The notes under the pieces were generated by a model, which made no database searches, was not told the origin of the DNA, and saw nothing but the letters and a program-made list of their open reading frames with translations. This document shows positions 1 to 64,000 of a stretch of 64,000 nt of DNA, one piece after another (position 1 is the stretch's first letter; every line of letters starts with the position of its first letter). This DNA comes from an uncultured Saprospiraceae bacterium (GTDB lineage Bacteria > Bacteroidota > Bacteroidia > Chitinophagales > Saprospiraceae). The translations under genes were made by a program, and so were the position numbers. The DNA is taken from positions 62,001 through 126,000 of the forward strand of contig CALJOK010000029.1 in the NCBI GenBank assembly GCA_937981555.1, given 5' to 3'.

Positions 1-1
1 C

Positions 2-619
2 TTGAAAAAAGATTTTGATATGATTAATGCTAGCGAAGCCGACTGGTACCATGTTGATGTCATGGACGGCAATTTTGTACCCAACATTAGTTTTGGAATG
101 TTTATCATTAAGCAGATGAAAGCCATGGCGACCAAGCCGTTGGATGTTCATTTAATGATTGTTGAACCTGAAAAATACATCGAACAATTTCGAGAAGCAG
201 GAGCTGATATCATCACCGTTCATTATGAAGCATGTCCACATTTACATCGAACAATCCAACAAATTCATGCAACTGGCGCAAAAGCAGGAGTTGCGTTGAA
301 TCCACATACGCCAGTTAGTGTATTGGAAGACATAATTGAAGAGTTGGATTTAGTATGTTTGATGTCAGTTAATCCTGGTTTTGGAGGTCAAAAATTTATT
401 TATCAAGTGATCCCCAAAGTTAGAAAATTAAAAGAGATGATTGACACTCGAAATACTAAGACTTTGATTGAAATTGATGGAGGAGTTGGTTTGCAAAATG
501 CAGAAGAACTACTCAAATCTGGAGCTAATGTTTTAGTAGCAGGAAGTGCAGTTTTCAAATCAGAGAATCCTTTGGATACGATTTCACGTATGAAAGGTAT
601 TGAAGGGATGGTGATATAA
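2..619 (+). CDS. rpe: Ribulose-phosphate 3-epimerase, 5' end missing
   Basis: Interconverts ribulose 5-phosphate and xylulose 5-phosphate in the cytoplasmic pentose phosphate pathway. Family motifs are clear: the metal-binding HVDVMDG-type segment (here YHVDVMDGNFVPN), DVHLMI, the VNPGFGGQKF loop, and IEIDGGV followed by ANVLVAGSAVF for phosphate binding. About 205 residues are present, while the family is usually 215-220. The missing part matches the usual N-terminal strand, so the real start lies left of the window and the TTG at base 2 is an internal Leu codon. A long inverted repeat follows the stop codon. Confidence 0.95.
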   Translation: MKKDFDMINASEADWYHVDVMDGNFVPNISFGMFIIKQMKAMATKPLDVHLMIVEPEKYIEQFREAGADIITVHYEACPHLHRTIQQIHATGAKAGVALNPHTPVSVLEDIIEELDLVCLMSVNPGFGGQKFIYQVIPKVRKLKEMIDTRNTKTLIEIDGGVGLQNAEELLKSGANVLVAGSAVFKSENPLDTISRMKGIEGMVI

Positions 620-622
620 AAT

Positions 623-708
623 TAGCCACAGACTAAACACAGACTTTACTGACTTTCCCAACTGCGAAATTTAGAGAGTTAGTAAAGTCTGTGTTTGTCT
701 GTGGCCAA
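623..708. repeat. Long intergenic inverted repeat
   Basis: About 30-base arms, near-complementary: the left arm begins AGCCACAGACTAAACACAGA and the right arm ends TCTGTGTTTGTCTGTGGC. They flank a loop of about 20 bases between rpe and the TonB receptor gene. There is no T-run of the kind a simple terminator has. It could still end transcription, or be a REP-like element. Confidence 0.75.
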
Positions 709-756
709 TTTATGTTAATTCCCAAATGAACTTTCCAAATCTACGTTAACATTGTT

Positions 757-3327
757 ATGAAATTAAATTTTACTTTTTTACCCATCCTATTCTTTTTTCT
801 TTTTGCAAATAATGCGATAGCTCAAACTGGAAAAACCTCCACTCTTGTCGGTCAAGTAACTGATGTTGAAACGGGTACTCCGATTGAGTTGGCCACCATT
901 TACATTAAAGAAAATACGAATTATTCCACCGAAGCTAGTCTTAATGGAAACTTCACTTTGAAAGTTCCACACAACAAAAGATTCACTTTATTGATTTCTC
1001 GAACTGGTTACAAAGAAGGTAGTATCGTCATCAATCCGATGCGAACTGGCGAAACGAGAAAACTAAATGTAAAACTCGCGAGTCAAGAATCAACACTCGA
1101 AGTGATCGTCACAGCAAGTAAATTAGAAGAAGCTGGAATGATAAAAGAGGATGTGGAAGAATTAAAATATATTCCATCTACGACAATGAATTTGGAAAAT
1201 GTATTGCCTCATATCGCACTTGGTGTGAGCAGCGGAACGGGTGGAGAATTGAGTTCCCAATATAATGTTCGTGGTGGAAATTATGATGAAAATTTAGTCT
1301 ACGTCAATGATTTTGAAATCTATCGACCCCAATTAATTCGAAGTGGGCAGCAAGAAGGTTTGTCATTTCCAAATATGGATTTGATTCGAGATTTGTCTTT
1401 TTCATCAGGTGGTTTTGAAGCTCGATATGGTGATAAGTTATCTTCGGTTTTGGATATAAAATACAAACGTCCTGATTCTACTCGCGCCTCGATTGGTTTG
1501 AGTGCCTTAGGGGGATCTGCACATATTGAAGGGAGTATGGATTTGGATTCTACCTTTCGAAAATTTAGATATTTAGTAGGAGCGAGATATAAAACAACTC
1601 GATATTTGTTAGGGACTTTGGATGTGCAAGGAGAATATGTTCCTAATTTTGCAGACATTCAAGGGTATTTTACATTTGACATTAATCGAGATTGGCAAGT
1701 AGGTTTGATTGGAAATTATAATCGAAGTGAATACCAATTTACACCTGCTTCAAGAGAAACGGCTTTTGGTTTGATCGATTTTTCGCTTGATCTTTTTACT
1801 GTTTTTGAAGGGCAAGAGGTAGATGACTTTACGACATACATGGCAGGTACTTCATTGACTTATGTGCCAGACCGAAAGTACAATCCTTTGTTCTTAAAAT
1901 TCTTAGCATCGGTTTATCAAAGCAATGAAAATGAGCGAATTGATATCATCGGTGATTATATTTTAGGTCAAATTGAAACAGGATTGGGGAGTGATAATTT
2001 TGGAGAAATCGTAGCAGTTTTAGGAACTGGAACGCAACACCAATTTGTAAGAAATTACTTGACGACTATCGTTTCAAACTTCGAACACAAGGGTGGTTTT
2101 GAAATGGAAAAAATGCATGACTCTTGGGAAACTTCCAGCAGTCATTTTTTACAATGGAATTTGAAATTTCAAAATGAACAAATCTTTGACGACCTCAACG
2201 AATGGGAAAGATTAGATTCCGCAGGTTACTCGTTGCCTTTTGATACGACTGCTGTGCAAGTGCAAAATGTCCTTAAAACTCAAAACGAATTAGTTACCAA
2301 TCGTCTTTCTGGTTCATTTCAAGATACTTACACTTTGCGAAAAGATAGTATCATGGAAATGAAAATTATGGCTGGTGTACGTGGTGCTTTTTGGAATGTA
2401 AAAAATAATTTTACTGGTGAATCAAACAACAATTTTTTAGTGACACCTCGTGCACAATTACTATACAAACCATTGAATTGGAAACGAGATATGTCTTTTC
2501 GATTTGCAACGGGATTGTATTTTCAACCTGCCTTTTATCGAGAAATGCGTCGCTTGGATGGAACGGTTAATGTTAATTTGAATGCACAAAAATCATTGCA
2601 TGTTTTAGGTGGATTCACTTGGGATTTTTATTCTGGAAAACGAGATCCAAAACTCTTTAGATTTATCACAGAGATATATTATAAAAAACTTTGGGACCTC
2701 GTCATTTACGATTTGGACAATGTTAGAATTCGATACTCAGGTGAAAATGATGCGACAGGTTATGTGGCAGGAATTGATTTGAGAGTCAATGGAGAGTTTG
2801 TTCCTGGAGCAGAGTCGTGGGTTAATATTTCCTTTCTTCGAGCGCGTGAAAGTATAACAGATGTGCAACATTTGAGTCGAGGAATTGGCGATACGACTGA
2901 TACTGAAATTAGTACGGTGCGACGACCGACAGATCGATTTATGAATTTAAATGTTTTCTTTCAAGATTACTTGCCAAAGAATGAGAACTTTAAAATGCAC
3001 TTAAACTTATCAGTCGGAACGGGTCTTCCTTTTGGACTTAAAGAAAATAATATAGTGCGTAGAAATCAATTTGAATTTGCTGCCTATCATAGAGTTGATA
3101 TTGGTTTTGCTTACCAATTGTGGGACAAGGAAAGACGAGCTAGGAAGCCAAAACATCCACTTCGATTTGCACGAAGTGCTTGGTTAAGTTTGGAAATTTT
3201 TAACCTTTTAGAAATTGCTAATACCGCTTCCAACACTTGGATCAAAACGATTTACAATACGCAATATGCCATTCCAAATAACTTGACTTCCCGTCGAATT
3301 AATTTGAGATTAAAAATGGATTTTTAA
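757..3327 (+). CDS. TonB-dependent outer-membrane receptor with carboxypeptidase-regulatory N-domain
   Basis: Predicted 856-residue outer-membrane transporter energised by TonB. A signal peptide (about residues 1-22, ending IAQ) is followed by a CarboxypepD_reg-like beta-sandwich (about 30-110, GQVTDVETGTPIELATIYI). Next comes a plug domain (about 120-230) with the typical YNVRGGNYDENLVYVNDFE segment, then a long beta-barrel ending in aromatic Phe, as in outer-membrane barrels. The length is typical for Bacteroidota receptors without a SusD partner, and no susD-like gene adjoins. The substrate cannot be read from the sequence. ATG at 757 places the signal peptide correctly. Confidence 0.9.
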   Translation: MKLNFTFLPILFFFLFANNAIAQTGKTSTLVGQVTDVETGTPIELATIYIKENTNYSTEASLNGNFTLKVPHNKRFTLLISRTGYKEGSIVINPMRTGETRKLNVKLASQESTLEVIVTASKLEEAGMIKEDVEELKYIPSTTMNLENVLPHIALGVSSGTGGELSSQYNVRGGNYDENLVYVNDFEIYRPQLIRSGQQEGLSFPNMDLIRDLSFSSGGFEARYGDKLSSVLDIKYKRPDSTRASIGLSALGGSAHIEGSMDLDSTFRKFRYLVGARYKTTRYLLGTLDVQGEYVPNFADIQGYFTFDINRDWQVGLIGNYNRSEYQFTPASRETAFGLIDFSLDLFTVFEGQEVDDFTTYMAGTSLTYVPDRKYNPLFLKFLASVYQSNENERIDIIGDYILGQIETGLGSDNFGEIVAVLGTGTQHQFVRNYLTTIVSNFEHKGGFEMEKMHDSWETSSSHFLQWNLKFQNEQIFDDLNEWERLDSAGYSLPFDTTAVQVQNVLKTQNELVTNRLSGSFQDTYTLRKDSIMEMKIMAGVRGAFWNVKNNFTGESNNNFLVTPRAQLLYKPLNWKRDMSFRFATGLYFQPAFYREMRRLDGTVNVNLNAQKSLHVLGGFTWDFYSGKRDPKLFRFITEIYYKKLWDLVIYDLDNVRIRYSGENDATGYVAGIDLRVNGEFVPGAESWVNISFLRARESITDVQHLSRGIGDTTDTEISTVRRPTDRFMNLNVFFQDYLPKNENFKMHLNLSVGTGLPFGLKENNIVRRNQFEFAAYHRVDIGFAYQLWDKERRARKPKHPLRFARSAWLSLEIFNLLEIANTASNTWIKTIYNTQYAIPNNLTSRRINLRLKMDF

Positions 3328-3436
3328 ATTAATGGTGAATGATTAACGGTGAACGGTTAATGTGACTAGCTCAAGAAATACATGTCATAATAATTAGTAA
3401 TATCATCAAAATTAATCATTCACCATTAACCATTAA
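3328..3436. repeat. Long intergenic inverted repeat
   Basis: The left arm, ATTAATGGTGAATGATTAAC, is mirrored by AATCATTCACCATTAACCAT at the right, with about 60 bases between. It fills the whole gap between the TonB receptor stop and the next gene, ending only about 6 bases before that gene's ATG. It would therefore be transcribed as part of the leader of the downstream gene. Confidence 0.7.
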
Positions 3437-3441
3437 AAACG

Positions 3442-4107
3442 ATGTCAAACAAACCCCTCATTTCTGGTTTTGAAAAAATAATTATTCTTGGATTAGTTGC
3501 TTTCTTTGGATACGGCATTTATAAAAATGGCGGTATTTCGATGTATGAAAAATCAGAGGAAACGACCATCTTTGATGGTAAAACTTCTGCGAATACTTAT
3601 CGTGATTTGGATGAAAAGGAAATGGAATCCAATTGGAATAGAAAAGGCACAGCAACTCCTACCAAAGCAAAAAAAGAGAAACTAGAGACAGATGATGTTT
3701 TGGGAAAACTCGCCCGAACATTTTCCGCAGGAAGAGAAGAAACGGCTCGACAAATGAAAGAGATGGGACTCTCCAATGATGAAATTAGTTATATCAAAGA
3801 AGTCAAAAAAGAGAATGATTTTTCAGGTCAAATGCAAGATGCTAGAGATTGGTTTAACATTTTAAAAACCTCTGCGAGTACCTATGGAAAAGTGAAATCT
3901 TTTGTCGACGACTTAAGCAAAGGAGCAGGTAATGATGAAAATGTAAATGCATTGTTAGAAGACGATAAAAAGTCAAATGATTTTTATAAAAATTTAGAAT
4001 CGACTTTTGGGATTTCAGAATCAGAGGCGAAAGCATTTTCTTCTTTAGGGAAAAAGAAGGTGAGTGATTGGGCGAAATTTATTGAGGAGAAAGGGACTCA
4101 AAACTAG
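3442..4107 (+). CDS. Small membrane-anchored protein of unknown function
   Basis: 221 residues, not recognised as a named family. One hydrophobic segment near the N-terminus (about residues 9-27, IIILGLVAFFGYGIY) would anchor the protein in the inner membrane. The rest is charged and largely helical (KKENDF, ARDWFNILK, VKSFVDDLSKG), ending in a helix with FSSLGKKKVSDWAKF. It shares strand with the TonB receptor gene upstream but is separated from it by an inverted repeat. A long inverted repeat also follows. The gene is probably real because codon use matches its neighbours and its overlapping alternative frames are short. Confidence 0.7.
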   Translation: MSNKPLISGFEKIIILGLVAFFGYGIYKNGGISMYEKSEETTIFDGKTSANTYRDLDEKEMESNWNRKGTATPTKAKKEKLETDDVLGKLARTFSAGREETARQMKEMGLSNDEISYIKEVKKENDFSGQMQDARDWFNILKTSASTYGKVKSFVDDLSKGAGNDENVNALLEDDKKSNDFYKNLESTFGISESEAKAFSSLGKKKVSDWAKFIEEKGTQN

Positions 4108-4113
4108 AATTGG

Positions 4114-4289
4114 TGTAACTACTTAACTTTTATGATAGAACACGGATGACGCAGATTTTGCGAATGGAAGCAGATTTGACGATTAGAGATGTAAGGGATT
4201 TTTACTCCAAAACAGAGTAATCGTCAGATCCGTGAAAATCTGCAAAATCTGCATCATCCGTGTTCTATCATATAATGGTAAGTAGCTAC
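4114..4289. repeat. Very long intergenic inverted repeat (about 175 bases)
   Basis: Arms of roughly 75-80 bases: GTAACTACTTA...ATGATAGAACACGGATGACG on the left is mirrored by CATCCGTGTTCTATCATATA...TAAGTAGCTAC on the right. Inner parts also pair (GCAGATTTTGCG with CTGCAAAATCTGC; TTTGACGATTA with TAATCGTCAGA). It lies between convergent genes. Words in it (GATTTGACGATTA, ACACGGAT) recur in the repeat at 46005-46120. Confidence 0.85.
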
Positions 4290-4305
4290 GTTTTATTTTT
4301 TCCCA

Positions 4306-4344
4306 AAAAAAAGCTCCCAAGTCATCAGACTCAGGAGCTTTGAA
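4306..4344 (-). terminator. Rho-independent terminator for the anti-sigma-like gene
   Basis: Read on the minus strand, AAAGCTCC pairs with GGAGCTTT through an inner GAGTC/GACTT stem and is followed by a run of T. It begins about 25 bases after the stop codon of the minus-strand gene ending at 4368. Confidence 0.75.
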
Positions 4345-4367
4345 ATAAATTAGTATTCAGGTTAAAA

Positions 4368-6110
4368 TTACATTTCCTTAAATTGTAAAACCTTCCTCAC
4401 ATCTTCCTCCGACTTCAACGCATCAGGTTCCACTTTCATTCTAAAGGTGTGATTACCACCTTTTTTCTGATTGATTTTTTTGAACTCTTGTGGGCGGAAA
4501 ATCGCAATTTGATTATCCTTAGTCACCATCCACATCAAGTTGTCTGACTTTTGATCGAAATTAACTTTCGCTCCATCTTTTGCATAAATTCGAACTATTG
4601 TATTTCGATTTTTATTCACCAAGTAAGCAATCTCATCAGTCACTTCCGCATTTTTATCCAACTCAAAATCACCTTCAATTTCTAAATCATCTGGATGAAT
4701 TGGTCGATCACAATTCCATATGCCAAATTCATTGGCAACGAATCGATTGATGATTTTTTTACGAACCATTTGATTCAACGCAGGATCATTTTGATTTTGA
4801 GTTCTCCATTCTTCAATGGTCTCCATAAATTCTTTTTTGGCTGCTTCTTTTTGAGAAGTATATTTTCCAAAAATTAAATTACGATTTTTTTCTAAAGCTA
4901 ACGCTCTGTCATTCAATGCTTTACGGTAAGAATCCATTGATACTTCGTAAACAGACATAGCTTGCGTAAATTCATTTCCACTCAAAGCAGGAGTAACTAT
5001 TACTCGTTCTTGATGCGTTCCATTTATCAAAGTCAATTCAAAATCTTGTCCATCATCAAGCGGTTTCAAGTCCATACTTTCCCACACTACATTAAAAGCA
5101 TTGGTATTAATCTTAGGACTATTTGGAGAAATATGCCAAATGATATTTTGATATTTTTCTCCTAAATTTTTAACAACAGGAGAAGCATTGTCAGAAATAT
5201 CTAGATCAAAAGAGAACTTATCTTTATTTGCTCTAAAAGGTTTAGTAGGTTTGACTGGCATACCAATAGTTGCTTCTAGTTGTCTAATTTCAAGATCTTC
5301 AGCAGTAGTTATTTTCGAAAGAGAAGTTTGATAATTTGTTTTTAAACCATTCAATTCTTCATTTTCAAAACCTTCACTTTCTAACTCTTCGATGATTTGA
5401 ATATTGTCAACATTTCGATATTCCCAATTTCGAGTAGAAGCATTTAATTTATAAATATTATACTTCGGACTCATGTTTAGTCGAGGCATGTTGATGAAAG
5501 AAATCAATTCAACTTTGATTTCTTTTCCTGGTTCCATTTTTAATGGTTGACCATCTTGCTCTGCATAAATTTCAACCATCCCAGCACTTTCCAAAACATA
5601 TTTTACTCCTGCAGAATCATAAGTCATTGGAATTCCAGAAAGGAAAAAATCAACATAATCATGCATTTCTCGGTACTTAATATTCACATCTCCTTCCACT
5701 AATTTTCCGTCAGTATTTCTAAAAGCAGCAGCTGGAACAATTAATTTTGAACCATTATCGTATTCATAAATGCCGCCCTCATTGGCATTTATTTTTGCAC
5801 TTGCAAAGGTTGGTTTGATATCATCCAAAGGTGGATTGATAAATGGTTGACTAGCAAAAAATTGCTCTTCACTCATTCCTTTTTCCCCTTGCAATAATCC
5901 ACGAACTATGACTGCCAAAAGGAAAACCGCAGCAGCGGCAGCAGCATATCTCAACCAGATTACTCTTGGCTTGCGTTCAGTTTTAACTTCCTCGGGTAGG
6001 GGAGTTTCTTTGAACTGAGCTAGTAGCGCATCGAAATCTTGATGCTTGGCGATATCATCGCTACTCGGCTGAGGTGGATTAATTTTAATATTGTAAAAGT
6101 CTTTTTTCAT
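4368..6110 (-). CDS. Predicted membrane anti-sigma-type protein paired with ECF sigma factor
   Basis: 580 residues from the ATG at 6110; a TTG 36 bases upstream would overlap the sigma gene stop but gives an unlikely N-terminus. A short cytoplasmic region (about residues 1-50) is followed by an Ala-rich transmembrane helix (about 55-73) and then roughly 500 extracytoplasmic residues. These include a stretch typical of Bacteroidota surface or periplasmic proteins (GGIYEYDNGSKLIVPAAAFRNTDG). No zinc-binding anti-sigma motif is visible in the N-terminal part. The anti-sigma role is inferred only from position directly after an ECF sigma gene and from the topology. Confidence 0.6.
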   Translation of the reverse strand: MKKDFYNIKINPPQPSSDDIAKHQDFDALLAQFKETPLPEEVKTERKPRVIWLRYAAAAAAVFLLAVIVRGLLQGEKGMSEEQFFASQPFINPPLDDIKPTFASAKINANEGGIYEYDNGSKLIVPAAAFRNTDGKLVEGDVNIKYREMHDYVDFFLSGIPMTYDSAGVKYVLESAGMVEIYAEQDGQPLKMEPGKEIKVELISFINMPRLNMSPKYNIYKLNASTRNWEYRNVDNIQIIEELESEGFENEELNGLKTNYQTSLSKITTAEDLEIRQLEATIGMPVKPTKPFRANKDKFSFDLDISDNASPVVKNLGEKYQNIIWHISPNSPKINTNAFNVVWESMDLKPLDDGQDFELTLINGTHQERVIVTPALSGNEFTQAMSVYEVSMDSYRKALNDRALALEKNRNLIFGKYTSQKEAAKKEFMETIEEWRTQNQNDPALNQMVRKKIINRFVANEFGIWNCDRPIHPDDLEIEGDFELDKNAEVTDEIAYLVNKNRNTIVRIYAKDGAKVNFDQKSDNLMWMVTKDNQIAIFRPQEFKKINQKKGGNHTFRMKVEPDALKSEEDVRKVLQFKEM

Positions 6111-6142
6111 AGAATTTTTTTTTGAATAATTGATTAAAAAAA

Positions 6143-6766
6143 TCAACCATTCTTCTTCATTAGTTTTTTCATCTTCTCAAGGATTCGGTACGTTTTTACC
6201 TTCGCATTGCTTTCGGTAATATTGAGTATGTCGGCGATTTCTTTAAATGGTCTTTCTTCAAAAAAGCGCATTTCAATCATCACCATATCAGATTCTTTTA
6301 ATTGTTGCAATGCTAATAGCATTGATTGTCTAGTTTTTTCAAAATCACCTTCTTCGTTCACTTCATCAATCAAATCAGAAAAAGTATGATCTTCCACAGT
6401 CACCACTCTATTTTTTTGAGTGTTCCGAAAATGCTGCGCCACTTCGTTACTTGCGATTCGGTACAACCAAGCGGAAAAGGGTACACCTTTATATTCATAG
6501 GTGCCTAATTTCTGCATGGCTTTCAAAAAAACCTGCGAACAAACGTCATTTGCTATGTTTTCATCAGCAGTCCGTTTGAACACAAAACGGAAAATTTGCT
6601 CAAAGTAACGGTCATACAAAGGCCTAAAATAGGCCGGGTTTTGCTGAGCCGCTTGTACTTCTAGCCATTCCGCTTGCATCGCTTCCTGAGAAACAGTCTT
6701 ATTACTACTTTGCATTCGAGCTGTATTTTTTGCAAGGGTACGACTTATTTGCAAATTTGAAAACAT
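6143..6766 (-). CDS. ECF-type RNA polymerase sigma-70 factor
   Basis: 207 residues. The region 2 signature is clear: YDRYFEQIFRFVFKRTADENIANDVCSQVFLKAMQKLG, then FSAWLYRIASNEVAQHFR, which contacts the -10 element. Region 4 follows with the helix-turn-helix (about residues 155-205: FFEERPFKEIADILNITESNAKVKTYRILEKMKK). It should redirect RNA polymerase to a small regulon in response to a signal sensed by the adjacent membrane protein. The N-terminal 20 or so residues before MQSSNK look poorly conserved, so translation may begin at that internal Met. Confidence 0.92.
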   Translation of the reverse strand: MFSNLQISRTLAKNTARMQSSNKTVSQEAMQAEWLEVQAAQQNPAYFRPLYDRYFEQIFRFVFKRTADENIANDVCSQVFLKAMQKLGTYEYKGVPFSAWLYRIASNEVAQHFRNTQKNRVVTVEDHTFSDLIDEVNEEGDFEKTRQSMLLALQQLKESDMVMIEMRFFEERPFKEIADILNITESNAKVKTYRILEKMKKLMKKNG

Positions 6767-7206
6767 TTATACATTAAATTTTTTTCAATTATGATAATGT
6801 CTTTTTCCAATGAATCCCTTTATTCTCAGGGGTAAAGGGATGATTATGGAAAAAAATAATTGAACAGCTATCTCGATTCGTAATGCCAAATAGCTAGACT
6901 TCAATTTCATTTTTTCGAAAAAAATGAATGTGATGAAAAGCTATTTGAACGCCAATTTAGACCGTTTCAAATGCATAATGTAAAGGATGAAAAAAGTAAC
7001 AGGTGAGAAAAAACTTTAACATTTTAGGAAAAATCAGATTTGTTTTTTCATCTAGTCTCAATGTTTATATCGTAAGTGATATTAGAATAAGTCGAAAAAA
7101 ATGCAAATCACGGACATTGAAAGTGGACTTGTTGAGAGAAATTATGCTTCTATTTTTATTTATGATAAATTTGATTTTGCAGTTTGTTTCCTAAAATAAT
7201 ATTGTC
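6767..7206. other. Intergenic region between divergent genes, no gene recognised
   Basis: 440 AT-rich bases between the divergent sigma-factor and Omp85-type genes, so it should carry promoters for both. An imperfect inverted repeat sits at about 6886-6950: AAATAGCT pairs with AGCTATTT around a CATTTTTTCGAAAAAAATG core. A 63-codon GTG-started frame at 7003-7194 has no convincing coding character. Confidence 0.6.
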
Positions 7207-8334
7207 TTGAAATATATAAAACAAAAATATATTTTTTCAATTCTCTTCCTTTTGGCTTTTGGAATTCAAACGCTAAATGCTCAAGTTCAAGCTAAGATTC
7301 AAGAGGAGGATATTGAAAAAAAAGATACCACCGAAACTAAACGTTACAGTTTCGTTCCGTTGCCTTTGGTTTATTTTACACCAGAAACTCGATGGGGATT
7401 TGGTGTTGGTTCATTTTTGTCTTTTCGTTTTAAAAATCAAACTCAAGTTGTTCCTCCGTCTCAAATGCAGATTGGATTTGCCTATACTTTAGAAAAACAA
7501 TTGTTGGCTTATTTACCATTTCAACTTTTTGTTAAGGATGGAAAGGTGAAATTATACGGAGAATTAGGTTACTATAAATATGTCTATCGTTACTTTGGAA
7601 ATGGAAGCGAATCATTGGAGTCAGACGAGGAGATTTACAAAGTGGATTATCCGAGAGTGAGATTGAATGCATTGTACCGTGTACATCCTAAGATATTTAC
7701 GGGAGTCCGATATTTTATGGATGATTATAAAATTCAAGAAATCGCAACGGATGGTTTGCTCGCGACTCAAGACATCTTAGGAAATAAGGGTGGGTTGATT
7801 TCAGCATTTGGTGTAGTAGCCAATTACGATAGTCGGGATGATGTTTTTTATCCAGTCAGAGGAGGTTTGGTGGAGTTATCGTTTCTAACAAATTCAAAAT
7901 CATTTGGTAGCGATTTCGAATTTAAAAAAATATTTTTAGATGCTAGCCGCTATTTTAATTTTGGGAAAAATAATATTCTAGCCTTAAATATTTATTCCGA
8001 AACCACTTTTGGTGATGCACCATTTAATCAATTATCTCAGCTTGGGGGAACGAAAAGAATGCGTGGATTTTTGGAAGGAAGATTTCGAGATGATCATTTC
8101 TTGACATTTCAATCTGAATATCGTTTTCCTATTTTTTGGAAAATAAAAGGAGCTATTTTTGGAAGCGTCGCATCAGTTGGTTCACAAGAAGATGGTTTTC
8201 AAAAAACGTTTTTTGCCTATGGTTTTGGCATTCGAATTGGCATCAGTAAAATTGAAAAAATCAACCTCCGTTTGGATTATGGTTTTGGAAAAAATACTTC
8301 AGGTTTTTATCTAACATTTGGAGAAGCATTTTAA
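7207..8334 (+). CDS. Omp85/BamA-family outer-membrane barrel protein
   Basis: 375 residues. It has a signal peptide (about residues 1-25, ending LNAQ) and a C-terminal surface-antigen (D15-type) barrel, marked by NYDSRDDVFYPVRGGLVELSF and later by GGTKRMRGFLEGRFRDDHFLTFQSEYRFPI. That second segment is the RGF-type loop conserved in Omp85 proteins. No POTRA domains are visible, so this is the short barrel-only type rather than BamA or TamA. Its cargo or role is unknown. No ATG is available near the signal peptide, so a TTG start is chosen. An inverted repeat begins at the base after the stop. Confidence 0.8.
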   Translation: MKYIKQKYIFSILFLLAFGIQTLNAQVQAKIQEEDIEKKDTTETKRYSFVPLPLVYFTPETRWGFGVGSFLSFRFKNQTQVVPPSQMQIGFAYTLEKQLLAYLPFQLFVKDGKVKLYGELGYYKYVYRYFGNGSESLESDEEIYKVDYPRVRLNALYRVHPKIFTGVRYFMDDYKIQEIATDGLLATQDILGNKGGLISAFGVVANYDSRDDVFYPVRGGLVELSFLTNSKSFGSDFEFKKIFLDASRYFNFGKNNILALNIYSETTFGDAPFNQLSQLGGTKRMRGFLEGRFRDDHFLTFQSEYRFPIFWKIKGAIFGSVASVGSQEDGFQKTFFAYGFGIRIGISKIEKINLRLDYGFGKNTSGFYLTFGEAF

Positions 8335-8405
8335 CGTAGGACCACTCCCCGAGTCGTTTTTTATTTGATGGCTTGGTGCTAAACGACTAGGAGAGTCGTC
8401 CTACG
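8335..8405. repeat. Intergenic inverted repeat directly after stop codon
   Basis: Arms CGTAGGACCACTCCCCGAGT and ACTAGGAGAGTCGTCCTACG pair over about 24 bases with a loop of about 20. It starts at the first base after the TAA of the Omp85-type gene and ends 27 bases before the next start. A T-run is present only in the loop. Confidence 0.75.
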
Positions 8406-8432
8406 GGAACTGCAAGAATATTGTAATTAAAA

Positions 8433-9122
8433 ATGAAAATTAGTATAATTATACCCACTTTAAATGAAGCTGAAAATATCAGCGAACTTATTTCATATTT
8501 ACTCAAGAATGGAAATGAGAATTTATCGGAATTGCTTGTCGTCGATGGCGGAAGCAATGACGGAACTTGTCGAATCGCAAGAGATGCAGGTGCTAAAGTT
8601 ATTATTTGTCCTTCCAAAGGCCGCTCTTGTCAAATGAATGAAGGCGTTAAAAATTCAACAGGTGAGATTTTATATTTTGTTCATGCCGATACGATACCTC
8701 CTGCAAGTTTTATGAACGATATTCAAGAAGCAATTGACGAAGGTTTTCCAATGGGTTGCTACCGGTTTAAATTTGATTCGAACAAAATGATCTTGAGGTT
8801 TAATGAATACATGACTCGATTCGATAAATTATATTGCCGAGGTGGAGATCAAACATTATTTGTTACCCGAGAGGTATTTGAAGATTTAAATGGATATCGG
8901 CATGACTATAAAATTATGGAAGAATATGATTTTATAGTTCGAGCAAGAAAAAAATATAATTTTAAAATCATCCCAAAAGAAGTCATCGTCTCTGCTCGAA
9001 AATATGAAAAACGAAGTTGGTTTCGAGTCATGCTAGCAAATAGTATTGCTTTTCAAATGTTTAAATATGGAGCTTCTCAAGATACTTTGGCTAAAACTTA
9101 TCAGCGAATTTTAGGAAACTAA
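8433..9122 (+). CDS. TIGR04283-type family 2 glycosyltransferase (arsenosugar-associated)
   Basis: 229 residues. The GT2 N-terminus (MKISIIIPTLNEAENI, then LLVVDGGSNDGTCRIARDAGAKV) carries the nucleotide-sugar site, with the acidic motif in YFVHADTIPP. CPSKGRSCQMNEG, GGDQTLFV and EEYDFIVRARK are typical of the TIGR04283 subgroup, often found beside radical-SAM/selenodomain and arsenosugar genes. None of those partners is adjacent, so its substrate is open. It precedes a GNAT gene by about 55 bases on the same strand, which suggests co-transcription. Confidence 0.82.
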   Translation: MKISIIIPTLNEAENISELISYLLKNGNENLSELLVVDGGSNDGTCRIARDAGAKVIICPSKGRSCQMNEGVKNSTGEILYFVHADTIPPASFMNDIQEAIDEGFPMGCYRFKFDSNKMILRFNEYMTRFDKLYCRGGDQTLFVTREVFEDLNGYRHDYKIMEEYDFIVRARKKYNFKIIPKEVIVSARKYEKRSWFRVMLANSIAFQMFKYGASQDTLAKTYQRILGN

Positions 9123-9178
9123 ATTTGAAATTATTTTGTTGGTTAAGTATTCCAATAATTTTAAAAGCTTCCATAAAA

Positions 9179-9718
9179 ATGATGATCAAAGTTACCAATG
9201 AAATCACCTTAACTCCTTATCTCAAAAAAGACAAACCAGATTTAGTTCGTCACATCAATCATCCTGATATATCAGAGAATACTCTAACGATTCCCTATCC
9301 TTACAAAAAAGAAGATGCTGATGAATTTTTCCAAATGATTCAAGAAAAAGAAAAGCAAACTGGTAAAATTTGGAATTGGGTTATTCGAGATAAGGATAAT
9401 AATTTAATAGGTTCGATTGGTTTATTGGGTAGAGAATTTTTGGGAAATCCTCATCGAGATGTTTTTGGCTATTGGATTGGTAAAGAATTTAGGGGAAAAG
9501 GATTGATGTCAAAAGTCGTCAAAAGTTTTTCTGATTATTGCTTAAATGAAAGAGGTTTAGTTCGATTGGAAGCAAATGTATTTTTTCATAATCAAGCTTC
9601 GATGAAAGTACTAGAAAAAGCAGGTTTTGAGCGAGAAGGATGTTTGAAGAAAGCTTATCTGAAAAAAGGAAAATATTTAGATAGTGTCCTTTTTGCAAAA
9701 ACGAAACGTATTGATTAA
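9179..9718 (+). CDS. RimJ/RimL-type GNAT N-acetyltransferase
   Basis: 180 residues from ATG 9179. A TTG frame extends 54 bases further left, but its residues do not look like the family, and ITLTPYLKKDKPDLVRHINHPDISENT is a normal RimJ-like opening. The acetyl-CoA binding motif is seen as YWIGKEFRGKGLMSKVV, followed by ANVFFHNQASMKVLEKAGFEREGCLKKAYLKKGKYLDSVLFAK, the typical C-terminal half. It probably acetylates an N-terminal amine or small molecule, but the substrate cannot be told. A TTGATTAA/TTAATCAA hairpin overlaps the stop. Confidence 0.85.
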   Translation: MMIKVTNEITLTPYLKKDKPDLVRHINHPDISENTLTIPYPYKKEDADEFFQMIQEKEKQTGKIWNWVIRDKDNNLIGSIGLLGREFLGNPHRDVFGYWIGKEFRGKGLMSKVVKSFSDYCLNERGLVRLEANVFFHNQASMKVLEKAGFEREGCLKKAYLKKGKYLDSVLFAKTKRID

Positions 9719-9940
9719 GTAATTGGTTAATCAATTATTCAAGTGGTGGAGAGATATTATTGAAGAACTAGATTTACTGGTCTAATTTTTTTGACTATTT
9801 TTTTCAAAATAAATACTGTTTTACTGAAACAATATCCATTCATTTTACGCTTAATAGTAGTACTTTAAAACATTCCTATCAGACTTCGAAGAATACCACA
9901 AAGAGACATTTTCCAGAACTCAATTTTTCAAATTTTATAA

Positions 9941-9960
9941 CTCAGCATAATTATGCTAAG
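9941..9960. promoter_or_regulatory. Palindrome covering a start codon
   Basis: AGCATAATTATGCT (9944-9957) is a perfect 14-base palindrome that contains the ATG (9953) of the GH3-hydrolase gene. Two more outer pairs extend it, with one mismatch. It could be an operator or an mRNA hairpin hiding the start, but chance is possible in AT-rich DNA. Confidence 0.35.
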
Positions 9961-12823
9961 GGCATTAATGATACTATTTACACTCACTTTCCTATCTTCC
10001 TGTTTTCATCAGGAGGAGGAGATCGTAGTGCAAAATACCCCTTTCCTAAACGTTGATCATACCAAAGCCGATTCTATTTTAAGGCAAATGACGCTAGAAG
10101 AAAAAATTGGACAGCTCATTATTTTAAAATCAAATCTTAAAAATGAAAATACAAAAGAGTCTGTTTATCAATGGGTTAACCAAGGAATTTTAGGAGGTGT
10201 AATTTTAGAGAAATTGGCATTGGTGGAGTATGTTGATGTTTTGGATTCACTTAATTCATCTAGTCCAATCCCTTTGTTGAATGGAACAGAAGAAGTCGTC
10301 TTGTTGAATAATCAATTTTCTGATGCCGTTCAATTCCCTTTAGCTCCAAGTATTGGCGCGGTACAAAATGATACCATCCAAAAAGAATTAGAAGAATTAT
10401 ATCTCAGACAATGCAAAAGTGTAGGCATTAATTTTTGCATTTCACCATCTGCCAATCGTATTTTTTTAGATAAAAAAAGATACCCTTCTCATGCATTTGA
10501 AAATGATCAAACGATACAATTAGCTCGTGCTAATCGAGTTTTGAAAAATCTGCAAAGTGAAAATATTATTTCATTGGGAAATACCTTTTCTGAATTTTAT
10601 CAAATAGAAAATGATACAACTGGAATTTTGGACACGTTACTTTTTCGTCAAAATGAAATTGTAAAGGCTGGTGTTTCAGGTTTTAAAATTGATGAGCAGA
10701 TTTTTGAAATAGATAGTTTGTATCAATTAGAGTCTTTCTTTTTGAAAAAATATTTAAAAGAAAAAATGGAATTTGACGGATTGATCGTTGCTGAAATTTC
10801 GGAACAAGCAACTGTTGATAAACTGATTCATTCTGGAACAGATATTTTTATTGTTAGAGATTCTGCGAAAAAAGTGTTTGATTATTTATTGGAATTTGTC
10901 CAAACAGGATTGATGGCTGAAAAAGTAATTAACGATAAAGTTCGAAAAGTTTTATTGGCAAAAACCTATGCAGGTTTAGATGAAAAACCAACCGATATCA
11001 AAATAGAGGATGCGTTAGCCGTTTTAAAAAATGAATATTTTGATTTTCAAACTCGGAAACTTTTTGAGCAATCAATTACTTTGGCTCAAAATTATAACAA
11101 TGTACTTCCGTACACTAAAACCTATAAGCGAGATTTTAGAATTATCAATGTTGGCAAGGAAAAATTAAATGTTTTTAAAGATTATTTTTCCAAATATGCA
11201 AACTACCAAAACTATAATCATCCTCCTGATGAACAAGGGAAAATCAAATCACTTAAAAAGGTTTTTCATAAACACTCCACGGCAATTATCGTTTTGGACA
11301 ATATTGATTTAGATACTTTTCAACAAAAGGATTTTGTAAAATCTGTCAATGAATTATCTCGATCTGCTAAGTTGACCGTAGTCAATTTTGGCAATCCACT
11401 CAATCTGCAATATCTCGATACCACGCTTTCGATTGTTCAAGTTTTTGAAAAAAATAAAATTACCGAGTCATTGGTTCCTCAATTATTATTTGGAGGAATG
11501 TCAGCCAAAGGGAAATTGCAAATAGCTTTGACAGATAGTTTGACTTATGGGAAATCTATTCAAACGCCCATCACTCGATTAAAATATACGGTGCCAGAAG
11601 AGGTCGGAATTGCTCCAGAAAAGTTAGTGGGAATCAATGCAATTATCCAATCAGCGATTTCAAAAAAAGCAACTCCTGGCGCACAAATTATGGTCATCAA
11701 AAATGGAAAAGTAATTTTCGATCAAGCATTTGGACATCAAACTTACCAGAAGAAAAATAAGATTCGAAAATCAGATTTATATGATCTAGCTTCTATTACA
11801 AAAATATCTGCTACCTCTTTGGCCTCGATGAAATTGTTCGAGGAAAAGAAATTTAAATTAGCAGATCGCTTAAAGACTCATTTGGAGTTGGATAAAAATG
11901 CGACAATTGGACGAATTAGAATCAAACAATTGTTGACTCACTCTTCTGGACTGCAAGCAAATATGCCAATTGCAAAATATTACAATAACAAAGATTCTAT
12001 TGTGGACGATTGTAATCAGTTTTATTGTAAAAATCCAAGTGATGAATATTCAATTCAGATAGCAAATGATATGTTTTTTAATCAGAAATGGATTGATTCT
12101 ATTTGGTATAAAATCGATCATCTGAAAGTAAAGAGAAGAGGACGATATAAATATAGCGACGTAAATTTTAATTTGATGCAGCGAGTGTTGGAACAAAAAA
12201 CGAACCAACCGATGAACGAATATTTAGAAAATAATTTTTATAAATCACTTAATTTAAGGCGAACTGCTTATCGGCCTTTAGAAAAATTTAAATCAAAATA
12301 TATTGTCCCTACGGAAAAAGATGACCGTTGGCGAGGACAACTTTTGCGAGGATTTGTACATGATGAGTCTGCTAGTTTACTTGGAGGTGTAGCTGGAAAT
12401 GCGGGACTTTTTTCGAATGCAAATGATTTGGGGATTATGTTTCAAATGATGCTTAATGGAGGTACTTACGGCGAACATAAATATCTTACTCCAAAAACGA
12501 TCAAGCAATTTACATCAGCGAATTATGGGAATCATCGAGGGTTAGGATTTGCGGTAAAGGGGAGAAGAGGCGCCAATTCCTTGTCATCTTCTGCTTCGAA
12601 AAAAACGTATGGACATACTGGTTTCTCAGGAACTTGCGTATGGGTTGATCCGGAAAATGATTTGATTTTTGTTTTTCTTTCCAATCGAATTCATCCTAAA
12701 AAATCAAATACCAAGTTATATCGGAACCAAGTTCGACGACGAATTCACGACGTGATTTATAAGTCGTTGGATACTTACAAAAAACGTAAGAAAGGAGAGG
12801 AGAGACTTTTGGTGAATTTGTAA
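9953..12823 (+). CDS. GH3-like / serine hydrolase (beta-lactamase fold) fusion lipoprotein
   Basis: 956 residues. Signal peptide with lipobox LSSC, lipidated Cys17. Residues about 35-330 form a glycoside hydrolase family 3 N-domain (MTLEEKIGQLI opening), and about 360-540 a GH3 C-domain. Residues about 550-940 form a class C beta-lactamase/esterase-type domain with SITK (nucleophile Ser614, Lys617), a YSDVNF segment in the Tyr motif position and H888-T-G in place of KTG. The GH3 half lacks the family's KHFPGHGDT loop (positions about 207-216 read SLGNTFSEFY), and Glu281 replaces the nucleophilic Asp of the GLI-T-D motif. Only the hydrolase half is therefore expected to be active, likely on cell-wall peptides or esters at the envelope. 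Confidence 0.85.
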   Translation: MLRALMILFTLTFLSSCFHQEEEIVVQNTPFLNVDHTKADSILRQMTLEEKIGQLIILKSNLKNENTKESVYQWVNQGILGGVILEKLALVEYVDVLDSLNSSSPIPLLNGTEEVVLLNNQFSDAVQFPLAPSIGAVQNDTIQKELEELYLRQCKSVGINFCISPSANRIFLDKKRYPSHAFENDQTIQLARANRVLKNLQSENIISLGNTFSEFYQIENDTTGILDTLLFRQNEIVKAGVSGFKIDEQIFEIDSLYQLESFFLKKYLKEKMEFDGLIVAEISEQATVDKLIHSGTDIFIVRDSAKKVFDYLLEFVQTGLMAEKVINDKVRKVLLAKTYAGLDEKPTDIKIEDALAVLKNEYFDFQTRKLFEQSITLAQNYNNVLPYTKTYKRDFRIINVGKEKLNVFKDYFSKYANYQNYNHPPDEQGKIKSLKKVFHKHSTAIIVLDNIDLDTFQQKDFVKSVNELSRSAKLTVVNFGNPLNLQYLDTTLSIVQVFEKNKITESLVPQLLFGGMSAKGKLQIALTDSLTYGKSIQTPITRLKYTVPEEVGIAPEKLVGINAIIQSAISKKATPGAQIMVIKNGKVIFDQAFGHQTYQKKNKIRKSDLYDLASITKISATSLASMKLFEEKKFKLADRLKTHLELDKNATIGRIRIKQLLTHSSGLQANMPIAKYYNNKDSIVDDCNQFYCKNPSDEYSIQIANDMFFNQKWIDSIWYKIDHLKVKRRGRYKYSDVNFNLMQRVLEQKTNQPMNEYLENNFYKSLNLRRTAYRPLEKFKSKYIVPTEKDDRWRGQLLRGFVHDESASLLGGVAGNAGLFSNANDLGIMFQMMLNGGTYGEHKYLTPKTIKQFTSANYGNHRGLGFAVKGRRGANSLSSSASKKTYGHTGFSGTCVWVDPENDLIFVFLSNRIHPKKSNTKLYRNQVRRRIHDVIYKSLDTYKKRKKGEERLLVNL

Positions 12824-12835
12824 GGAAGAGAATTT

Positions 12836-13351
12836 TTACTCAAATGGCTCTATCAAAGTTATATTAAAATCATCTGCCGACGGCCCGTAAACTGCAGGGA
12901 CTGCCACATCTAACATTCTTAAATAAACGCCTAATTGCGCTCGATGATGCACCAAATGATTCGTGCAAAATTTCCGCATCACTTCTTTTTTATTTAAAGT
13001 AAAAAGAATTTCCTCGCCATGTTTCATGGACCAGTTTTTTTCAAATTCCTTTTCGTTGACATCTTTTAAGGCTTGAATTGATTCTGTTAACAACTGATCG
13101 AAATAAGCCAACAGTTCTTCTGAAGAGTTAATTTCTTTAGGCTCAAAATCAATAAAATCAAGTTCATCATCTTGCAAGCAAGACTTCCTCCAAGCGATTA
13201 TTTCTGCGACATGAATAGCTAACCGACCTAGCGTTTCAGATTTTTCATGTGGTTTGAAATCTCGTTTTTCGAAAGGAACATTTTCTAAAAACCTTCGAGT
13301 TACAGCTGCCTCTTGTTTGAGTTCACTTAAAAAGTCTTTGGCTAAATTCAT
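12836..13351 (-). CDS. DinB-family protein
   Basis: 171 residues, four-helix DinB/YfiT-like fold. The expected metal-binding histidines are present: His47 in LAIHVAEIIAW, and His132 and His136 in NHLVHHRAQLGVYLR. Members act as thiol-dependent transferases or have unknown roles, so no specific reaction is assigned. The stop codon lies 13 bases from that of the convergent GH3-hydrolase gene, leaving almost no terminator space between the two. Confidence 0.88.
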   Translation of the reverse strand: MNLAKDFLSELKQEAAVTRRFLENVPFEKRDFKPHEKSETLGRLAIHVAEIIAWRKSCLQDDELDFIDFEPKEINSSEELLAYFDQLLTESIQALKDVNEKEFEKNWSMKHGEEILFTLNKKEVMRKFCTNHLVHHRAQLGVYLRMLDVAVPAVYGPSADDFNITLIEPFE

Positions 13352-13377
13352 GTTGAAAATTTTATTATTTAGATAAC

Positions 13378-13462
13378 ACCTTACACGTAGCGGTCTGCTT
13401 TAGCTGATCTAATTAATTAAAAAACAAATAGATCAGCTAAAGCAGACTGCTACGTAGAAGGT
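13378..13462. repeat. Intergenic inverted repeat overlapping a gene end
   Basis: Arms of about 33-35 bases (ACCTTACACGTAGCGGTCTG on the left, mirrored by CAGACTGCTACGTAGAAGGT on the right, with TTTAGCTGATCT/AGATCAGCTAAA inside). They flank a short A/T-rich loop. The right arm contains the TAG stop (13450-13452) and last codons of the GNAT gene on the minus strand. Confidence 0.85.
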
Positions 13463-14013
13463 CTTAGTTTCATTAAAACCAAAACCCATTCTTCCCCATC
13501 TTCAATTTGATAAGTTTTGATTACTTCAAAACCTACCTTTTCATGCGCTCGCAAAGACCGATAATTTCTCGAAGCAATTTCAGTTATGATATAATCAAAA
13601 TCAGGGCTCATCCTTCTTTTCATTTCTGCATAAAGTCCTGCAAAAACTCCTTGACCTCGATGTGATTTGGCAACACAAACTTGTCCCATCGTAAAATATT
13701 TAGTTTTTCCTAAATTCCTTCCTTCGTATTCTATAGAATCAATTTGATCAAACATTTCAATCAAAACTGGAATTTCATATTTCCATTCGGGAAGTTCCAC
13801 TAAAGTATATCCAATCACTTGGTCATCCTCTTTGGCAATAATATGAGCATAAGGCGAATTCATCCGAGTCAATAAATCCAAGTCATGTTCAACGGTAACA
13901 AAACCTTGAGACTTTAATTCATCAGAGGTGATACTTTTTTGCAGATTTTTTTGTTGCAATTCGAGGATACCTTTTAATTCTTCCTCGGTGGTAGATATTC
14001 CGTAAGTGACCAT
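13450..14013 (-). CDS. GNAT N-acetyltransferase
   Basis: 187 residues with a GNAT core. GYTLVELPEWKYEIPVL forms the middle strands. The acetyl-CoA site is QVCVAKSHRGQGVFAGLYAEMKRRM, and YIITEIASRNYRSLRAHEKVGFEVIKTYQ is the C-terminal half. The substrate is unknown. It lies upstream of the DinB gene on the same strand and downstream of the 14030-14566 gene, with a 16-base gap to the latter. Its last codons and stop lie inside an inverted repeat, so the C-terminus may have been altered by repeat insertion. Confidence 0.85.
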   Translation of the reverse strand: MVTYGISTTEEELKGILELQQKNLQKSITSDELKSQGFVTVEHDLDLLTRMNSPYAHIIAKEDDQVIGYTLVELPEWKYEIPVLIEMFDQIDSIEYEGRNLGKTKYFTMGQVCVAKSHRGQGVFAGLYAEMKRRMSPDFDYIITEIASRNYRSLRAHEKVGFEVIKTYQIEDGEEWVLVLMKLRPST

Positions 14014-14029
14014 TTTTACTTTATTAAAA

Positions 14030-14566
14030 TTAATTAGCCCAGCCGTACCAAAAACTATTTAGCCTTTGCTTTAGTTCAGCAGCATCGTTTTTATATTTTT
14101 CGGGCATGTCGGAAATCGCAATTTTTCCTAGTTTTTCAATTGCCTTCTCCCGATTTTTATTTCCCAAAATCATTAGAATTTGATTCCATTCAGCTGCTTC
14201 AAAATTGATATTTTCTATATGGTAGGCGGTGTTTTTTTTATTTTTTAAAACAAAGTCATAAGCTTCCATGGCTTTAGGGAAATCCTTTTCTTTGTAAAAA
14301 GATTCAGCAGACCAATATTGTTGTTCGAGATATTTGACATTTGTAATTGTATTGTTATCAATTACAGTTGGCGACTCAGTAGTTGAGTTGTTAATCTGTG
14401 TAGGCTGGAAATATTGATTAATAATTGCAGCGTTGCTATAACTTCCAGTACTCCACATGACTGAACCAAAGAAACCAATAATGATGATTAAACCAATAAC
14501 TGGGAGCCATTTTTGAAAAGTTGTTTGTCGAGGTCTTTTCGATTCTTTGTCTTTCCTAAAACTCAT
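14030..14566 (-). CDS. Membrane-anchored protein with TPR-like periplasmic domain
   Basis: 178 residues, no named family recognised. A basic cytoplasmic N-terminus (residues 1-19) is followed by one transmembrane helix (about 20-40, WLPVIGLIIIIGFFGSVMW), a polar Ser/Thr/Asn-rich linker, and a helical domain. In that domain YWSAESFYKEKDFPKAMEAYDFVLKNKK looks like a tetratricopeptide unit. This layout is common for Bacteroidota partners of signalling or anti-sigma proteins. Gaps of 16 and 29 bases to the genes on either side suggest one transcription unit with the GDPD lipoprotein. Confidence 0.65.
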   Translation of the reverse strand: MSFRKDKESKRPRQTTFQKWLPVIGLIIIIGFFGSVMWSTGSYSNAAIINQYFQPTQINNSTTESPTVIDNNTITNVKYLEQQYWSAESFYKEKDFPKAMEAYDFVLKNKKNTAYHIENINFEAAEWNQILMILGNKNREKAIEKLGKIAISDMPEKYKNDAAELKQRLNSFWYGWAN

Positions 14567-14595
14567 TTTTATTTTTTTTATACTGATAATGAACG

Positions 14596-15534
14596 CTATT
14601 GTTTTTCAGAAATAACAGCTTCAATACGATTTGGATAATCTGTAATAATTCCATCAACACCGATTTCTAGCATCTTTTTCATATCCTCTTTTTCATTGAC
14701 CGTCCATGGAATTACCTTGATGTTTTTTTCATGCATTTGCTTAATCACTTCTTTCGAAAGTAATTTGAAATACGGGCTATAAATATTTGGCTTAAAAGTT
14801 ATTTTTTTCAAATTATCTTCTGGCGCGTCTTTATTGTCAATTAAATAAGCGACAACCATCGAAGGACTTTGCTTATTTATTTCTTCCAAAATATCAATGT
14901 CAAACGATTGTAAGTTGCAACGGTTTTCAATTCCAGTTGCTTGACAAGCTTCCAAAACTAACTGAACATATTCGTCAGGATGTGGCGTCAATTTTCCATA
15001 ATATGCCTCTTCACTTTTTATTTCGATGTCAAAATTTGGTTTTGCTCGACCAGTTTTTTCACAATATTCATCAACTGCTTTGACCATATCATTTAGCGAT
15101 GGTTTGGAAACTTTCATCGGTTGCTGATCTGGAAAACGTTTGTTTCCTCGGCTACCAACATCATACTTTTTGATTTCTTCATAAGTCATTTCGTAAAGTA
15201 AAATACTTTTTTCCTCCTCTTCCAAAATTGGTTTTCCATCGGGATGAGAACTGATTTTATGATTGAACCAAGGCTCATGAGTAACGATAACTTTTTTGTC
15301 TTTGGAAATGGCAACATCGAGTTCCAAGGTAGTCACGGGATATTCCAAGGCTTTGATAAAAGCAGGAATGGTGTTTTCAGGAAGTAAGCCTCTTGCACCT
15401 CGATGACCTTGCCAGTCGATAGATTTTTCTTTAGATGAATTTGACATTTGTTGAGTATTTGACATGATATTTTTGTTGTTTTTTGGACTACAAGAAATAC
15501 AAAAAACTAGAAGAGTAAAGATAAAAATTCGCAT
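14596..15534 (-). CDS. Glycerophosphodiester phosphodiesterase lipoprotein
   Basis: 312 residues. Lipobox CISC with lipidated Cys15 places it in the envelope. The GDPD signature is complete: GHRGARGLLPENTIPAFIKAL (first catalytic His and substrate Arg/Glu), ELDVAISKDKKVIVTHEPW (metal-binding Glu and Asp, second His), a central FDIEIKSEE segment, and the C-terminal IPWTVNEKEDMKKMLEIGVDGIITDYP. It hydrolyses glycerophosphodiesters released from phospholipids to glycerol 3-phosphate and an alcohol. It is divergent from the yfhO gene, with about 180 bases between. Confidence 0.92.
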   Translation of the reverse strand: MRIFIFTLLVFCISCSPKNNKNIMSNTQQMSNSSKEKSIDWQGHRGARGLLPENTIPAFIKALEYPVTTLELDVAISKDKKVIVTHEPWFNHKISSHPDGKPILEEEEKSILLYEMTYEEIKKYDVGSRGNKRFPDQQPMKVSKPSLNDMVKAVDEYCEKTGRAKPNFDIEIKSEEAYYGKLTPHPDEYVQLVLEACQATGIENRCNLQSFDIDILEEINKQSPSMVVAYLIDNKDAPEDNLKKITFKPNIYSPYFKLLSKEVIKQMHEKNIKVIPWTVNEKEDMKKMLEIGVDGIITDYPNRIEAVISEKQ

Positions 15535-15714
15535 GATTATTTTTTTACAAATATCTAAAATTTCATGTTAATTGAGGATGAAGTTTTTTTTGGAAAATGA
15601 TGTGGAAAACCCATTGCCTTTTGATTTAAAAATAAATAATAAAAAAGTTAAATTTGTGCGTTTTTGTAATGACTTTGAAAAATTAAAACTCTACTTAACG
15701 AGTAAAATAATAAT

Positions 15715-18261
15715 ATGAATAACTCTTCCATTTTCCAAAAAGCCATTCCACATGTAGTGGCAATTCTAAGTTTTTTAGTGATTTGTAGTATGTATTTTTC
15801 TCCTCAATTGAATGGGAAGATTGTGCAAGCAGGTGATACTATTTCAAGTCATGGAATGTCACGTGAAATAACGGATTTTTATGAAGAAACTGGCGAACGT
15901 ACGTTGTGGACCAACAGCATGTTTGGAGGAATGCCGACTTATCAGATTGGAGCAGTTCAGCCGACTAATACCTTGAAATATGTAGAAAAATCGATGCATT
16001 TATATATACCTCGACCAATTGGATATTTCTTTGGGATGATGCTTGGATTTTATATTACGATGCTTTTATTTGGTGTCAACCCATGGGTGAGTATGATCGG
16101 AGCGATCGCCTTTTCCATTACAACTAATAACTTAGTTTTGTTTGGTGCAGGGCATATGACAAAGCTGAGGACATTCGCATTTTTTGGATTTATGCTGGTC
16201 GGAATAGTGATGGCTTTTAGGAAAAAATATATAGTTGGGGCAACTCTATTTGCACTAGGATTTGGGATTAATTTGTATGCCAACCATATTCAGATGACTT
16301 ATTATTTGTTTATATTTTTTGGAATTTATGGTCTGATTGAATTGGTAAGACATGCGCAACGAGGAGAAATGCAATCGTTTGGAAAAGCGGTAATGTATCT
16401 CGGAATTGGTGGACTTTTGGCAATTGGATCAAGTGCAACAAGTTTGTGGACTACCTATGAATATTCAAAAGATACAATGCGTGGGAATCCAATTTTGACC
16501 AAAGAAGCCAATGCGGTAGAAACGAGTAGTAATACCAAAGGTCTGGATTGGAAATATGCGATGCAATATAGTAATGGTTGGTTGGATTTATTTTCTTCGT
16601 TTATTCCTGGAGTAGTTGGCGGCGGCGGCGGAGAAATTGTTAGTGAAAAAAGTGCAACTGCAAAATTTATTTCTAAAAGAGGTCAATACAAAAAAGCTCC
16701 TCTCTATTGGGGGGCAGTTGGAAAAGGGAGTTCAACGGCCGGGCCAGTTTATTTTGGAGCAGCTATGTTTTTTCTTTTCTTCCTAGGATTATTAGTAGTC
16801 AAAGGATCATTGAAATGGGGAATTGCAGCAGGAGTTGTATTGACGATGTTGCTTTCTTTGGGAGATCATTTTGAGTTTTTCAATAAATTGTTTTTTGATT
16901 ATTTTCCTTTGTACAATAAATTTCGAACCCCCAATTCTATACTTGCCATCACCGCATTTTTAATTCCTGTTTTGGGAACATTAGCCATTTCAGATATTAT
17001 TAAAGGAAACAGATCAAAGGAAGAATTACTTAAGTCGCTTTACATAGCAACAGGTGTTCTAGGAGGAATATGTTTATTTTTTGGATTTTTTGGAGGATCT
17101 TTTTTCGACTTTACCTATGCAGCGAGAGATGCGAATTATGCTGCCAACCCTGAATTTTTGAATGCCTTGAAAACGGATCGAGCTGCTTTGATGCAATCTG
17201 ATTCGTTGAGATCGTTGGGAATTATTTTGGTTTCGGCAGGTTTGATTTGGGCATTCTTGACAAATAAAATCAAGCAGAATATTTTGCTAGTTGGTTTGGC
17301 GGTGATTACGATTGGAGATTTATGGACAGTTGGAAAAAGATATTTGAATGGTGATAATTTTACCAGCGAAAGAAAATATGAATCGTACAAAAACCCACGA
17401 CCAGTTGATACTCAAATTTTGAATGATAAAGATCTACATTATAGAGTGCACGATTTTACTATCAATGTTTGGAATTCTTCTTCGACTTCTTACTTTCATA
17501 ATACGATCGGAGGATATCATCCAGCGAAGTTGCAACGGATTCAAGATTTGTTTGAAAGAAATATAATGGGAGAGGATAACTCGTTGCGACAAGGTCTTTC
17601 TTCTCAAACTAGCGCTGATCTTTTTGGAAATATTCCAGCTTTCAATATGTTGAACACCAAGTATTTTATTGGAAATCCAAAAGCGGCTCCCATTCGAAAT
17701 CCTCGTGCGATGGGCAATGCTTGGTTCGTCGATAATATGAAAATGGTGGAAACTCCGAATGCTGAAATTGATGCATTAAAAGGTTTGGATGTGGCTTCAA
17801 CTGCTATCGTTAATAATGAATTTTCGGATTATGTAAGTGGCCTAAATCTTTCAAAAAATGGAACGATAAAATTGACTAAATACCAACCGAACCACATGAC
17901 TTATGAAAGTAATGCTACGAGTGACCAGTTGGCGTTATTCTCTGAAGTTTGGTACGGCCCGAACAAGGGATGGCAAGCATACATTGATGGAAATGAAGTA
18001 GATCATATTCGTGCAAACTATATTTTACGTGGATTAAAAGTTCCTGCAGGACAACATAAAATTGAATTTGTTTTTGCTCCAAAGTCTTATTCGATTGGAA
18101 AAATCATTACGTTGATTTGTTCATTGGCGATTGTTTTATCCTTGTTATGGTTTGCTTATAATTCATTTATGAAATTGAAAGAAGAAGATAATGATGTTGA
18201 AAAGGTTGAAGCAACAGATCATCAATTGAAAAAAACAACTTCTAAAAAGAAGAAGAAATAA
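15715..18261 (+). CDS. YfhO-family multi-pass membrane protein
   Basis: 848 residues. Many hydrophobic helices span about residues 10-520, with short loops. A large extracytoplasmic C-terminal domain follows (about 530-790, with HYRVHDF, TSYFHNTIGGYHPAKLQRIQDL, MLNTKYFI and GWQAYIDG), then one last helix and a Lys-rich cytoplasmic tail. YfhO proteins belong to the GT-C-like integral membrane glycosyltransferase group and add sugars to lipid or polymer carriers. In Bacteroidota they commonly sit near surface-glycan genes, as here before a GT4 gene. The acceptor is unknown. Confidence 0.88.
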   Translation: MNNSSIFQKAIPHVVAILSFLVICSMYFSPQLNGKIVQAGDTISSHGMSREITDFYEETGERTLWTNSMFGGMPTYQIGAVQPTNTLKYVEKSMHLYIPRPIGYFFGMMLGFYITMLLFGVNPWVSMIGAIAFSITTNNLVLFGAGHMTKLRTFAFFGFMLVGIVMAFRKKYIVGATLFALGFGINLYANHIQMTYYLFIFFGIYGLIELVRHAQRGEMQSFGKAVMYLGIGGLLAIGSSATSLWTTYEYSKDTMRGNPILTKEANAVETSSNTKGLDWKYAMQYSNGWLDLFSSFIPGVVGGGGGEIVSEKSATAKFISKRGQYKKAPLYWGAVGKGSSTAGPVYFGAAMFFLFFLGLLVVKGSLKWGIAAGVVLTMLLSLGDHFEFFNKLFFDYFPLYNKFRTPNSILAITAFLIPVLGTLAISDIIKGNRSKEELLKSLYIATGVLGGICLFFGFFGGSFFDFTYAARDANYAANPEFLNALKTDRAALMQSDSLRSLGIILVSAGLIWAFLTNKIKQNILLVGLAVITIGDLWTVGKRYLNGDNFTSERKYESYKNPRPVDTQILNDKDLHYRVHDFTINVWNSSSTSYFHNTIGGYHPAKLQRIQDLFERNIMGEDNSLRQGLSSQTSADLFGNIPAFNMLNTKYFIGNPKAAPIRNPRAMGNAWFVDNMKMVETPNAEIDALKGLDVASTAIVNNEFSDYVSGLNLSKNGTIKLTKYQPNHMTYESNATSDQLALFSEVWYGPNKGWQAYIDGNEVDHIRANYILRGLKVPAGQHKIEFVFAPKSYSIGKIITLICSLAIVLSLLWFAYNSFMKLKEEDNDVEKVEATDHQLKKTTSKKKKK

Positions 18262-18312
18262 TATTTAGTTGATTTAGAATGTTGTCAATTTTATTGATAC
18301 TCGTAGCGAAAA

Positions 18313-18343
18313 GGTATCGGATCCCTTAAAGGGATCCGATACC
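18313..18343. repeat. Perfect hairpin between yfhO-type gene and GT4 gene
   Basis: Fifteen-base perfect arms, GGTATCGGATCCCTT and AAGGGATCCGATACC, with a single-base loop. It lies 52 bases after the YfhO-type stop and 27 bases before the next start. There is no downstream T-run. Confidence 0.8.
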
Positions 18344-18369
18344 TAAACGTTTCACTTCACCAAAGAGTA

Positions 18370-19662
18370 ATGAAGGAAAAGCAGTTGAAAAAAAGAGTTC
18401 TTATCATCACATATTACTGGGTTCCGATGGGTGGCTCGGGCGTTCAACGGTGGGTTAAATTTTCTAAATACTTGCCTGAAAATGGATGGCAACCTGTCAT
18501 TTATACTCCTTCCAATCCTGATTTTCCTTTGCGAGATGAATCGTTTTTAAAAGATGTTCCCGAGAGTTGTGAAGTGATACGACAACCGATTTGGGAACCT
18601 TATCGTTTGGCGGCTCTTTTTTCCAATAAAAAAAATCTAAATACTGGAATGCTTCGCTCGGGAGAAAAAACATCTTGGAAAGATAATTTTCTCAACTACG
18701 TTCGGAGCAATTATTTCATTCCTGACCCACGCGTTTTTTGGGTAAAAAAATCTATTAAATTTCTAACAGCGTATTTACAAAAAAATCCAGTTGATGTAAT
18801 TGTCACTAATGGGCCGCCTCATAGCATGCATTTGATTGGGTTAGGTTTAAAGAAAAAATTAGGGATAAAATGGGTGGCAGATTTTCGAGATCCTTGGACG
18901 AATATTGATTTTTATCATTCTCTAAAATTGACTGAAAGTTCTGATCGGAAACATCGAGCCTTAGAAAAAGAAGTGGTCAGTACCGCTGATGTCGTGACGG
19001 TAGTGGGCAAGTCGATGCAAGCCGAATATCTGGAATATTCTGAAAACGTAAAAGTGATTACCAATGGTTACGATCAATCTATTTCCCAAAAAGAAGTAGT
19101 ACGTGACACTAAATTTTCGATGGCTCACATTGGTCTGATGAATGCTGATCGAAATCCAAAAATGCTTTGGAAAGTTTTGAAAAAAATAGGAGAGGAGCAA
19201 ACTGGATTTTTAGAAGATTTGGAAATTAAATTGATTGGAAAAGTGAGTGGGGATGTTTTAAATGCTATCGAAGAAAATAGTTTGACGTCACAATTAAAGT
19301 TAATTGATTATGTTCCGCACAGCGAAGTACATGGCTTGCAGCAAGCTTCGCAAATCCTGTTACTCGTTGTGAATGATACACCGAATGCGAAAGGAATTTT
19401 GACAGGAAAAATCTTTGAATACTTGATGGCTCGACGACCAATTTTAGCAGTTGCGCCAGAAGATGGTGATTTAGCAGAAATTATTAATCAGACAGAATCA
19501 GGAGAGGTTTTTGGTTTTTTAGAAATGAAAAAATTGGAAGCTTTTATTTTAAAATCCTATGCTGATTATAAAAAAGGAAGTTTAGAAATTCAATCTCATA
19601 GTATTGGAAAGTATAGTCGACAAAGTTTGACGAAAGATTTGGTTGCACTTTTTGAGGAATAA
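18370..19662 (+). CDS. GT4-type glycosyltransferase
   Basis: 430 residues, GT-B fold. The N-terminal domain opens with LIITYYWVPMGGSGVQRWVKFSKYLPENGWQPVIYTP, the glycine-rich acceptor-side motif. VVTNGPPHSMHLIGLGLKKKLGIKWVADFRDPW is typical of the family, and the C-terminal half contains the donor-site region around ILTGKIFEYLMARRPILAVAPEDGDLAEII. It is likely to transfer a sugar from a nucleotide donor during surface-polysaccharide assembly. It faces the flippase gene tail-to-tail, with a bidirectional hairpin between. Confidence 0.88.
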   Translation: MKEKQLKKRVLIITYYWVPMGGSGVQRWVKFSKYLPENGWQPVIYTPSNPDFPLRDESFLKDVPESCEVIRQPIWEPYRLAALFSNKKNLNTGMLRSGEKTSWKDNFLNYVRSNYFIPDPRVFWVKKSIKFLTAYLQKNPVDVIVTNGPPHSMHLIGLGLKKKLGIKWVADFRDPWTNIDFYHSLKLTESSDRKHRALEKEVVSTADVVTVVGKSMQAEYLEYSENVKVITNGYDQSISQKEVVRDTKFSMAHIGLMNADRNPKMLWKVLKKIGEEQTGFLEDLEIKLIGKVSGDVLNAIEENSLTSQLKLIDYVPHSEVHGLQQASQILLLVVNDTPNAKGILTGKIFEYLMARRPILAVAPEDGDLAEIINQTESGEVFGFLEMKKLEAFILKSYADYKKGSLEIQSHSIGKYSRQSLTKDLVALFEE

Positions 19663-19663
19663 A

Positions 19664-19741
19664 ATTTTTACCACATAGGTATATAGAAAACATAGGTTTT
19701 TAACTCTGCCTATGTTTTCTATATACCTATGTGGTAAAAAA
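19664..19741. repeat. Perfect 32-base inverted repeat between convergent genes
   Basis: The left arm begins TTTTTACCACATAGGTATAT and is perfectly complementary over about 32 bases to the right arm, which ends at GTGGTAAAAA, around a loop of about 12 bases. It lies between the convergent GT4 and flippase genes, with A/T runs on both outer sides, so it can serve as a two-way terminator. Confidence 0.85.
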
Positions 19742-19762
19742 AAATCTTTGAAAAAATATATC

Positions 19763-21262
19763 CTATTTGTTACCTACAAAACTTTTCAATTTATCCAATC
19801 CACTTCTCACCATTCCATTCACATCTGGTGAAATTTCAAAATACAAAGTCGCACCACCGTAAACAATTGTCAATAAAATAGAACGTAATATTATATTTAC
19901 AATTGGATGAAAGTTAAATGGAATGAAATAAATCATGGCCCAACACAAACCTGCCAACAATAAAATTTTCACCGTAGCGACAGTAAATGGTTGCATCTTA
20001 AAGTTGACCCAAATAAAAATCAGCTTCACAATATTAAACAAACTCAAAGAACAAAAAGTAGCGATAGCTGTACCCACCAATCCATACATAGGTATAAAAT
20101 ATAAATTGAACATGATATTCAAAACAGCTAAGACCAAGAGTGCGTAAAAATTAAATTGGTACTTTTTGGAAAAGCCAATGATGTCTGTATTCAAGCTTGT
20201 TGCCAAATCTACCAGTTTCGCTAAACCTAAAAATAGGATAACATTAATGCCTGTTTTAACCATGTCAGAGTTCGGCATCACTTCGATCAAATCATGAATA
20301 GAACCCCAAATTCCTAAAAATACAAACCAGCCAATGATTAGTAAAACGGTCGATGATTTTTGATAAATTAGTTTGATATGTGCTAAATCATTCGCCTCCC
20401 ACCTCGCAGAAATGATTGGTGAAGAAATAGCAATAATTCCTTTGGCAGGTTTCGAAATGACTTCTGTAATCACTAATGCAATAGCATATATTCCAGTCGA
20501 GGTAATATCAATCATCGCAGCCACCATCAAGGTATCAATCTTAAATGCGAGTTGACCTCCCAAAGCATTAAGCAACCCAAAAACAGAAAATTTCTGAATC
20601 TCTTTTCGTAAAGGAGGCTTGATGAAGTTTAAATTTAACTGGAAGAAAAGTTGTCCTAACGATTTGGTATAAATCAAAAAACCAATAAAAACTAACACAT
20701 AATTTAGGATCACTCCAATTACAAAAAATTGAGTGTCAATGTAATTTCCCAAAAATAAAAGTGCCAGAACAGGAACAGTTATTTTAATAAATATTTCGAA
20801 AACATTAGGAACGACAACCCGATTAAAATTGGAAACATACTTATAAAAAATCGCATTAAAAGTGAATAGAAAAACCATCGGAACGAGGTAGTAGAAATAT
20901 TCCGTCAGTAACTCCAGACTATCACTTTCTTTTAATAATATATCGAGAAATAAATATCTAATGAGCGGTAAGCAAACTAAAAAAAATATAAAACCGATCG
21001 AACTTCCAATCAATAAGAAACCTAAAAAGCCATGATGACCAGTTTTTAAATCTTTAAATTTTGGGAAAAATTTTACCGCATGAGTACTCAGGCCGAGTGA
21101 AAAAAATGAAACAGTCAACACGGTCGCATCAATGATTACTTTGAAAAGACCATACAGTTCAGGAATCCTTGGATAGATAAAGATGGTACTAAAAAGTCCA
21201 ATCACTACGCCAAAATAACTGACAATTGTATGTTTTAAGCCTTGTCTTTGAATGACACCCAT
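19763..21262 (-). CDS. Polysaccharide flippase (Wzx/MOP superfamily)
   Basis: 499 residues, about 12-14 predicted transmembrane helices over the full length. The N-terminus MGVIQRQGLKHTIVSYFGVVIGLFSTIFIYP is typical of the Bacteroidota oligosaccharide flippases. Family features include the paired six-helix bundles and the central loop PAKGIIAISSPIISARWEAND. It should move lipid-linked oligosaccharides from the cytoplasmic to the periplasmic face. It is nine bases from the TagB/TagF-like gene upstream on the same strand, so the two are probably co-transcribed. Confidence 0.9.
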   Translation of the reverse strand: MGVIQRQGLKHTIVSYFGVVIGLFSTIFIYPRIPELYGLFKVIIDATVLTVSFFSLGLSTHAVKFFPKFKDLKTGHHGFLGFLLIGSSIGFIFFLVCLPLIRYLFLDILLKESDSLELLTEYFYYLVPMVFLFTFNAIFYKYVSNFNRVVVPNVFEIFIKITVPVLALLFLGNYIDTQFFVIGVILNYVLVFIGFLIYTKSLGQLFFQLNLNFIKPPLRKEIQKFSVFGLLNALGGQLAFKIDTLMVAAMIDITSTGIYAIALVITEVISKPAKGIIAISSPIISARWEANDLAHIKLIYQKSSTVLLIIGWFVFLGIWGSIHDLIEVMPNSDMVKTGINVILFLGLAKLVDLATSLNTDIIGFSKKYQFNFYALLVLAVLNIMFNLYFIPMYGLVGTAIATFCSLSLFNIVKLIFIWVNFKMQPFTVATVKILLLAGLCWAMIYFIPFNFHPIVNIILRSILLTIVYGGATLYFEISPDVNGMVRSGLDKLKSFVGNK

Positions 21263-21271
21263 GTAGAAAAA

Positions 21272-22408
21272 TTAGGAATGATTTTTTATAAAATTGAATA
21301 ATCGATCACTTGCTTGACCATCATTGTATAAATGGAATCGCTCGGTTATTTCTTTTCTTCGCAACTCATCTTTTGCTGGATTCTCCAGGTTGTTTTTGAT
21401 GCTTTCAATGAATTCTTTTTGAGTGAGTGTTTTATCACCACAAGTAACTTCATCAAAGTCATACAACAGTCCTCTCTCTTCTAGGTACGCTTCTAAATCG
21501 TATGGAATATAAATTATTGGACGATCAAGCAGCAAGAAATCAAAATAGACACTAGAATAATCTGTCAATAAAATATCGCAATCCAACAACATTTGTTGAA
21601 TATCTATATCATTAACGACTGAAGTTTTTATTCTAATATTTGGATTGTCTTTTACGATGTCTACAAGGCGCTGATTGGTAGAATCCCTTTTGTGCGGTTT
21701 GATAATTATCTCCACATTATTTTTTGATAGAAAGTCATTCAATTCATTTTTATCAAAATCTGAAAATGGAAAAAACTCTGTAGGAGCCGTATCTCTAAAA
21801 GTAGGTAAATATAAAATCGTTGTTTTTTTGCCTGCAGCCTTTTGCCTATTTTTTTGACCAAAATAAATATCGTTACGTGGATAACCGAAAGTGATAAAAG
21901 TTTCTTTTGAATATTTAAATGCATCCATCATTCTTTGACGTTCCGTTTCAGAGCAAACCAAAAAATAATTTAGATTTAAATTAATCTTTCCTTGCACATT
22001 TACTTTCGAGAGATAACCAACATTTTTGAAGGTAATGGCATGCCACATATTGATGACAATTTGTTTTTTGTTGGTAGGCAGGTATGGAAAAATATCGCCA
22101 TTGCCATTGGACAACAAAACAAACTTAGCTCGAAGATAAACTAATAAAGCTTTGAAGGAAAAAGCATAAATTATATGATGACCAAAATTGATTTTTAATT
22201 TATCATATAATTTTTTGTTTTTGGTCAAGAGGTAAAATTCAAAATCATGATCCTCTTTTTTCCATAAAAATTCAAAAAAATATTTACTGTTATCGTTATA
22301 AAAACTAGCGTTTGGAATACCAATCAAAATCGTCTTTTTATCCTTTGGATAAATTTCACAAATCCATTTTAAAACACTACTAAATATTTGTTGTAAAAAT
22401 AATTTCAT
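21272..22408 (-). CDS. CDP-glycerol:poly(glycerophosphate) glycerophosphotransferase-like (TagB/TagF family)
   Basis: 378 residues, GT-B-like Glyphos_transf domain. Recognisable motifs are the FKNVGYL segment of the WHA(I)TFK box, FGYPRNDIYF, ILYLPTFRDTAP, IIKPHKRD and DILLTDYSSVYFDFLLLDRPIIYIPYDLEAY with an acidic tail (EERGLLYDF). Family enzymes transfer glycerol-phosphate or ribitol-phosphate from CDP carriers onto a lipid-linked sugar. In a Gram-negative host this suggests a glycan decorated with a phosphopolyol. No CDP-glycerol synthase (tagD-like) is in the window. Confidence 0.85.
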   Translation of the reverse strand: MKLFLQQIFSSVLKWICEIYPKDKKTILIGIPNASFYNDNSKYFFEFLWKKEDHDFEFYLLTKNKKLYDKLKINFGHHIIYAFSFKALLVYLRAKFVLLSNGNGDIFPYLPTNKKQIVINMWHAITFKNVGYLSKVNVQGKINLNLNYFLVCSETERQRMMDAFKYSKETFITFGYPRNDIYFGQKNRQKAAGKKTTILYLPTFRDTAPTEFFPFSDFDKNELNDFLSKNNVEIIIKPHKRDSTNQRLVDIVKDNPNIRIKTSVVNDIDIQQMLLDCDILLTDYSSVYFDFLLLDRPIIYIPYDLEAYLEERGLLYDFDEVTCGDKTLTQKEFIESIKNNLENPAKDELRRKEITERFHLYNDGQASDRLFNFIKNHS

Positions 22409-22426
22409 TAAAAATCAACTATTTTT

Positions 22427-22547
22427 GTTCTTTGACAAATACCGTGTTTTAAGTCAGCTAAAAATTGGAAATAACATTTCCCCATTTATGAACGGGATCA
22501 TTTTTATTTCCAACTTTTGTCTGACCACGGGATTCGTCAAAGAATGT
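22427..22547. repeat. Imperfect intergenic inverted repeat
   Basis: TTCTTTGACAAATACCGTG and AATTGGAAATAA on the left are mirrored by TTATTTCCAA and CACGGGATTCGTCAAAGAA on the right, over about 45 bases with small bulges and a loop of about 25. It fills the gap between the TagB/TagF-like gene start and the methyltransferase stop. Confidence 0.7.
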
Positions 22548-23212
22548 TATTTTTTTTGCACGATCAATCTAATCACGACAGGATCTTCTGTTTTGTAAGG
22601 AGCTAAACCTTTTGATTCAATACTGTATAAAACATCAAACCCGTGCGAAGAAAATTGTTGATGAAGTTCATCTAAAACAATGAATCTTCGATAGTGATCT
22701 GAGAAAAAAGCATTATCAGCTAGCGCTTCTCCAACTCCAAAAAGCTCATCTTTTACACTTCGAACTTCTACGAAAAAGAGTCCATTAGTTTTTAGATTAT
22801 TAGCTGCCCATTTGATTAATTTTCCTTCCCCTGCTTTGTCAATCGCATGAATGGTAAACCTAGAATATAAAAAATCACTCTTCTCCATTTCTGGTAGATT
22901 AGTCATATCTTCTGCTAGGAAATTAAGATTTTCGGTTGTTTCAAATTTCTCAGAAAGAAAGGCGATTTCTTTTTCACATTGATCTAAAGCGAGCACATTG
23001 ATTCCTTGTTGGGCAAAGTGTTTACTATCTCTTCCATTGCCACAACCAAACTCAATTAACTTTTTTCCCTCTTTTAAAAAAGGTGTAACAAACTCTGCAA
23101 ACGGAGAGCAATTAGAAGGTTCACGATGTTTAGAATAATAATTTTCCCAATAGGATGATGATGAATTCATGTATGGATATTTTTTCGTTAATTTTAAATT
23201 TGAGAGTAGCAT
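22547..23212 (-). CDS. Class I SAM-dependent methyltransferase
   Basis: 221 residues. An alternative ATG at 23170 gives 207 residues starting MNSSSSYWENYY, which fits the family better, but the upstream ATG cannot be excluded. The SAM motif I is KKLIEFGCGNGRDSKHFAQQGINVLALDQ. An acidic strand-2 end, the LAEDMTNLP region and a post-motif (NGLFFVEVRSVKDELFG) follow. The substrate is unknown. Its place between glycan genes suggests methylation of a sugar or lipid carrier. It is preceded by about 75 AT-rich bases before the next glycosyltransferase. Confidence 0.85.
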   Translation of the reverse strand: MLLSNLKLTKKYPYMNSSSSYWENYYSKHREPSNCSPFAEFVTPFLKEGKKLIEFGCGNGRDSKHFAQQGINVLALDQCEKEIAFLSEKFETTENLNFLAEDMTNLPEMEKSDFLYSRFTIHAIDKAGEGKLIKWAANNLKTNGLFFVEVRSVKDELFGVGEALADNAFFSDHYRRFIVLDELHQQFSSHGFDVLYSIESKGLAPYKTEDPVVIRLIVQKK

Positions 23213-23289
23213 TTTACTCTATTTATTATTGTTTTTTATATGTATAAAATGCATGCAAAGTTGCATTATTTTTTTCTAATTTTTTTCAT

Positions 23290-24339
23290 TCAACCAATCA
23301 ATTCAAAAAAAGCTTCCGCTCTTTTTTCTTGACTAAAATTTTCAATAATTCTATTCCTAGCTTTTTTTCCTAAATCATTTGACGGTGAATTTTGTAAAAT
23401 AGAATGTAGCAGTTGTTCCAAAAGTTTTGCATTTCTTTTTTCCAAAACAAAACCCGTCTCACCAATTATTTCTGGAAGTGCATTTATTCTGGAAACGATC
23501 GGAATACATTCACACAACATTGCTTCGCAAAGCGCAACTCCAAAACCTTCATAATTAGAAAGTTGAAAATAGTAGGTAGCTGCTTGCAATTTCTCTTTCA
23601 GTTTTTCAGGAACGAGTCTTCCGTGGCAAATTACATTGCTCGGTATTTCTCTTTTCCCTAAATCATCTATTCCAACAAAATGAAAAGTATGATCAGGAAA
23701 ATTATCAACCACTTCCAAAATCAACTCACCACCTTTTAAAAAAAATTGCCCATTGGATAATACGGTAATAAATGATTTTTGATTTCGAATGATGGTTTTA
23801 TTTGGTTCCCAACTCGATATTTTTAATCCGTTAGGGATTACTTGATAACTTGTTTTTACGCTTGGCAAATGATGTTGAAATCCTTGACGAATTGGATAAT
23901 CGGCAAAATAATTATTTTCATAAAAAACTAAGGATTGACTTACCGGCAAAAGTTGGGTACACCATTGATAAGATTTTTTTAAAATAAATTTTAGCCAAGG
24001 TTTTCTCAAATCCCCATAATTCAATTCTGGAAATGCTGCGCAATCCGTTCCATTCAAAATAATAAAAGTAGGAATATTCCTTCCTTTCCCAATCAACGAT
24101 GGCAAGAATGACCAGTAGCCTCCAAAGGAAATGATGATAGCTTTACATTGGAAACTATGAAAGAGTACAAAAAAGAATTGGTGAATGATATATAAAGGAG
24201 TGAGGTGTTTTTTTGACCAATTATAAATATTGGGAATCGTATTATATTTTTCAGATAAGAAAGATATATCTTCTTTGACAAAAGTGCTCAACGAAGGAGC
24301 GATGTAGATAATTTTTTTTTTATGAAGATCGGCTTCCAT
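23290..24339 (-). CDS. GT4-type glycosyltransferase
   Basis: 349 residues from the ATG at 24339; a TTG frame 18 bases longer is less likely. The N-terminal half is divergent (KKKIIYIAPSLSTFVKEDISFL). The C-terminal GT1/4 domain is clear, with VIPNGLKI, FVGIDDLGKREIPSNVICHGRLVPEKLKEKLQAATYYFQLSNYEGFGVALCEAMLCECIPIVSRINALPEII and the donor-binding acidic residues in YEGFGVALCEAM. It belongs to the same minus-strand glycan group as the flippase and the TagB/TagF-like gene. Donor and acceptor sugars cannot be inferred. Confidence 0.86.
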   Translation of the reverse strand: MEADLHKKKIIYIAPSLSTFVKEDISFLSEKYNTIPNIYNWSKKHLTPLYIIHQFFFVLFHSFQCKAIIISFGGYWSFLPSLIGKGRNIPTFIILNGTDCAAFPELNYGDLRKPWLKFILKKSYQWCTQLLPVSQSLVFYENNYFADYPIRQGFQHHLPSVKTSYQVIPNGLKISSWEPNKTIIRNQKSFITVLSNGQFFLKGGELILEVVDNFPDHTFHFVGIDDLGKREIPSNVICHGRLVPEKLKEKLQAATYYFQLSNYEGFGVALCEAMLCECIPIVSRINALPEIIGETGFVLEKRNAKLLEQLLHSILQNSPSNDLGKKARNRIIENFSQEKRAEAFFELIG

Positions 24340-24407
24340 TAAATGAAAATTAGTCAAACATGTTTAAAATCAAATGTAAAACGTTCAGCGGTTAACGCCA
24401 AACGAAT

Positions 24408-25301
24408 TTACCATTTATGTTTAAAGATATCCACATCAATATTTTCTAGATGATCTTTTGTAAAACAATAAATGTTATCAAGGTCTCTTAATTCTTCTTC
24501 ATTCTTTACTTCAATTAATTTTGATTTAGTGCTACTTGATTTTTCTAATTGAAAAATTTTGTAATCGTTAATTTCTTTGATGAAATTAAAAATCGAAACA
24601 TCACCATCATTTAATTTTTGTAATCGCTTCACGTACTCCACACAAATGATAGGAGGGTTTGATTTTAGAAGTTGTTGTGCTCCTTTCAAAACATGAATTT
24701 CAAATCCTTCTACATCAATTTTAATAAATTTAACTTGAGCTATTTTTTCAGATTCCAACACTTCATCAAGTACTAAAATATCAACCACCTCATGATGAGT
24801 TGGTTCATCATTATGGTCAACTAATGAAGGACTATGAATATCCGTATATAGTTTGAGTTGATTTTTTTCTTGGCCAAGTCCATTGTTAAATGGTTTTATG
24901 TTTTGACATTTATTCAATGCTTTGTTACTGGTAAGAATTCCAAATCGTTCACTTTGTGGTTCAAAAGAAAGAACCCTTCCTTTTCCAACATGTTGGCTTG
25001 CAAAAACGCTCATCAATCCAATACTAGCGCCTACGTCAATAAAGACATCACCTTGGTTTAAGCAATGTTTAATAACATTCAAAGTACCTACTTCGTAAAA
25101 ACCAAGATGGTAAACTTCCTTGCCACCATTGGGATGTACGTTCATTCTAAAATTATACTTGGTAGGAACTTCAACTTTTGTGGTTAGTTCTGGCAATAAG
25201 ATAGTGCTAACTAATCGAGCAAATTTTCGACTTCCAGGAAATCTCATTTTGTTGAAAAGTAAGTCGCTTAATTGATGTGCAAACAATATCCTTTTTTCCA
25301 T
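24408..25301 (-). CDS. FkbM-family methyltransferase
   Basis: 297 residues. SAM-binding motif DVGASIGLMSVFASQHVGKGRVLSFEPQ, then a strand with NNGLGQEKNQLKLY, and the family hallmark VKFIKIDVEGFEIHVLKGAQQLLKSNPPIICVEY. FkbM enzymes O-methylate sugars or polyketides. In a glycan cluster it likely caps or modifies surface sugars. It is the first gene of the minus-strand glycan group, and a strong terminator lies upstream, ending the preceding DUF2853 gene. Confidence 0.9.
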   Translation of the reverse strand: MEKRILFAHQLSDLLFNKMRFPGSRKFARLVSTILLPELTTKVEVPTKYNFRMNVHPNGGKEVYHLGFYEVGTLNVIKHCLNQGDVFIDVGASIGLMSVFASQHVGKGRVLSFEPQSERFGILTSNKALNKCQNIKPFNNGLGQEKNQLKLYTDIHSPSLVDHNDEPTHHEVVDILVLDEVLESEKIAQVKFIKIDVEGFEIHVLKGAQQLLKSNPPIICVEYVKRLQKLNDGDVSIFNFIKEINDYKIFQLEKSSSTKSKLIEVKNEEELRDLDNIYCFTKDHLENIDVDIFKHKW

Positions 25302-25360
25302 TCTTTAGTTTTTGGATAGTAATTGAATATTTTAAATAAAAAAGGATGAGAGTATTATGA

Positions 25361-25398
25361 AAAAAAAACTTGACTGAAATTTCAGTCAAGTTTTTTTA
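25361..25398 (-). terminator. Rho-independent terminator after DUF2853 gene
   Basis: AAACTTGACTGAAATTTCAGTCAAGTTT is a perfect hairpin flanked by A and T runs. It starts about 27 bases past the minus-strand DUF2853 stop and separates it from the glycan genes. Confidence 0.9.
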
Positions 25399-25423
25399 AT
25401 TTCTAGTTGTGTCTCAAGATGTA

Positions 25424-25768
25424 CTAGCTTGTGTAAATATCTGTTTTCTTGAATTTCTTAGCAAGTAAAGCATAAAAAATTGGACGGTGCTTAGTTCTAT
25501 TTTTAGAACCCATTTTTGCACATACGTCTAGAATGGCTTTGTCCAATTTTGGATCATCTTCCAATCCTAATTTTTTAATTAAGTAGTTATTTTTTACTCG
25601 ATCTCTTTCTGGCGCTTGAGCACAAGCTACTAGTTGAGAGTTCTTGTTGTAAATAGATGGACCTAGAGATTTAGCAACAGCTGTAACCAACTTCATGCTT
25701 ACTCCTTTGATTTCGTGTTTGTCCATTGATGCTTTGTACTTGACAATTAATTCATCAAATTTACTCAT
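25424..25768 (-). CDS. DUF2853-family protein
   Basis: 114 residues, small soluble helical protein. MSKFDELIVKYKASMDKHEIKGVSMKLVTAVAKSLGPSIYN, CAQAPERDRVKNNYLIKKLGLED and KHRPIFYALLAKKF match the DUF2853 pattern common in Bacteroidota and Proteobacteria. No reaction is known for the family. It appears monocistronic, with its own terminator and about 160 upstream bases. Confidence 0.88.
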   Translation of the reverse strand: MSKFDELIVKYKASMDKHEIKGVSMKLVTAVAKSLGPSIYNKNSQLVACAQAPERDRVKNNYLIKKLGLEDDPKLDKAILDVCAKMGSKNRTKHRPIFYALLAKKFKKTDIYTS

Positions 25769-25927
25769 TACGGATATGTTTAATTAGATGTTAAAAAATA
25801 ATAAAAGTGCTTTTTAAAAAGTCTTCTATGTTATCGCAGTAAACTTAATGTTTTTCTTTAAAAACTAAAACTATAATACTAAAATGTTTTCCACATTTTG
25901 TAAGTTTTTAAATATGTAAATGTATTG

Positions 25928-26518
25928 TTAGAATCGCTTACCAAACTTAATGAAAACCATAGAGAGTTCATCAGCAGATGTTTTGTTGTCATCAGAGAAT
26001 GATTTGATGTTTCGATCAAAATTTATAGCACCTTCAATAAAGAATTTTTGCTTGCGTCGTGGGAACCATTTATAACCTAATGTCACTCCAACAGCAGATC
26101 GATTTTTTTCTAGAGTAGATGCTCTGCCATAAATTTCTTGGTAAAGGTTTTCATAATTTTCTGCTTCCTTAGTTTCAAATTCTTGATGAAAATAAAACCC
26201 GAAGAAAATCCGATTAGAAAATTTATTAGGGAAAGGGTAAAATTTGATGGATGCTAATCCAGAGATGGATTGTTGTGAGAATCGCATTTTATCATCGGTA
26301 GATAAAAGAATGACTTGTGTGGTGTCGAGATAAATTTCATCAAAATTATATTTCACTCCAAATTCAAAACCGATTTTTTTGGTCGGCATTATTTCAAGGG
26401 AAATGTGTGGATCTTTATAAATCAAATTGAAAGCATCGATTTTAAATTCCGTTTTAACTTGTGCGCATAAAAGTGTTGGGAGAAGTAAAAGTATTACTCC
26501 CCAAAGTAAGGTCTTCAT
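25928..26518 (-). CDS. Secreted small outer-membrane beta-barrel-like protein
   Basis: 196 residues. Signal peptide about residues 1-19 ending LLCAQ, followed by alternating beta strands with a porin-like rhythm (ISLEIMPTKKIGFEFGVKYNF, GLASIKFYPFPNKFSNRIFFGFYFHQEF, VGVTLGYKWFPRRKQKFFIEGAINFDRN) and a C-terminal FGKRF ending in Phe. It resembles DUF3575-type or other small Bacteroidota barrels, but no exact family is assigned. It may form one unit with the upstream papain-like lipoprotein gene, 105 bases away. Confidence 0.7.
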   Translation of the reverse strand: MKTLLWGVILLLLPTLLCAQVKTEFKIDAFNLIYKDPHISLEIMPTKKIGFEFGVKYNFDEIYLDTTQVILLSTDDKMRFSQQSISGLASIKFYPFPNKFSNRIFFGFYFHQEFETKEAENYENLYQEIYGRASTLEKNRSAVGVTLGYKWFPRRKQKFFIEGAINFDRNIKSFSDDNKTSADELSMVFIKFGKRF

Positions 26519-26623
26519 CTTAAGTTGGATTTAATTTTTTTTTAGAAAAGTACTGTTATGAATTTGATGCGACGAGTTAATTAATTGCTGCCCGCAGGAT
26601 GTATTTTATTTTCTTTTAAAATC

Positions 26624-27361
26624 CTATTTAGTTATGATTGGAATTTCTTTTCCAGTCTTCCAATATTCTAAGAGTGTTAAATTGGTGGAGACTTTTGCAA
26701 TATAAAAATGGCGGAAACTATTGAGAACAGGAGACTTTGCAGCATTTTCAATAATGACTTCAGCAGGCGATCCATAATTAGCATGAATGAAAAGTAAATG
26801 TTTTTTTCTTTTTAGTAAAAATCCAACATGATTCACGTCGAGTCCAACAAAATAAATTCCATTTGATAAATTCGTTTTTATTTTTTCTAAACAAATTTCA
26901 AAATCATCATTTTTTATTTTTAAAATTGGTTCTCCCACACTTAGTGTTTTGGCCTCATGAATTGGAAGTTGTTGTGCTAACTTATATCTATTCAAATTAA
27001 ATCCAAGATGTTTTAAGGTAGTAGAAACAAAATACCCGCAAGCAATATTTCCTTCGTTTGGAACATCCGTGTGACCATTAAAATCCCAAGGTGTTCCATA
27101 CCAAAATGGAAAAATTTTATTGATTAAAACTTCTTCCAAAAAAATAGAAAGACTGTCTGTGTTGTATTTTTCTTTTTTAATTTTTTGACAAGTCTCTAAG
27201 TAGGAAATTTCCAAAGGGATAGTGTCGATATTTAATTTTTTAAAATCAATGATTTCAATTGGAAGTTGATCAGTAGTTTTGGAAGTCTCTTTTCTATTTT
27301 CACTTAAAGAACAATTATGAAAGAATAGAATCGTGAAAACTACAAGAGTCAATTTTACCAT
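26624..27361 (-). CDS. Papain-like (NlpC/P60-type) lipoprotein
   Basis: 245 residues. A hydrophobic N-terminus ends FHNC, so Cys17 may be lipidated, although His at -2 is unusual. Residues 85-200 look like a cysteine-peptidase fold: FPFWYGTPWDFNGHTDVP, then nucleophile candidate Cys108 in NIACGYFVSTTLKHLGF, His178 in LDVNHVGFLL, and His193-Ala-Asn195 in FIHANYGS. NlpC/P60 enzymes cut peptidoglycan peptides or act as amidases. The match is by motif pattern only, so the substrate is unproven. Confidence 0.6.
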   Translation of the reverse strand: MVKLTLVVFTILFFHNCSLSENRKETSKTTDQLPIEIIDFKKLNIDTIPLEISYLETCQKIKKEKYNTDSLSIFLEEVLINKIFPFWYGTPWDFNGHTDVPNEGNIACGYFVSTTLKHLGFNLNRYKLAQQLPIHEAKTLSVGEPILKIKNDDFEICLEKIKTNLSNGIYFVGLDVNHVGFLLKRKKHLLFIHANYGSPAEVIIENAAKSPVLNSFRHFYIAKVSTNLTLLEYWKTGKEIPIITK

Positions 27362-27485
27362 TTCAATTTTTTTAATAGTTTGCGGATGTCTCCCCGAAAT
27401 AAAAATTAATTCAGTTTAAATTTTTAATGAAAAAAAATCAAAAAGAAACCAACCAACTTGTTAACTTCGCGAAAAAAAATCAAAC

Positions 27486-28268
27486 ATGAAGTACGAAAAT
27501 ATTTTAGCGAAAAATGTTAGAGGAATTGTAACCTTAACCATAAACCGAGAGAAGGCAATGAATGCATTAAACAAGCATGTCTTTAATGAGTTGGAACATT
27601 TCTTTGCAGTATCTGCTCCAAAGAAAAAAAACTTAAAAGGTATCATCATCACAGGGGCAGGGGAGAAGGCATTTGTTGCAGGAGCAGACATCAAGGAATT
27701 TTTAGATTTCAAAGGTGATGATGCTATGGACGTTTCTGCAAGAGGTCAAGGTGTTTTTGATTTGATAGAAAAATTTTCTAAACCAGTTATTGCTGCGGTA
27801 AATGGTTTTGCATTGGGAGGAGGATGCGAATTAGCAATGGCTTGCCACATGAGAATCGCAAGTGACCGAGCAAGATTTGGCCAGCCAGAAGTTAATCTTG
27901 GAATTATTCCTGGCTACGGTGGAACGCAGCGATTGCCACAATTGATTGGTCGAGGTCGAGCGTTAGAATATTTGATGACTGGAGATATGATTGGAGCAGA
28001 AGATGCTTATCGAATGGGGTTAGTGAACCACGTGGTGCCTCATGGAGAAGAAGTGAAGAAAGCAAAAGAGATTATCGAGAAGATCGCTTCAAAAGCACCA
28101 ATTGCAGTTGCTAAGATTATCGAATGTGTGGATGATGCATACAATGGAGTATTGGATGGATTTGATTCGGAAGTTAGATCCTTTGGTGCCGTTGCTCATT
28201 CTGAAGATTTTAAGGAAGGAGCTAGTGCATTTGTAGAAAGAAGAAAAGCAGAATTTAAGGGAAAATAA
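27486..28268 (+). CDS. Enoyl-CoA hydratase/isomerase
   Basis: 260 residues, crotonase fold. The oxyanion-hole segment GEKAFVAGADIKEF and NGFALGGGCELAMACHMRIAS are present. The two catalytic Glu positions are seen in GGGCELAMACH and QPEVNLGIIPGYGGTQRLPQLIGR, as in active hydratases. It adds water to trans-2-enoyl-CoA in fatty-acid or amino-acid oxidation. No other beta-oxidation gene adjoins. It is probably a single-gene unit with an imperfect terminator-like hairpin after it. Confidence 0.93.
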   Translation: MKYENILAKNVRGIVTLTINREKAMNALNKHVFNELEHFFAVSAPKKKNLKGIIITGAGEKAFVAGADIKEFLDFKGDDAMDVSARGQGVFDLIEKFSKPVIAAVNGFALGGGCELAMACHMRIASDRARFGQPEVNLGIIPGYGGTQRLPQLIGRGRALEYLMTGDMIGAEDAYRMGLVNHVVPHGEEVKKAKEIIEKIASKAPIAVAKIIECVDDAYNGVLDGFDSEVRSFGAVAHSEDFKEGASAFVERRKAEFKGK

Positions 28269-28288
28269 TTTTCTCAATTTTAAATATT

Positions 28289-28325
28289 AAGGCTGTGAGT
28301 GCTTCGAGTGCTAATAGCCTTTTGT
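28289..28325 (+). terminator. Terminator-like hairpin after enoyl-CoA hydratase
   Basis: AAGGCT pairs with AGCCTT around an AGTGCT-rich loop and is followed by TTTTGTTTTTG. The stem is short, so termination is only likely. Confidence 0.5.
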
Positions 28326-28353
28326 TTTTGTTTGCAGAATTTTTCTAGAAAAA

Positions 28354-28390
28354 TTTGCATTACGATTTTATTATCGTATTTTTACGATAA
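28354..28390 (+). promoter_or_regulatory. arsR promoter with ArsR-type operator
   Basis: TTTG (28354-28357) stands 19 bases before TATTTTTA (28377-28384), close to the Bacteroidota TTTG/TAnnTTTG promoter. A perfect palindrome, TTATCGTA-TTTT-TACGATAA (28371-28390), overlaps the -7 box and ends 10 bases before the start codon. The same ATCGT-N6-ACGAT unit occurs before the next gene at 28750-28765, which suggests ArsR autoregulation plus control of the DUF6428 gene. Confidence 0.7.
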
Positions 28391-28400
28391 ATAATTCAGT

Positions 28401-28721
28401 ATGGCAGTTGCAAAGAAAAATTTGTTTACAGAAGAAGAGAATAGAATTGCAGATTTGGCAAAAGCAATCGCTCATCCTGCACGCGTATCTATATTGTTAT
28501 ATTTAATCAAAAAGAATAGTTGTGTCTGCGGGGATATTGTTGATGAATTGCCACTTTCGCAGTCAACGGTATCGCAGCATTTAAAAGAATTAAAACGAGT
28601 GGGGATTTTGCAAGGTGAAATTGAAGGAACTAAAACGTGCTATTGTATTAATCCAGAAGTATGGATGGAAATGGGAGGTTTGTTTAAAGGGTTGACGGAG
28701 AAGTTTACAGGTTGTTGTTAA
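28401..28721 (+). CDS. arsR: ArsR-family metalloregulator
   Basis: 106 residues, winged helix-turn-helix repressor. LAKAIAHPARVSILLYLIKKNSCVCGDIVDELPLSQSTVSQHLKELKRVGILQGEIEGTKTCYCINPEVW is the standard ArsR core. Six cysteines occur as three pairs: Cys41/Cys43 at the classical As(III)-binding helix, Cys80/Cys82 in the wing, and Cys105/Cys106 at the C-terminus. Release of DNA on As(III) or Sb(III) is therefore likely. An ATCGT-N6-ACGAT palindrome overlaps its promoter and recurs before the DUF6428 gene, so it probably controls both. Confidence 0.9.
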   Translation: MAVAKKNLFTEEENRIADLAKAIAHPARVSILLYLIKKNSCVCGDIVDELPLSQSTVSQHLKELKRVGILQGEIEGTKTCYCINPEVWMEMGGLFKGLTEKFTGCC

Positions 28722-28736
28722 AATAAAAAGATTTTT

Positions 28737-28767
28737 TTTGACTTTAATCATCGTTATTATACGATTA
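28737..28767 (+). promoter_or_regulatory. DUF6428 promoter with second ArsR-type operator
   Basis: TTTG (28737-28740) lies 19 bases before TACGATTA (28760-28767), a weak -7 match. The palindrome ATCGT-TATTAT-ACGAT (28750-28765) overlaps it and has the same half-sites and spacing as the arsR operator. Confidence 0.65.
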
Positions 28768-28798
28768 ATATATTTTATAAAATTAAAATTTATCAATT

Positions 28799-29308
28799 AT
28801 GAATACTGGAGAATTTCTTGAATTACTCAATCAAAATGAAGGCAAAGAATTGGTGTTTGAATACAAACAAAATGAATTTGTGCCTGCAGCTTACCACATC
28901 ACAGAGATAAAAAGTAAGCATATCGATTCAGTTGACTGTGGCGGGATTGCGCATTCTTATGATGAGACAGTTGTGCAACTTTGGATTAGTGGAGAAGAGG
29001 AAAAGGATAGAGCAATGGAAACAGAAAAGGCATTAAAAATTTTTAACATCGTTGATGCGAAGACTGCACTCAAAAGAGATACACCTATTTATTTCGAATG
29101 GGGACATGGAGATTTATTGACTTCAGTTTATAAGGTGCAAGCATTAGAAAATACGGATGAAAAAATTGTAGTTAAATTATTTGTTCCAGCAACAGCTTGC
29201 AAACCAAGAGTTGCTTTGGAAATGGCGCAAGGAAATAGCGAAGGATGCTGTGGAAGTCCTGCGACTGGAATGGTTGAATTAGAACAAGCAGCACGAAAGT
29301 GTTGTTAA
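28799..29308 (+). CDS. DUF6428-family cysteine-rich protein, likely arsenic-responsive
   Basis: 169 residues, cytoplasmic, no signal peptide. It resembles the DUF6428 proteins found beside arsR genes in Bacteroidota. Eight cysteines include VDCGGIAHS, a PATACKPRVALEM segment, SEGCCGSPATG and a terminal RKCC, so soft-metal binding is plausible. The biochemical role is not established. A metal-sequestering or ars accessory function is inference from the cysteines, the ArsR-type operator 33 bases upstream of its start and the ArsN-like gene that follows. Confidence 0.72.
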   Translation: MNTGEFLELLNQNEGKELVFEYKQNEFVPAAYHITEIKSKHIDSVDCGGIAHSYDETVVQLWISGEEEKDRAMETEKALKIFNIVDAKTALKRDTPIYFEWGHGDLLTSVYKVQALENTDEKIVVKLFVPATACKPRVALEMAQGNSEGCCGSPATGMVELEQAARKCC

Positions 29309-29309
29309 T

Positions 29310-29424
29310 ATTTTTGCCGTAGATTTTGCCGCAGATTTTGCCGATTATTTAAGATATTTATGATTGACGAGCGTCATAGAATATATAGGATCATAAAAAT
29401 CATAATAGTCATTAAAACCTGCGG
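29310..29424. repeat. Intergenic inverted repeat with TTTTGCCG iterations
   Basis: TTTTTGCCG is repeated three times as TTTTGCCGYAGA-type units on the left, and the right end reads CCTGCGGCAAAAA. Inner parts pair as TATTTATGATTGAC with ATAATAGTCAT/ATCATAAAAATCAT. It lies between the DUF6428 and ArsN-like genes, 12 bases before the latter's ATG. Confidence 0.6.
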
Positions 29425-29436
29425 CAAAAAATAATA

Positions 29437-29922
29437 ATGAAAATCCGTCCCCTCCAACCTGAAGATTGGCCATCTATTCGACGAATTTATCAAGAAGGAA
29501 TCGAAACAGGATTTGCCACGTTTGAAACCGAAGTTCCCGACTGGGAAATTTGGAATGCTAAATTCTTACCTACTTGCAGAATCATTTTAGAAGAGGAAAA
29601 TAAAATTTTAGGATGGGCTGTTTTATCTCCCGTCTCAAAAAGGTATGTGTACAGAGGAGTTGCCGAAGTAACTATTTATCGAGATTTGAAATGTACCCAT
29701 AAAGGAATTGGTTCCGTCTTAATGTCAGCATTAATTGAATGTTCAGAAGAAGAAAATTTTTGGACTTTGCAATCCAGTATTTTTCCAGAAAACAAACCAA
29801 GTCTTTACTTACATGAAAAATTTGGTTTTAGAGTCATCGGAAAACGAGAGCGAATAGCACAGCGCAATGGAAAATGGAAGGATACAATTTTTATGGAACG
29901 TAGAAGTTCTATTGTTGATTGA
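29437..29922 (+). CDS. ArsN-like GNAT acetyltransferase (phosphinothricin/arsinothricin type)
   Basis: 161 residues. IYQEGIETGFATFETEVPDWEIWNAKF, GWAVLSPVSKRYVYRGVAEVTIY, HKGIGSVLMSALIECSEEENFWTLQSSIFPENKPSLYLHEKFGFRVIGKRERIAQRNGKWKDTIFMERRS is the typical layout of the PAT/ArsN1 group. These N-acetylate phosphinothricin or the arsenical antibiotic arsinothricin. Its position after arsR and DUF6428 favours the arsenical reading. A long inverted repeat separates it from DUF6428, so co-transcription is uncertain. Confidence 0.78.
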   Translation: MKIRPLQPEDWPSIRRIYQEGIETGFATFETEVPDWEIWNAKFLPTCRIILEEENKILGWAVLSPVSKRYVYRGVAEVTIYRDLKCTHKGIGSVLMSALIECSEEENFWTLQSSIFPENKPSLYLHEKFGFRVIGKRERIAQRNGKWKDTIFMERRSSIVD

Positions 29923-29947
29923 TAGTCAATGACTTATACAACTGGTT

Positions 29948-29977
29948 TTTGCTTTTATGAAAAAAAGCGTACTTTTG
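29948..29977 (+). promoter_or_regulatory. Bacteroidota-type promoter of the SPOR gene
   Basis: TTTG (29948-29951) is followed 18 bases later by TACTTTTG (29970-29977), an exact match to the TAnnTTTG -7 box. The start codon at 30053 leaves a leader of about 70 bases. Confidence 0.65.
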
Positions 29978-30052
29978 TAGTTGAAAAATTAAACATATTA
30001 GATTCCCATTTCCCCAGAAGGAAAATAAAGGGAGACCGTAAAATTTTAAAAC

Positions 30053-31213
30053 ATGGCTTACGACGTAGCTTCTAGCATAAATGAGTTGCTATTTGAAAAG
30101 AACTCAGTTATTGTACCTGGCTTTGGTGGGTTTGAACTTCAAAAACAACCTGCCAATATTGATCATATTAAATCAACTATTTCTCCTCCGAATAAGGTTC
30201 CGTCTTTCAATAAAAATTTGACAATCAACGATGGTATTTTGGTAGATTATATTCAAAATCAAAATAAATGTACGCTAGAACAAGCCAATAAAATTGTAAC
30301 AGATTTTGTAGCTGAAGTGGAAGGTAAAATTGAGAAAAAAGAAATTGTTGAGTTTCCTAAGGTCGGAAGAATTTATAAAGACTATAATAAATCACTTCAG
30401 TTTTTACCATACGATACTAATTTTAATGTAGATGCTTTTGGCTTGCCGACTATTGAGATTCATCCTTTTTCGAGAAGTGAATCTGTCAAAAAAGAAACGG
30501 CTACAGTTGCTGCTGCATCTCTTGATTTGACCAACGCACCTGTTGAAACTCCTAAGGTCAAAACTCCCATCATTGAAGAACCAATTCCAGAACCAAAACC
30601 AATCCGCGAAGAAATCAGAGTGGGAGGAATTCCGGTGGAGGAAAATAAAGGTTTTAGATGGGCGCAATTCACGATTCCATTAATAATTTTGACTTCAGTT
30701 GTTTTGATTGCTTCAAGTTACTTTTTGTTTAGAGGCGATAAACAGCAAACTGCAAATGGAAATCAAAGTGCTGCTTCTATGGCGGTCAATGATGATAAAA
30801 AAATAAATACAGCTCCTTCAATCGAAGATGCTGAAATCACTACTTTACCAGACGATTCTGAGTCAGAAAATGACCAACGGTTAGAAGATGATATCTCTGC
30901 TGGAAATTCCTCCTCATCTGAGATGGAAGATCCGATAGATGATTCAAAAGGAAGTTCAAGCACTTCTAATAGTTCCATTGGTGAAAATGAATGTATTATT
31001 ATTGTTGGCCAATTCGGAAGTAAAGAGAATGTCAATAGAATGATTCGAAAGCTGGAAGGCGATGGATATGAATCATATGAAGGTTGGAGTGACGAGAAAA
31101 AATTGAAAACTGTTGGGGTAAGATTTATCTACTCAAGTAATAGTAAAAAAGAAAGAATGCTTCGCAAAATTAGATCTAAATATCATCCCGATGCTTGGAT
31201 TCTAAGCGAGTAA
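30053..31213 (+). CDS. HU-CCDC81 and SPOR domain membrane protein
   Basis: 386 residues. Residues about 1-125 form the bacterial HU-CCDC81 pair (MAYDVASSINELLFEKNSVIVPGFGGFELQKQ, VEFPKVGRIYKDY). A Pro/Glu-rich linker, a transmembrane helix (about 207-226) and an acidic Ser-rich periplasmic stretch follow. A SPOR domain closes the protein (about 313-386, ECIIIVGQFGSKENVNRMIRKLEGDGYESY). SPOR domains bind denuded peptidoglycan at division sites, so this is a likely divisome or envelope-scaffold protein joining a cytoplasmic HU-like part to the septum. A well-matched promoter lies upstream and a terminator follows. Confidence 0.9.
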   Translation: MAYDVASSINELLFEKNSVIVPGFGGFELQKQPANIDHIKSTISPPNKVPSFNKNLTINDGILVDYIQNQNKCTLEQANKIVTDFVAEVEGKIEKKEIVEFPKVGRIYKDYNKSLQFLPYDTNFNVDAFGLPTIEIHPFSRSESVKKETATVAAASLDLTNAPVETPKVKTPIIEEPIPEPKPIREEIRVGGIPVEENKGFRWAQFTIPLIILTSVVLIASSYFLFRGDKQQTANGNQSAASMAVNDDKKINTAPSIEDAEITTLPDDSESENDQRLEDDISAGNSSSSEMEDPIDDSKGSSSTSNSSIGENECIIIVGQFGSKENVNRMIRKLEGDGYESYEGWSDEKKLKTVGVRFIYSSNSKKERMLRKIRSKYHPDAWILSE

Positions 31214-31252
31214 AGAAGTTTTGGATAAAACACTTTCCTAAACATCGATTTT

Positions 31253-31292
31253 AAAGCGCGTAGCAAAACTGTTGTTTTGCTGCGCCTTTTTT
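31253..31292 (+). terminator. Rho-independent terminator of SPOR gene
   Basis: GCGCGTAGCAAAAC pairs with GTTTTGCTGCGC, followed by CTTTTTTATT. It lies about 40 bases after the stop. The convergent VanW gene ends nearby at 31339. Confidence 0.8.
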
Positions 31293-31338
31293 ATTTATCG
31301 CAGATTAAATTTAATATGTGAAAATCTGGGGGAAACTT

Positions 31339-32052
31339 TTACAAGTTTTTGTAAAAGTTTTGAGAACAGATTTCCTTTTTTCCATTTCTTTGGCGAGTAA
31401 CTTTCACTTGTTTCCCTTTTTCTTTTTTTTCAATAAAAAATTCCAAATCACATTTTTCAATTGATTGTTTAGCGCACAGATAAATTAAAATCTCTTCTTC
31501 AAATATCTCAAACTGAAACGAAATCGGAAAATCAAAACTATTCATAAATCTCAAATCCTTGTGTCCATATACAACTGTCGCGTCTGACCCCATCGGAGTG
31601 TATCGACTTGTATCTGTATAAATATCTAAACTATGTGGATGTCTTTCCAAAATTTCCAAACCTGCTTCCAAAACTAGATAGTACATAATTCCACTTAATT
31701 GGCAAAGTCCACCTCCATAATCTAAATCCAATTTATTACCGACTAAGTTGCGGCCTTTTTTAAAACCATTTTGAGACGTTGGTGAAGGAATCAAATGCCA
31801 GTAGGAAAAAATTTGTTGAGGTAAGATTTCTATATTTTCAATATGCTGTATCGCAAGTCGCAGGTTGTGTTTTTTATTTTCTGAAAAATCATTTTTGCGA
31901 ATTGGTTGACTCATCGAGAATTGTCGAGGGAGGATTTTTTTTGGAGCATCCTTTTTTACCAAAGAGAAATAGCGAAAGGAGAGAACATCTTTTACGCAAG
32001 TAAAAAGTATTCGAAGTTGAAGACGAAAATATGGAGGAATGAGTTTTTTCAA
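31339..32052 (-). CDS. VanW-family protein
   Basis: 237 residues, cytoplasmic by sequence. The family core is NLRLAIQHIENIEILPQQIFSYWHLIPSPTSQNGFKKGRNLVGNKLDLDYGGGLCQLSGIMYYLVLEAGLEILERHPHSLDIYTDTSRYTPMGSDATVVYGHKDLRFMN. VanW occurs in some vancomycin-resistance clusters, but the family is widespread and its reaction is unknown. The downstream methyltransferase gene on the same strand is 47 bases away. No van genes are present, so no resistance role is implied. Confidence 0.9.
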   Translation of the reverse strand: MKKLIPPYFRLQLRILFTCVKDVLSFRYFSLVKKDAPKKILPRQFSMSQPIRKNDFSENKKHNLRLAIQHIENIEILPQQIFSYWHLIPSPTSQNGFKKGRNLVGNKLDLDYGGGLCQLSGIMYYLVLEAGLEILERHPHSLDIYTDTSRYTPMGSDATVVYGHKDLRFMNSFDFPISFQFEIFEEEILIYLCAKQSIEKCDLEFFIEKKEKGKQVKVTRQRNGKKEICSQNFYKNL

Positions 32053-32099
32053 AGATTATCTAATTATGAATTAGAACCTTATATGGTTCTAAAAAAAAA

Positions 32100-32789
32100 T
32101 CATGTTGAAGTTTTTTTCTTTAGAAATACAAAATGATACGAAGCCCATTTTTTCAAAAAAGATTTACATAACCAAGAATCTATTTTCCTGAAAAATGAGC
32201 GCAAAGAAACAGGTACTCGATGAATTGGAAAAATCAAAACACCTTCATACCCTTCCATTTCAAATAAACCACCAGTCAGTTGCTGAATAGAATTGACATC
32301 CAAAGCAGTATTTCCATGCCATCCGTCCTTTTGATAATTAATTAATTCTCTTCGAGTCTTTGATGGAAAATCAAAAATCAAAATCCCATTCGGTTTTAAA
32401 ATCCGATGCGCTTCTCGAATCGTTTTTTGAATCGTCTCTAAATCCAAATGCATAAAAACATGCAAACTATAAATAGCTTCGAAAGAACTTTTATCAAAAG
32501 GCATTTTCGAAATATCACTTACCGTCAAATGATGATGAGGAAATTTTGTTTTTGCCTCCCCAAGCATGCCTTCGCTAAAATCAACTCCATTTTCCGCAAA
32601 ATCCAAGAAACGTCCAGTTCCACAACCCATATCCAAAATTGATTTTTTTGAAAGAAGACCCAACCTTCGCACTAAAATTTGTCGTTCCTGAAAGTGAAGG
32701 TACTGTCCATAAGAGTTATTAAAGCGGTCATCATCATATTCTGAAGCCAATTGGTTGTAGTAATTTTTTATAGCCGTTTTTTCTTCCAT
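32100..32789 (-). CDS. Class I SAM-dependent methyltransferase
   Basis: 229 residues. Motif I is SILDMGCGTGRFLDFAENGVDFSEGMLGEAKTKF. The loop SDISKMPFDKSSFEAIYSLHVFMHLDLETIQKTIREAHRILKPNGILIFDFPS is typical of the Methyltransf_11/UbiE-like group. The substrate is unknown. It is transcribed before the VanW gene, 47 bases away on the same strand, so the two probably act in one unit. It is divergent from kdsA across a 600-base gap. Confidence 0.87.
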   Translation of the reverse strand: MEEKTAIKNYYNQLASEYDDDRFNNSYGQYLHFQERQILVRRLGLLSKKSILDMGCGTGRFLDFAENGVDFSEGMLGEAKTKFPHHHLTVSDISKMPFDKSSFEAIYSLHVFMHLDLETIQKTIREAHRILKPNGILIFDFPSKTRRELINYQKDGWHGNTALDVNSIQQLTGGLFEMEGYEGVLIFPIHRVPVSLRSFFRKIDSWLCKSFLKKWASYHFVFLKKKTST

Positions 32790-33145
32790 TTTTATAAAAA
32801 AAATTGAATTTGGTAAGAGAATTTAAAACCGAAAATATATTTTTTGAAACTTAAGTTTTGTGAATTATAGTTGGAATTTATTTTAATTAAGAAATTAAAT
32901 TCTGTTTTAGGTAATTGGTAAGTTTGTATTTGGAATTTTATTCCGATAAAAAGCTTTTTTTAGCGAACTATTCAATCTACATTTGTGTTATAATTACAAA
33001 ATATATAAAGCAATATCTGAAAAGCAGAAAATTGCTTCATTCGTTCAAAAATGAGAAAATTCTTGGTCTTGAAAATTTTCTAAATTAAATTTTTAAGAAT
33101 CTAAATACGATAGTAGGTTTGTAATGTTTATGAAAACTTAAAATG

Positions 33146-33235
33146 GTCTTATTCTCGCAAAGGCGTAAAGGTTTATTGAAAAGAATCAATCGAATTTTAT
33201 ACTTTACAACTAAGCGTTTTTGCGAGAGTAAAATT
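33146..33235. repeat. Imperfect inverted repeat in divergent gap
   Basis: TTCTCGCAAAGGCG...GTAAAGG on the left mirrors CTTTAC...GCGTTTTTGCGAGAG on the right, around about 30 bases. Unlike the others it lies in a divergent, promoter-bearing gap. Confidence 0.55.
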
Positions 33236-33293
33236 TTTCTTCCCAAAAACACATTTCAAAAATAACATATATTTTCGTTTAAATGAAGTATTG

Positions 33294-33301
33294 TATTTTT
33301 G
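33294..33301 (+). promoter_or_regulatory. Possible kdsA -7 promoter box
   Basis: TATTTTTG fits TAnnTTTG. An upstream TTTTCG (33272-33277) is an imperfect -33 box at 17-20 bases. The call is weak because the region is very AT-rich. Confidence 0.35.
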
Positions 33302-33395
33302 GAAAAGTGAAGCTAAAATACGAATTCTAAATTTTCAAGATTTATAATTCGTGGTTCACTTAATCTAATTTTCTTAATTACAAACCTAACAAACG

Positions 33396-34211
33396 ATGTT
33401 AAACCAAATACCAAAAATTAAATATTTAGATCGCAATCATTTTTTTTTAATAGCTGGGCCTTGTGCAATTGAAAGCCGAGAAATGGCATTTGAAATAGCG
33501 GAGAAAGTAAGTGGAATTTGTGATCGATTAGAGATTCCATATATATTTAAAGGATCGTATCGAAAAGCGAATCGATCAAGATTAGATTCATTTACAGGTA
33601 TAGGAGATGAGAAAGCGTTAAATATTTTGAAAGAAATAGGGGAGAAGCTTGATTTGCCTGTCACGACTGATATACATACAGAGGAAGAAGCAGCAACGGC
33701 TGCTCAATATGTTGACATCCTTCAAATTCCTGCTTTTTTGTGTCGACAAACTAATTTGTTAGTTGCTGCAGCAAAAACTGGAAAAATTGTCAACATCAAA
33801 AAAGGACAATTTGTAAGTTCTGATGCGATGAAATTTGCAATGGATAAAGTGGTTCAATCAGGTAATGATAAAGTTTGGTTGACAGAGCGAGGAACGACTT
33901 TCGGTTATCAAGATTTGGTTGTTGATTTTCGAGGAATCCCTCAGATGCAAAGTTTTGGAGCGCCGGTGGTTTTGGATTGTACTCATTCTTTGCAGCAACC
34001 TAATCAAGCAAGCGGAGTTACAGGTGGAAAACCTGCTTTGATAGAAACCATTGCAAAAGCTGGTATTGCTGTAGGAGCGGATGGATTATTTATCGAAACT
34101 CATCCACAACCCTCTGAGGCTCAATCAGATGGAGCAAATATGTTGCCTCTTGACCGTTTGGAGGTTATGTTAGAAAAGTTATTAAAAATTAGGCAATCTT
34201 TAAGTTTTTAA
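33396..34211 (+). CDS. kdsA: 3-deoxy-8-phosphooctulonate synthase, metal-dependent type
   Basis: 271 residues. Condenses phosphoenolpyruvate with arabinose 5-phosphate to give KDO 8-phosphate for lipopolysaccharide. Motifs are HFFLIAGPCAIESREMA, FKGSYRKANRSRLDSFTGIG, TDIHTEEEA, NIKKGQF, LTERGTTFGYQDLVVD, CTHSLQQPNQASGVTGG and FIETHPQPSEAQSDGANMLPL. Cys23 in AGPCAIES, with downstream His, Glu and Asp ligands, matches the metal-requiring class; the E. coli-type enzyme has Asn there. It is the only LPS core-precursor gene in the window. Confidence 0.95.
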   Translation: MLNQIPKIKYLDRNHFFLIAGPCAIESREMAFEIAEKVSGICDRLEIPYIFKGSYRKANRSRLDSFTGIGDEKALNILKEIGEKLDLPVTTDIHTEEEAATAAQYVDILQIPAFLCRQTNLLVAAAKTGKIVNIKKGQFVSSDAMKFAMDKVVQSGNDKVWLTERGTTFGYQDLVVDFRGIPQMQSFGAPVVLDCTHSLQQPNQASGVTGGKPALIETIAKAGIAVGADGLFIETHPQPSEAQSDGANMLPLDRLEVMLEKLLKIRQSLSF

Positions 34212-34288
34212 GAATTTAATTTTGCTAAAATTTGACATTACGTAATATTAAGCTTAAATTAAAATTAAATCATCAAAACACATTTATT

Positions 34289-34735
34289 ATGAAAACACTA
34301 AGAATTTTTACGACAGTATTGTTAGCAATAATGATTGCAAACACAGCAGTAGCACAGCAAGCAGAAAAGATTTTAGTAAAATCATTTAACCTAAAAGGCA
34401 CTTCAATTGTGTTGATGGATGTAGATGGAAATGTGGAAGTGAAGGAACATAAAGGTGATATTATTCGAGTTCAAATGGCAATTGAATTAACAAATGGAAC
34501 ATCTTCTATTTTATGTTCATTGATTAAAGCCAAAAGATACAACTTGATTGGTACTGTGGTTGATGATCAATTTGTGTTAAATATGCCAAGCTTAGAAAAG
34601 CAAGTTAAAGTGGGAGGAAGAGAATTAACTGAAAGAATTTCATATACCGTTTTTGCACCTGCAGATGTATTGGTAAAATTATCAAATGAATCTTCAGCGA
34701 ATAAAACGGATGATAAAGATTCGTCTGAATTATAA
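34289..34735 (+). CDS. Small secreted protein, paralogue of 34869 gene
   Basis: 148 residues from the ATG at 34289; a longer upstream frame starts before a clear signal peptide and is rejected. Signal peptide about residues 1-22 ends AVAQ. The mature part starts QQAEKILVKSFNLKGTSIVLMDVDGNVEVKEHKGDIIRVQMAIEL, a beta pattern like DUF4097-type adhesin/repeat proteins. The tail is Ser/Asp-rich. It aligns visibly with the next gene (SFNL...VDGNVEVKEHKGD...IIRVQMAIEL versus TFEL...FDEFEVEEWSSNN...IMIVTSVTLE). No function is known. Confidence 0.75.
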   Translation: MKTLRIFTTVLLAIMIANTAVAQQAEKILVKSFNLKGTSIVLMDVDGNVEVKEHKGDIIRVQMAIELTNGTSSILCSLIKAKRYNLIGTVVDDQFVLNMPSLEKQVKVGGRELTERISYTVFAPADVLVKLSNESSANKTDDKDSSEL

Positions 34736-34756
34736 CATCATCGTTTAATCTTCGTT

Positions 34757-34803
34757 TTAGAAGGGTATGACATTTAGTTAAATAAGTGTTATACCCTTTT
34801 TCT
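34757..34803 (+). terminator. Rho-independent terminator
   Basis: AAGGGTATGAC pairs with GTTATACCCTT across a loop of about 17 bases, followed by TTTTCTTTT. It separates the two paralogous secreted-protein genes. Confidence 0.75.
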
Positions 34804-34868
34804 TTTGTTACAATTAGACTATTTTGGAGTCAAATTTGTACAACAACACTTTGATAAACTAACATTTT

Positions 34869-35306
34869 ATGAAACATATAGTCGCCTTATTATTAATATC
34901 TATAGCATTCTTAGGTAATGCTCAAGTCAAAAAAACACTTCATCAAACCTTCGAGTTGTCTGATGAGAATACAGAGGTAGCTCTTGATATCTTTGATGAG
35001 TTTGAAGTGGAGGAATGGTCAAGTAATAATATTATGATCGTTACTTCTGTAACATTAGAAAGTGGTATCCAGCATGTCTTAGATTATTATGTCCGTGTAG
35101 GCAGGTATGATGTTGAAAAATCAGGTGAAGAAACTTCATTGGCCTTGACATCAAAAGATAAAGTAAGAAAAGGAATGAAATATAAAGATGCTATGATTTA
35201 TGAAATAGTGAAAATGAAATTATTTATTCCTGAAGGTTACGAATTACAAGGTAAAAATCGATTAATCAAAAAAGCAGAAGAAACTGCTTCAACGGATGAT
35301 CATTAA
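34869..35306 (+). CDS. Small secreted protein, paralogue of 34289 gene
   Basis: 145 residues with a signal peptide (about residues 1-18, ending GNAQ). The mature sequence VKKTLHQTFELSDENTEVALDIFDEFEVEEWSSNNIMIVTSVTLESGIQHVLDYYVRVGRYDV parallels the upstream gene in strand order and length. A charged C-terminal segment ends EETASTDDH. This looks like a tandem duplication that has diverged. A terminator lies on each side, so each copy is its own transcription unit. Role unknown. Confidence 0.75.
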   Translation: MKHIVALLLISIAFLGNAQVKKTLHQTFELSDENTEVALDIFDEFEVEEWSSNNIMIVTSVTLESGIQHVLDYYVRVGRYDVEKSGEETSLALTSKDKVRKGMKYKDAMIYEIVKMKLFIPEGYELQGKNRLIKKAEETASTDDH

Positions 35307-35322
35307 TTGAAATAAATTTTAC

Positions 35323-35367
35323 AAAAAAAAGCATCTTGCGAATTGTTCGCAAGATGCTTTTTTTGTT
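35323..35367 (+). terminator. Rho-independent terminator
   Basis: AAAAAGCATCTTGCGAATTG and TTCGCAAGATGCTTTTTTT form a strong stem about 20 bases past the stop. Confidence 0.9.
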
Positions 35368-35454
35368 ATTTTGAAATATTAAAGTTATTTGAGATTATTC
35401 TAGCAAATTGAGAGATAATCTTAAACTACTTAAGTTAACCAACCTTAAAAAATT

Positions 35455-35928
35455 ATGAAAGTGATTATATTTTATTCCTGCGTTTTTAGTTTTATCGCAT
35501 TATTTGAAAGTTGTCTAAGTACTTCTCCTTCGGAAGAATTTATTCAACAATCAACTGATAATTATTATGAAGAAACTCCAAAGGGTACATTGATGTATGA
35601 CTTTTCAGATAATGAGACTTTTGACTCATTTATAGAAAAATTTTCTTTGGATAGTTTGTTTCAAGAGAGTAGAGTAGTATTTCCGCTCAAGAAAAAATAC
35701 TTGAATGATAATTTAAAGGAAGTAGAAAAATTAGTGGAAGCAGCAGATTGGTGGAGGCTAGTTTTAGAAGCAACGGATAATTATTCCATGCGATATTTTG
35801 AAAACGAAAAAGTGAATCAAGGTGTGGTGGAATTTAAAGGAATTGAAAATGGGATAAGTATTACTTATATTTTTGAGTTGAAAAATGGTGAATGGTTTTT
35901 AGTTGAGATGAAAGATTTATCGAGCTAG
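35455..35928 (+). CDS. Putative lipoprotein of unknown function
   Basis: 157 residues. The hydrophobic N-terminus ends ALFESC, a relaxed lipobox with Cys20. The mature part is acidic and mixed helix/strand (EETPKGTLMYDFSDNETFDSFIEKFSLDSLF) and ends in IENGISITYIFELKNGEWFLVEMKDLSS, a strand pair resembling the end of a small cystatin-like or NTF2-like fold. No family is recognised. It lies 53 bases before the flavoprotein gene. Confidence 0.6.
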   Translation: MKVIIFYSCVFSFIALFESCLSTSPSEEFIQQSTDNYYEETPKGTLMYDFSDNETFDSFIEKFSLDSLFQESRVVFPLKKKYLNDNLKEVEKLVEAADWWRLVLEATDNYSMRYFENEKVNQGVVEFKGIENGISITYIFELKNGEWFLVEMKDLSS

Positions 35929-35981
35929 AAAATAGAATAAAGTATTGAAAATAAGTCTGTTATAATCGTTAGATATAATAA

Positions 35982-37289
35982 ATGAACTACCAAATACCTT
36001 CCAGTAATTTCCTCGGAAAATCCTTCGATGCGAAAAAAACGTACACCGTCATAGGTGCCGGAATCAGCGGGCTATTACTTGGTTACCAATTAAAAAAGGC
36101 GAAAGTTCCTTTCAAAATAGTAGAGCAAAATAACTTCGGTGGAGGTATCTTGCAAAGTGTTCAAACTGATTTTGGATTAGTTGAGAAGGCAGCCAATGGT
36201 TTTGTTTGGTGCAAAGAAATTCAAGCGATTAGTGATGATTTAAAATTAGAGATTTTACCTCCCAAGTCCACTTCCAAAGCAAGGTATATAGTCAAGAATA
36301 AAGAACTTCGTCGGATTCCTCTTTCCTTTTTTGATGCGATGAGATTAGTCAGAACTTTCACCAAAAAGCAAGCTGGTACTTTTGAAACCCTCGAAGATTT
36401 TGGACATTATTTTTTAGGAGAAAAATTAACTGCTCAAGTTTTAGAACCGGCCTTTCAAGGAATTTATGGAGCTCCTGCTGCTCAATTAAGTTTTCCTGGA
36501 GCAATGACTCAACTCGCCAATGCTTTTAATGAAGTGAACTATTTGCGTCCTGCGTTTAAAAAAATGCGTGGCAACTCAACCCCTTTTGAAAGGAAAAAAC
36601 GCTCTGCAGGAACGCATGGATTTAAAAATGGAATGGGGGAATTCACCCAAAGACTTACCGAATATTTACAAAAAGAAATAGAGTGGAATGTCGATGGTCA
36701 AACCTTAATGGATGAAAAAGAACATTTAATTCTTACAACACCTGCCTATACTTCTAAACATTTTTTCAAAAATAAAGAGGAAAAGATGTTTCAGAACCTT
36801 GATTTGGTGAAATATAATTCCATGATTTCTGCCACTTTATTTTTCCCTAAAACAGCTTTTGAAAAATTTAAGGAGGGATTTGGTTGTTTGATTCCACAAA
36901 AGGAAGGACTTAATATTTTAGGTGTTTTATTTAATTCTTGCATTTTTAATCATCGAGTAAAAAACGAAAACTTGATCAGTTTGACTTGCCTATTGAGAGA
37001 TGATTCTGTGAATAAAGAATGGCTTGGTCAGGACGACAGTCATGTTAAGAGTTTGATAATCAATGATTTAAATATATTGTTTGGTGTAAAGCAAGATCCA
37101 TTGGAAGTGGTCATTACTAAGTGGGCAAACGGAATTCCACTTTACAGTCCTACTCTTTATCAGAGTTGGTTTTCGATGGATAAAATATTAAAAGAACAAT
37201 TTCCCAATCGAAATTTATTTGGAAATTACACAGGAGAGATTTCTGTGAGAGCTTTGGCACAATCTTCACATACCTTAATTAGGAAATAA
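35982..37289 (+). CDS. FAD-dependent protoporphyrinogen-oxidase-like enzyme
   Basis: 435 residues. The dinucleotide-binding motif YTVIGAGISGLLLGYQLKKAKVPFKIVEQ lies near residue 20, then the family segment LEPAFQGIYGAPAAQLSFPGAMTQL, and a C-terminal FAD part with LFGNYTGEISVRALAQSSHTLIRK. It resembles HemY/HemG-type protoporphyrinogen or coproporphyrinogen oxidases and other amine-oxidase-family enzymes. No other heme gene is near, so the substrate is uncertain. The soluble, relatively short form fits a cytoplasmic flavoprotein. Confidence 0.72.
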   Translation: MNYQIPSSNFLGKSFDAKKTYTVIGAGISGLLLGYQLKKAKVPFKIVEQNNFGGGILQSVQTDFGLVEKAANGFVWCKEIQAISDDLKLEILPPKSTSKARYIVKNKELRRIPLSFFDAMRLVRTFTKKQAGTFETLEDFGHYFLGEKLTAQVLEPAFQGIYGAPAAQLSFPGAMTQLANAFNEVNYLRPAFKKMRGNSTPFERKKRSAGTHGFKNGMGEFTQRLTEYLQKEIEWNVDGQTLMDEKEHLILTTPAYTSKHFFKNKEEKMFQNLDLVKYNSMISATLFFPKTAFEKFKEGFGCLIPQKEGLNILGVLFNSCIFNHRVKNENLISLTCLLRDDSVNKEWLGQDDSHVKSLIINDLNILFGVKQDPLEVVITKWANGIPLYSPTLYQSWFSMDKILKEQFPNRNLFGNYTGEISVRALAQSSHTLIRK

Positions 37290-37435
37290 ACTAGCTGTAC
37301 GTATTTACTTTTTGCCCAAAAGAAATTATCTTATGATAGTAAAGTAATCACTTCTATTATCAAGTTTCGCCCTGTAGATTAATTTAGTATTTCCTCTTCA
37401 TTTACGAATCTTCCCCTCGAAATGAACTTACAACT

Positions 37436-40400
37436 ATGCAATTTCCAAAACTTAAATTAGCACTTGTTGCATTTTTTATCTTCTTCTCTTTTTTTCAATC
37501 CAATGGTCAATCGACTGGTTGGGATTTACTTCGTGAAAATCAATTGTTGGCAGCTAAGGCAAAATTTGTAAATGTATTGTTGCAAAATTCTCAAGATGAA
37601 GATGCATTGTGTGGAATGTTGTTTATTTCGGAAGTTTTACAAGACCAATTGAATTATAAAAAATACGCCAATCAATTAATTGAAGCGACCTGGAGTAATG
37701 AAAATTTTGGGTTGTTTAAACATTTATACCAAGGTTCTCCTGACCAAATATTAACTAATAATCTTGACCCATCTTTTCAATTTACAGCAACTTTAGCAAA
37801 AGCTGAAATTCAATTTAAAAATAGAAAATTTGAAAAAAGTTTAGCGACGATTCAGTCGGTGACTCAGAATTTTAATTGGAGTGTGATTGGTGCTTTTGAA
37901 AATATTTCAGGAAGTGGACATATCGAGCAGCAACCATTGGAAATTGAAAGTTTTAAACCCAACAGAATTTATAAGAATGAGAATGGTTTAAAAATGAAAT
38001 GGGTACAACGAATGGAAAGCGCGCCTAATGGTGAAATTAATTTCAATGAAAATTTAGCTTACCAACGGCATGGAACTTATTATGCCAATACTTTTTTGAC
38101 TTTGGAAAAAGATCAAACGGTTCAGCTCCGAATCGGTCGGACAACACCGATGAAGATTTGGTTAGATGATGATTTAATTTTTGATAAAAAAGATAATTTA
38201 AAATATTGGAGAGATGGAGAAATTATAGAATTGACTTTGAAAAAAGGAATGCATAGAGTCCTCGTAAAAGCTTCGACTTATGTGGAAGATGGAAGTAAAA
38301 GTAAATTATATTTGAGTTTCAATGACCAATATGATGAAGGAAAAATTAATTCAAATTTTGATGAAAATTTTCATGGAAGTTCTTTAAAAAGTAAAAGTTA
38401 TAAAAACCGAGGAAATCAAATTGCCAAGTTTGCTTTGCGATTGACAGATACGGATGGAAAGATAATAGAAAATATAGCAAGTGATTTTTTCGGGAAAAAT
38501 ATAACCCAAAAATACGAACCGAAATTGATTGAAAAGCAATGGGTAAAACTACTCCAAAATAAAATTGAAAATGATTCGACGGATTGGAAAAATTATTATT
38601 TGTTAGCAAAAATGTTCTTGTTGATGGAGTTGCCGGAAGAAGGGGAGGAGTGGTTTTTTTACAAAATGAAAACTCATGAAGATGAATTTTATTTTAAATT
38701 TTTATTTGCAAAAATACTAGCTGCCAACGATAAAGGGGAATTAGCAGAAGCTATGTTGAGTGATGTTAGTTTGACTGAAACGCCTGTAATTGCAAGGCTA
38801 ATTAGCCAGTTAGAAAAAGTAGATCGAAAAAATGATGTAGCCAATTATCACTCAAGAGTGATGCAAATATTAAACTTTTCACCAACGCATAAGGATGCTT
38901 TGATGGCATATTTGAATTGGTTAAAGGAACATGGAAAAGAAGGAGAACAAAAAGATTTTGTTCGAAAGTTTTTGGCAGATTATCCTAATTCTGATTACCG
39001 AGATTTATTCTTAAAATATTTGACTCTGAATAAAAATGGAGAGGTAGATTATGAGAGTGAAGAAAAAAAACAAATGGAAAAGAAGGGAATCGCAGCCATA
39101 GAAAAGATAAAGTTTCAATTTAATGAATATGATTATTTGAATGCAATTGCTTTCTACAAAGAAAAGAAACTGGACAAAAAAGTATTTAAATTATATGATG
39201 ATTTGATTGAAATGTTGCCTTACCGATCTTATTATTTGAAAGAAAAAGCGGAGTTTTTAATGGAACAAAAACGATGGAATGAAGCGCTTTCTTTGTTTGA
39301 AAAGATGTTAATACTAAATCCATTTCATTCCCGGACGATGGAAAAAATAGGGGATATATATTTGGAAAAGAAGGAGGAGGATATTGCTATAAATTATTTT
39401 CAATCTGCAAAAGAAATAGATTTAGCTACTCAAAAAGGAAATTATGTGCTCAATAGATTGCGGAAAAAAGTAGATAGAATAGCAGGTTTGGAATCGCCAA
39501 AAAAATATTTCAAAGATGTTATAACAGTACAATTACAAAAAGATAAAGGCTGGGAAAAGAAATATCAGAATGCAGAATCTTTGATATTGATGTATAATGT
39601 ACAAGCGACATTGAATGAAGAGAATCGGTTGAATTACCATCAAAAATTATGGATAAAAATATTAAATTCAGCAGGGGTTAATTATTGGACAGAAGCTGAT
39701 TTTAGTTTTCTGGGAGAGATCGGGAAAGTGAAAGTAATTAAAGAAGATGGTTCTGAAGTGACGCCTTCTCGAAATTGGAATCTTGTGGTTTTTCAAAATT
39801 TGCAACCTGGAGATTTGATTGAGATTGAAGGTTTTTCGAATGGAGATATGACTCGCGAGATTCCTAACGAAATGTATCACATGGCTTGGTTGTCGATGGA
39901 AGTTCCGATTTATAAAAGTGTTTTTGAAATAGTTCTACCGAAGGAAAAAACGCTTAATTATGTTGGTAATAAAGTGAGTAATGAACCTGAAATCCGAGAA
40001 GAGGATGAGATGGAAATTTATACTTGGGAAAATCATGATACGCCTAAGAATGAACATGAAGAGGCTGTATTGGACAAAATGGATAAGTTCGCTTGGCTGA
40101 TGTTGAGCACTCAATCTGATTGGAAAAAAGTAGTCAAATGGTACGAGCGAAAAACTTATCGCAGACTCGAAGCAAACTATGAAGTCAAAAGTCAGTTGGC
40201 GAAAATAGTTAACGATGAAATGACCGATGAAGAGAAAGTGAGAGCCATTTACAATTATTTGACAACTGGGATTACTTATTCTCATGTGTCTTTTTTGAAT
40301 TCGAATTATGTTCCCAAAAAACCTTCTAAAACTATCTGTGGAGGAATTGGTGATTGTAAAGATGTGGCGTCTTTGATGATTTCTATGTTGCGAGAGTTGG

Positions 40401-41326
40401 ACATTGAAGCCTATTATGTTTTAGTTCGAACGAGTGATTTTACGCAGCAGGAATCTCGACCATCGGTGCTGGCATTTGATCATGTAGTCGTTGGTTATCG
40501 ATTGAAAGGGAAGGAGATGAGGTATGTAGATTTGACAACAGATTATTTTTCTAACAATGTACTTCCAAGATTTGATAATAACCAATGGGCACTTCTAATT
40601 AAACCAAATGAGCGTGAATTATTTCGATTGCCGAATGATCAATTAAATGCATTTAAAAATTTTGTAAAAATAAAAACCATTGCTCGAATTGAAGATGAAC
40701 GTAATCTTGAATTGCAAGTGGAAATGGAAACCAAAGGTGTCGTTGCTGGTGAATGGAGAGAAACATTAAATAACAAAACTACTCAAAATGATCACCTTTT
40801 ATTTTTGACAGAAAATTTAGCTTCAGCCGAATTTGACCATTTAAAGATTCAAGATTTCTCTTTCGATTACTTGCAAGACATTGATTCAAGTTTGATGACT
40901 TTTTTGGAATTAAAAGCTTTTCATCATTTAGAAAAGGTGAGTAATTTTCAAATTCTTCAAATTCCAATTTTGCATCCAATCACGACTCGGACTGCTTTGT
41001 TTGGAGAAATGCGACATAATAATTTAGCATTGGGTGAATTATTTAATTTGGCGCCAAGCGAGCAAGTCATTGATTTGCAAATTCCAAATGGCTATGAGTT
41101 GCTTGAAATTCCGAGTGATATTATTTTAGAAAATGAGTTTGGTCGATACCAACTGATTTTTAAAAAGCAACTATCAGGTGTTCAAATTTTGCGGAAATTA
41201 GTTTTTAAACAGCACTTTGTTTCGAGTGATGCATATGCTGGGTTTAAAATATTTTATCTGGAATTGTTGGATGGTGATCGGACGAAGTTGGCAATTCGGA
41301 AACGGAAGAGTTTAGTGCGGCAGTAG
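37436..41326 (+). CDS. Large DUF3857 / transglutaminase-like protein with TPR region
   Basis: 1296 residues. Signal peptide about residues 1-24 (FFQSNGQ). TPR-like helices with tetratrico spacing (for example DFVRKFLADYPNSDYRD and RWNEALSLFEKMLILNPFHSRTMEKIGDIYLEKKEEDIAINYFQSAKEID) occupy the middle. DUF3857 follows (about 700-850). A transglutaminase-like domain (about 940-1060) carries the Cys-His-Asp triad: Cys974 in IGDCKDVASLM, His1016 in AFDHVVVGY, Asp1032 in YVDLTTDYF. It is probably periplasmic or on the cell surface and acts on peptide or protein bonds. The domain is complete, so activity is plausible. Substrate unknown. Confidence 0.85.
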   Translation: MQFPKLKLALVAFFIFFSFFQSNGQSTGWDLLRENQLLAAKAKFVNVLLQNSQDEDALCGMLFISEVLQDQLNYKKYANQLIEATWSNENFGLFKHLYQGSPDQILTNNLDPSFQFTATLAKAEIQFKNRKFEKSLATIQSVTQNFNWSVIGAFENISGSGHIEQQPLEIESFKPNRIYKNENGLKMKWVQRMESAPNGEINFNENLAYQRHGTYYANTFLTLEKDQTVQLRIGRTTPMKIWLDDDLIFDKKDNLKYWRDGEIIELTLKKGMHRVLVKASTYVEDGSKSKLYLSFNDQYDEGKINSNFDENFHGSSLKSKSYKNRGNQIAKFALRLTDTDGKIIENIASDFFGKNITQKYEPKLIEKQWVKLLQNKIENDSTDWKNYYLLAKMFLLMELPEEGEEWFFYKMKTHEDEFYFKFLFAKILAANDKGELAEAMLSDVSLTETPVIARLISQLEKVDRKNDVANYHSRVMQILNFSPTHKDALMAYLNWLKEHGKEGEQKDFVRKFLADYPNSDYRDLFLKYLTLNKNGEVDYESEEKKQMEKKGIAAIEKIKFQFNEYDYLNAIAFYKEKKLDKKVFKLYDDLIEMLPYRSYYLKEKAEFLMEQKRWNEALSLFEKMLILNPFHSRTMEKIGDIYLEKKEEDIAINYFQSAKEIDLATQKGNYVLNRLRKKVDRIAGLESPKKYFKDVITVQLQKDKGWEKKYQNAESLILMYNVQATLNEENRLNYHQKLWIKILNSAGVNYWTEADFSFLGEIGKVKVIKEDGSEVTPSRNWNLVVFQNLQPGDLIEIEGFSNGDMTREIPNEMYHMAWLSMEVPIYKSVFEIVLPKEKTLNYVGNKVSNEPEIREEDEMEIYTWENHDTPKNEHEEAVLDKMDKFAWLMLSTQSDWKKVVKWYERKTYRRLEANYEVKSQLAKIVNDEMTDEEKVRAIYNYLTTGITYSHVSFLNSNYVPKKPSKTICGGIGDCKDVASLMISMLRELDIEAYYVLVRTSDFTQQESRPSVLAFDHVVVGYRLKGKEMRYVDLTTDYFSNNVLPRFDNNQWALLIKPNERELFRLPNDQLNAFKNFVKIKTIARIEDERNLELQVEMETKGVVAGEWRETLNNKTTQNDHLLFLTENLASAEFDHLKIQDFSFDYLQDIDSSLMTFLELKAFHHLEKVSNFQILQIPILHPITTRTALFGEMRHNNLALGELFNLAPSEQVIDLQIPNGYELLEIPSDIILENEFGRYQLIFKKQLSGVQILRKLVFKQHFVSSDAYAGFKIFYLELLDGDRTKLAIRKRKSLVRQ

Positions 41327-41416
41327 TTTTTCTGACCTCAGAATAAAATCATAAACCTTTTCCTACTTCAAATGTTCCATACTTAGTTTTTCAAAATATA
41401 ATAAAATTATAAAACT

Positions 41417-41590
41417 ATGTTTGGACTATTCAAAAAAGACCCAGTCAAAAAATTAGAAAAAGAGTACCTAGCAGTCATGGAAAAAGCGATGATAATCCAA
41501 CGCACAGGTGACCTCAAACACTATGCTCGCCTCATCGAAGAATCAGAAACTATTCAAATGAAAATTCAAGAGTTAAAGAATGGAAAATAA
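41417..41590 (+). CDS. Small DUF6435 / Lacal_2735-like protein
   Basis: 57 residues: MFGLFKKDPVKKLEKEYLAV, then MEKAMIIQRTGDLKHYARLI and a helix ending QELKNGK. The MFGLFKK opening and the amphipathic charged helical hairpin match the small Bacteroidota proteins annotated DUF6435/Lacal_2735. The ORF ends in TAA at 41590 and overlaps the start of the SDR gene by 11 bases, so the two are translationally linked. The function of the family is unknown. Confidence 0.8.
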   Translation: MFGLFKKDPVKKLEKEYLAVMEKAMIIQRTGDLKHYARLIEESETIQMKIQELKNGK

Positions 41591-42278
41591 AAATTACCTA
41601 ATCGTTGGAGGTAGTTATGGTATTGGTTTGGAAGTAGTGAAAACGTTAGCAGAGCAAAATGCAAATGTTTATGTCCTTGCTCGAACGAACGAAAATCTTC
41701 CTGATTCTTCCAACATTCATTTTCAAGAATATGATGTTTTAAGTGATGAAAAAATAGACTTGCCTGATGCATTGCATGGTGTAGTTTACTGTCCAGGAAG
41801 TATCAACTTAAAGCCATTTCGATCTTTAAAGCCAGATGCGTTTCGTGCTGATTTTGAAATTAATGTGGTTGGAGCGGTAAAAATTTTGCAAGCAACGCAA
41901 AGACTTTTGCAAAAAACGGAAAACTCTAGCGTCGTTCTTTTTAGTACGGTTGCCGTTGGTCAAGGGATGCCTTATCATGCATCGGTTGCAGCTTCGAAAG
42001 GAGCAATTGAAGGTTTGACAAAAACGCTTGCGGCAGAATGGGCTCCTAAAGTTAGAGTGAATGGTGTAGCTCCTTCGTTAACTGATACACCACTTGCGGC
42101 TAGATTATTATCTTCTGATGAACGACGAGAAGCATCTGCTCAGCGGCATCCGCTCAAACGAGTCGGAACAGTTTCTGATATTTCAGAAGCAGTTTGTTTT
42201 TTACTTTCTGAAAAAAGTGGATGGATGACAGGACAGATTTTAGGAGTGGATGGAGGGATCTCTGCTTTAAAGGTTTGA
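41580..42278 (+). CDS. SDR-family oxidoreductase with atypical catalytic site
   Basis: 232 residues, Rossmann fold. YLIVGGSYGIGLEVVKTLAEQNANVYVLAR binds NAD(P). Ser122 sits in VVLFSTVAVG, and Lys140 in HASVAASKGAIEG. The tyrosine of the YxxxK motif is missing: Val136 occupies that position, and Tyr132 is four residues away from the expected place. The C-terminal VNGVAPSLTDTPLA and MTGQILGVDGG motifs are normal. It may use another residue, or be a binding protein. It overlaps the small gene before it by 11 bases. Confidence 0.85.
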   Translation: MENKNYLIVGGSYGIGLEVVKTLAEQNANVYVLARTNENLPDSSNIHFQEYDVLSDEKIDLPDALHGVVYCPGSINLKPFRSLKPDAFRADFEINVVGAVKILQATQRLLQKTENSSVVLFSTVAVGQGMPYHASVAASKGAIEGLTKTLAAEWAPKVRVNGVAPSLTDTPLAARLLSSDERREASAQRHPLKRVGTVSDISEAVCFLLSEKSGWMTGQILGVDGGISALKV

Positions 42279-42281
42279 TCT

Positions 42282-42324
42282 AAAAAAAAGAACTTCCAGA
42301 TTTTTAAAATCTGGAAGTTCTAAA
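42282..42324. terminator. Bidirectional terminator between SDR and ppk genes
   Basis: AGAACTTCCAGATTT and AAATCTGGAAGTTCT form a perfect stem, flanked by A and T runs, between convergent stops. Confidence 0.85.
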
Positions 42325-42344
42325 TTATACTATTGTACAAAATA

Positions 42345-44438
42345 CTAAGTCTCTTCTTTGTCTTTGTTTTTATAATAATAGTAAGTTGAAGTTTGTGAAC
42401 GAACAGGCATTTCTGAATTTCCTTTACTCGTTATATTTTGATTATTCTGATCAATAATTCTTGCTTTTACATTGTCTTGCAATTGGATAGCAATGATCGA
42501 TTTTATTTCTTTCTTTAAATTTTTATCATAAATCGGGAAAGCAGTTTCTATTCGTTTGCTCAAATTTCGATACATCCAATCAGCCGAAGAAACATAAATT
42601 TTTTCCTCGCCATCATTATGGAAAATAAAAACTCGGCTGTGTTCCAGAAACCGATCAACAATACTAATCACTTCAATATTGTCGCTCAATCCTTTGATTC
42701 CAGGAGTTAAACAACATAGTCCACGAACAATCATTTTTATTTTTACACCTGCCTGACTCGCTTCGTAGAGTTTTATAATCATCTCCTTATCTTCCAAACT
42801 ATTCATTTTCAAAATCATCCGAGCAGTCCTTCCAGCTTTGGCATTAGCAATTTCTTTGTTGATCATTTTTTTAAGATCAGGTCTTAAATTAAATTGCCCT
42901 ACTAACAAATGTTGAAAATCCTTTGGTCGATGATCGACTGATTCTAAAATAGAAAATACTTCATTGACCTCTCTGGTTATTTTTTTATCTGATGTAAAAA
43001 ATCCTAAATCAGTATAAATTTTTGAAGTGTCTTCATGAAAATTTCCAGAACTTAAATAAGTGTAGATCTTGTTTTTTTCATTTTCTACTCTTTTGACCAA
43101 AGCTAATTTTGAATGAACTTTTAGTCCTGGAAAACTATAATGAACTTTGACACCTGCTTTTTCCAAACTCTCTCCCCATTTTAAATTTGCTTCCTCGTCA
43201 AACCTCGCTTTGATTTCAATAAAGGCAAAAACTTTTTTTCCAGATCGTGCTGCTTTCATCAAAGCTTGCATAATTCTAGATTTTCTTGCCACTCGATATT
43301 GGACGATTCTGATTTCAGTTACATTTGGATCATTGGCTGCATCTTCAAAAAACCTAATTACAGGTTCATAAGTATGATATGGAAAATGAACCATATGATC
43401 CCTCTTTTTAATCTCCTCAAAAATACTTGATTCTGGCGTGAGCGCAGGGTAGAGTAGTGGCGGAAGTGGTGTATTCTTCATATGATCTTTTCCAAAACTT
43501 GGGAATTTGAAAAAATCAAAATTATTATGATACCTTCCTTCTGGCAACAAATCATATTTATCCAACTCAAAAGATTCAATTAAAAAGTCCAATAGTTGAG
43601 GAGGCATATTAGCGTCATATACTAATCGAGACGCAGGGCCAACATTTCGTTTTTTTAAGCTGTTTTTTATTTTTAAGAGTAGGTCTCCTGAAAATTCATC
43701 GTCAATATATAACTCCGCATCACGGGTCAGCTTTATAGAATAAGAATCCACAATGTGGTAACCTGGGAACATCCAAGTGACTGCTCGTCGAACAATATCA
43801 TCTAACATTATAATGTCATGCCGACCATTCGAATTTGGTAACTCTATAAATCGTGGCAAATATTCTGAAGGAATTTTAAGGATGGCGTAGTGCTCATTCA
43901 CCTCTGCTAATCCCGCACTTTTATCTTTTAATAAAATAGCTAAATACAATTCCGAGTTATTTAAAAACGGGCGTATTTTATTCTTAACCAAAAGAACTGG
44001 TTGAATATGCGGCTGTAAGTCGTCTTGGATATAATTATTGACAAACTCTTTTTGCTCTTTCCCCAAATCATCATAGCGCAATAAATGAATATCATTTTTG
44101 GCCAATTCAGGAATAATTTGTTCATTAAAAATTTTAGAAAATCTTTCTTGTTGCTCGTTAACGATTTTTAAAACTCGCTTTATTATTTCTTTTGGATCGT
44201 AGTCTAATTTACGTTTTGTCTTTTTTCCTACTCGAACTAAATTTCGTAAATTGGCTACTCGAACTCGAAAAAATTCTCCCAAATTATTAGAGTAAATCGC
44301 CAAGAATTTAATTTTTTCAAACAAAGGCATTTCCAGATCTTCTGCCTCTTGAAGCACTCGTTCATTAAAATACAACCAACTTATATCTCGATGGATATAA
44401 GGATATGATTTTTTATCTTCGGTAATATCTTTCGTCAT
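42345..44438 (-). CDS. ppk1: Polyphosphate kinase 1
   Basis: 697 residues, four-domain PPK1 layout. The N-domain has HRDISWLYFNERVLQEAEDLEMPLFEKIKFLAIYSNNLGEFFRVRVANLR. The catalytic part has VTEIRIVQYRVARKSRIMQAL, FIEIKARFDEEANLKWGESLEKAGVKVHYSFPGLKVHSKLALVKR (phospho-accepting His in KVHSKLAL), and VDRFLEHSRVFIF with YVSSADWMYRNLSKRIE as the second His region. The enzyme reversibly transfers phosphate from ATP to polyphosphate. The C-terminal tail is extended and polar. It is followed by the LOG-family gene, 18 bases upstream on the same strand. Confidence 0.95.
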   Translation of the reverse strand: MTKDITEDKKSYPYIHRDISWLYFNERVLQEAEDLEMPLFEKIKFLAIYSNNLGEFFRVRVANLRNLVRVGKKTKRKLDYDPKEIIKRVLKIVNEQQERFSKIFNEQIIPELAKNDIHLLRYDDLGKEQKEFVNNYIQDDLQPHIQPVLLVKNKIRPFLNNSELYLAILLKDKSAGLAEVNEHYAILKIPSEYLPRFIELPNSNGRHDIIMLDDIVRRAVTWMFPGYHIVDSYSIKLTRDAELYIDDEFSGDLLLKIKNSLKKRNVGPASRLVYDANMPPQLLDFLIESFELDKYDLLPEGRYHNNFDFFKFPSFGKDHMKNTPLPPLLYPALTPESSIFEEIKKRDHMVHFPYHTYEPVIRFFEDAANDPNVTEIRIVQYRVARKSRIMQALMKAARSGKKVFAFIEIKARFDEEANLKWGESLEKAGVKVHYSFPGLKVHSKLALVKRVENEKNKIYTYLSSGNFHEDTSKIYTDLGFFTSDKKITREVNEVFSILESVDHRPKDFQHLLVGQFNLRPDLKKMINKEIANAKAGRTARMILKMNSLEDKEMIIKLYEASQAGVKIKMIVRGLCCLTPGIKGLSDNIEVISIVDRFLEHSRVFIFHNDGEEKIYVSSADWMYRNLSKRIETAFPIYDKNLKKEIKSIIAIQLQDNVKARIIDQNNQNITSKGNSEMPVRSQTSTYYYYKNKDKEET

Positions 44439-44456
44439 GTCTTTTTATTTTAATCC

Positions 44457-45038
44457 TTATGTCTTCGCATTATTAATTGCTGATTCACTCCAAGCAGGAG
44501 CATTTTTCATCGCCTCAATTAAGTCTTCCAACTGAGTAACTTCCGTCCAAATATCTCGATGTTGTTTTCCCATAAAATTTTCTTTCACACAAGTTTCCAA
44601 CATCTCAATGATTGGATTATAAAATCCTTGAAAATTATAAATGATGATTGGTTTGGTAAAAAGTCCCAATCGTTTTGCACTCAATACTTCAAATAATTCT
44701 TCAAATGTTCCCACGCCTCCAGGCAAAGCAATCACGGCATCGGTACCTTCGATCAATATTTTTTTTCGCTCTGCCATGTCTTCCGTTTCGATCATCAAAT
44801 TGACTCCTTTGTGATCCCACTCGACAGCTTTCATAAATCGAGGGATAACGCCAATAACTTTCCCATCATTTTCCAAAGCACTATCTGCCAAGGTCCCCAT
44901 CAATCCAGATGAACCACCACCATAAATAATTGTGATATTTTCCTTGGCCAAGAGTTGTCCAATTTTTTTGGTTTCCTCATAATATTTAGAAGGAAGCGAA
45001 TTACTGGAAGAGCAGTAAATGGTTACTTTATTTATCAT
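44457..45038 (-). CDS. LOG-family (TIGR00730) Rossmann-fold protein
   Basis: 193 residues. The family motifs GGGSSGLMGTLADSAL and ALPGGVGTFEELFEVLSAKRLG are present. Members hydrolyse nucleoside 5'-monophosphates such as cytokinin ribosides (phosphoribohydrolases), or have lysine-decarboxylase-like annotations. The physiological substrate here is unknown. The DUF72 gene lies 27 bases upstream on the same strand and ppk1 18 bases downstream, so the three may be co-transcribed. Confidence 0.9.
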   Translation of the reverse strand: MINKVTIYCSSSNSLPSKYYEETKKIGQLLAKENITIIYGGGSSGLMGTLADSALENDGKVIGVIPRFMKAVEWDHKGVNLMIETEDMAERKKILIEGTDAVIALPGGVGTFEELFEVLSAKRLGLFTKPIIIYNFQGFYNPIIEMLETCVKENFMGKQHRDIWTEVTQLEDLIEAMKNAPAWSESAINNAKT

Positions 45039-45065
45039 AGTCAGATTTAGATTGTTCTAGATTTT

Positions 45066-45983
45066 TCAAAAAAGAGACATTTGCTTTCCATCATCTCCAT
45101 CATGAAATTTTGGCCCTCTAGTGATTACTTCAAAATGTTTTTGAAGCTCGTCAGCCAAATATAGAGATAAATCAGGAGCTAAAATATTATCAGGTTCATG
45201 GGGAAAAAAATAAATTTCAGGAAGTCCTTTTGCCGACCAATCCTTTAATTTTTGCACCCACTCGTCTATTCGTTGATAATCAGTCGAATGTAAATCATTT
45301 CCAACAAATCGAATCATCGCAATATTGGTCGTCAATTGTAAATGCAAAACATCTCTTCGTCCTGCTACATCTGTATTTACCCAAGCAATATTATACTTTT
45401 TTAATAAATCAGCGACCTCTTTTTGGTTTTTTTTATTGGAAAAAATACTTTCATGGCGTAATTCAATCGACAACTGAATTTCTTTGGGAAATCTTTTGAG
45501 AAAATGCTCTAAAGCTGGCAAACGATCTATCCCAAAATAGGGAGGTAATTGCATAAAACAACAACCTAATTTCTCTTCTAGCAAAAGAATGTTTTTACAG
45601 AAATTATCCAAGGCATCATTATTCGCCCCCAAATCAGCACTATGACTAATCACCTGTGGGATCTTTGGACAAAAACGAAAATCGGCGGTGGATTCATTTT
45701 TCCATTTTTCGATATTCGCTTCACTTGGAATTCTATAATGAGTAGTGTTAAGTTCAATCGTATTGAATTGTCGAGCGTATTGTTTGAGATAATTTTTAGC
45801 TGGAGTTTTTGGAGGATATACTTTTCCAACCCATTCTTTCATACTCCAACCTGTGCATCCGATGTAGATTTTTGGAGGAGTATTTTTTTTTGGAAAAGAG
45901 GAAAGAATAGTTGAGTTTTCCTCAGGTTCAGTTGGAAGTGAAAAGTTGACATTTGAGATGTCGGGTAGTTTTCCGAATTTCAT
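45066..45983 (-). CDS. DUF72-family TIM-barrel-like protein
   Basis: 305 residues. A low-complexity N-tail (about 35 residues) is followed by IYIGCTGWSMKEWVGKVYPPKTPAKNYLKQYARQFNTIELNTTHYRIPSEANIEKWKNES, the DUF72 N-terminal signature. FMQLPPYFG, LSIELRHESIF and MIRFVGNDLHSTDYQRIDEWVQKLKDW follow. The family's biochemical role is not known. It may share one unit with the LOG-family and ppk1 genes. An inverted repeat with homology to the one at 4114-4289 lies upstream of its start. Confidence 0.9.
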   Translation of the reverse strand: MKFGKLPDISNVNFSLPTEPEENSTILSSFPKKNTPPKIYIGCTGWSMKEWVGKVYPPKTPAKNYLKQYARQFNTIELNTTHYRIPSEANIEKWKNESTADFRFCPKIPQVISHSADLGANNDALDNFCKNILLLEEKLGCCFMQLPPYFGIDRLPALEHFLKRFPKEIQLSIELRHESIFSNKKNQKEVADLLKKYNIAWVNTDVAGRRDVLHLQLTTNIAMIRFVGNDLHSTDYQRIDEWVQKLKDWSAKGLPEIYFFPHEPDNILAPDLSLYLADELQKHFEVITRGPKFHDGDDGKQMSLF

Positions 45984-46004
45984 TTCTCATTAATTTTTAT
46001 AGAA

Positions 46005-46120
46005 GGCAGATGCTGCGGATCGAGCGGATTTGACGATTACACTCATGGAGGAAATCTTGAGAACAATCGTCAAATTCGCTTACATTTGCTAGATCCGTCC
46101 AATCCGTGTTCCATCGCATC
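46005..46120. repeat. Inverted repeat related to 4114-4289 repeat
   Basis: The inner arms GGATTTGACGATT and AATCGTCAAATTCGC pair, and outer parts carry GATCCGTCCAATCCGTGTTCC. The same words (GATTTGACGATTA, CCGTGTTC) occur in the repeat at 4114-4289. It lies between the DUF72 and PyrR-like genes. Confidence 0.6.
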
Positions 46121-46123
46121 TAG

Positions 46124-46618
46124 CTATTTTAAATAAACCGCTTTTTCCCCTCGTCCTTTAATTTGCACATCAATATCATCTTGAATCGTCGTAAATAATG
46201 AGACTCCAACATAATCCACTTTGATAGGAAAAGACTTATGTTCTCGATCCACTAAAACCGCCACTTGAATTTTTTTAGGTAAAACTTCCAACAACGGTTT
46301 GATCGCATAGAAAATAGTCCTTCCGGTATTCGCTACATCATCGACGATGATGATAACTTTATTATTCAAATCCTTCTCAGGGATATTGATCGTTACTTCA
46401 GATTCCAAAGGATTGGCAGGATTGATATTGATGGAAGTCAAAGTGATTGTATTTTCAGTCAATTGCACTAATTCCTTATCCAACATCTTGGCAAAGCCCA
46501 AACCATTATTATTGATGCCTGCTAGAATGATTTCATTCTCTCCAAAATTTTGTTCTAAAATTTCGATAGCGAGCCGTTTTATCTTTTGTTTAATTTGTCG
46601 CGAGTCAAGTAATTTCAT
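46124..46618 (-). CDS. PyrR-like phosphoribosyltransferase
   Basis: 164 residues, type I phosphoribosyltransferase fold. The PRPP-binding loop is IIIVDDVANTGRTIFYAIKPL. VAVLVDREHKSFPIKVDYVGVSLFTT resembles the PyrR family. PyrR acts as a uracil phosphoribosyltransferase and, in Gram-positives, as a pyr attenuator. No pyrimidine gene or RNA-binding target is seen, so a simple phosphoribosyltransferase role is the safer reading. It is transcribed away from the Fe-S pair. Confidence 0.82.
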   Translation of the reverse strand: MKLLDSRQIKQKIKRLAIEILEQNFGENEIILAGINNNGLGFAKMLDKELVQLTENTITLTSININPANPLESEVTINIPEKDLNNKVIIIVDDVANTGRTIFYAIKPLLEVLPKKIQVAVLVDREHKSFPIKVDYVGVSLFTTIQDDIDVQIKGRGEKAVYLK

Positions 46619-46826
46619 GAAGGCAATTTACTTAAAATGACCTTAATTAAGAATCATTTTTAATTAAAAAAAAATCAATTTTATTATATCTATTTAATTT
46701 CAAAACGTATAATTACCTGTAAATTCGGTTTTTTAGATTTTTCAAAACTCAAATCATCAAAAAGGTATTCTTTTTATAATATGATTGACTAAATTTGAAA
46801 AAAACAAAACTTCAACTTTTTAAAAT

Positions 46827-48197
46827 ATGATGCAACAAATTATTTTTGCAATAGTCACCTTTGCAGCATTTGGTTTTGCAGCCAAGCAATTTTTAAAAAT
46901 CCGTCGAAATATCCTTTTAGGAAAAGACAAAGATATTTCTGACAATGCAGGCGAACGATGGAAAAACGTTTTGCTCATTGCATTTGGTCAAAAGAAAATG
47001 TTTAAGCGATGGATTCCTGCTGTTTTACACCTATTTATTTATGTGGCATTTTTGTTTACCCAAATTGAGTTAATCGAAATTTTGGTAGATGGCTTTTTTG
47101 GAACACATCGGTTTTTTGCAGAACCTTTAGGTGCACTTTATACCGTGGCGATTAGTAGCATTGAGTTACTTTCGGTTGGGGCATTTTTTGCGACTTTAAT
47201 ATTTTTGATCAGAAGAAACTTGCTAGCCATTCCTCGATTCCAAATGGATGAGATGACAGGTTTTCCAAAATTTGATGGAAACATGATTTTGGTTTTGGAG
47301 ATCATTTTATTGATTGGCGTTTTCAGTATGAATGGTGCAGACAAAGTTTTGCAAAGCATGGGAGCGGAACATTATCATATGACCGGTAATTTTGCGGTGA
47401 GTTCTTGGCTCGGACCTGCTTTGTTTGGTGGGATGTCAGAATCAGCTTTGATTGGTGTGGAAAGATTTGGTTGGTGGTTGCACATTATGACGGTTTTTGC
47501 TTTTCTAAATTACTTACCGATTTCGAAGCATTTGCATATTATGTTAGCTTTTCCAAATACTTATTTTGCGAAATTACAGCCAAAAGGAGAAATGGAAAAT
47601 ATGCCAGAAATCATGAATGAGGTAAAATCTATGATGGGGTTGATAGAAACTGATCCAGATGCACCAATGGATGATTTGCCAGAATTTGGATCGAACGATG
47701 TGATGAGTTTGGATTGGAAAAATGTTTTGGGAGCGTATACTTGTACCGAGTGTGGAAGATGTACTTCAGTTTGTCCTGCGAATATTACGGGAAAAAAATT
47801 ATCTCCTCGAAAAGTTATGATGGACGTTCGTGATAGAGCAACTGAGATTGGAAAGAAATTGGACAGCGGCGATATGCAATGGGTGAAAGAAGAACTCAAA
47901 GCAGAAGCGACGACTTTGACTAAAGAAAATTTTGATGATGGAAAATCATTATTCGATTATATTTCTAATGAAGAATTACATGCTTGTACAACTTGTAATG
48001 CTTGCGTAGAAGCTTGTCCAGTTTTGATCAATCCATTGGGTATTATATTGAAAATGCGTCGATATGAAATTTTGACTTTGTCAGCTGGTCCAGGTGATTG
48101 GGTGCCAATGTTTACGAGTATTGAAAATTCAGGATCAGTTTGGCAGTTGCCAGATGCTAGAGATAAATGGGCGGAGGAAGCAACTTCTAAGAACTAA
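46827..48197 (+). CDS. Membrane Fe-S oxidoreductase, HdrD-like N-half
   Basis: 456 residues. Several hydrophobic helices fill the first 250 residues and resemble a b-type cytochrome-like membrane part. Two 4Fe-4S motifs follow: Cys306, 309, 312, 316 (CTECGRCTSVCP) and Cys387, 390, 393, 397 (CTTCNACVEACP). With the next gene it resembles the HdrDE-like or quinone-reducing complexes of Bacteroidota. The redox partner is unknown. The CCG-domain gene follows after 28 bases on the same strand. A TAAATTTG box lies 30 bases before the start, with a poor -33 match. Confidence 0.85.
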   Translation: MMQQIIFAIVTFAAFGFAAKQFLKIRRNILLGKDKDISDNAGERWKNVLLIAFGQKKMFKRWIPAVLHLFIYVAFLFTQIELIEILVDGFFGTHRFFAEPLGALYTVAISSIELLSVGAFFATLIFLIRRNLLAIPRFQMDEMTGFPKFDGNMILVLEIILLIGVFSMNGADKVLQSMGAEHYHMTGNFAVSSWLGPALFGGMSESALIGVERFGWWLHIMTVFAFLNYLPISKHLHIMLAFPNTYFAKLQPKGEMENMPEIMNEVKSMMGLIETDPDAPMDDLPEFGSNDVMSLDWKNVLGAYTCTECGRCTSVCPANITGKKLSPRKVMMDVRDRATEIGKKLDSGDMQWVKEELKAEATTLTKENFDDGKSLFDYISNEELHACTTCNACVEACPVLINPLGIILKMRRYEILTLSAGPGDWVPMFTSIENSGSVWQLPDARDKWAEEATSKN

Positions 48198-48225
48198 ATT
48201 TTAAGTGAAAAATTAAAAAAGAAAG

Positions 48226-49014
48226 ATGTCAAAAGAATATAAAATACCAACGATGGCAGAAATGGCTGCCGCAGAAAAAACACCAGAAGTTTTATTTTGG
48301 GTAGGATGTGCTGGAAGCTTTGATTCACGTGCACAGAAAGTATCCGTCGCTTTTACTAAGATTTTAAATGAAGCAGGAGTGGAGTTTGCTATTTTGGGAA
48401 AAGAGGAAAGTTGCACCGGTGATCCAGCTCGACGAGCAGGGAATGAATTTGTTTTTCAAATGGTTGCTTTGCAAAATATCGAAACCTTGAATTTGTATAA
48501 GGTAAATAAAATTGTAGCAACGTGTCCTCATTGTTTTAATGTTTTGAAAAATGAATATCCAGCCTTAGGTGGAAATTATGAAGTGATGCATCACACACAA
48601 TTTTTGCAGTCATTGATTAATGAAGGTCGCATCAAATTGAAGGACGGTGGCGCTTTTGATGGTAAAAAAATTACCTACCATGACTCTTGTTATTTAGGTA
48701 GAGCGAACGGCGTTTATGAAGTTCCTCGATCTGTTTTACAAAATTTGGATAATGAATTAGTGGAGATGCAACGAACTAAAACCAACGGTCTATGTTGCGG
48801 TGCAGGTGGTGCACAAATGTTTAAAGAAAATGAACCAGGAAAGAAAAGAATTAATACTGAACGAACAGAAGAAGCATTGGAAACTGGTGCTGAAATCATT
48901 GCGGTGAATTGCCCATTTTGTTTGACGATGATGTCAGATGGTGTCAAAGCGAAGGAGAAACAAGAATCAGTAATGGTTTATGATTTAGCAGAATTGATTC
49001 TAGGAAAAATGTAA
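48226..49014 (+). CDS. CCG-domain Fe-S protein, HdrD-like C-half
   Basis: 262 residues, no transmembrane segment. Two CCG domains of the heterodisulfide-reductase type are present: ATCPHCFNVLKNEYPALGGNYEVMHHTQFLQ and LCCGAGGAQMFKENEPGKKRI, with DSCYLGRANGVY and NCPFCLTMMSDGVKA. CCG domains bind a special 4Fe-4S or zinc centre. It completes the Fe-S protein made by the preceding gene, so the pair probably forms one electron-transfer complex at the inner membrane. A strong terminator follows. Confidence 0.88.
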   Translation: MSKEYKIPTMAEMAAAEKTPEVLFWVGCAGSFDSRAQKVSVAFTKILNEAGVEFAILGKEESCTGDPARRAGNEFVFQMVALQNIETLNLYKVNKIVATCPHCFNVLKNEYPALGGNYEVMHHTQFLQSLINEGRIKLKDGGAFDGKKITYHDSCYLGRANGVYEVPRSVLQNLDNELVEMQRTKTNGLCCGAGGAQMFKENEPGKKRINTERTEEALETGAEIIAVNCPFCLTMMSDGVKAKEKQESVMVYDLAELILGKM

Positions 49015-49034
49015 AATTTTAATTTTCGTTCCAA

Positions 49035-49079
49035 CAAAAAAACTTACCTCGATTAATTATCGAAGTAAGTTTTTTTTTG
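49035..49079. terminator. Bidirectional terminator
   Basis: AAACTTAC and GTAAGTTT enclose a CGATTAATTATCG inner stem, with A and T runs on both sides. It separates convergent genes ending at 49014 and 49105. Confidence 0.85.
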
Positions 49080-49104
49080 AGTTTATTTGAAAAAGTCTAC
49101 TACA

Positions 49105-50151
49105 TTATAAATTAATAACCTGAGTCGTTCCTTCTATATTATCTGAAAACTCAATTTCATCATCGCAAACTCCATGATTAATCGAGTTAGGATAAGAAAA
49201 ATTAAGATCACCGAATGTACCTTGATTTGGATTACTTGGATCACCAAAAGTACCATCAGTATTTAAGGTATCTATAGCTAAAAAACCATCAAAAGGAACC
49301 ATACAAGAAAAGTTATAATTAATATCTGCATTTGGATTGTTACACGAACGAAGTGTTTGTCCAGCTGGGCTATCTATTTGGAAGCATCCGGAATAAGACA
49401 AAGTATCATTTATAATATCCAATGGATTACCTGGGTCTCCTACTAAATTTGGTTTTATAAAAAAACCACCGATCAAACTAGGATCTCCCGTTTGGATTTG
49501 AGGTAAACTAATAGTGGTAATATTAGAATTTTGAATGTTGGTATTTTGCAGATCTAAACCAATAATTTTATAGGTATCTAACCCATTAATATGATCAAAC
49601 TCTAAGGAGATAACTCCATCTAAGTCATTGATTGAATTGATGATAAAATCTTGATCTAGTTGAATACTCACAATTGTTCCAATTGTATTTAGTTCACCTT
49701 CAATAGTAATAGTAGCAGTTCCTTCATAATCTGTATTACCAATAGAGGTACATCCTGTTCCGTAATCTAAGGTGATGGTATGAATAGCAGGACTATTGCT
49801 ATTATCACTTATTAGACTACTCGAAGGACAGCCTGTACGAGTGGTAGCGATCGAATTATTAAGTCCATAAACTTGTGGATAAAAAGCGGTTTGTAAGAGT
49901 GATCCAAAAGTTAAATTTCGAATAACACTTTCTACTTCCAGAATCAATTGATGTTCTGGAACGTTGCTTTCATTAACAACTTCTGATAAGATTTTAGTGG
50001 TTTTAATTTTTAAATCTTCGTTAGGAAGATTTGTTGGATTTGTTGGTGTGGTGATTTCTTGAAAACCATCTAGATTTTCTTTTTTACATGAATATAGGGC
50101 TAGGACAAAAAGTAGTGTTAGTTGCATAAATTTAGTTTTATTGCAACTCAT
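49105..50151 (-). CDS. Putative secreted lipoprotein
   Basis: 348 residues. The first hydrophobic stretch has lipobox ALYSC (Cys22 from this start; a second ATG at 50127 would give Cys14). A linker is followed by a beta-rich domain with many Asn, Thr and Ser residues (TITIEGELNTIGTIVSIQLDQDFIINSINDLDGVISLEFDH) and several cysteines. No family is recognised. The composition is typical of Bacteroidota exported surface proteins of unknown role. Confidence 0.7.
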   Translation of the reverse strand: MSCNKTKFMQLTLLFVLALYSCKKENLDGFQEITTPTNPTNLPNEDLKIKTTKILSEVVNESNVPEHQLILEVESVIRNLTFGSLLQTAFYPQVYGLNNSIATTRTGCPSSSLISDNSNSPAIHTITLDYGTGCTSIGNTDYEGTATITIEGELNTIGTIVSIQLDQDFIINSINDLDGVISLEFDHINGLDTYKIIGLDLQNTNIQNSNITTISLPQIQTGDPSLIGGFFIKPNLVGDPGNPLDIINDTLSYSGCFQIDSPAGQTLRSCNNPNADINYNFSCMVPFDGFLAIDTLNTDGTFGDPSNPNQGTFGDLNFSYPNSINHGVCDDEIEFSDNIEGTTQVINL

Positions 50152-50260
50152 AAGATTTTAAATTTTGGTTAAATGGTTAATTTTCTGGTTAAAAAATATT
50201 GTTATTGAATTTTACAATATTCAAATAGTTTGCCAAAACAAGAAGAAGACTTTTATATTT

Positions 50261-51175
50261 TTAATTTAAAAATGGTTCCACGTTCAGCGTATAAATGAAT
50301 TGAGGTAGACCTCCCGATTCAGATTCATGTGAAAAATAAATGTCTTTATTTTTTCCAAAACAGATTGATTCCATTTGAGTTTTTATATCAATATCTAACT
50401 TCTTTGTTTTTCCATCAAAGATATTATCACTCTGGAAATCGTACAAAAGCCAGATGAAAGGATCAAAATTTTCTACTTGATTTATTTCTTCCTTATGATA
50501 TCCTAACAATGCAATTACATTTTTATCTTCACTAATTGTTGCGCCTGTAATTAATCCATCTGACTCATATTCTTGAATTAAATTAGCCGTATAATTTCCT
50601 GCATTTTTTGGAAGGGAATACCATTTCGTTTTTTGATCTAAATGATTTTTAGAAAAAAGGAATAGCTCATTTTCAAAACTAATGATTGCCTCACAATCAA
50701 AATTATGATCTGTAGTTGATGAAAAATCCTCTTGGTCAGGATACTCAAATTCAATGATTTCAGCAGCGACAGAATCAAGTGTCTCTAATTCAATTTTTGA
50801 AATCTTATTAATTTTTAGATCAGTTCGTTGACCTAAATTATTTCCTGAATCAGCAACGTAAATATAATCTTGATCCTCGGTTATATCTTCCCAGTCAAAA
50901 TTATTAGTATTATAAATTTTGATGCTCCTATTAATTTTCTTGTCCACTAAATTTACTTCGTGAATCCATGCCCCTTGTCCTCCATCATTATGAGCAAAAA
51001 GGCTAGTATCATTTCGGAAAATCATCCCAGAAATTTCATATAAAGTAGCAGGGATTTCAACTAATTGTTGTGGCGCAATTTCAGTAACAGAAGGAAGTGT
51101 CTTATCATTTTTGCAAGACGAAAAAATGATAAATAGGAAAATGAAAAAGATTGTTTTTTTTGAAATGAAATTCAA
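50261..51175 (-). CDS. Putative lipoprotein with beta-propeller-like pattern
   Basis: 304 residues. Lipobox IFSSC, Cys21. Strands with repeating acidic/aromatic motifs are seen (SGMIFRNDTSLFAHNDGGQGAWIHEVNLVDKKINRSIKIYN, FDWEDITEDQDYIYVADSGNN, CFGKNKDIYFSHES), suggesting a beta-propeller or sandwich on the cell surface. No enzyme family is recognised. Its gap to the 51205 gene is 29 bases, so they are likely in the same unit. Confidence 0.7.
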   Translation of the reverse strand: MNFISKKTIFFIFLFIIFSSCKNDKTLPSVTEIAPQQLVEIPATLYEISGMIFRNDTSLFAHNDGGQGAWIHEVNLVDKKINRSIKIYNTNNFDWEDITEDQDYIYVADSGNNLGQRTDLKINKISKIELETLDSVAAEIIEFEYPDQEDFSSTTDHNFDCEAIISFENELFLFSKNHLDQKTKWYSLPKNAGNYTANLIQEYESDGLITGATISEDKNVIALLGYHKEEINQVENFDPFIWLLYDFQSDNIFDGKTKKLDIDIKTQMESICFGKNKDIYFSHESESGGLPQFIYTLNVEPFLN

Positions 51176-51204
51176 CGAAAATGATTTTAAAAAATTAGAA
51201 TAAT

Positions 51205-53649
51205 TTAATGCATTAATTTTATAGATTGGATATGATCTTCCGTTTGTAAAGATATAATATAAATTCCTGTATTTAAATCTCTGATTATCAAATCAGTAGA
51301 CTGAGTCCCTGCATTTTTTATTTGCTTTGGAAAAGATTGGATCAGTCTTCCCAAACTATCATAAATATGTATTTCTACAGTTGATATTTTTTCCAAAGTA
51401 AACTCCAGTTTAATATTGTTTTGAAATGGATTAGGAGTAGCGGATAAATTTAAACCTGCAAAATCCGCTTCAAAGTAGGCAGTAATTTCATCATCTTTTT
51501 CAAAATTATAACTTATCGTTTCGCTCGGATTCTGATCTAAAATGGTATGAATAGATTCCCAGTTTTTAAATGTAAAACCATTGTTAGGAATGACAGTTAA
51601 AGTTACAGGAGCACCATTGTAATAGTATCCTTTCCAAGGTAAATCTTCAGGAGTGATGGTATTGATTTTAACCAATCCAGCACCTTCAGGATAAGTATTT
51701 AATTGCAGTTCAACTTCGTTTTCTAACTCAAAATATTGACGAATGAATTCTCGCTTATACTTAGGACGTTCTTCAATAAAAGTAAACAATCCTGGGATCC
51801 GTTCCTCTTGCCAGACATCATATCCTGGCCAAGTCCATTGATTAAAGTGTCGCTTCATTTCTTCATCAATTTCGGCAATTGTATTTTCTGTTTCTCTCGC
51901 AAAATCTTCTGGGGTAAAGATAGTATTCATCAGATCTGCATATCGATTGATGAAATAGTTGCGATAGTTTTTATTTTCAAAATACGCTTTAACAATATTG
52001 ATAAATTTATTGCTATCGGCATTTTCTAGTCGCCAATTAAAGTTATCATAATGTGCTACTGTCCAGCCATATCTTCCCATGCCAACATCCATGTCAAAAA
52101 GAATATATCGCCACTTACCACCTTCTTTTTTGGGTTGCCAATATTTGATATTATTGTTGGGGAAATCAGTATTGTTCACATAAGTTTGGACAATAAAATA
52201 ATCGGCTAAATTATTTAAGTCAAAATACTTTTCAGCAATTTCAAAATTAGATTGGATACTTAAATCATTATTGACTAAAAAATCATAGTTAGCTAAATAC
52301 TCATCCTTCGAGCCTTCGATAACCACTAAATCTTCTTCCAATAAATCAATACTATCTTTTTCCATTCCATAGTTTTCCTTAAGATAGTATTGATCAACTT
52401 TTTCTCTCAAATTCATCACGCCCCAATAAGCTCCATTGATATAAAGTACGACAGGTTGATGAGCCAAAGCATCTAGATCTAAATTTTCATTGATAAAATA
52501 TCGATGCAAATAAGCATCTCGAAAGTGTGTATAATTAAAATCGCCACTTGCATTTCTTACGATCAATCTTCTGAAATTATTGATGTCTTTATTTTCAAAA
52601 AAAGAATAGTTCATTCCCTCTGATTCAAAGTTTTTATCAGTCAAGAGCCGCAATGCTTTTGCTGGTTTACTTCTAGCGGCTTTCCCCCCATGAATTTTTG
52701 TACCAACATCAAATTTGGCTACTAATTCTTGGTTTTTAAAATATTCCATGTGTACAGGAATTTCGATGTCCTTCCAGAAATTAGCTCCGAAATGAGGATA
52801 AACAGGATCACCATTTGGCCCTAAAATAAAGATGCCATTTTCCCATTTCCAAAAATTATCTGGCTCACTTGTCAATGTTAAAATTGGTAACGTGTGCATA
52901 GTGTTACAAAAAAATGTTTGAGTGGTTGCCAAAGAAGGAGAGAGGCCATTCGAAAAAGTTACTGCTCGAATTGAAGTAGTTGTATCTATTTGAAAAGGAG
53001 ATAAATACAGTTCTGAATTTTCATCAGGAATACTTCCATCTCGTGTAAATCTAATCATACAATCAGGTTCTTCGCAAGTCAATTCTATCGTCGAATTAAT
53101 TGCGTTAAAGTATTGTTGACTCTGAAAATCAGGAGGTTTCGCAAACTCGTAGTTGGAATTATTATCATTGGAGAATTCAGGAGTTGGTGTTTCAAAAAAT
53201 AGAAAATCACCATTTCCATCGGGCAATCTTCCAAAGGAATGATCTTCTGTCAAAGAAGGAATTTCAACTCGATCAATTTCGATTCCAGTTGCGTCAGAAA
53301 GAATTACGATCTCTCCATCGTTCGATAATTTAAAATTAGTGTGACAATAAATTTGAATTAAATCATTGTCAGATGCGAAAACTAAAAGGTAAGATTGAGC
53401 AGGAATTATTTTGTTAGGGAAAACCCATTTTTGAGGATTGTCTTCTTTGTCAGACAAAAAATACCCATCTAGATTTATATCCGTAATTGTATTGTTATAT
53501 AATTCTATCCAGTCAGAAGTTTCTCCAAATTCATCATCAATTATCGAAGTGTTTTTAGAGCATACTTCGTTAATGACTAACTGAGCATTAGTTGAGATAG
53601 CCAAAAATAGAAATAGAATATGTAATGATATTTTTCCAAATGTTTTCAT
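51205..53649 (-). CDS. CotH-kinase-like secreted protein with lamin-tail and T9SS tail
   Basis: 814 residues. Signal peptide ends STNAQ. In order: a lamin-tail domain (about residues 25-140, WIELYNNTITDINLDGYFLSD), a chitobiase C-terminal-like domain (about 160-240, IRFTRDGSIPDENSELYLSP), a CotH domain (about 280-600, VGTKIHGGKAARSKPAKALRL, LYINGAYWGVMNLREKVD, YILFDMDVGMGRYGW), an InlB/B-repeat-like part (about 650-720) and a type A T9SS sorting domain (about 735-814, ATPNPFQNNIKLEF to IISLQTEDHIQSIKLMH). CotH domains phosphorylate secreted proteins in spore coats. Here the role is unknown, but export and surface attachment by T9SS are clear. Confidence 0.88.
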   Translation of the reverse strand: MKTFGKISLHILFLFLAISTNAQLVINEVCSKNTSIIDDEFGETSDWIELYNNTITDINLDGYFLSDKEDNPQKWVFPNKIIPAQSYLLVFASDNDLIQIYCHTNFKLSNDGEIVILSDATGIEIDRVEIPSLTEDHSFGRLPDGNGDFLFFETPTPEFSNDNNSNYEFAKPPDFQSQQYFNAINSTIELTCEEPDCMIRFTRDGSIPDENSELYLSPFQIDTTTSIRAVTFSNGLSPSLATTQTFFCNTMHTLPILTLTSEPDNFWKWENGIFILGPNGDPVYPHFGANFWKDIEIPVHMEYFKNQELVAKFDVGTKIHGGKAARSKPAKALRLLTDKNFESEGMNYSFFENKDINNFRRLIVRNASGDFNYTHFRDAYLHRYFINENLDLDALAHQPVVLYINGAYWGVMNLREKVDQYYLKENYGMEKDSIDLLEEDLVVIEGSKDEYLANYDFLVNNDLSIQSNFEIAEKYFDLNNLADYFIVQTYVNNTDFPNNNIKYWQPKKEGGKWRYILFDMDVGMGRYGWTVAHYDNFNWRLENADSNKFINIVKAYFENKNYRNYFINRYADLMNTIFTPEDFARETENTIAEIDEEMKRHFNQWTWPGYDVWQEERIPGLFTFIEERPKYKREFIRQYFELENEVELQLNTYPEGAGLVKINTITPEDLPWKGYYYNGAPVTLTVIPNNGFTFKNWESIHTILDQNPSETISYNFEKDDEITAYFEADFAGLNLSATPNPFQNNIKLEFTLEKISTVEIHIYDSLGRLIQSFPKQIKNAGTQSTDLIIRDLNTGIYIISLQTEDHIQSIKLMH

Positions 53650-53721
53650 CCTGTACCTTTAATATTTAAGTACAAGGTAAATATTTTGGAAGTAGAAAGA
53701 TGTTAGCTACGAAACAAAAGT

Positions 53722-54603
53722 CTAATCTTCTGCCTTAAATCCATGTAAATTTTGCTGAACAAAATCCTTAGGAAATTTCTCCATTCCAGGAAATCCTAAT
53801 TTAATCGTTCCGCTATCTTCAGGCACATAACTTGTCCCAAAAATATAGTCCCAAACACTTAATGAAATTCCGAAGTTTACTCCTTGACGGCGATCTTCTG
53901 GCAAGTCGTAAGAGTGATGCCAAAGGTGCATAACTGGATTGTTGAAAATATATTTTAATGGTCCGTAGGTCAACTTAATATTCGCATGATTTAAGTGTCC
54001 GATAGCGATGGAAAGATAATAAACGATGAAGGCACTTGCTGGTTCAAAGCCAAAAAAGAGCATGACCACAATATATTTCATGGGAGTATAAAACACGTTT
54101 TCCATCCAATGATATCGAAGATGTGCAGCGAATCCCATCTCTTCGACGGAGTGATGAACTTTGTGAAAGCGCCATAAAAATTCATACTTATGTAGCTGAA
54201 CATGAGTAAACCATTGGATAAAATCCGTTACCACAAAAAAGACCAATAACTGAATCCATAGTGCAGATTCACTCATATTGAAGATGGCAAAATCTTTAAA
54301 TTCGCCACCCAGAACGTTCAAAAAAAATTGGGAAGTTACATTTGAAAAAGCCATAAAAATGATCAATTTGAAAATGTAAAAATTGAAAAACATATAAAAT
54401 GTATCCAACCAAAAATCTTTTCGAAATACCGATTGATTTTTTCTCCATGGAAAAAGTACTTCCAATGCCCAAACAAAAAGCGACAAAGCAATCAACCAAT
54501 AAAAATAATTGACATACCATGGTGAAACTTGAAAAGTAATTTCTCTCCACATGTAGCCTCCAAAATCTTTGTAGGATTGAACGAATAAATCTAGGTAACT
54601 CAT
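53722..54603 (-). CDS. Sterol desaturase / fatty acid hydroxylase family membrane protein
   Basis: 293 residues with about four transmembrane helices. The histidine-box di-iron motifs are present: THVQLHKYEFLWRFHKVHHSVEEMGFAAHLRYHWMENV and HLNHANIKLTYG, with HLWHHSYD. Enzymes of this family use a di-iron centre to hydroxylate or desaturate lipids. The lipid substrate cannot be inferred. It is a single gene with no adjacent fatty-acid gene. Confidence 0.9.
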   Translation of the reverse strand: MSYLDLFVQSYKDFGGYMWREITFQVSPWYVNYFYWLIALSLFVWALEVLFPWRKNQSVFRKDFWLDTFYMFFNFYIFKLIIFMAFSNVTSQFFLNVLGGEFKDFAIFNMSESALWIQLLVFFVVTDFIQWFTHVQLHKYEFLWRFHKVHHSVEEMGFAAHLRYHWMENVFYTPMKYIVVMLFFGFEPASAFIVYYLSIAIGHLNHANIKLTYGPLKYIFNNPVMHLWHHSYDLPEDRRQGVNFGISLSVWDYIFGTSYVPEDSGTIKLGFPGMEKFPKDFVQQNLHGFKAED

Positions 54604-54711
54604 GTTTTATTTTTTTTGTAAAAGTAGTTGATTTTTTGGAGACGGAAAGTGATGAAAATCACATTTATTTAAACAGTAAAAAACTAAAAAGGTTGGAGTT
54701 TAAAACGACTT

Positions 54712-54756
54712 CATAAAAAAAGCCTTGCAGACTATTATTCTACAAGGCTTTTGTTC
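54712..54756 (-). terminator. Terminator of the GldN-like gene
   Basis: Minus strand AAAAGCCTTGTAG and CTGCAAGGCTTTTTTT form a stem with a loop of about ten bases, 30 bases past the stop at 54785. Confidence 0.85.
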
Positions 54757-54784
54757 AAAGACGGATTTGGAAATTCATCTTAGG

Positions 54785-55846
54785 TTATTGCGCACTCATA
54801 ATATAATAAAGTGCTCGTCGATATTTTAAATTTCCTTTTTCATCTTTGACATCTTTCAATGGCCCTATTGAAATAACTTTACTCGCCAAGGTATTGGTTG
54901 ATTTGTCAAAATACCAATGCTGCAAAACTCTCATAAAATCAAAATCTTTAAAATTTAATTTTGAGTTTTTAACAATGGAAATTTCTTGCTGATATGTTTC
55001 AGGATCATAGGTAATGAGTGTGTCGATGGTAGCTGATAATAATTTATTGACTTCCTCTTTATCAATTGGTTCCGCGCAGTAGGGATACCAACCGTCATTT
55101 TCCAATGCTCTAATATTTCCTTTTTTAGGATCTTTGTAGACGAGATTTTTTAAGGTTTTATTTGTTCGGCCTTTTACTCTTTTGACCTTGTCAAATGAAA
55201 GGGTCGAAAGCGTTTCTTTTGCCCAGATGACTCCTCGATCATTATAGTCATAATCTTTTTTGGTGTCTTGAATCATCTCTACCCAAAACAAAGTTTTGCG
55301 AGTGGTAGAACCATCCTCTCGTTCATCAATTAGAATTGGAGCGATTGCTCTGACGGTCGAACCAAGGCTTTCTTTTTCATTATCATAGTACCACCATTGC
55401 CGAACTTTAAAAGCTTTGATTTGAAATTTTGGATCAGTTTGCACCACGACATAAGATTCCTCTTTGGTGATTGGATCAATCACGGTAGCGGTGTCATTAG
55501 AAACTGTTCCAATGGCATTTTGAATCTGAGAATTTGTCATGGGTTTTCCTTTTAGGGAAAAAACTTTTCGACGATTTTCTAAAATTTCATTGACGATAAA
55601 ATTGGTAAAGTAAGTTTCTGTTCCAAATTCACAAGTCGCAAATGGATCGAGTTTGATCGTCCGAGTTTCCTCTTGCATTTTGATGGTCGGTTCAAAATTG
55701 AGTCGATCATAATTTTCCAAATAATAAGTGAATTCTGTTTCGCCTACCCAACTAATTGCCTTGTTTTTATGGTAAAAAGGTTTTTGGGAATATATTGTTA
55801 TAAAACTGGAAAATAGAAAAGTGAAAAGCAGCAGGAATTTTTTCAT
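54785..55846 (-). CDS. GldN/PorN-like secreted protein with internal duplication
   Basis: 353 residues, signal peptide about residues 1-20 (TIYSQ). Two similar segments, about 145-192 (FKVRQWWYYDNEKESLGS, then VRAIAPILIDEREDG...TLFWVEMIQ) and about 303-353 (VLQHWYFDKSTNTLASKV, then ISIGPLKDVKDEKGN...ALYYIMSAQ), match the W(F/Y)FDK and IAP-type region of the T9SS protein GldN. GldN is a periplasmic ring component of the type IX system. The gldKLM neighbours are not here, so this may be a paralogue with another role. Family assignment is from motif similarity. Confidence 0.55.
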   Translation of the reverse strand: MKKFLLLFTFLFSSFITIYSQKPFYHKNKAISWVGETEFTYYLENYDRLNFEPTIKMQEETRTIKLDPFATCEFGTETYFTNFIVNEILENRRKVFSLKGKPMTNSQIQNAIGTVSNDTATVIDPITKEESYVVVQTDPKFQIKAFKVRQWWYYDNEKESLGSTVRAIAPILIDEREDGSTTRKTLFWVEMIQDTKKDYDYNDRGVIWAKETLSTLSFDKVKRVKGRTNKTLKNLVYKDPKKGNIRALENDGWYPYCAEPIDKEEVNKLLSATIDTLITYDPETYQQEISIVKNSKLNFKDFDFMRVLQHWYFDKSTNTLASKVISIGPLKDVKDEKGNLKYRRALYYIMSAQ

Positions 55847-55858
55847 ATTTAATTTTTT

Positions 55859-55921
55859 ACGTACTTCGAAGCTCCTGCTTCGAAACTACTTATTCTCCGA
55901 AGCAGGAGCTTAGGAGTACGT
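55859..55921. repeat. Intergenic inverted repeat at gene end
   Basis: Arms ACGTACTTCGAAGCTCCTGC and GCAGGAGCTTAGGAGTACGT pair over about 24 bases around a 15-base loop. The right arm abuts the stop codon (55921-55923) of the GH36 gene. Confidence 0.8.
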
Positions 55922-57636
55922 TACGATTTCAAAATTATTGACTCAAATGGATCTAACTCAATCTGTTGTTTTTTAACCAAAAAGGAAGTCTTTTTATTGC
56001 TCAAATTACAAGCTGCCACAAATCGTTTTCCACCTTGATTAAAAGAAATCAGATACTTATCATTCGTCAAATTTTGTACCTCTTTTACTTCACTATTTTG
56101 GAGATGATAAATTAATTCAAATTCACTCCATTGTTCGGTAGAGTATTCGCCTGTGAAATCAGAAGTGAAAATTAAGTTTCCACATAAAGTATTGATTATC
56201 AGTAAAGTATACTGTTGATTTGGAGTTAATTTGTTGTTTTCTTTTCTTAAAATAAAAACATCAGGATCATTGTGAAAAACTCGATTATTTAGCTGCCATC
56301 GACCTAATGTGGAACGCAAAGATAGCAAGGTAGAAACTCGTTCTCGATTGCCATTGAAGCGCTGCCAGTTGTCTTCCCATTGCAAATGTACATCTGCTCC
56401 AATGCGGCAAAAATCTACTTTTCCAAAAGCACTTCCTAAAGGAACTCCACAACCTAAAATCATTTTATTACCAGCTTGGATTTTTAAAAAATCCATGGCA
56501 TCGTGCATGATTTGCCCACGTGTTTTATTTTTTGTTGGAAAAATACAAACCGCATAAAGGAAGTCTAATTTGAGAAAATCGAAACCCCATTTTTTAGTAA
56601 AAGTACCGATGACTTGGATCAAATAATCTTGCACTTCTTTTTGATAAAAATCTAAAACATAGAAACTTCCACCCCATAAATTGATGTTGCCAGCGACAAA
56701 TGGTTTTCCACTTTTATCTTTGACTAACCAATGTTTTTTTTGTTTAAAAATTTCAGATTTTGCATCACAAATAAATGGCGCCAACCAAATTCCAGCTTTG
56801 TAATTAGCTTGTTTTATTTTTTGAGCGACATGTGCCATACCATTTGGAAAAGACGATTTAATGCTCAACCAATCGCCGACTTGAGTTTGATAACCATCAT
56901 CAATTTGAATGTAATCAAGAGGAGTGTTTTTCTCAGAAAATGCATTTAGATTTTTTAAAATAATCTCTTCTGAAATATCCGTGTAGTAGTTATACCAACT
57001 TGTCCAACCGGTACTCGGCTGTGCTCGAAGTGGAGGCAAATCCATTTCGTTTTTCCATTGATCAAAAAGAGAATGCTCTTTTCCTTGACCAACAAATATA
57101 TCCAGAATAGGGAAGGAGTGACTCAATTCTAAATCGTTACAATCTTTTTCCACGATGATTTGCTGAGCAGCCACATCATGAATAAAATAAGTGAAAGCAG
57201 CATTCTCTTTGAGTGATCCTAAGAATGTGAAATTATTGTTATTTTTAATGTAAGTGTAACTCCAAGAATGGAATTTATTTTTACCTCTTGGAATTTCTTT
57301 GATGTGTTCGTCACCAAAGTATTGACGATTTTTTGCCCAAAATTTAAGTGATGGAATTTTTTCTCCTAATTGATATTCGCGACTTTCTGACCAAGATTGA
57401 TACCCATTGCAAAAAATACGAGGGTCTTCGCTCGACAAGAAAGCGTGATTAAAGACCAAGGATAATTTTTTGATTTGAATGGATTGCTTAGGATGGATTG
57501 CGAGGTGGTAAGTTTGATAACTCCCTTTGTCTACTTGCTTGAAATCAACGTACAACTCATCGAAAAAAGTCATTTTGTTGAAAGGGAATTCTACCGTTTG
57601 GTCGTCGTATTGAAGTATGGCTTTTGCGAATTGCAT
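55921..57636 (-). CDS. GH36-type alpha-galactosidase-like enzyme
   Basis: 571 residues, no signal peptide, so probably cytoplasmic. The (beta/alpha)8 domain shows STGWTSWYNYYTDISEEIILKNL, IQIDDGYQTQVGDW, AGIWLAPFICDAKSEIF and FDFLKLDFLYA. The nucleophile candidate is Asp358 in LKLDFLY, and the acid/base candidate is Asp415 in RIGADVHLQW. The N-terminal beta-sandwich is normal. GH36 enzymes release alpha-galactose from raffinose-type sugars or glycans. It is a single gene without sugar-uptake genes beside it. Confidence 0.9.
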   Translation of the reverse strand: MQFAKAILQYDDQTVEFPFNKMTFFDELYVDFKQVDKGSYQTYHLAIHPKQSIQIKKLSLVFNHAFLSSEDPRIFCNGYQSWSESREYQLGEKIPSLKFWAKNRQYFGDEHIKEIPRGKNKFHSWSYTYIKNNNNFTFLGSLKENAAFTYFIHDVAAQQIIVEKDCNDLELSHSFPILDIFVGQGKEHSLFDQWKNEMDLPPLRAQPSTGWTSWYNYYTDISEEIILKNLNAFSEKNTPLDYIQIDDGYQTQVGDWLSIKSSFPNGMAHVAQKIKQANYKAGIWLAPFICDAKSEIFKQKKHWLVKDKSGKPFVAGNINLWGGSFYVLDFYQKEVQDYLIQVIGTFTKKWGFDFLKLDFLYAVCIFPTKNKTRGQIMHDAMDFLKIQAGNKMILGCGVPLGSAFGKVDFCRIGADVHLQWEDNWQRFNGNRERVSTLLSLRSTLGRWQLNNRVFHNDPDVFILRKENNKLTPNQQYTLLIINTLCGNLIFTSDFTGEYSTEQWSEFELIYHLQNSEVKEVQNLTNDKYLISFNQGGKRFVAACNLSNKKTSFLVKKQQIELDPFESIILKS

Positions 57637-57641
57637 GATGT

Positions 57642-57722
57642 TTAGTTGATCGGTGAATTAGTTGATCAAGGGATTAAGTAATCGGTGTCCTAATGAACTA
57701 ATTCACCAATCATCTAGTCAAC
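57642..57722. repeat. Inverted repeat overlapping a gene end
   Basis: TAGTTGATCGGTGAATTAGT on the left mirrors ACTAATTCACCAATCATCTA plus TCAACTA on the right, with small bulges. The right arm carries the stop codon (57714-57716) and last codons of the DUF922 gene. Confidence 0.65.
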
Positions 57723-58298
57723 TACATTTAAACTAGCTGCAATTTTATCATATTTTTTCAAACGTAATAACTCTTTGGTAATAAATTTATTCCATTTGAT
57801 TTGAGACTCTTTCTTTTGAGAGTGGTGAGTTTCCTCATCGTAGCGTTCTTGTTCTTTGGTATATTGCTCAAAGTTCTCATTGAACATTTGCCCTACCTCC
57901 TTGCTAAAAGAATCATATTTGTATGATTTTTTAGCTTCTAACTTTTTGATTAATTTTCTTCGGTACACTTCGCAAAGGTCAAAATGTTTTCTTTCATGAG
58001 AAAGGAGATGATCTGTTTTTTCTCCAGGTTTTACCCAACTCTTATTTTTTTCAAAATATCCAAAAACACCTATATCGACTTTTCCATCTTTTTGACCAAT
58101 CACTTCTAGCGAAATTCCTAGCATAGTATAGGCATCTAACGAGCTTGTTTTTTTTGCTCGACCATTAAAATCAGTCCAGTCCAATTGATAGTTTTTTTCC
58201 CAAGCAATTCGTTCGGAATTGTTGGTTTCTAATGGTAAACTTTCTGAGGAAGAAAAAAGAAGAATAGAAATGGTAATAAAATATTTGAAATATAGCAT
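57714..58298 (-). CDS. DUF922-type secreted zinc-dependent protease
   Basis: 194 residues from ATG 58298; a TTG frame 36 bases longer is possible. The N-terminus is a signal peptide (about residues 1-22). The domain shows YQLDWTDFNGRAKKTSSLDAYTMLGISLEV, then the zinc-binding HERKH (His101-Glu102-x-x-His105) in DHLLSHERKHFDLCEVYRRKL. This fits the DUF922 group of secreted putative metalloproteases. Substrate unknown. Its stop codon lies in an inverted repeat. Confidence 0.85.
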   Translation of the reverse strand: MLYFKYFITISILLFSSSESLPLETNNSERIAWEKNYQLDWTDFNGRAKKTSSLDAYTMLGISLEVIGQKDGKVDIGVFGYFEKNKSWVKPGEKTDHLLSHERKHFDLCEVYRRKLIKKLEAKKSYKYDSFSKEVGQMFNENFEQYTKEQERYDEETHHSQKKESQIKWNKFITKELLRLKKYDKIAASLNVVD

Positions 58299-58336
58299 GT
58301 TTAGTATTTCTTGTAACTTAAAATTAATAATCAAAG

Positions 58337-58424
58337 ATAATCAGTTAATGAGTAGAAAAAGAAATTAGGTAATCAGATGATTGGTTTACTGACTACCTAA
58401 TTTTTTAAGGGATTGATTAACTAA
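58337..58424. repeat. Imperfect inverted repeat between DUF922 and tsaC genes
   Basis: AATTAGGTAATCAG pairs with CTGACTACCTAATT in the core (about 58361-58402), with outer CAGTTAAT/GATTAACT. It may act as a terminator of the minus-strand tsaC gene. Confidence 0.6.
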
Positions 58425-58427
58425 GCA

Positions 58428-59024
58428 TCATTCCCTTAAGAAAATCAATTCTTCCTTCTCTGAAAATTTAGCAATCACGGAAGGTTGACTCAATTTCTTT
58501 TCTCCTTGTTTCCATTTTACTACATAATCCACACCAGTAATCACATCAGAACTAATTCCTCCAAAATTCGCAGGAAATGGTTTGTCGCTAATGTTAGCAG
58601 AAGAAGCGATCAAAGGTTTTCCAAATTGTCCAATTAACTCTTTGCAAAAAGAATCTTGCACTACTCTAATCGCCACACTACCACTCTTATCATGAGAAAT
58701 TGGAGGTAGATTTTTAGCACGATCATAAATCATCGTGAGTGGTTGCAGATGGTGCATTAGTAAAGTTTCTATTCTAGGATGAACGTGCTCGACATAATTT
58801 TTGAGCATTTCGATGGAGTTGACTAGGAGGACAAAAGGTTTGTCGTAAGGTCTTCTTTTAAGGTCAAAAATTCGTTGGACAGCATCCCCATTAGTAGCGT
58901 CGCAACCAATTCCCCAAATAGTGTCAGTTGGATAAAGGATCAATCCACTATTTTCTAAAGTTGTTGTAATAGTTTCGAGATTGTCTTTTCCAAACATTAA
59001 TTGTTGTAGGTCAGTTTGCATCAT
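58428..59024 (-). CDS. tsaC: L-threonylcarbamoyladenylate synthase
   Basis: 198 residues, YrdC/Sua5 core. LILYPTDTIWGIGCDATNGDAVQRIFDLKRRPYDKPFVLLVNS, LTMIYDRAKNLP, SGSVAIRVVQDSF and GKPLIASSANISDKPFPANF carry the nucleotide and threonine sites. It makes threonylcarbamoyl-AMP from threonine, bicarbonate and ATP for the t6A modification of tRNAs reading ANN codons. The length is the short TsaC form, without the extra Sua5 domain. Confidence 0.93.
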   Translation of the reverse strand: MMQTDLQQLMFGKDNLETITTTLENSGLILYPTDTIWGIGCDATNGDAVQRIFDLKRRPYDKPFVLLVNSIEMLKNYVEHVHPRIETLLMHHLQPLTMIYDRAKNLPPISHDKSGSVAIRVVQDSFCKELIGQFGKPLIASSANISDKPFPANFGGISSDVITGVDYVVKWKQGEKKLSQPSVIAKFSEKEELIFLRE

Positions 59025-59541
59025 TTTTTAGTAGATTAAGGTCTATAATCAGGTTTTTTTAAATTTAGGAAATAGGGAAATCAAATTTTATTAAAATGGT
59101 TTAGAGGGAATTGTTTCAATTTTATAATTAAACGGAAAGGAAGCTTTTAAAAAGTATATTTTTTTGTCAAAACTTAATGAATTAGTCAGCTAGGCGCAAT
59201 ATATTAATTTTTTAAAGTGTTAATTATTCAAATTACCCAACTGTTATTATATTACTTTCGCGTCTTAAAGAATAATTAACGTATGGAAGATCTAGAATGT
59301 TATTTTTTATTGAAAAATTAAATATTTAATTTCACTCTATGATTTTCAACAAATTAGTAAAAAATGCTTTATTTTATTAATGCTTTTTGAAAAGTAAAAT
59401 TACTGACAAAGTCTTTGTTTCTTTAAACCTTGAAGCAACGTAAATCCTTTAAATGTATACTAGTAAGTATAACGGTTTTAATCAAAATTCAAAGCGATAT
59501 CACCAAATAGCTATTTTTCCTTATTCAACTAAAACTTAACT
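59025..59541. other. AT-rich promoter-bearing region before PKD proteins
   Basis: 517 bases between the divergent tsaC and first PKD-protein genes. No coding frame with recognisable content is visible. It is very AT-rich, with a TATTACTTTCGCG stretch near 59249-59262 of uncertain promoter value. Both flanking genes must take their promoters from here. Confidence 0.5.
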
Positions 59542-61812
59542 TTGAAAGTATTGAAAAAGTTAACCATTATTATCATCTCATTTTTAGCGTTTTTTAACGC
59601 ACATGCTGCTCACATAATAGGAGGGGAAATTACCTATGTCTGTTTAGGTAATAATCAGTATGAATTTACGATGAAAATTTATCGAGATTGTGCCAGTACA
59701 GGTGCTTTATTTGATTCTGCACCAGGGGCATTTACAGAAGGGTCTGTTACTGTTTATAGAGATGGAACAGTTGTGCCGCATATTCCTACAGTAGCTTTAG
59801 CAGCTCCAGTTATTACTAATATTCCGCCTGATGTTTCTAATCCATGCTTGATTATACCAAATGATGTTTGTGTCGAAGAAGGGATTTATGTTTTTACGTT
59901 GACCTTACCAACGGACCCTAACAGTTATCATATTGTTTATCAAAGATGTTGTAGAAATAATTCTATCAATAATATTATTTTTCCAGGAGATACAGGAGCT
60001 ACTTATACGATTGAATTAACTCCTGAAGCACAACAAACTTCCACGGGTTGTGTCAATAACAGTCCAACTTTTAATAATTTTCCTCCAATCATAATTTGTG
60101 CAAATGAACCAATTAATTTTGATCATTCAGCTTCAGATAGTGATGGAGATCAACTAGTCTATAAATTTTGTAGTCCTAAAGAAGGAGGAGGAACACTTGG
60201 GACAATGGGTGATCCATCGTTAGCATCTTCACCAAATGGAGTAGCCCCGAATCCGGATACAGCTCCTCCATATCAGAATGTTACTTTCGTTAGTGGAACT
60301 TATGGTCCACTTAATCCAATGGGTGGAAGTCCTCAAGTATCTATTGATGCTACCACAGGATTGATTACTGGAGTGCCAAATACTTTAGGGCAATTTGTAG
60401 TAGGAGTTTGTGTGGAAGAATATCGAAATGGAGTTCTGTTAAGTGTGATTAAGCGGGATTTTCAATTTAATGTAGAAAATTGTGAGCCGACTGTTTTTGC
60501 TCAAATCCAAAATGATGAAGTGGTTAATGGAAATCAATTTGTGATAAATTCCTGTGGAAATAATACGATCACTTTTGTTGATCAAAGTTTTGATCAAGCA
60601 TATATAAATAGTTATGATTGGAGTTTTGATTTGAATAATGGTGATACGGCGACTTCTTCTACTCAGAATACGAGTATTACTTTTCCTGGATTGGGAACTT
60701 ACCAAGGCCAATTAATATTAAATCAAGGCTCACCATGTGATGATACGGCAACTATTTTTGTCAATATTTACCCTGAAATAAATGCGGATTTCACTTACAC
60801 TTATGATACTTGTGTAGCTGGTCCTGTAAACTTTAATAATCTCTCTACAACTGGAGCTGGTGCGATTACTGGTAATCTATGGGAATATGGAGATGGAAAT
60901 TCAGGCAACGATGTTAATCCAAATTACCTCTATTCACAACCTGGAAATATTCCCGTCACCTTGTTTGTGGAAGATATGAATGGTTGTGTAGATGATACGA
61001 CTCAAATAATTGAATGGTACCCTGCTCCTCCGATTTTGATTATCGAGCCGAGTATTTATAAAGGATGTATTCCACAAAATGTATTTTTTAATAATCTTTC
61101 TACTCCGATAAATGATTCTTACGATATCGTTTGGGATTTTGGAGATGGAAATACAAGCGGTGAAATTAGTCCAACATATATTTATGAAACACCTGGGGTT
61201 TATGATGTTTCACTTTCTGTAACGTCGCCTATTGGTTGTACGATTAGTGATTTTTTCCCCAACTTGATAACGGTGGAAGCCTCTCCTATTGCAAATTTTA
61301 CATTCACTCCAAATCCTCCAACCAATTTTCAACCTGATGTAGAATTTACAGACTTATCTATTGATGCAGTACAATGGTTTTGGAATTTTAATGACACAGA
61401 TAATTCTTTTGATCAAAATCCGATGTATACTTTTCCTGATACAGGATTACAGCAAGTGACTTTGATTGTGACGCATCCATCAGGGTGTCAAGATACTTTG
61501 ACTCAATACATAGATGTTGTTCCGAAAGTTGCTTATTTTTTGCCAAATGCTTTTACGCCTAATTTCGATTCTGTTAATGATGAGTTTTTTGGAAAAGGCT
61601 TTTTTGTTGGAATGGAAAATTTCAATATGAAGATATGGAATCGTTGGGGAGAAATGGTTTTTGAAACAGGTGATCCCTTTGAAGGTTGGAATGGGAAAAA
61701 ATTAAATACTGGAAAAGATTCGCCCCAAGGAGTTTATGTGGTAGTTGTAACCTATACTGGCCCGAGAGGAGGAGATGTTGAATTGAAAGGGTTTGCGACG
61801 ATTGCGAAATAG
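59542..61812 (+). CDS. PKD-repeat surface protein with gliding-type C-terminal domain
   Basis: 756 residues. A TTG start is used because no ATG precedes the signal peptide (about residues 1-22, ending AHA). A conserved Cys-containing N-domain (HIIGGEITYVCLGNNQYEFTMKIYRDC, YQRCCRNNSINNII) covers about 22-315. About three PKD repeats follow (FDLNNGDTAT, WEYGDGNSGND, WDFGDGNTSGE). The C-terminal domain (about 675-756: YFLPNAFTPNFDSVNDEFFG, MKIWNRWGEMVFETGDPFEGWNGK, GVYVVVVTYTGPRGGDVELKG) is the gliding-motility-associated type B T9SS signal. It probably acts as a cell-surface adhesin or gliding-related protein. The tandem partner follows. Confidence 0.88.
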   Translation: MKVLKKLTIIIISFLAFFNAHAAHIIGGEITYVCLGNNQYEFTMKIYRDCASTGALFDSAPGAFTEGSVTVYRDGTVVPHIPTVALAAPVITNIPPDVSNPCLIIPNDVCVEEGIYVFTLTLPTDPNSYHIVYQRCCRNNSINNIIFPGDTGATYTIELTPEAQQTSTGCVNNSPTFNNFPPIIICANEPINFDHSASDSDGDQLVYKFCSPKEGGGTLGTMGDPSLASSPNGVAPNPDTAPPYQNVTFVSGTYGPLNPMGGSPQVSIDATTGLITGVPNTLGQFVVGVCVEEYRNGVLLSVIKRDFQFNVENCEPTVFAQIQNDEVVNGNQFVINSCGNNTITFVDQSFDQAYINSYDWSFDLNNGDTATSSTQNTSITFPGLGTYQGQLILNQGSPCDDTATIFVNIYPEINADFTYTYDTCVAGPVNFNNLSTTGAGAITGNLWEYGDGNSGNDVNPNYLYSQPGNIPVTLFVEDMNGCVDDTTQIIEWYPAPPILIIEPSIYKGCIPQNVFFNNLSTPINDSYDIVWDFGDGNTSGEISPTYIYETPGVYDVSLSVTSPIGCTISDFFPNLITVEASPIANFTFTPNPPTNFQPDVEFTDLSIDAVQWFWNFNDTDNSFDQNPMYTFPDTGLQQVTLIVTHPSGCQDTLTQYIDVVPKVAYFLPNAFTPNFDSVNDEFFGKGFFVGMENFNMKIWNRWGEMVFETGDPFEGWNGKKLNTGKDSPQGVYVVVVTYTGPRGGDVELKGFATIAK

Positions 61813-61818
61813 TGAATG

Positions 61819-61920
61819 GTTATTGAATATTGAGTAAAGATTTATGATTTAAGAAGCTGGATGATATTTCTTGTATTCTCATGAAACTGCCGCCATTTTT
61901 ACCTAATATCCAATAGTTTT
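61819..61920. repeat. Weak inverted repeat after first PKD gene
   Basis: TATTGAATATTGAGTAAA (about 61820-61840) mirrors TTTTTACCTAATATCCAATAG (about 61898-61918) with mismatches, around about 60 bases. Confidence 0.45.
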
Positions 61921-62083
61921 TTATTTCAAAACAAAAAAAGTGTATTTTCTAATAAAAATGCCGAAATTACAAGGGATTAGTTTTACCAATCTATTGAAAT
62001 AATAATTTCCCACATTTTCTCTTTTGCACTAAAAACAATCAACAGCAGGGTTTTTTTCACAAAACCCAATAAAATAACAAGTG

Positions 62084-64000
62084 ATGAAAATAAATCTACG
62101 AACAATTCTCTTCCTTCTTTTTCTATTTCCCCTAGGCTATCTTCAAGCTGCTCATGTTATTGGTGGGGAATTAACTTACGTTTGTTTAGGTAATGGCGAT
62201 TACCAAATTACAATGAAAATTTATCGAGATTGCCAAGGAAATGGTGCAGGATTTGATGGACCTGGAAATGGACGAATGTCTATTTATAATGGCGGTGATT
62301 TGCTGAATGAGTTTGATAAAATAATCATGCCTGATCCGGTGATCACAGAAATTGAACCAGATATCAATAATCCATGTTTGATTTTACCTTCCAATGTTTG
62401 TGTGGAGCAAGGTTTATATATATTTAACTTAAGTGATTTTGATATTGGGAATATTAACTTACCATTAAGTACAGATAGTTATTATATCATTTACCAAAGA
62501 TGTTGTAGAAATAATTCCATTAATAATATTATTGCTCCAGGCGAGACAGGTGCTACCTTTTTTGTAGAAATTACACCTGAAGCGCAAGCATTGTGTAATA
62601 ATACTCCAACGTTTAATGAATTTCCACCTATCGTAATTTGTGTCAATGAGCAATTAACTTTTGATCATTCTGCAACGGATATAGATGGTGATTTATTAGT
62701 ATATGAATTATGTAGTCCATTGAAGGGAGGAGGAACAGCAGGTTGGCAATCGCCAGGAAATGCTGCTGATTTTGACGGTACTAATCCAAATCCAGATGCA
62801 CCACCACCATATGATAATGTAACATTTGGAACTCCTACTTATGGGCCACTTGATCCAATTGGGGGAGATCCACCATTGAGTATTAATCCTACGACTGGGG
62901 TTTTATCAGGAATGCCAGATGCAGAAGGACAATTTGTAGTTGGAATTTGTGTAAAAGAATATCGAAATGGAGTCTTGTTGAGTACGATTCAAAGAGACTT
63001 TCAATTTAATGTAGCGTTTTGTGAACCGACGGTGGTTGCCTCAGTTGATGGTGACGATTTGATTCAGACAGATCCGTTATTCCAATTTTATAATTGTAAT
63101 GGAGACACGACGTTTAATTTTGTAGCTCCCTCGTCTCAATTTATCAATGAATATTTATGGGAGTTTGATCTAGGTGGATTAAATCCTCTATCGCTCAATC
63201 AGCAAAATATCGATGTAACTTTTCCCGGATATGGAACCTATGAAGGATTATTGATTCTTAATCCAGGAACGGATTGTGGTGATACTGCTACTATTTTGGT
63301 TGAGATTTTTGAACCGCCTACCGTAGATTTTTCTTTTGATTATGATACTTGTGTAGCTGGGCCAGTTGTATATACGGATATGTCAGCGGGAGTGACTGCT
63401 GCTATTGCTGAATGGGATTGGAATTTTGGAAATGGAGGAATATCTGAAGAAATAGACCCTGTATTTAGTTATACCGATCCAGGAGTTTATTCTGTAAGCT
63501 TAACTGTAACTGATGAGAATGGTTGTTCGAATGAAATAATTCAAGAAGTAACTTGGTTGCCCGTTCCACCTTTGATTGTTATTGAGCCAAGTTCATTTAC
63601 AGGATGTGCTCCGCTGGATATTTTCTTTAATAATTTATCTACACCGATTGATGATTCTTATGAAATTACTTGGGATTTTGGAGATGGAGGAATCGGTACT
63701 GATATCAGTCCATCATACACCTATGCTCTACCTGGAGAATATACGATTAATGTAGGAATTACTTCTCCTATCGGATGTTATACGGAAAGAAATTTCCCTA
63801 ATCTGATACAAGTTGATTCTTTTCCAGAAGCAGATTTTTATTTTGGACCTGATCGGATTACCAACTTTATGCCTGAGGTAAATTTCTTTGACAACTCTCT
63901 AAGGGATTACAAATGGCAATGGGATTTTGCAGGACAAGGTTTTTCATATGAAGAAAACCCAACATTTTCATTTCCTGATACTGGACATCAAATAGTAGAA
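62084..64000 (+). CDS. PKD-repeat surface protein, tandem paralogue, 3' end missing
   Basis: Open to the window end (639 codons), ATG 62084. Signal peptide ends LQAAH. It follows the preceding protein closely: HVIGGELTYVCLGNGDYQITMKIYRDCQG, YQRCCRNNSINNIIAPGETGATF, LVYELCSPLKGGG, VVGICVKEYRNGVLLSTIQRDFQFNV. PKD units follow (WNFGNGGISEE, WDFGDGGIG, WDFAGQGFSYEENPTFSFPDTG). The C-terminal sorting domain is expected beyond the window. The tandem copies probably arose by duplication and diverged mainly in the repeat part. Confidence 0.88.
   Translation, partial: MKINLRTILFLLFLFPLGYLQAAHVIGGELTYVCLGNGDYQITMKIYRDCQGNGAGFDGPGNGRMSIYNGGDLLNEFDKIIMPDPVITEIEPDINNPCLILPSNVCVEQGLYIFNLSDFDIGNINLPLSTDSYYIIYQRCCRNNSINNIIAPGETGATFFVEITPEAQALCNNTPTFNEFPPIVICVNEQLTFDHSATDIDGDLLVYELCSPLKGGGTAGWQSPGNAADFDGTNPNPDAPPPYDNVTFGTPTYGPLDPIGGDPPLSINPTTGVLSGMPDAEGQFVVGICVKEYRNGVLLSTIQRDFQFNVAFCEPTVVASVDGDDLIQTDPLFQFYNCNGDTTFNFVAPSSQFINEYLWEFDLGGLNPLSLNQQNIDVTFPGYGTYEGLLILNPGTDCGDTATILVEIFEPPTVDFSFDYDTCVAGPVVYTDMSAGVTAAIAEWDWNFGNGGISEEIDPVFSYTDPGVYSVSLTVTDENGCSNEIIQEVTWLPVPPLIVIEPSSFTGCAPLDIFFNNLSTPIDDSYEITWDFGDGGIGTDISPSYTYALPGEYTINVGITSPIGCYTERNFPNLIQVDSFPEADFYFGPDRITNFMPEVNFFDNSLRDYKWQWDFAGQGFSYEENPTFSFPDTGHQIVE

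Follow-up and report, generated by a model that had tools for sequence, protein, structure and literature searches.

The long intergenic palindromes of the 64-kb stretch of DNA analysed here (the window), which is part of a source genome of 7.25 Mb in 117 contigs (G000), are probably RAYT-type REPs together with MITE-like palindromes without tags, both of which would enter gene junctions and decay there afterwards. We observed families with further copies in the genome, sites that are empty in same-genus genomes used for comparison (G001–G004), a RAYT gene flanked by repeats of one window family (H), no mismatch asymmetry of the RNA type, joint changes of both arms in one untagged family (A2) and one inversion in place. 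The untagged palindromes are the part of interest in the window.

A stem-scoring hairpin scan was performed on 864 kb of the source genome, including the window, with one dinucleotide shuffle of the same DNA as control. At a score of at least 14 it gave 256 hairpins versus 20 in the shuffle, at 16 or above 158 versus 3, and at 20 or above 66 versus none; the expectation at the lowest cut-off, taken from this one shuffle (20 in 864 kb), is about 1.5 per 64 kb. Long palindromes are genuinely in excess, but they form a mixture of RAYT-type REPs, terminator-like hairpins outside the list that had been made earlier, two conserved sites and several untagged palindromes. A second sample of 994 kb (13.7% of the genome) contained 186 hairpins with a score of at least 16, of which 41 were terminator-like; 132 of the 145 others were intergenic. 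The placement directly after stop codons, claimed earlier for the window, holds generally in this sample, with a median distance of 5 nt and 74 of 118 hairpins within 10 nt of the stop codon. In 325 kb of G003, 20 hairpins that are not terminator-like were found, corresponding to 6.2 per 100 kb versus 14.6 in the source genome.

The original prediction had listed sixteen inverted repeats in the window. Twelve of these (623, 3328, 4114, 6886, 8335, 13378, 18313, 19664, 22427, 29310, 55859 and 57642) score at least 14, while three are weak: 46005 (23-nt arms, 83%) and 58337 (44-nt arms, 70%) are inverted-repeat pairs with a hairpin score below 14, and 33146 is a short imperfect hairpin as judged by eye. 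The last, at 61819, was absent both from the hairpin scan at 14 or above and from the 25 longest of the 56 inverted-repeat pairs of the window. Among these 25 longest pairs, the ungapped arms of the listed sites measure 18–58 nt and are 70–100% complementary; those of 4114 reach about 72 nt each when gaps are allowed. Further hairpins scoring at least 14 lie at 25362, 35324, 42289 and 49032, with short loops and a terminator-like appearance, and within ORFs at 33720 and 52345. None of the long window hairpins with an ortholog pair was assigned to the terminator-like class (short loop and T-run), and an Rfam scan of the whole window at curated thresholds matched no family. The description of the repeats as mostly unrelated in sequence is right in so far as about ten sequence types are mixed, but most of them have further copies in the genome. 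Arm periodicity (p≤0.02) was found in 17 of 96 long arms versus 3 of 96 control stretches; it is not a general property, since only 5 of the 13 window arms tried display it (623, 3328, 29310, 46005 and 58337).

The sites at 623, 3328, 4114, 19664, 29310 and 46005 belong to dispersed palindrome families, for which no partner gene was found. An A2 palindrome (GCCACAGAC..ACAGACTTTACTGAC) spans positions 619–711 with arms of about 38 nt and a loop of 16, palindrome B (GGTGAATGATTAACGGTGAACGG), with an 18-nt perfect arm core, spans 3321–3439, and A1 palindromes (GATAGAACACGGATGAC..GTCATCCGTGTTCTATC type) are located at 4115–4289 and 46003–46117. At the first of these, about 20 nt beyond the family ends (4115–4134 and 4270–4289) are also complementary, an outer pair for which no second copy was found in the 994-kb sample. 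Palindrome D (ACCACATAGG..ACATAGG) occupies 19665–19740, palindrome J, with weakly similar copies elsewhere, 22428–22544, and 29310–29429 is taken up by an A-like palindrome whose left arm contains GCCGCAGATTTT repeats. Palindrome C (AGTTGATCGGTGAATTAGTTGATC, 57643–57716), for which no second copy was matched in the sample, and the imperfect, 70% complementary and C-like palindrome at 58333–58432 (TAATCAGTTAAT..ATTAGGTAATCAG) are likened to the untagged dispersed families by eye only. The arms of 623, 3321, 4115, 19665, 22428, 29310, 46003 and 58333 show no self-folding beyond chance and no hairpin-foot tag, while those of C fold weakly (z −2.6 and −2.1), again without a tag.

The A1 pattern was matched 24 times (12+12) in the source genome versus no match of the reversed control. 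It was also found in 76 of 296 Bacteroidota genomes, with 83 matches in one of them (G086), versus 12 matches of the reversed control in 10 of the 296 (counted by eye); among the 76 positive genomes, some 32 contain just one match (counted by eye). Only 8 of 30 A1 search loci form hairpins scoring at least 14; the rest score lower or form none, and often consist of a single arm. The ends of the listed A1 copies of the source genome are conserved (GATRGAAC..GTTCYATC type), and A1 is the one family with conserved terminal inverted repeats as known from MITEs. No transposase could be tied to the untagged families, and the ORFs at ten A2 and D loci, read by eye, contained neither a transposase nor a common candidate. 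No clean target-site duplication was detected; a short direct repeat, TATTTTT, is possibly present at both edges of 22428, and the flanks in G086 are inconsistent. Among the top-ranked open-access titles and abstract openings nothing pointed to untagged palindrome families of Bacteroidota, and the element motif strings returned only an unrelated match from the open-access literature.

The two arms of an element can be more alike than the element is to its nearest whole copy. In the D copy at 19665 the arms are identical over 32 of 32 positions, the most similar whole copy elsewhere in the genome being 80% alike, and in one A2 copy they agree in 36 of 36, with the best other copy at 83%; this contrast applies to whole elements, as single arms elsewhere can match more closely. 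We tentatively consider it possible that A1, A2, B and D form a class of Bacteroidota palindromes which occurs phylum-wide as single arms or hairpins, has no Y1 transposase of its own, can nest in other elements and in several cases carries degenerate 7–12-nt arm repeats, and whose copies would arise or become perfect again through DNA synthesis folding back from one arm. Such synthesis would allow the arms to be identical while the nearest whole copy is only about 80% alike.

It is unlikely that the untagged palindromes derive from ordinary DDE-transposon MITEs as their cargo or remnants. In G086, A1 palindromes do lie inside elements of 141–216 bp with 15-nt terminal repeats like GAGACYTCTGAAAAA (at most 3 mismatches), of which 11 distinct copies were present in the 30 loci examined (L257–L286), and the possible direct repeat at the edges of 22428 would fit an insertion of this kind. 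However, the listed A1 copies of the source genome have GATRGAAC-like ends without a terminal repeat resembling GAGACYTCTGAAAAA, and no consistent target duplication flanks the G086 elements. Some of the latter contain a further palindrome (CACCCCGTGGAATA..) nested in an A1 arm, and several A1 matches in G086 are located at contig ends.

A second group of sites consists of head-to-head doublets of the REP type. Doublet E (GTAGGACNACTCnCCnAGTCGT) spans 8335–8405, where the right arm folds alone and the left does not, and doublet H (GTAG + GGTCTGCTTTAGCTGATC) spans 13374–13466; in this H copy the mini-hairpin is degenerate and neither arm folds, while tag and mini-hairpin are seen in other copies of the family. 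Both E and H carry the GTAG/GTGG tag 0–2 nt before a small hairpin that characterises RAYT REPs. The REP-like doublet G (55859–55921) contains a mini-hairpin (CGAAGCTCCTGCTTCG) in its arm and is tagged by GTAC instead of GTAG/GTGG, which places it outside this definition. At least one arm each of E and G folds alone (z −3.4 and −4.8, respectively). The TAA stop codon of the preceding GH31-like gene (55921–55923) overlaps the edge of doublet G, and in G003, where the element is absent, the last codons of this gene differ. A further site, I, is a 33-nt near-perfect palindrome (AGGTATCGGATCCCTTAAAGGGATCCGATACCT, 18312–18344) with additional copies in the sample.

Three matches to PF01797 were obtained in the source genome. 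The RAYT gene L011 (contig C71) is flanked by units of the type GTGG-GGTCTGCTTTAGC(A/T)GACC, which belong to family H; twelve H doublets were picked up in the sample, including the one at 13374, and two of them adjoin the RAYT gene. A second RAYT gene, on contig C18, was missed by PF01797 and matched in a search with the L011 protein; it is flanked by GTACCGGCGAATTCATTCGCCG doublets, a type also present elsewhere in the genome. Among the window families only H flanks a RAYT gene (L011/L232), as does family O outside the window (L248), and for E, G and the untagged families no RAYT gene flanked by the same repeat was found among the genes from the PF01797 and L011 searches. The search for RAYT genes suggested by the original prediction returned, genome-wide, two RAYTs and two related Y1 genes, all outside the window, and its statement that the window contains no mobilising gene is upheld for the 20 window proteins scanned (the window has 55 ORFs of at least 100 aa) and by the absence of a PF01797 match there. 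The proposed REP/RAYT origin stands for 13378, whose type of doublet also flanks a RAYT gene, and on architectural grounds for 8335 and 55859, but it is not supported for the other families. A relative of one of the RAYTs with 77% identity occurs in a Saprospiraceae MAG, which makes it probable that the source organism belongs to the Saprospiraceae. A RAYT gene of G001 is adjoined by GTAGCGGGACTCTCCTGAGTCCC, which is reminiscent of 8335. By eye, the Y motif of L011 resembles that of subclass 2.4, whose members in Bacteroidetes are associated with long and 'double foot' REPs according to passages of PMC6006769. The two related Y1 genes, L009 (C22:175595-176053) and L010 (C76:90176-90634), have a YIxNQxEHH-type motif like subclass 1.2, which the same passages list without a REP (PMC6006769), and are adjoined by AGCCCCAAAGGGGC or GCCCTGAAAGGGC palindromes; a 241-bp hairpin with AGCCCCAAAGGGGC is located at C29:19252.

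Whether all palindromes could be REPs of RAYT transposases, with the RAYTs of the untagged families lost or unrecognised, has to be weighed against these results, and we regard it as quite improbable. A PF01797 match is present in 68 of the 76 A1-positive genomes (by eye) versus 210 of 296 overall, an association that genome size and phylogeny may confound; for RAYT subclass 2.6 of Bacteroidetes, PMC6006769 speaks of 'atypical secondary structures', and since the second RAYT was missed by PF01797, others may be missed as well. However, no tag adjoins a mini-hairpin in the window arms of A, B, C, D and J, and inspection by eye of the flanks of the three Y1 genes and of 12 RAYT loci (2 of them without a RAYT ORF) revealed none of the A, B, C and D motifs. 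Eight A1-positive genomes are without a PF01797 match, four of which have at least 2 A1 matches and one of which has 7, although this is weak evidence because PF01797 misses some RAYTs. A single mobiliser for all elements was rejected, because the architectures of the families differ and only H among the window families was found beside a RAYT.

Comparison with the same-genus genomes revealed a turnover of hairpins. An ortholog pair in the G003 stretch was available for 76 of the 644 sample junctions, and a long hairpin (score of at least 14, not terminator-like) was present in G000 only at 19 of these, in G003 only at 2 and in both at 3, of which one pair is homologous; of the remainder, 46 had none, 5 a terminator-like hairpin in G000, and 1 a long hairpin facing a terminator-like one. 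The 19 junctions without a hairpin in G003 measure at most 42 nt there in 9 cases and 51–255 nt in the other 10, some of which hold a decayed remnant. In 100 non-divergent comparisons with the four genomes, 22 junctions had a hairpin in G000 only, 7 in the relative only and 58 in neither; the 22 include two homologous, sub-threshold remnants, that of 3321 in G001 and that of 57643 in G003. In the remaining 13, both genomes had a hairpin not scored as homologous, with that of 623 in G001 sharing the start of the A2 family. Relatives thus held another hairpin at 13 of 35 junctions with a G000 hairpin versus 7 of 65 without (pooled p=0.003), but the comparisons are not independent and no single genome is significant. 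Re-use of junctions as a special effect was rejected on this ground, and permissiveness of the junctions could explain the numbers.

At the individual sites, the junctions of the window hairpins are often empty in the relatives or hold another hairpin or unpaired sequence. At 623, the hairpins of G001, G002 and G004 are not scored as homologous and G003 has nothing over the threshold; at 3321, the element is absent in G003 and homologous and sub-threshold in G001, and G004 has an A1-type hairpin; at 4115, the junction is a gap of 26 nt in G001 and of 13 nt in G002, is without a hairpin in G003 and holds an unrelated one in G004. The 8335 junction is without such an element in G002 and carries a different hairpin in G004, H at 13374 is absent in G001, and different hairpins occupy the 18312 junction in G001, G002 and G003. 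Both D (19665) and J (22428) are absent in G001 and G003, no hairpin over the threshold is found at 29310 in G003, which alone among the relatives has both flanks, and G (55859) is absent in G003, with junctions lacking a hairpin over the threshold in G002 and G004. At 57643, a homologous but sub-threshold sequence is present in G003 and other hairpins in G002 and G004. From these empty or differently filled junctions and sub-threshold remnants we conclude that most of the elements are recent or short-lived and that pairing is often lost. The recent gain envisaged earlier is supported by the empty sites in same-genus relatives, while the selection for pairing offered beside it is unnecessary, as the homologous copies of 3328 in G001 and 57642 in G003 are now sub-threshold.

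Two sites are retained in relatives and do not fit a recent insertion. The sequence of hairpin K (6887–6947) is found at its site in G001, no less similar than the flanks are (about 90%), and related sequence in G002–G004; K is not a recent insertion and may be a leader or regulatory element. The weak hairpin-like stretch F (TCTCGCAAAGGCG, 33150–33230) is identical to G003 in 78 of 81 bases, with flanks at only 78–84%, and is a candidate for a conserved cis element, with a DAHP synthase gene downstream of it.

In an RNA under selection, G–U mismatches would be expected to predominate. In 139 long hairpins between co-directional genes (score of at least 13, G000 and G003), sense-strand G–U and A–C mismatches were equally frequent (101:101), compared to 36:15 in 83 short or terminator-like control hairpins; at a score of at least 16 the ratio was 67:64 for long hairpins, with only 12:6 in the control. 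Selection on RNA pairing is not supported for the long hairpins, since G–U is not in excess of A–C. Terminators were rejected for the long hairpins, and 145 of the 186 sampled hairpins at 16 or above are not terminator-like. That transcript selection maintains the palindromes as terminators or as elements for RNA stability or RNA 3' ends is very unlikely: they do lie near stop codons, are rarer at divergent than at convergent junctions (13 versus 42 long hairpins, each per 113 junctions of at least 20 nt in the 994-kb sample), and their junctions more often hold another hairpin in relatives (the non-independent 13/35 versus 7/65 above), but in addition to the balanced mismatches and the 145 hairpins that are not terminator-like, the junctions are empty in close relatives and the surviving homologous copies pair below the threshold. 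The RNA-stability function named in the original prediction is accordingly unsupported for the long hairpins.

The alternative it named, a process at the DNA level, is the better part of that interpretation. In 15 A2 copies (from 17 rows, excluding L159 with one short arm and a second overlapping row of L047), two-sided changes were found in 13 of 30 pairs and in 31 cells versus 8.6 in shuffles, none of 500 reaching this value; this alignment also supplied the structure, and relatedness is not preserved in the shuffles. In a second count over these copies, 27 joint arm changes versus 6.6 were obtained, and 17 of the 27 are transversional and so cannot pass through a single G–U step. The 11 copies of D with both arms above the score cut-off displayed 6 joint changes versus 2.3 (shuffled maximum 7, not significant), while H, with 10, slightly exceeds its shuffled maximum of 9; joint arm change therefore does not separate the untagged families from RAYT REPs. 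No joint change beyond the shuffles was observed in A1 (5 versus 10.2 shuffled; 7 copies with both ends matching and set spacing), leaving A2 as the one clear case. Extension of the stem past the A2 core is equivocal, with a mean run of 3.80 against a shuffled maximum of 3.73 and 5.87 versus 5.49 matches in the first 10 nt outside the core. In one case, the A1 palindrome at 46003, the G003 copy scores 40 when inverted and 17 when direct, as expected from an inversion of the loop in place; in G001 the orientation is that of the source genome. According to PMC8604942 and PMC8794818, template switching at inverted repeats is recognised by joint changes of several bases in both arms and by inversion of the loop. 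The comparisons suggest that template switching may act on the A2 arms and on 46005; such a DNA-level process fits the joint changes in A2 and the one inversion, but is not seen in A1.

We return to the reading of the window as RAYT-type REPs and MITE-like palindromes, for which the following course of events can be proposed. E, H and G are REP-type doublets, a kind of repeat that RAYT transposases are presumed to mobilise in single-stranded form, with H probably served by its own RAYT in the source genome, and A1, A2, B, D and J (C by likeness only) are MITE-like palindromes without tags, which we infer to move by transposition. Both would enter gene junctions, which are often very short, and this would place them beside stop codons; the closeness to stop codons is in part a consequence of such short target junctions, although only 9 of the 19 junctions empty in G003 measure 42 nt or less. 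The inserted palindromes would decay later, and template switching inside the hairpin, as the presumed cause, would re-match the arms or flip the loop.

If the untagged families are mobile, they constitute a class of intergenic repeats in many Bacteroidota without an assigned enzyme, and the same-genus genomes already provide filled and empty sites for their study. If template switching makes the arms alike, covariation in such a hairpin should not be taken to prove that it works as RNA, a practical caution for searches of structured RNAs.

Compared to template switching as described in PMC8604942 and PMC8794818, the joint arm changes in A2 and the loop inversion of 46005 in G003 are alike; however, template switching is a mutational process and not an element, is deduced here by comparison and is not seen in A1. 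Compared to prokaryotic MITEs (PMC10969869), the untagged families differ in having no known autonomous partner or clear target duplication and in that the whole element is palindromic, but they are likewise short, non-coding and dispersed, with empty sites in relatives, and A1 has conserved ends. With respect to the REPs and REPINs of RAYT/TnpA-REP proteins, in particular of subclass 2.4 (PMC6006769, PMC3733652 and PMC3116915), the untagged families lack a tag at a mini-hairpin and a RAYT partner was not found for them, and G and O differ by GTAC in place of GTAG/GTGG. In contrast, E, G, H and O correspond to these systems as head-to-head doublets of tagged mini-hairpins, are likewise intergenic and dispersed, and in the case of H and O flank a RAYT gene with a Y motif similar by eye to that of subclass 2.4.
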